Shown one piece after another: positions 1 to 5,501 of a stretch of 5,501 nucleotides of DNA. The stretch is taken from the NCBI GenBank assembly GCA_041623475.1, contig JBFJWU010000241.1, positions 1-5,501 on the forward strand, written 5' to 3'. How positions within the stretch are numbered: the first letter of the stretch is position 1; each line of letters opens with the position of its first letter. A program made the position numbers and the translations under genes. The stretch is from JBFJWU01 sp041623475 [NCBI: bacterium]. Lineage in GTDB: Bacteria > J088. The notes below the pieces were generated by a model. The model was given only the letters and a program-made list of their open reading frames with translations, did not search any database and was not told the origin of the DNA.

Positions 1-1158
1 GGACCCGCCGGTTCGTTAACGACTGAGTTTCCGGTACCTTCGGGGGATTGGACCCAGGTCGTACCTGCCGGGAACCTTCCGGCTGGTGTGACGACGTACG
101 TCAGCAACAACAATCTGGATGTCGTGCTGCTGGATGGAAGCGTGTATCTGGCATTCCGGACAGCGCCTTCACATTTTGCCGGCGAGGACACGTTGATTCA
201 TGTTATTCGCGATGATACACCCGAAACACCGGGACCCTGGGAATATGAACTGACCCTGTATACCGGCAAGGATCTGCGCGAGCCGAGGATGTTTGTGATG
301 AACGGGTCGATCTTCCTGTACGTGTCCGAGCTGGGAACAGACCTGACGACATTTGATCCCGGTCGGGTTTTCGCCGTTGCCCGGGATCCAGGAGGTACCT
401 GGGGGAAGTCCCGGGATGTATTCCTGGACGGAACGATTGTCTGGCGGACAAAAGTGCGAAATGGCCAGGTCTATATGACCGGGTATCGCGGTGGCGAGAA
501 TATCTACCAGGACCGGGATAACAGTGGCGGGCTGGAAATCCTGTTCATGACCACAAATGACGGGTGGAATTGGACAGGTGTTGATCCGGAAAAGCCGGTT
601 GTCCTGACTGGTGGTGTTTCGGAAACCGGATTCGAATTTACGGACAGCGGTGATCTATACGCAGTTCTGCGAAACGAATCAGGTGATGTCAACGGATTTG
701 GCAGCCGATTATGCTGGGCGGCGGCCGAGGCCCTTGGTCAGTGGGATTGTAAGCCTGGCAATGATCCCCACAAATACGACAGTCCGTTCATGTTCAGGTA
801 TCAGGATTTCCTGTATTTGATCGCACGTTACAATCCGTCGGGACCGTTTGACACGGCACCAGGCGAGCCAGCGACTGACGAGCGCTTCAATTTGAACCAG
901 ACTCGTTATTCAACGACGACCAAGCGTACCGCGCTATATGGATATGACACTGCGCAGCCGGCGATCGTGCCGCTGGATATCCTGCCCAGTAACGGCGACA
1001 CCGCATTTGCGTCGGGCGTCTGGCTGGATGACGATCGCCTTCTGGTCTTCAATTACAGCTCTGATTTCAGCGGGCCGGATATGGCATGGATCGAAGGCCA
1101 GTTTGTCGGCAGCCAGATTTACAGTGCGATACTCGATTTTTCGGATTTGAAACGATGA
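1..1158 (+). CDS. Sialidase-like (BNR/Asp-box) beta-propeller protein, 5'-partial
   Basis: The reading frame is open from the first base, so the start lies outside the window. The GTG at 88 is the first start-type codon in frame, but it has no good ribosome site and the residues before it (GDWTQVVPAG) look like propeller sequence, so I do not use it. The 385 visible residues contain two Asp-box-like motifs of the form S/T-x-D-x-G-x-T-W: ARDPGGTW (residues 127-134) and TTNDGWNW (184-191). Blade-like segments recur every 50-75 residues, beginning near DLREPRM (91), WRTKV (148), ETGFEF (208), DSPFMF (260) and DTAFAS (333); several are followed by a strand such as GSIFLYVS, GDLYAVL or DRLLVFNY. 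This is the layout of sialidase-fold six-bladed propellers. Such proteins are often exported glycosidases, but any signal peptide is off the edge and I cannot assign a substrate or catalytic residues. The stop overlaps the next start. Confidence 0.72.
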   Translation, partial: GPAGSLTTEFPVPSGDWTQVVPAGNLPAGVTTYVSNNNLDVVLLDGSVYLAFRTAPSHFAGEDTLIHVIRDDTPETPGPWEYELTLYTGKDLREPRMFVMNGSIFLYVSELGTDLTTFDPGRVFAVARDPGGTWGKSRDVFLDGTIVWRTKVRNGQVYMTGYRGGENIYQDRDNSGGLEILFMTTNDGWNWTGVDPEKPVVLTGGVSETGFEFTDSGDLYAVLRNESGDVNGFGSRLCWAAAEALGQWDCKPGNDPHKYDSPFMFRYQDFLYLIARYNPSGPFDTAPGEPATDERFNLNQTRYSTTTKRTALYGYDTAQPAIVPLDILPSNGDTAFASGVWLDDDRLLVFNYSSDFSGPDMAWIEGQFVGSQIYSAILDFSDLKR

Positions 1159-2177
1159 ATGTCGGCGGCCTGATCCTGCGGCTGGGGCTGCGGCTGGTCG
1201 TGATTTTTGTCGTTGTCCCGGTGCGCAGGGTTATTCGCGGCCGCAAACATCCCGAATGGTCCCTGCGGACCGAATTGTTTGTCGAGATGATGCAGTTGAT
1301 GACCAGCAACGAAACCGAAGACCCGCTGCCGGTTGTCAGGAAACGAATAGACACCGTATCCGCCAGATCCCGGCCGGTCCGGGGGGCAGTGGCGGAGCCG
1401 ATCTCGGACATTGCCGGTATGACCGGAGAATGGCTGCAACCGCTCAAGGGAGGGGCGGGAACGCTGCTGTATTTTCACGGGGGTGGCTACGTCGTTTGTT
1501 CAACTCATACGCACAGGCAATTGATGTCCGGTATCGCGGTTGCGGCTGGCTGTCGTGTTTTGGGTGTCAATTATCGGCTGGCACCAGAGGATCCGTTTCC
1601 GGCGGCGATTGAGGACGGTTATGCTGCCTACCGGTGGCTGCTGGATGACCAGGGCCTGGATCCTGCCGACATAATGATCGCCGGGGACTCGGCCGGAGGC
1701 GGCCTGACCGTCGCAACATTGCTGGAGATTCGCAAGCAGGGCGCACCGATGCCGGCCGGTGCGGTTTTGCTGTCACCGTGGCTTGACATGACCTGCAGTG
1801 GCAGTTCGATCAAATCGTACGCGGCGTTTGACTATCTGCCTGAAGATGCGATCCGCGAGTATGCCCAGGCATACGTTGGCGATACGGACCCCAGGGATCC
1901 GCAGGCGTCGCCGGTGTTTGCAGAACTGGGTGGGCTACCGCCATTGCTGGTTCACGCTGGTGGGGTCGAGGTCTTGCGCAGCGAGATTGAACAGTTCTGT
2001 ACCAACGCGCGGGGTGCCGGCGTTGATGTCCAGTTGGACATCTGGCCAGGCATGGTGCACGTCTGGCATGCGTTTCCATTGATGATTCCGCAGGCACGGC
2101 CCGCGACTGACCAGATCGCCGGATTCATTCGCCGCCAGCTGGATTCGGACCGCCAGGTTCCTGCTGCAACTGGTTAG
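1155..2177 (+). CDS. Alpha/beta hydrolase, hormone-sensitive-lipase family esterase
   Basis: This 340-residue protein is a probable carboxylesterase or lipase of the bacterial HSL group (esterase family IV, GDSAG type). HGGG at 108-111 forms the oxyanion hole, and GDSAGG at 177-182 carries the nucleophile Ser179. By family alignment the acid is probably Glu272 (GGVEVL) and the base His302 (GMVHVW). VNYRLAPEDPFPAAIED (138-154) is also a strong family signature. Residues about 5-24 form a hydrophobic stretch followed by Arg-rich sequence, suggesting an N-terminal membrane anchor with the enzyme kept on the cytoplasmic face; this is inference. I chose the ATG at 1155 because it sits in an ATGA overlap with the preceding stop, although the frame is open to an ATG at 1086. 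The ribosome site is weak, so translational coupling is likely. The natural substrate, presumably an acyl ester, is unknown. Confidence 0.9.
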   Translation: MNVGGLILRLGLRLVVIFVVVPVRRVIRGRKHPEWSLRTELFVEMMQLMTSNETEDPLPVVRKRIDTVSARSRPVRGAVAEPISDIAGMTGEWLQPLKGGAGTLLYFHGGGYVVCSTHTHRQLMSGIAVAAGCRVLGVNYRLAPEDPFPAAIEDGYAAYRWLLDDQGLDPADIMIAGDSAGGGLTVATLLEIRKQGAPMPAGAVLLSPWLDMTCSGSSIKSYAAFDYLPEDAIREYAQAYVGDTDPRDPQASPVFAELGGLPPLLVHAGGVEVLRSEIEQFCTNARGAGVDVQLDIWPGMVHVWHAFPLMIPQARPATDQIAGFIRRQLDSDRQVPAATG

Positions 2178-2181
2178 TACT

Positions 2182-2973
2182 ATGTGCATCCTGCTGATCC
2201 TGCATGACAAACACCCTGATTATCACCTGATCATTGCCGCCAATCGCGATGAATTCTATCGGCGGCGGTCGCGCGCATTGTCTGCGTGGCACGGTGGTTC
2301 AGGAATTGTGGCCGGTCAGGATGTCGAGGCCGGTGGCACTTGGATGGGGGTTACCCGAACCGGCCGATTTGCGGCCCTGACCAATTTCCGGGACAACGAC
2401 CGCGATATCTATCACGCTCGACGGTCCCGGGGCTTGATCGTCAGGGAACTGCTGGAGCTGGATACGGATACCCGGGGCCAGATGCGCGATTATCTGGACC
2501 AGGGTGATGACTATGCCGGATTCAGTGTCGTCGCCGGTCGCCCGGGCGAACTGGTTTACACCAGTAACCGCGCGCCGCGCGTACGAACGCTTAAACCAGG
2601 CTGCTACGGTCTGAGCAATGGACTACTTGATGAGCCGTGGCCAAAGGTAAAGCGCGGCAAAAAGCGACTGCAGGACATTGCCGGATCGTTTGGCGCTGGT
2701 TCGGAAAACGCAATGTTAGATGCTTTGTTTGAAATGCTTTCGGACAATACTATTGACGGTCAAGAAGCGCCACCGGATGATGCCGACATGAAGACGTCCT
2801 TGGCACCAATTTTTGTAAATACGCCTGAATACGGAACGGTCGGTTCCACGGTGCTGCTGGTTTCGCGTGCTGGCAAATTGACGATTCAGGAGCGACTGTC
2901 CCGGACTATCGCTACAGAGCCACTGCGGACCTCGATTTCATACCAGTTGGCGCCGGCAGCACTGACAGTCTAA
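2182..2973 (+). CDS. NRDE (TANGO2-like) family protein
   Basis: This 263-residue protein matches the NRDE/TANGO2 family over its full length. It starts with the typical Met-Cys, has the name-giving NRDE at residues 21-24, and then GGTWMGVTRTGRFAALTN (51-68), YGLSNGLLDEPWPKVKRGK (142-160) and a C-terminal EYGTVGSTVLL. The N-terminal Cys2 is conserved in the family, which has been compared with N-terminal-nucleophile hydrolases. The bacterial function is not established. Eukaryotic TANGO2 and HRG-9 proteins have been linked to haem movement and Golgi or mitochondrial phenotypes, but that does not show this protein's role. The ATG at 2182 lies 4 bases after the hydrolase stop and has no clear Shine-Dalgarno sequence, so it probably depends on ribosomes arriving from upstream. 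It appears to be the last gene of the left operon. Confidence 0.92.
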   Translation: MCILLILHDKHPDYHLIIAANRDEFYRRRSRALSAWHGGSGIVAGQDVEAGGTWMGVTRTGRFAALTNFRDNDRDIYHARRSRGLIVRELLELDTDTRGQMRDYLDQGDDYAGFSVVAGRPGELVYTSNRAPRVRTLKPGCYGLSNGLLDEPWPKVKRGKKRLQDIAGSFGAGSENAMLDALFEMLSDNTIDGQEAPPDDADMKTSLAPIFVNTPEYGTVGSTVLLVSRAGKLTIQERLSRTIATEPLRTSISYQLAPAALTV

Positions 2974-3054
2974 ACCTGACCGGTCCGGTCCGGGCCCTGC
3001 GGCCACTCTTCTAAAATTTTACCAATCGGCAAAAACAGATACGGGGTTTCATGT

Positions 3055-3074
3055 TTTACCAACCATTTGGTAAA
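3055..3074. promoter_or_regulatory. Inverted repeat, probable operator
   Basis: A perfect 8-base inverted repeat, TTTACCAA and TTGGTAAA, is separated by the 4-base spacer CCAT. Its size and symmetry fit a dimeric repressor or activator such as a TetR- or MarR-type protein, but I do not recognise the motif as the site of a named regulator. The right arm overlaps a candidate -35 hexamer, so binding would be expected to affect initiation of the FAD monooxygenase and squalene synthase-like genes. It is unlikely to be a terminator, because it is A+T-rich, lies 80 bases past the NRDE stop and has no T-tract after it. Confidence 0.6.
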
Positions 3075-3095
3075 CATAAGTAGTTGCAATAAAAG
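3067..3095 (+). promoter_or_regulatory. Candidate sigma-70-type promoter
   Basis: TTGGTA at 3067-3072 matches the -35 consensus at 4 of 6 positions. After a 17-base spacer, TAAAAG at 3090-3095 matches the -10 consensus at 4 of 6. Transcription would start near 3102, about 60 bases before the GTG start. The match is modest and other pairings in this A+T-rich stretch, such as one starting from TTGCAA at 3084, cannot be excluded. Confidence 0.3.
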
Positions 3096-3128
3096 GAAAA
3101 ATCATGTTAGCGTCATGCGCCATGAGGT

Positions 3129-3147
3129 CTGGTTAATTTTTTACCAG
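3129..3147. repeat. Second short inverted repeat before the ribosome site
   Basis: CTGGT at 3129-3133 and ACCAG at 3143-3147 are complementary arms around an A/T-only spacer of ten bases. The right arm contains the third TTTTACCA copy and ends just before the Shine-Dalgarno sequence. It could be a degenerate second operator of the same type as 3055-3074 but with the half-sites in the opposite order, or a weak hairpin in the 5' leader. Five-base arms are short enough to arise by chance. Confidence 0.3.
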
Positions 3148-3148
3148 C

Positions 3149-3153
3149 GGAGG
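3149..3153 (+). promoter_or_regulatory. Shine-Dalgarno sequence that fixes the GTG start
   Basis: GGAGG, followed by further G residues, lies 10 bases before the GTG at 3164. An in-frame TAA at 3134 and the absence of any earlier start-type codon after it leave this GTG as the only upstream choice. It is followed directly by a normal N-terminus leading to the FAD-binding strand. Confidence 0.75.
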
Positions 3154-3163
3154 GGCGGACGCA

Positions 3164-4531
3164 GTGACAGATCTGAAAAAGCGGCTTGATGTTGATATTG
3201 TTGTCGTCGGGGGCGGGCCGGTTGGCGCACTAGCCGCCCTTGGCTTTGCCAACGCCGGAGCCAGCGTTGTGATTGCGGAACAGGCACCGGGCGCATCACG
3301 ACGCCTGGCTGGCGAATGGATTCATCCGGATGGTTACCGGATCCTGAGGCAAATTGCCGGCGATCCACCAGCCGGGGTCCGAACTCGTGGTTTTATTGTC
3401 ATTCCTGATGACGGCAGTCCAGACATCGTCCTGGATTATGGAGGTGGGTCGTCCGGGCTGTGTGTTCAACATCATCTTCTTGTGGCGTGGCTGAGAGAGC
3501 TGATCGCCGCTCATCCCGGCGTTCAGCTTGAATTTGGCGCTCGTGCTTCGATTCGAGATGGACGAGTCATATTGGATTCCAGTAGTGGCCAGATAGAGGT
3601 ACGTGCGGACCTGATTGTGGCGGCAGATGGTCGTTCGTCCAGGATCGAACAAAAGACCCAGGGGCGTCGGGCGACGATGCAAATGTCCTGGACCGGCGGG
3701 CTTTTGATTGACGACCCAGGTCCCGATGCAGGTCCATATGGTCGCGTGTTCCTGGGAGGGCCGGGACCCGTGTTGTTGTATCCGGTGGGTGACGGGTTCC
3801 GGCTGACATTTGACCTGCCTGCGACGTCGCATCGCGCGTCGCGTAATCCCGATGCCTGCTTGAAGATTCTGCAAGCGGTTCTGCCCGAATATTTTCACAA
3901 ATCGATCAGCCACGCGATCCGAACACAGGGCGTGCAATGGGCTGCATGCGGGTTCAGGCCACGGACTCGATTCGGGCAGGGAAACATTGTCCTTGCAGGC
4001 GATGCCGCGGGCTACTTTCATCCACTTACTGCAGCTGGATTGACTCTTGGATTTCAAGATGTTGCAACGATGATCGCAAATGAGCCGGAGCGATATCGCG
4101 CCCTTCGATATCGGCAATGTGTGCCGTCGGAACTGTTATCCAACGCGCTGTACCTGGTGATGTCCGGGCACGGAACTGGGGCAGCTGTCATACGAAGCCA
4201 GGTACTGGACTCCTGGCGCAACAATCCGGAGATCAGGCGCGAAACAATTTCGCTTCTGGCGTGCGAAGAAATGTCGGTGGTGGCATTTAGCAAGGTTTTT
4301 TCGTCGCTGGGTATGCGCGCTGTGTTTGGACAACCGGGACTCAGTAGGTCTGAGGTGCTGCGCGGAATCAATCAAATCAGGACTTGGGGAACGTGGCCGC
4401 TGGGGGCGGTTGCGACGTTGGCCGGGTCATCAGCTACTCGACTGCGCACAAGGGTTCCTGCTGCGTCGTTTGAAGCCGCAGGGATCCTGCACCGTCGAGA
4501 ACCAGCAAACTTGCGTGGAGGAATTTCATGA
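3164..4531 (+). CDS. Squalene-epoxidase-like FAD-dependent monooxygenase
   Basis: This 455-residue flavoprotein belongs to the UbiH/squalene epoxidase class A monooxygenase group. The N-terminal dinucleotide fold shows DIVVVGGGPVGA (11-22) with Glu39 at the end of the second strand as ribose ligand. RLAGEWIHPDGYRIL (47-61) closely resembles the (V)GE-L-QPGGY signature of squalene epoxidases. The DG motif is IVAADGRSSRIE (151-162), and the second FAD motif is NIVLAGDAAGYFHPLTAAG (274-292), where HPLTAAG compares with HPLTGGG in squalene epoxidases. The length suits a prokaryotic epoxidase without the long N-terminal extension of animal enzymes. Expected reaction: O2- and reductant-dependent epoxidation of squalene or a related polyprenoid at the membrane. 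The ATGA overlap with a squalene synthase-like gene supports this. Alternatives are a quinone-pathway hydroxylase or another polyprenoid oxygenase. The FAD monooxygenase call is firm, squalene as substrate less so. Confidence 0.85.
   Translation: MTDLKKRLDVDIVVVGGGPVGALAALGFANAGASVVIAEQAPGASRRLAGEWIHPDGYRILRQIAGDPPAGVRTRGFIVIPDDGSPDIVLDYGGGSSGLCVQHHLLVAWLRELIAAHPGVQLEFGARASIRDGRVILDSSSGQIEVRADLIVAADGRSSRIEQKTQGRRATMQMSWTGGLLIDDPGPDAGPYGRVFLGGPGPVLLYPVGDGFRLTFDLPATSHRASRNPDACLKILQAVLPEYFHKSISHAIRTQGVQWAACGFRPRTRFGQGNIVLAGDAAGYFHPLTAAGLTLGFQDVATMIANEPERYRALRYRQCVPSELLSNALYLVMSGHGTGAAVIRSQVLDSWRNNPEIRRETISLLACEEMSVVAFSKVFSSLGMRAVFGQPGLSRSEVLRGINQIRTWGTWPLGAVATLAGSSATRLRTRVPAASFEAAGILHRREPANLRGGIS
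4517..4522 (+). promoter_or_regulatory. Shine-Dalgarno sequence inside the upstream gene
   Basis: GGAGGA lies 5 bases before the ATG at 4528, within the last codons of the monooxygenase gene. With the ATGA overlap it fixes the start of the synthase gene and implies that the two proteins are made together, by reinitiation as well as by direct loading. Confidence 0.75.
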
Positions 4532-5501
4532 ATGGTGTTCATCACGACTGGCAATACTGCTGCGAGGCATTGCAACAAGTGTCGCGGTCGTTTGCGATTC
4601 CGATCTCGATGCTGCGGGACGAACTTAAGGTATCGGTTACTTGCGGGTATCTATTGTGCAGGGTCGCGGATTGGATCGAGGATGACCCGATCCTGGATCC
4701 GATTGCCCGCGAGGGACTGTTCCTTAAATATCTGGCGTATCTCGATGGCACTGTGACTACAAAGGGATTCTGCGCGACATTACCAAACCGCGATGCCGGC
4801 GACCCCGAGTACGACCTGGCCCGCAACCTTGACCGAATCGACCGTGTCCTGGCAACTTTGTCGATTGACCAGCAGGCTGCCTTGCGGCAATGGGTTGCAG
4901 AAATGACACGGGGAATGATGGTGTTCAGCCACCGCGTTCCTGGTTCCACTGACGGGATCGTGGCCTTGCTGACCCACGGAGATCTGGATCGTTACTGCTA
5001 CTTTGTTGCCGGGACTGTCGGGCACATGTTGACGGACCTGTTTGTATTCGCGCAGCCGACGATTCCGGATCCGGTGAAACTGGAGCTTCGAAAATACGCC
5101 GAAGGGTTCGGGATGGCCCTGCAACTTGTCAACATCCTCAAAGATGTTGCCGAAGACATGGCGCGTGGATGGTCGTTTATTCCCCGCAGTTGCTACGCAG
5201 ATGCCGGGATAGATGTGCAATCATTTTCGGACCCGGGACACCGATTACGGGTGCACAATGCCCTTATCCCGGTCATCGGCCGAGCGAAGGCCCTGATGGA
5301 TGATGCATTCGACTACAGCGTACGAATCCCGGAGTCAGAGCGGGACATTCGGATGTTTTGCCTGGTGCCGTTGTGGATGGCAATCGAAACTCTGAAGCTG
5401 ATTCCCGGCAACGACCTTTTGTTTGACCCGGTCCAGTCGGTTAAGGTGCCGCGGGAGGCAGTTGCCAGCATTGTGGCTGAATGCCAGCAAGTTGCAGCAA
5501 A
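4528..5501 (+). CDS. Squalene/phytoene synthase family protein, squalene synthase type, 3'-partial
   Basis: The frame is open from the ATG at 4528 to the window end, giving 324 residues with no stop. It is an all-alpha head-to-head prenyl synthase. SRSFAIPISML (19-29) is the usual N-terminal signature. The first Asp-rich motif is RVADWIEDD (45-53), matching DTxEDD of squalene synthases better than DDxxD of phytoene synthases. RYCYFVAGTVG (155-165) is the central family motif, and the second Asp-rich motif is NILKDVAEDMARGWSFIP (202-219). Expected reaction: two farnesyl diphosphates condense through presqualene diphosphate to squalene, using Mg2+ and NADPH. Phe159 occupies the position that is Tyr in the YVAG of human squalene synthase and plant phytoene synthases, so product type should be tested. 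Dehydrosqualene or phytoene synthase are the alternatives. Bacterial members are often near 350 residues, so little may be missing. Pairing with the epoxidase-like gene favours squalene. Confidence 0.9.
   Translation, partial: MNGVHHDWQYCCEALQQVSRSFAIPISMLRDELKVSVTCGYLLCRVADWIEDDPILDPIAREGLFLKYLAYLDGTVTTKGFCATLPNRDAGDPEYDLARNLDRIDRVLATLSIDQQAALRQWVAEMTRGMMVFSHRVPGSTDGIVALLTHGDLDRYCYFVAGTVGHMLTDLFVFAQPTIPDPVKLELRKYAEGFGMALQLVNILKDVAEDMARGWSFIPRSCYADAGIDVQSFSDPGHRLRVHNALIPVIGRAKALMDDAFDYSVRIPESERDIRMFCLVPLWMAIETLKLIPGNDLLFDPVQSVKVPREAVASIVAECQQVAA

Follow-up and report, generated by a model that had tools for sequence, protein, structure and literature searches.

The two genes at the right-hand end of the window, by which the whole analysed stretch of 5,501 nucleotides is meant, encode a predicted squalene epoxidase (SE) and a predicted squalene synthase (SQS) that very probably open a bacterial pathway to sterols or cyclic triterpenols. 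Most likely an operon for making sterols from squalene begins with these two genes and is cut by the window edge, and it is read in this way because an epoxidase gene followed by an overlapping synthase gene is also found in two relatives, L045 of the Myxococcales and L016, and because the loci L045 and L017 run on to a cyclase. The pathway to which the pair belongs is already known in bacteria but uncommon, and the novelty lies in divergence.

The features of the window are listed in Table 1. Its five reading frames all lie on the same strand, and the pair is separated by a gap of 190 bp (2974-3163) from a TANGO2-family gene, itself preceded by an alpha/beta hydrolase gene. No cyclase gene was found within the window, which ends inside the synthase. 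The sequence-only reading had described an oxygenase gene placed first and a synthase gene second, an ATGA overlap between them and four motifs in their products, and all of this was borne out, with the four bases shared by both frames and each motif located by residue: GEWIHPDGY from residue 50 and HPLTAAG from residue 286 of the epoxidase, and the Asp-rich DWIEDD from residue 48 and DVAED from residue 206 of the synthase. Matches to the TANGO2-family protein were found in the class of L007 (Gammaproteobacteria), with a top E of 4.5e-51 at 43%, a highest identity of 44% among the top rows listed and 78 of 369 genomes at E<=1e-20. They were slightly weaker in the phylum of L045 (Myxococcales; top E 1.5e-45 at 42%, 38 of 282 genomes) and weaker among relatives of genome G002 (top E 3.5e-26 at 39%, 7 of 39 genomes at E<=1e-15). 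The best matches being those in the class of L007, a gammaproteobacterial host is slightly favoured.

Table 1. Features of the window with their positions and the basis of each assignment.
Feature	Position	Strand	Basis or remark
First reading frame, 3′ end of a gene	1-1158	+	No match in Pfam or NCBIfam
Alpha/beta hydrolase gene, upstream of the TANGO2-family gene		+	Pfam Abhydrolase_3, 3e-61
TANGO2-family gene	2182-2973	+	
Extra half-site TTTACCAA, upstream of the palindrome	3018-3025	+	
Perfect palindrome, 8-base arms and 4-base spacer	3055-3074		Candidate operator of a TetR-type repressor
Extra half-site TTTACCA, near the epoxidase start	3140-3146	+	
GGAGGGG, Shine-Dalgarno-like, epoxidase gene	3149-3155	+	Sequence
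Squalene epoxidase (squalene monooxygenase) gene, FAD-dependent, 455 aa	3164-4531	+	GTG start; Pfam, structure match, tree, model
GGAGG, Shine-Dalgarno-like, synthase gene	4517-4521	+	Sequence
ATGA overlap, synthase start and epoxidase stop	4528-4531	+	Sequence
Squalene synthase gene, at least 324 aa, 3′ end open at the window edge	4528-5501	+	ATG start; Pfam, tree

In Pfam the epoxidase matched FAD_binding_3 (6e-20) and SE (PF08491; 43.7 bits against a curated cut-off of 20.1), but the SE model also exceeded its cut-off in E. coli and Caulobacter, two of the 14 genomes used as controls, and the Pfam match alone is therefore weak evidence. Among sequences of solved structures human SQLE (6c6n) came first with 8e-20, followed by a PqsL-type protein at 3.5e-8. 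With only the window epoxidase as query, neither a genome scan nor a search of viral contigs gave a relative, while the synthase had a relative encoded by one stretch of the viral contigs searched. When the query was an alignment of the window protein with one Planktothrix plasmid protein and one Streptomyces plasmid protein, a scan in which each species was represented by one genome found 235 relatives. A profile of 82 proteins, comprising the best 80 of these 235 and the two plasmid proteins with the window left out, gave the window epoxidase 387 bits and the distant cyclase-adjacent epoxidases of L089 and L090, both from the class of L007 (Gammaproteobacteria), 241 and 187 bits, whereas none of nine UbiH-family proteins exceeded 71 bits and none of six geranylgeranyl reductases exceeded 50. 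The maximum-likelihood tree united 31 epoxidase rows, the window included, in one group of cyclase-linked bacterial epoxidases (99/99), with the nine UbiH rows (100/99) and the six geranylgeranyl reductase rows (99/95) outside. The motif GDAxxxxHPLTxxG probably distinguishes squalene epoxidases, and the flavin-site motif of the window protein, GDAAGYFHPLTAAG, fits it; GDAxxxxHP[LMI][TS] was present in 82 of the 83 rows of the SE set, the remaining row giving no match. Identity to any homologue found was at most 40%, and by its sequence the window protein appears as a divergent member of the family on a long branch. Since both the branch and the low identity leave room for it, the substrate of the enzyme may have shifted.

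The AlphaFold model of the epoxidase (pLDDT 87.5, 48 rows) had human SQLE as its best structural match, with a Z of 40.1 over 410 residues that span model residues 8-422 and include the C-terminal helical part. The next family was p-hydroxybenzoate hydroxylase (Z 33.8, 353 residues), where the match ends at model residue 371. Over those 410 residues the model has the same fold as the human structures 6c6r, 6c6n and 6c6p at 19% identity, and GExxxPxGY and GDAxxxxHPLTxxG are common to both proteins, but a predicted fold shared with human SQLE does not establish function. Human SQLE carries an N-terminal regulatory region, which the window protein is too short at its N terminus to accommodate, its FAD motif beginning at residue 16.

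The synthase matched Pfam SQS_PSY with 8e-42 and 144 bits against a cut-off of 26, and both Asp-rich motifs are present. Scored with a squalene synthase profile from which the window had been left out, it reached 356 bits, compared with 248 and 223 bits for the Salinibaculum and Caballeronia synthases and at most 88.3 bits for two CrtB proteins, CrtM, HpnC and HpnD. The synthase tree placed the window outside the five CrtB, CrtM, HpnC and HpnD rows (100/100) and joined it as sister (96/96) to a set of ten synthases whose genes either adjoin an epoxidase gene or are fused to one; nine of the ten belong to Myxococcota and the tenth, L017, to a MAG. The NCBIfam equivalog TIGR01559 gave the window synthase 119.2 bits, short of its cut-off of 286.75, and so did each of four further prokaryotic synthases fall short of it (L045, L031, L103 and L017, the last scored as a domain cut from its fusion), at 106-144 bits; the cut-off thus excludes this prokaryotic type. 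The synthases of L045, L031 and L017 come from loci with both epoxidase and cyclase. By its sequence the window protein is best described as an SQS-type protein that is not a TIGR01559 member.

Other identities for the two proteins were weighed against these results. Identification of the FAD protein as a quinone hydroxylase of the UbiH type, or as a flavin reductase or halogenase, that lies beside a prenyl synthase by chance would agree with its best NCBIfam matches, which are UbiH/UbiF models, though at 61.7 of 459 bits and far below the cut-off, and with the good fit of other FAD monooxygenase and halogenase folds (Z up to 33.8), halogenase and brominase rows reaching residues 398-411 at Z values of at most 33.0. 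We regard it as highly improbable. The tree separates the window from UbiH and the reductases, human SQLE is ahead by 6 Z units, the epoxidases L045 and L031 in cyclase loci match NCBIfam models of the same kind equally weakly, and a pattern ending in alanine, G[DN]AxxxxHP[LV]A, is what seven of the nine UbiH rows carry at the flavin site, the other two giving no pattern match. The UbiH and reductase assignments were accordingly rejected by profile and tree, and the halogenase one is opposed by fold only, with brominase Bmp2 as the best such row at Z 33.0 against 40.1 for SQLE. Just as remote is the reading of the synthase as a phytoene, dehydrosqualene or presqualene diphosphate synthase (CrtB, CrtM, HpnD) of a carotenoid or hopanoid pathway, for which speak 63 bits to TIGR03465 (HpnD) and the resemblance of DVAED to the DVGED aligned in Thermus CrtB, CrtM and HpnD. 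DVAED is however also found in Polyangium synthases beside SE-OSC fusions, and identity to the two CrtB proteins, CrtM and HpnD is only 20-24%, as opposed to 41-45% to six synthases with an epoxidase partner (five of Myxococcota and one of a MAG) and 30-35% to eight other synthases aligned before the Crt/Hpn rows; phytoene synthase and HpnD were rejected by profile and tree. The groupings under which the sequence-only reading would have been given up, of the FAD protein with UbiH, halogenases or reductases and of the synthase with phytoene synthases, were thus not found, by tree for UbiH, reductases and phytoene synthases and by fold ranking for halogenases.

The loci of the relatives, retrieved by the epoxidase only and with no cyclase criterion, comprise those of the best 80 of the 235 relatives and the two plasmid loci, so that all counts over these 82 describe the best-scoring part; domains were called with domain-level profiles. 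A cyclase domain was present in 77 of the 82 loci, and in 73 of them the cyclase carries DCTAE, or DCTGE in Streptomyces. Fused cyclase fragments without either motif occur in L043, L063 and L067, and the sole cyclase of the fetched L073 locus is of the DIDDTA squalene-hopene type. A single reading frame encodes epoxidase and cyclase in 59 of the 82 and epoxidase and synthase (SE-SQS) in eight (seven Myxococcota and L017), and in the other 15, some of them truncated by contig ends, the epoxidase is fused to neither. An SE-SQS unit was found in ten relatives (L006, L009, L014, L016, L017, L018, L022, L045, L065 and L081). In L045 the overlapping pair is followed by HMG-CoA reductase, cyclase and polyprenyl synthase, and downstream of the L017 fusion lie genes for a 3-beta-HSD-like protein, HMG-CoA reductase, a P450 and the cyclase. 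The epoxidase gene is uncommon, with matches in 6 of the 369 genomes from the class of L007 (Gammaproteobacteria) at E<=1e-15 and in 19 of the 282 from the phylum of L045 (Myxococcales) at E<=1e-30, counts that include centre genomes already known to carry an epoxidase and for which scoring in most genomes covered just the few top first-look candidates.

These loci bear on what becomes of the epoxide. The pair might yield squalene and an epoxide that no oxidosqualene cyclase folds, leaving linear epoxysqualene or a triterpenoid oxidised by another route, and the divergence of the epoxidase, the end of the window within the synthase before any cyclase, and the pairing of a family epoxidase with a DIDDTA cyclase in L073 would all be in line with this. 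So would L016, a contig of 5.1 kb, where no cyclase match was found in the searched genome of 3.1 Mb. Such an outcome is nevertheless judged unlikely, given the DCTAE or DCTGE cyclases in most of the loci. Moreover, the genomes of four of the five cyclase-free loci (L006, L009, L015, L016 and L081) contain a cyclase match at another place, which for L015 is only partial, with the motif not seen. A linear epoxide formed in a genome without a cyclase, as suggested earlier from the sequence, finds little support, as nine of the ten relatives with the SE-SQS unit have a cyclase, six in the same locus and three elsewhere in the genome, and only L016 has none found. A cyclised, sterol-type product therefore stays the preferred reading.

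For the window synthase, its tree supports a common ancestry with the Myxococcota SE-SQS unit. The epoxidase tree puts the window on the opposite side of a branch (99/97) from the SE-cyclase fusions, but topology tests rejected neither a single clade of the window with the SE-SQS rows (p-AU 0.41) nor a grouping with the SE-cyclase fusions (p-AU 0.17), because the window row is a long branch.

Upstream of the pair, the perfect palindrome in the 190-bp gap, which also holds two further TTTACCA half-sites, suggests that the operon may be regulated from a separate promoter. Even a copy of the palindrome with three mismatches was obtained in none of 200 shuffles of the window. In 1.64 Mb of other loci scanned there was no copy with two mismatches or fewer, and at three mismatches four sites were found, in L005, L039 (two) and L113. 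A sigma-70-type scan found no promoter. The proposal that the pair stands behind its own controlled promoter is thus upheld in part, by the palindrome and half-sites, and not by a sigma-70-type promoter or by repetition of the palindrome elsewhere.

In the proposed pathway the two genes would be co-translated through the ATGA overlap, and the synthase, with both its Asp-rich motifs kept, would join two molecules of farnesyl diphosphate head to head into squalene. The epoxidase, a flavoprotein monooxygenase whose C-terminal part is helical, is predicted from family and fold to convert squalene with FAD into 2,3-oxidosqualene at the expense of reductant and O2. An oxidosqualene cyclase, as present in most relatives and probably encoded downstream or elsewhere in the genome of the window, would then fold the epoxide into a sterol-type skeleton, and a repressor binding the palindrome may control the operon. 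The route from farnesyl diphosphate through squalene to an oxidised product, as first proposed from the sequence, is supported by both family assignments through profile and tree, and for the epoxidase also through fold.

Bacterial fusions of this pathway are in print, MsbE being a bifunctional squalene epoxidase/sterol cyclase of a sponge gammaproteobacterium (PMC7074536) and fused SMO/OSC proteins being mentioned in PMC10070321; both genes are given for 103 isolates and 21 MAGs in PMC10202945. MsbE, known here from the literature, has the architecture of the 59 cyclase-fused relatives, whereas the window epoxidase has no fused cyclase and a squalene synthase as partner. A sterol cluster of Sandaracinus amylolyticus (Myxococcota) places committed sterol genes together with isoprenoid precursor genes, according to PMC12004948. 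The window shares with Myxococcota loci the order of epoxidase and then synthase, overlapping or fused, but differs from the fusions in its separate genes, which are without the linker of 236-379 aa, and from the clusters in its position behind alpha/beta hydrolase and TANGO2-family genes and in an epoxidase at most 40% identical to any found. An epoxidase-synthase fusion was not named in the available parts of the open-licence literature searched, including PMC7074536, PMC10202945, PMC10070321, PMC4919349, PMC12004948 and PMC10152446.

Bacterial sterol-type lipids bear on the origin of eukaryotic sterols (PMC12004948) and on the interpretation of sterane fossils (PMC10070321). Because SE/OSC clusters and fusions are already published, the window alone leaves this picture unchanged. 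A more far-reaching idea, which we hold to be rather doubtful, is that a bacterium outside the known sterol producers keeps an old SE-SQS unit, retained by Myxococcota as well, under its own repressor and uses it, by way of an unusually divergent epoxidase, for a triterpenoid other than a common sterol. The window adds a divergent branch to the bacterial epoxidase and shows, together with the ten related loci, that the genes for squalene synthase and epoxidase can move together, either overlapping or fused, as a unit that offers a simple marker for further oxygen-dependent triterpenoid pathways.

The linker separating the squalene epoxidase (SE) and squalene synthase (SQS) domains in the eight SE-SQS fusion proteins is 236-379 aa long, and in five of the eight fusions (loci L018, L017, L081, L014 and L065) it gave a clear match to the cyclase profile's C-terminal region, with scores of 47.9, 36.5, 29.5, 18.6 and 17.6 bits. 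The remaining three linkers scored 7.2, 2.5 and -1.0 bits, and the top score among the controls, consisting of 400 shuffles and 8 reversed sequences, was 0.9 bits. A QW-like motif accompanies the match, and the linker looks, as judged from sequence, like a cyclase relic remaining between epoxidase and synthase.

Other domain arrangements found in the fetched loci are listed in the table. An SE-cyclase fusion lies downstream of both the four-domain frame in L038 and the two-domain frame in L019; frames similar in length to the latter, the one covered by the Pfam scan, occur in L023, L024, L027 and L040. The DIDDTA enzyme is the only cyclase within the fetched locus L073. Ahead of the epoxidase gene of the window, two more half-sites accompany the palindrome, and no regulator gene was recognised within the 5,501 nt.

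Coordinates of multidomain frames, the L073 genes and the palindrome
Locus	Position	Feature	Source or context
L038	1086-5753	1556-aa open frame: HMG-CoA reductase, polyprenyl synthase, squalene synthase, 3-beta-HSD-like domain	Myxococcota
L019	7500-9863	Squalene synthase and NAD-dependent epimerase/3-beta-HSD-like domain, one frame	Pfam scan
L029	9935-14506	1524-aa open frame: squalene epoxidase, cyclase, sterol methyltransferase	MAG Candidatus Versatilivorator
L073	752-2176 and 7427-9499	Epoxidase of the family and DIDDTA squalene-hopene-type cyclase	
Window	3055-3074	Perfect palindrome TTTACCAA-CCAT-TTGGTAAA	5' of epoxidase

Two loci are plasmid-borne, L001 on Planktothrix agardhii plasmid p2 and L002 on a plasmid of Streptomyces sp. 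YIM 121038. Both carry an epoxidase, a DCTAE or DCTGE cyclase and a squalene synthase, and the cluster is adjoined by transposase genes in both plasmids and by three annotated P450 genes in that of Planktothrix. These plasmid clusters are possibly mobile oxidosqualene-type clusters.
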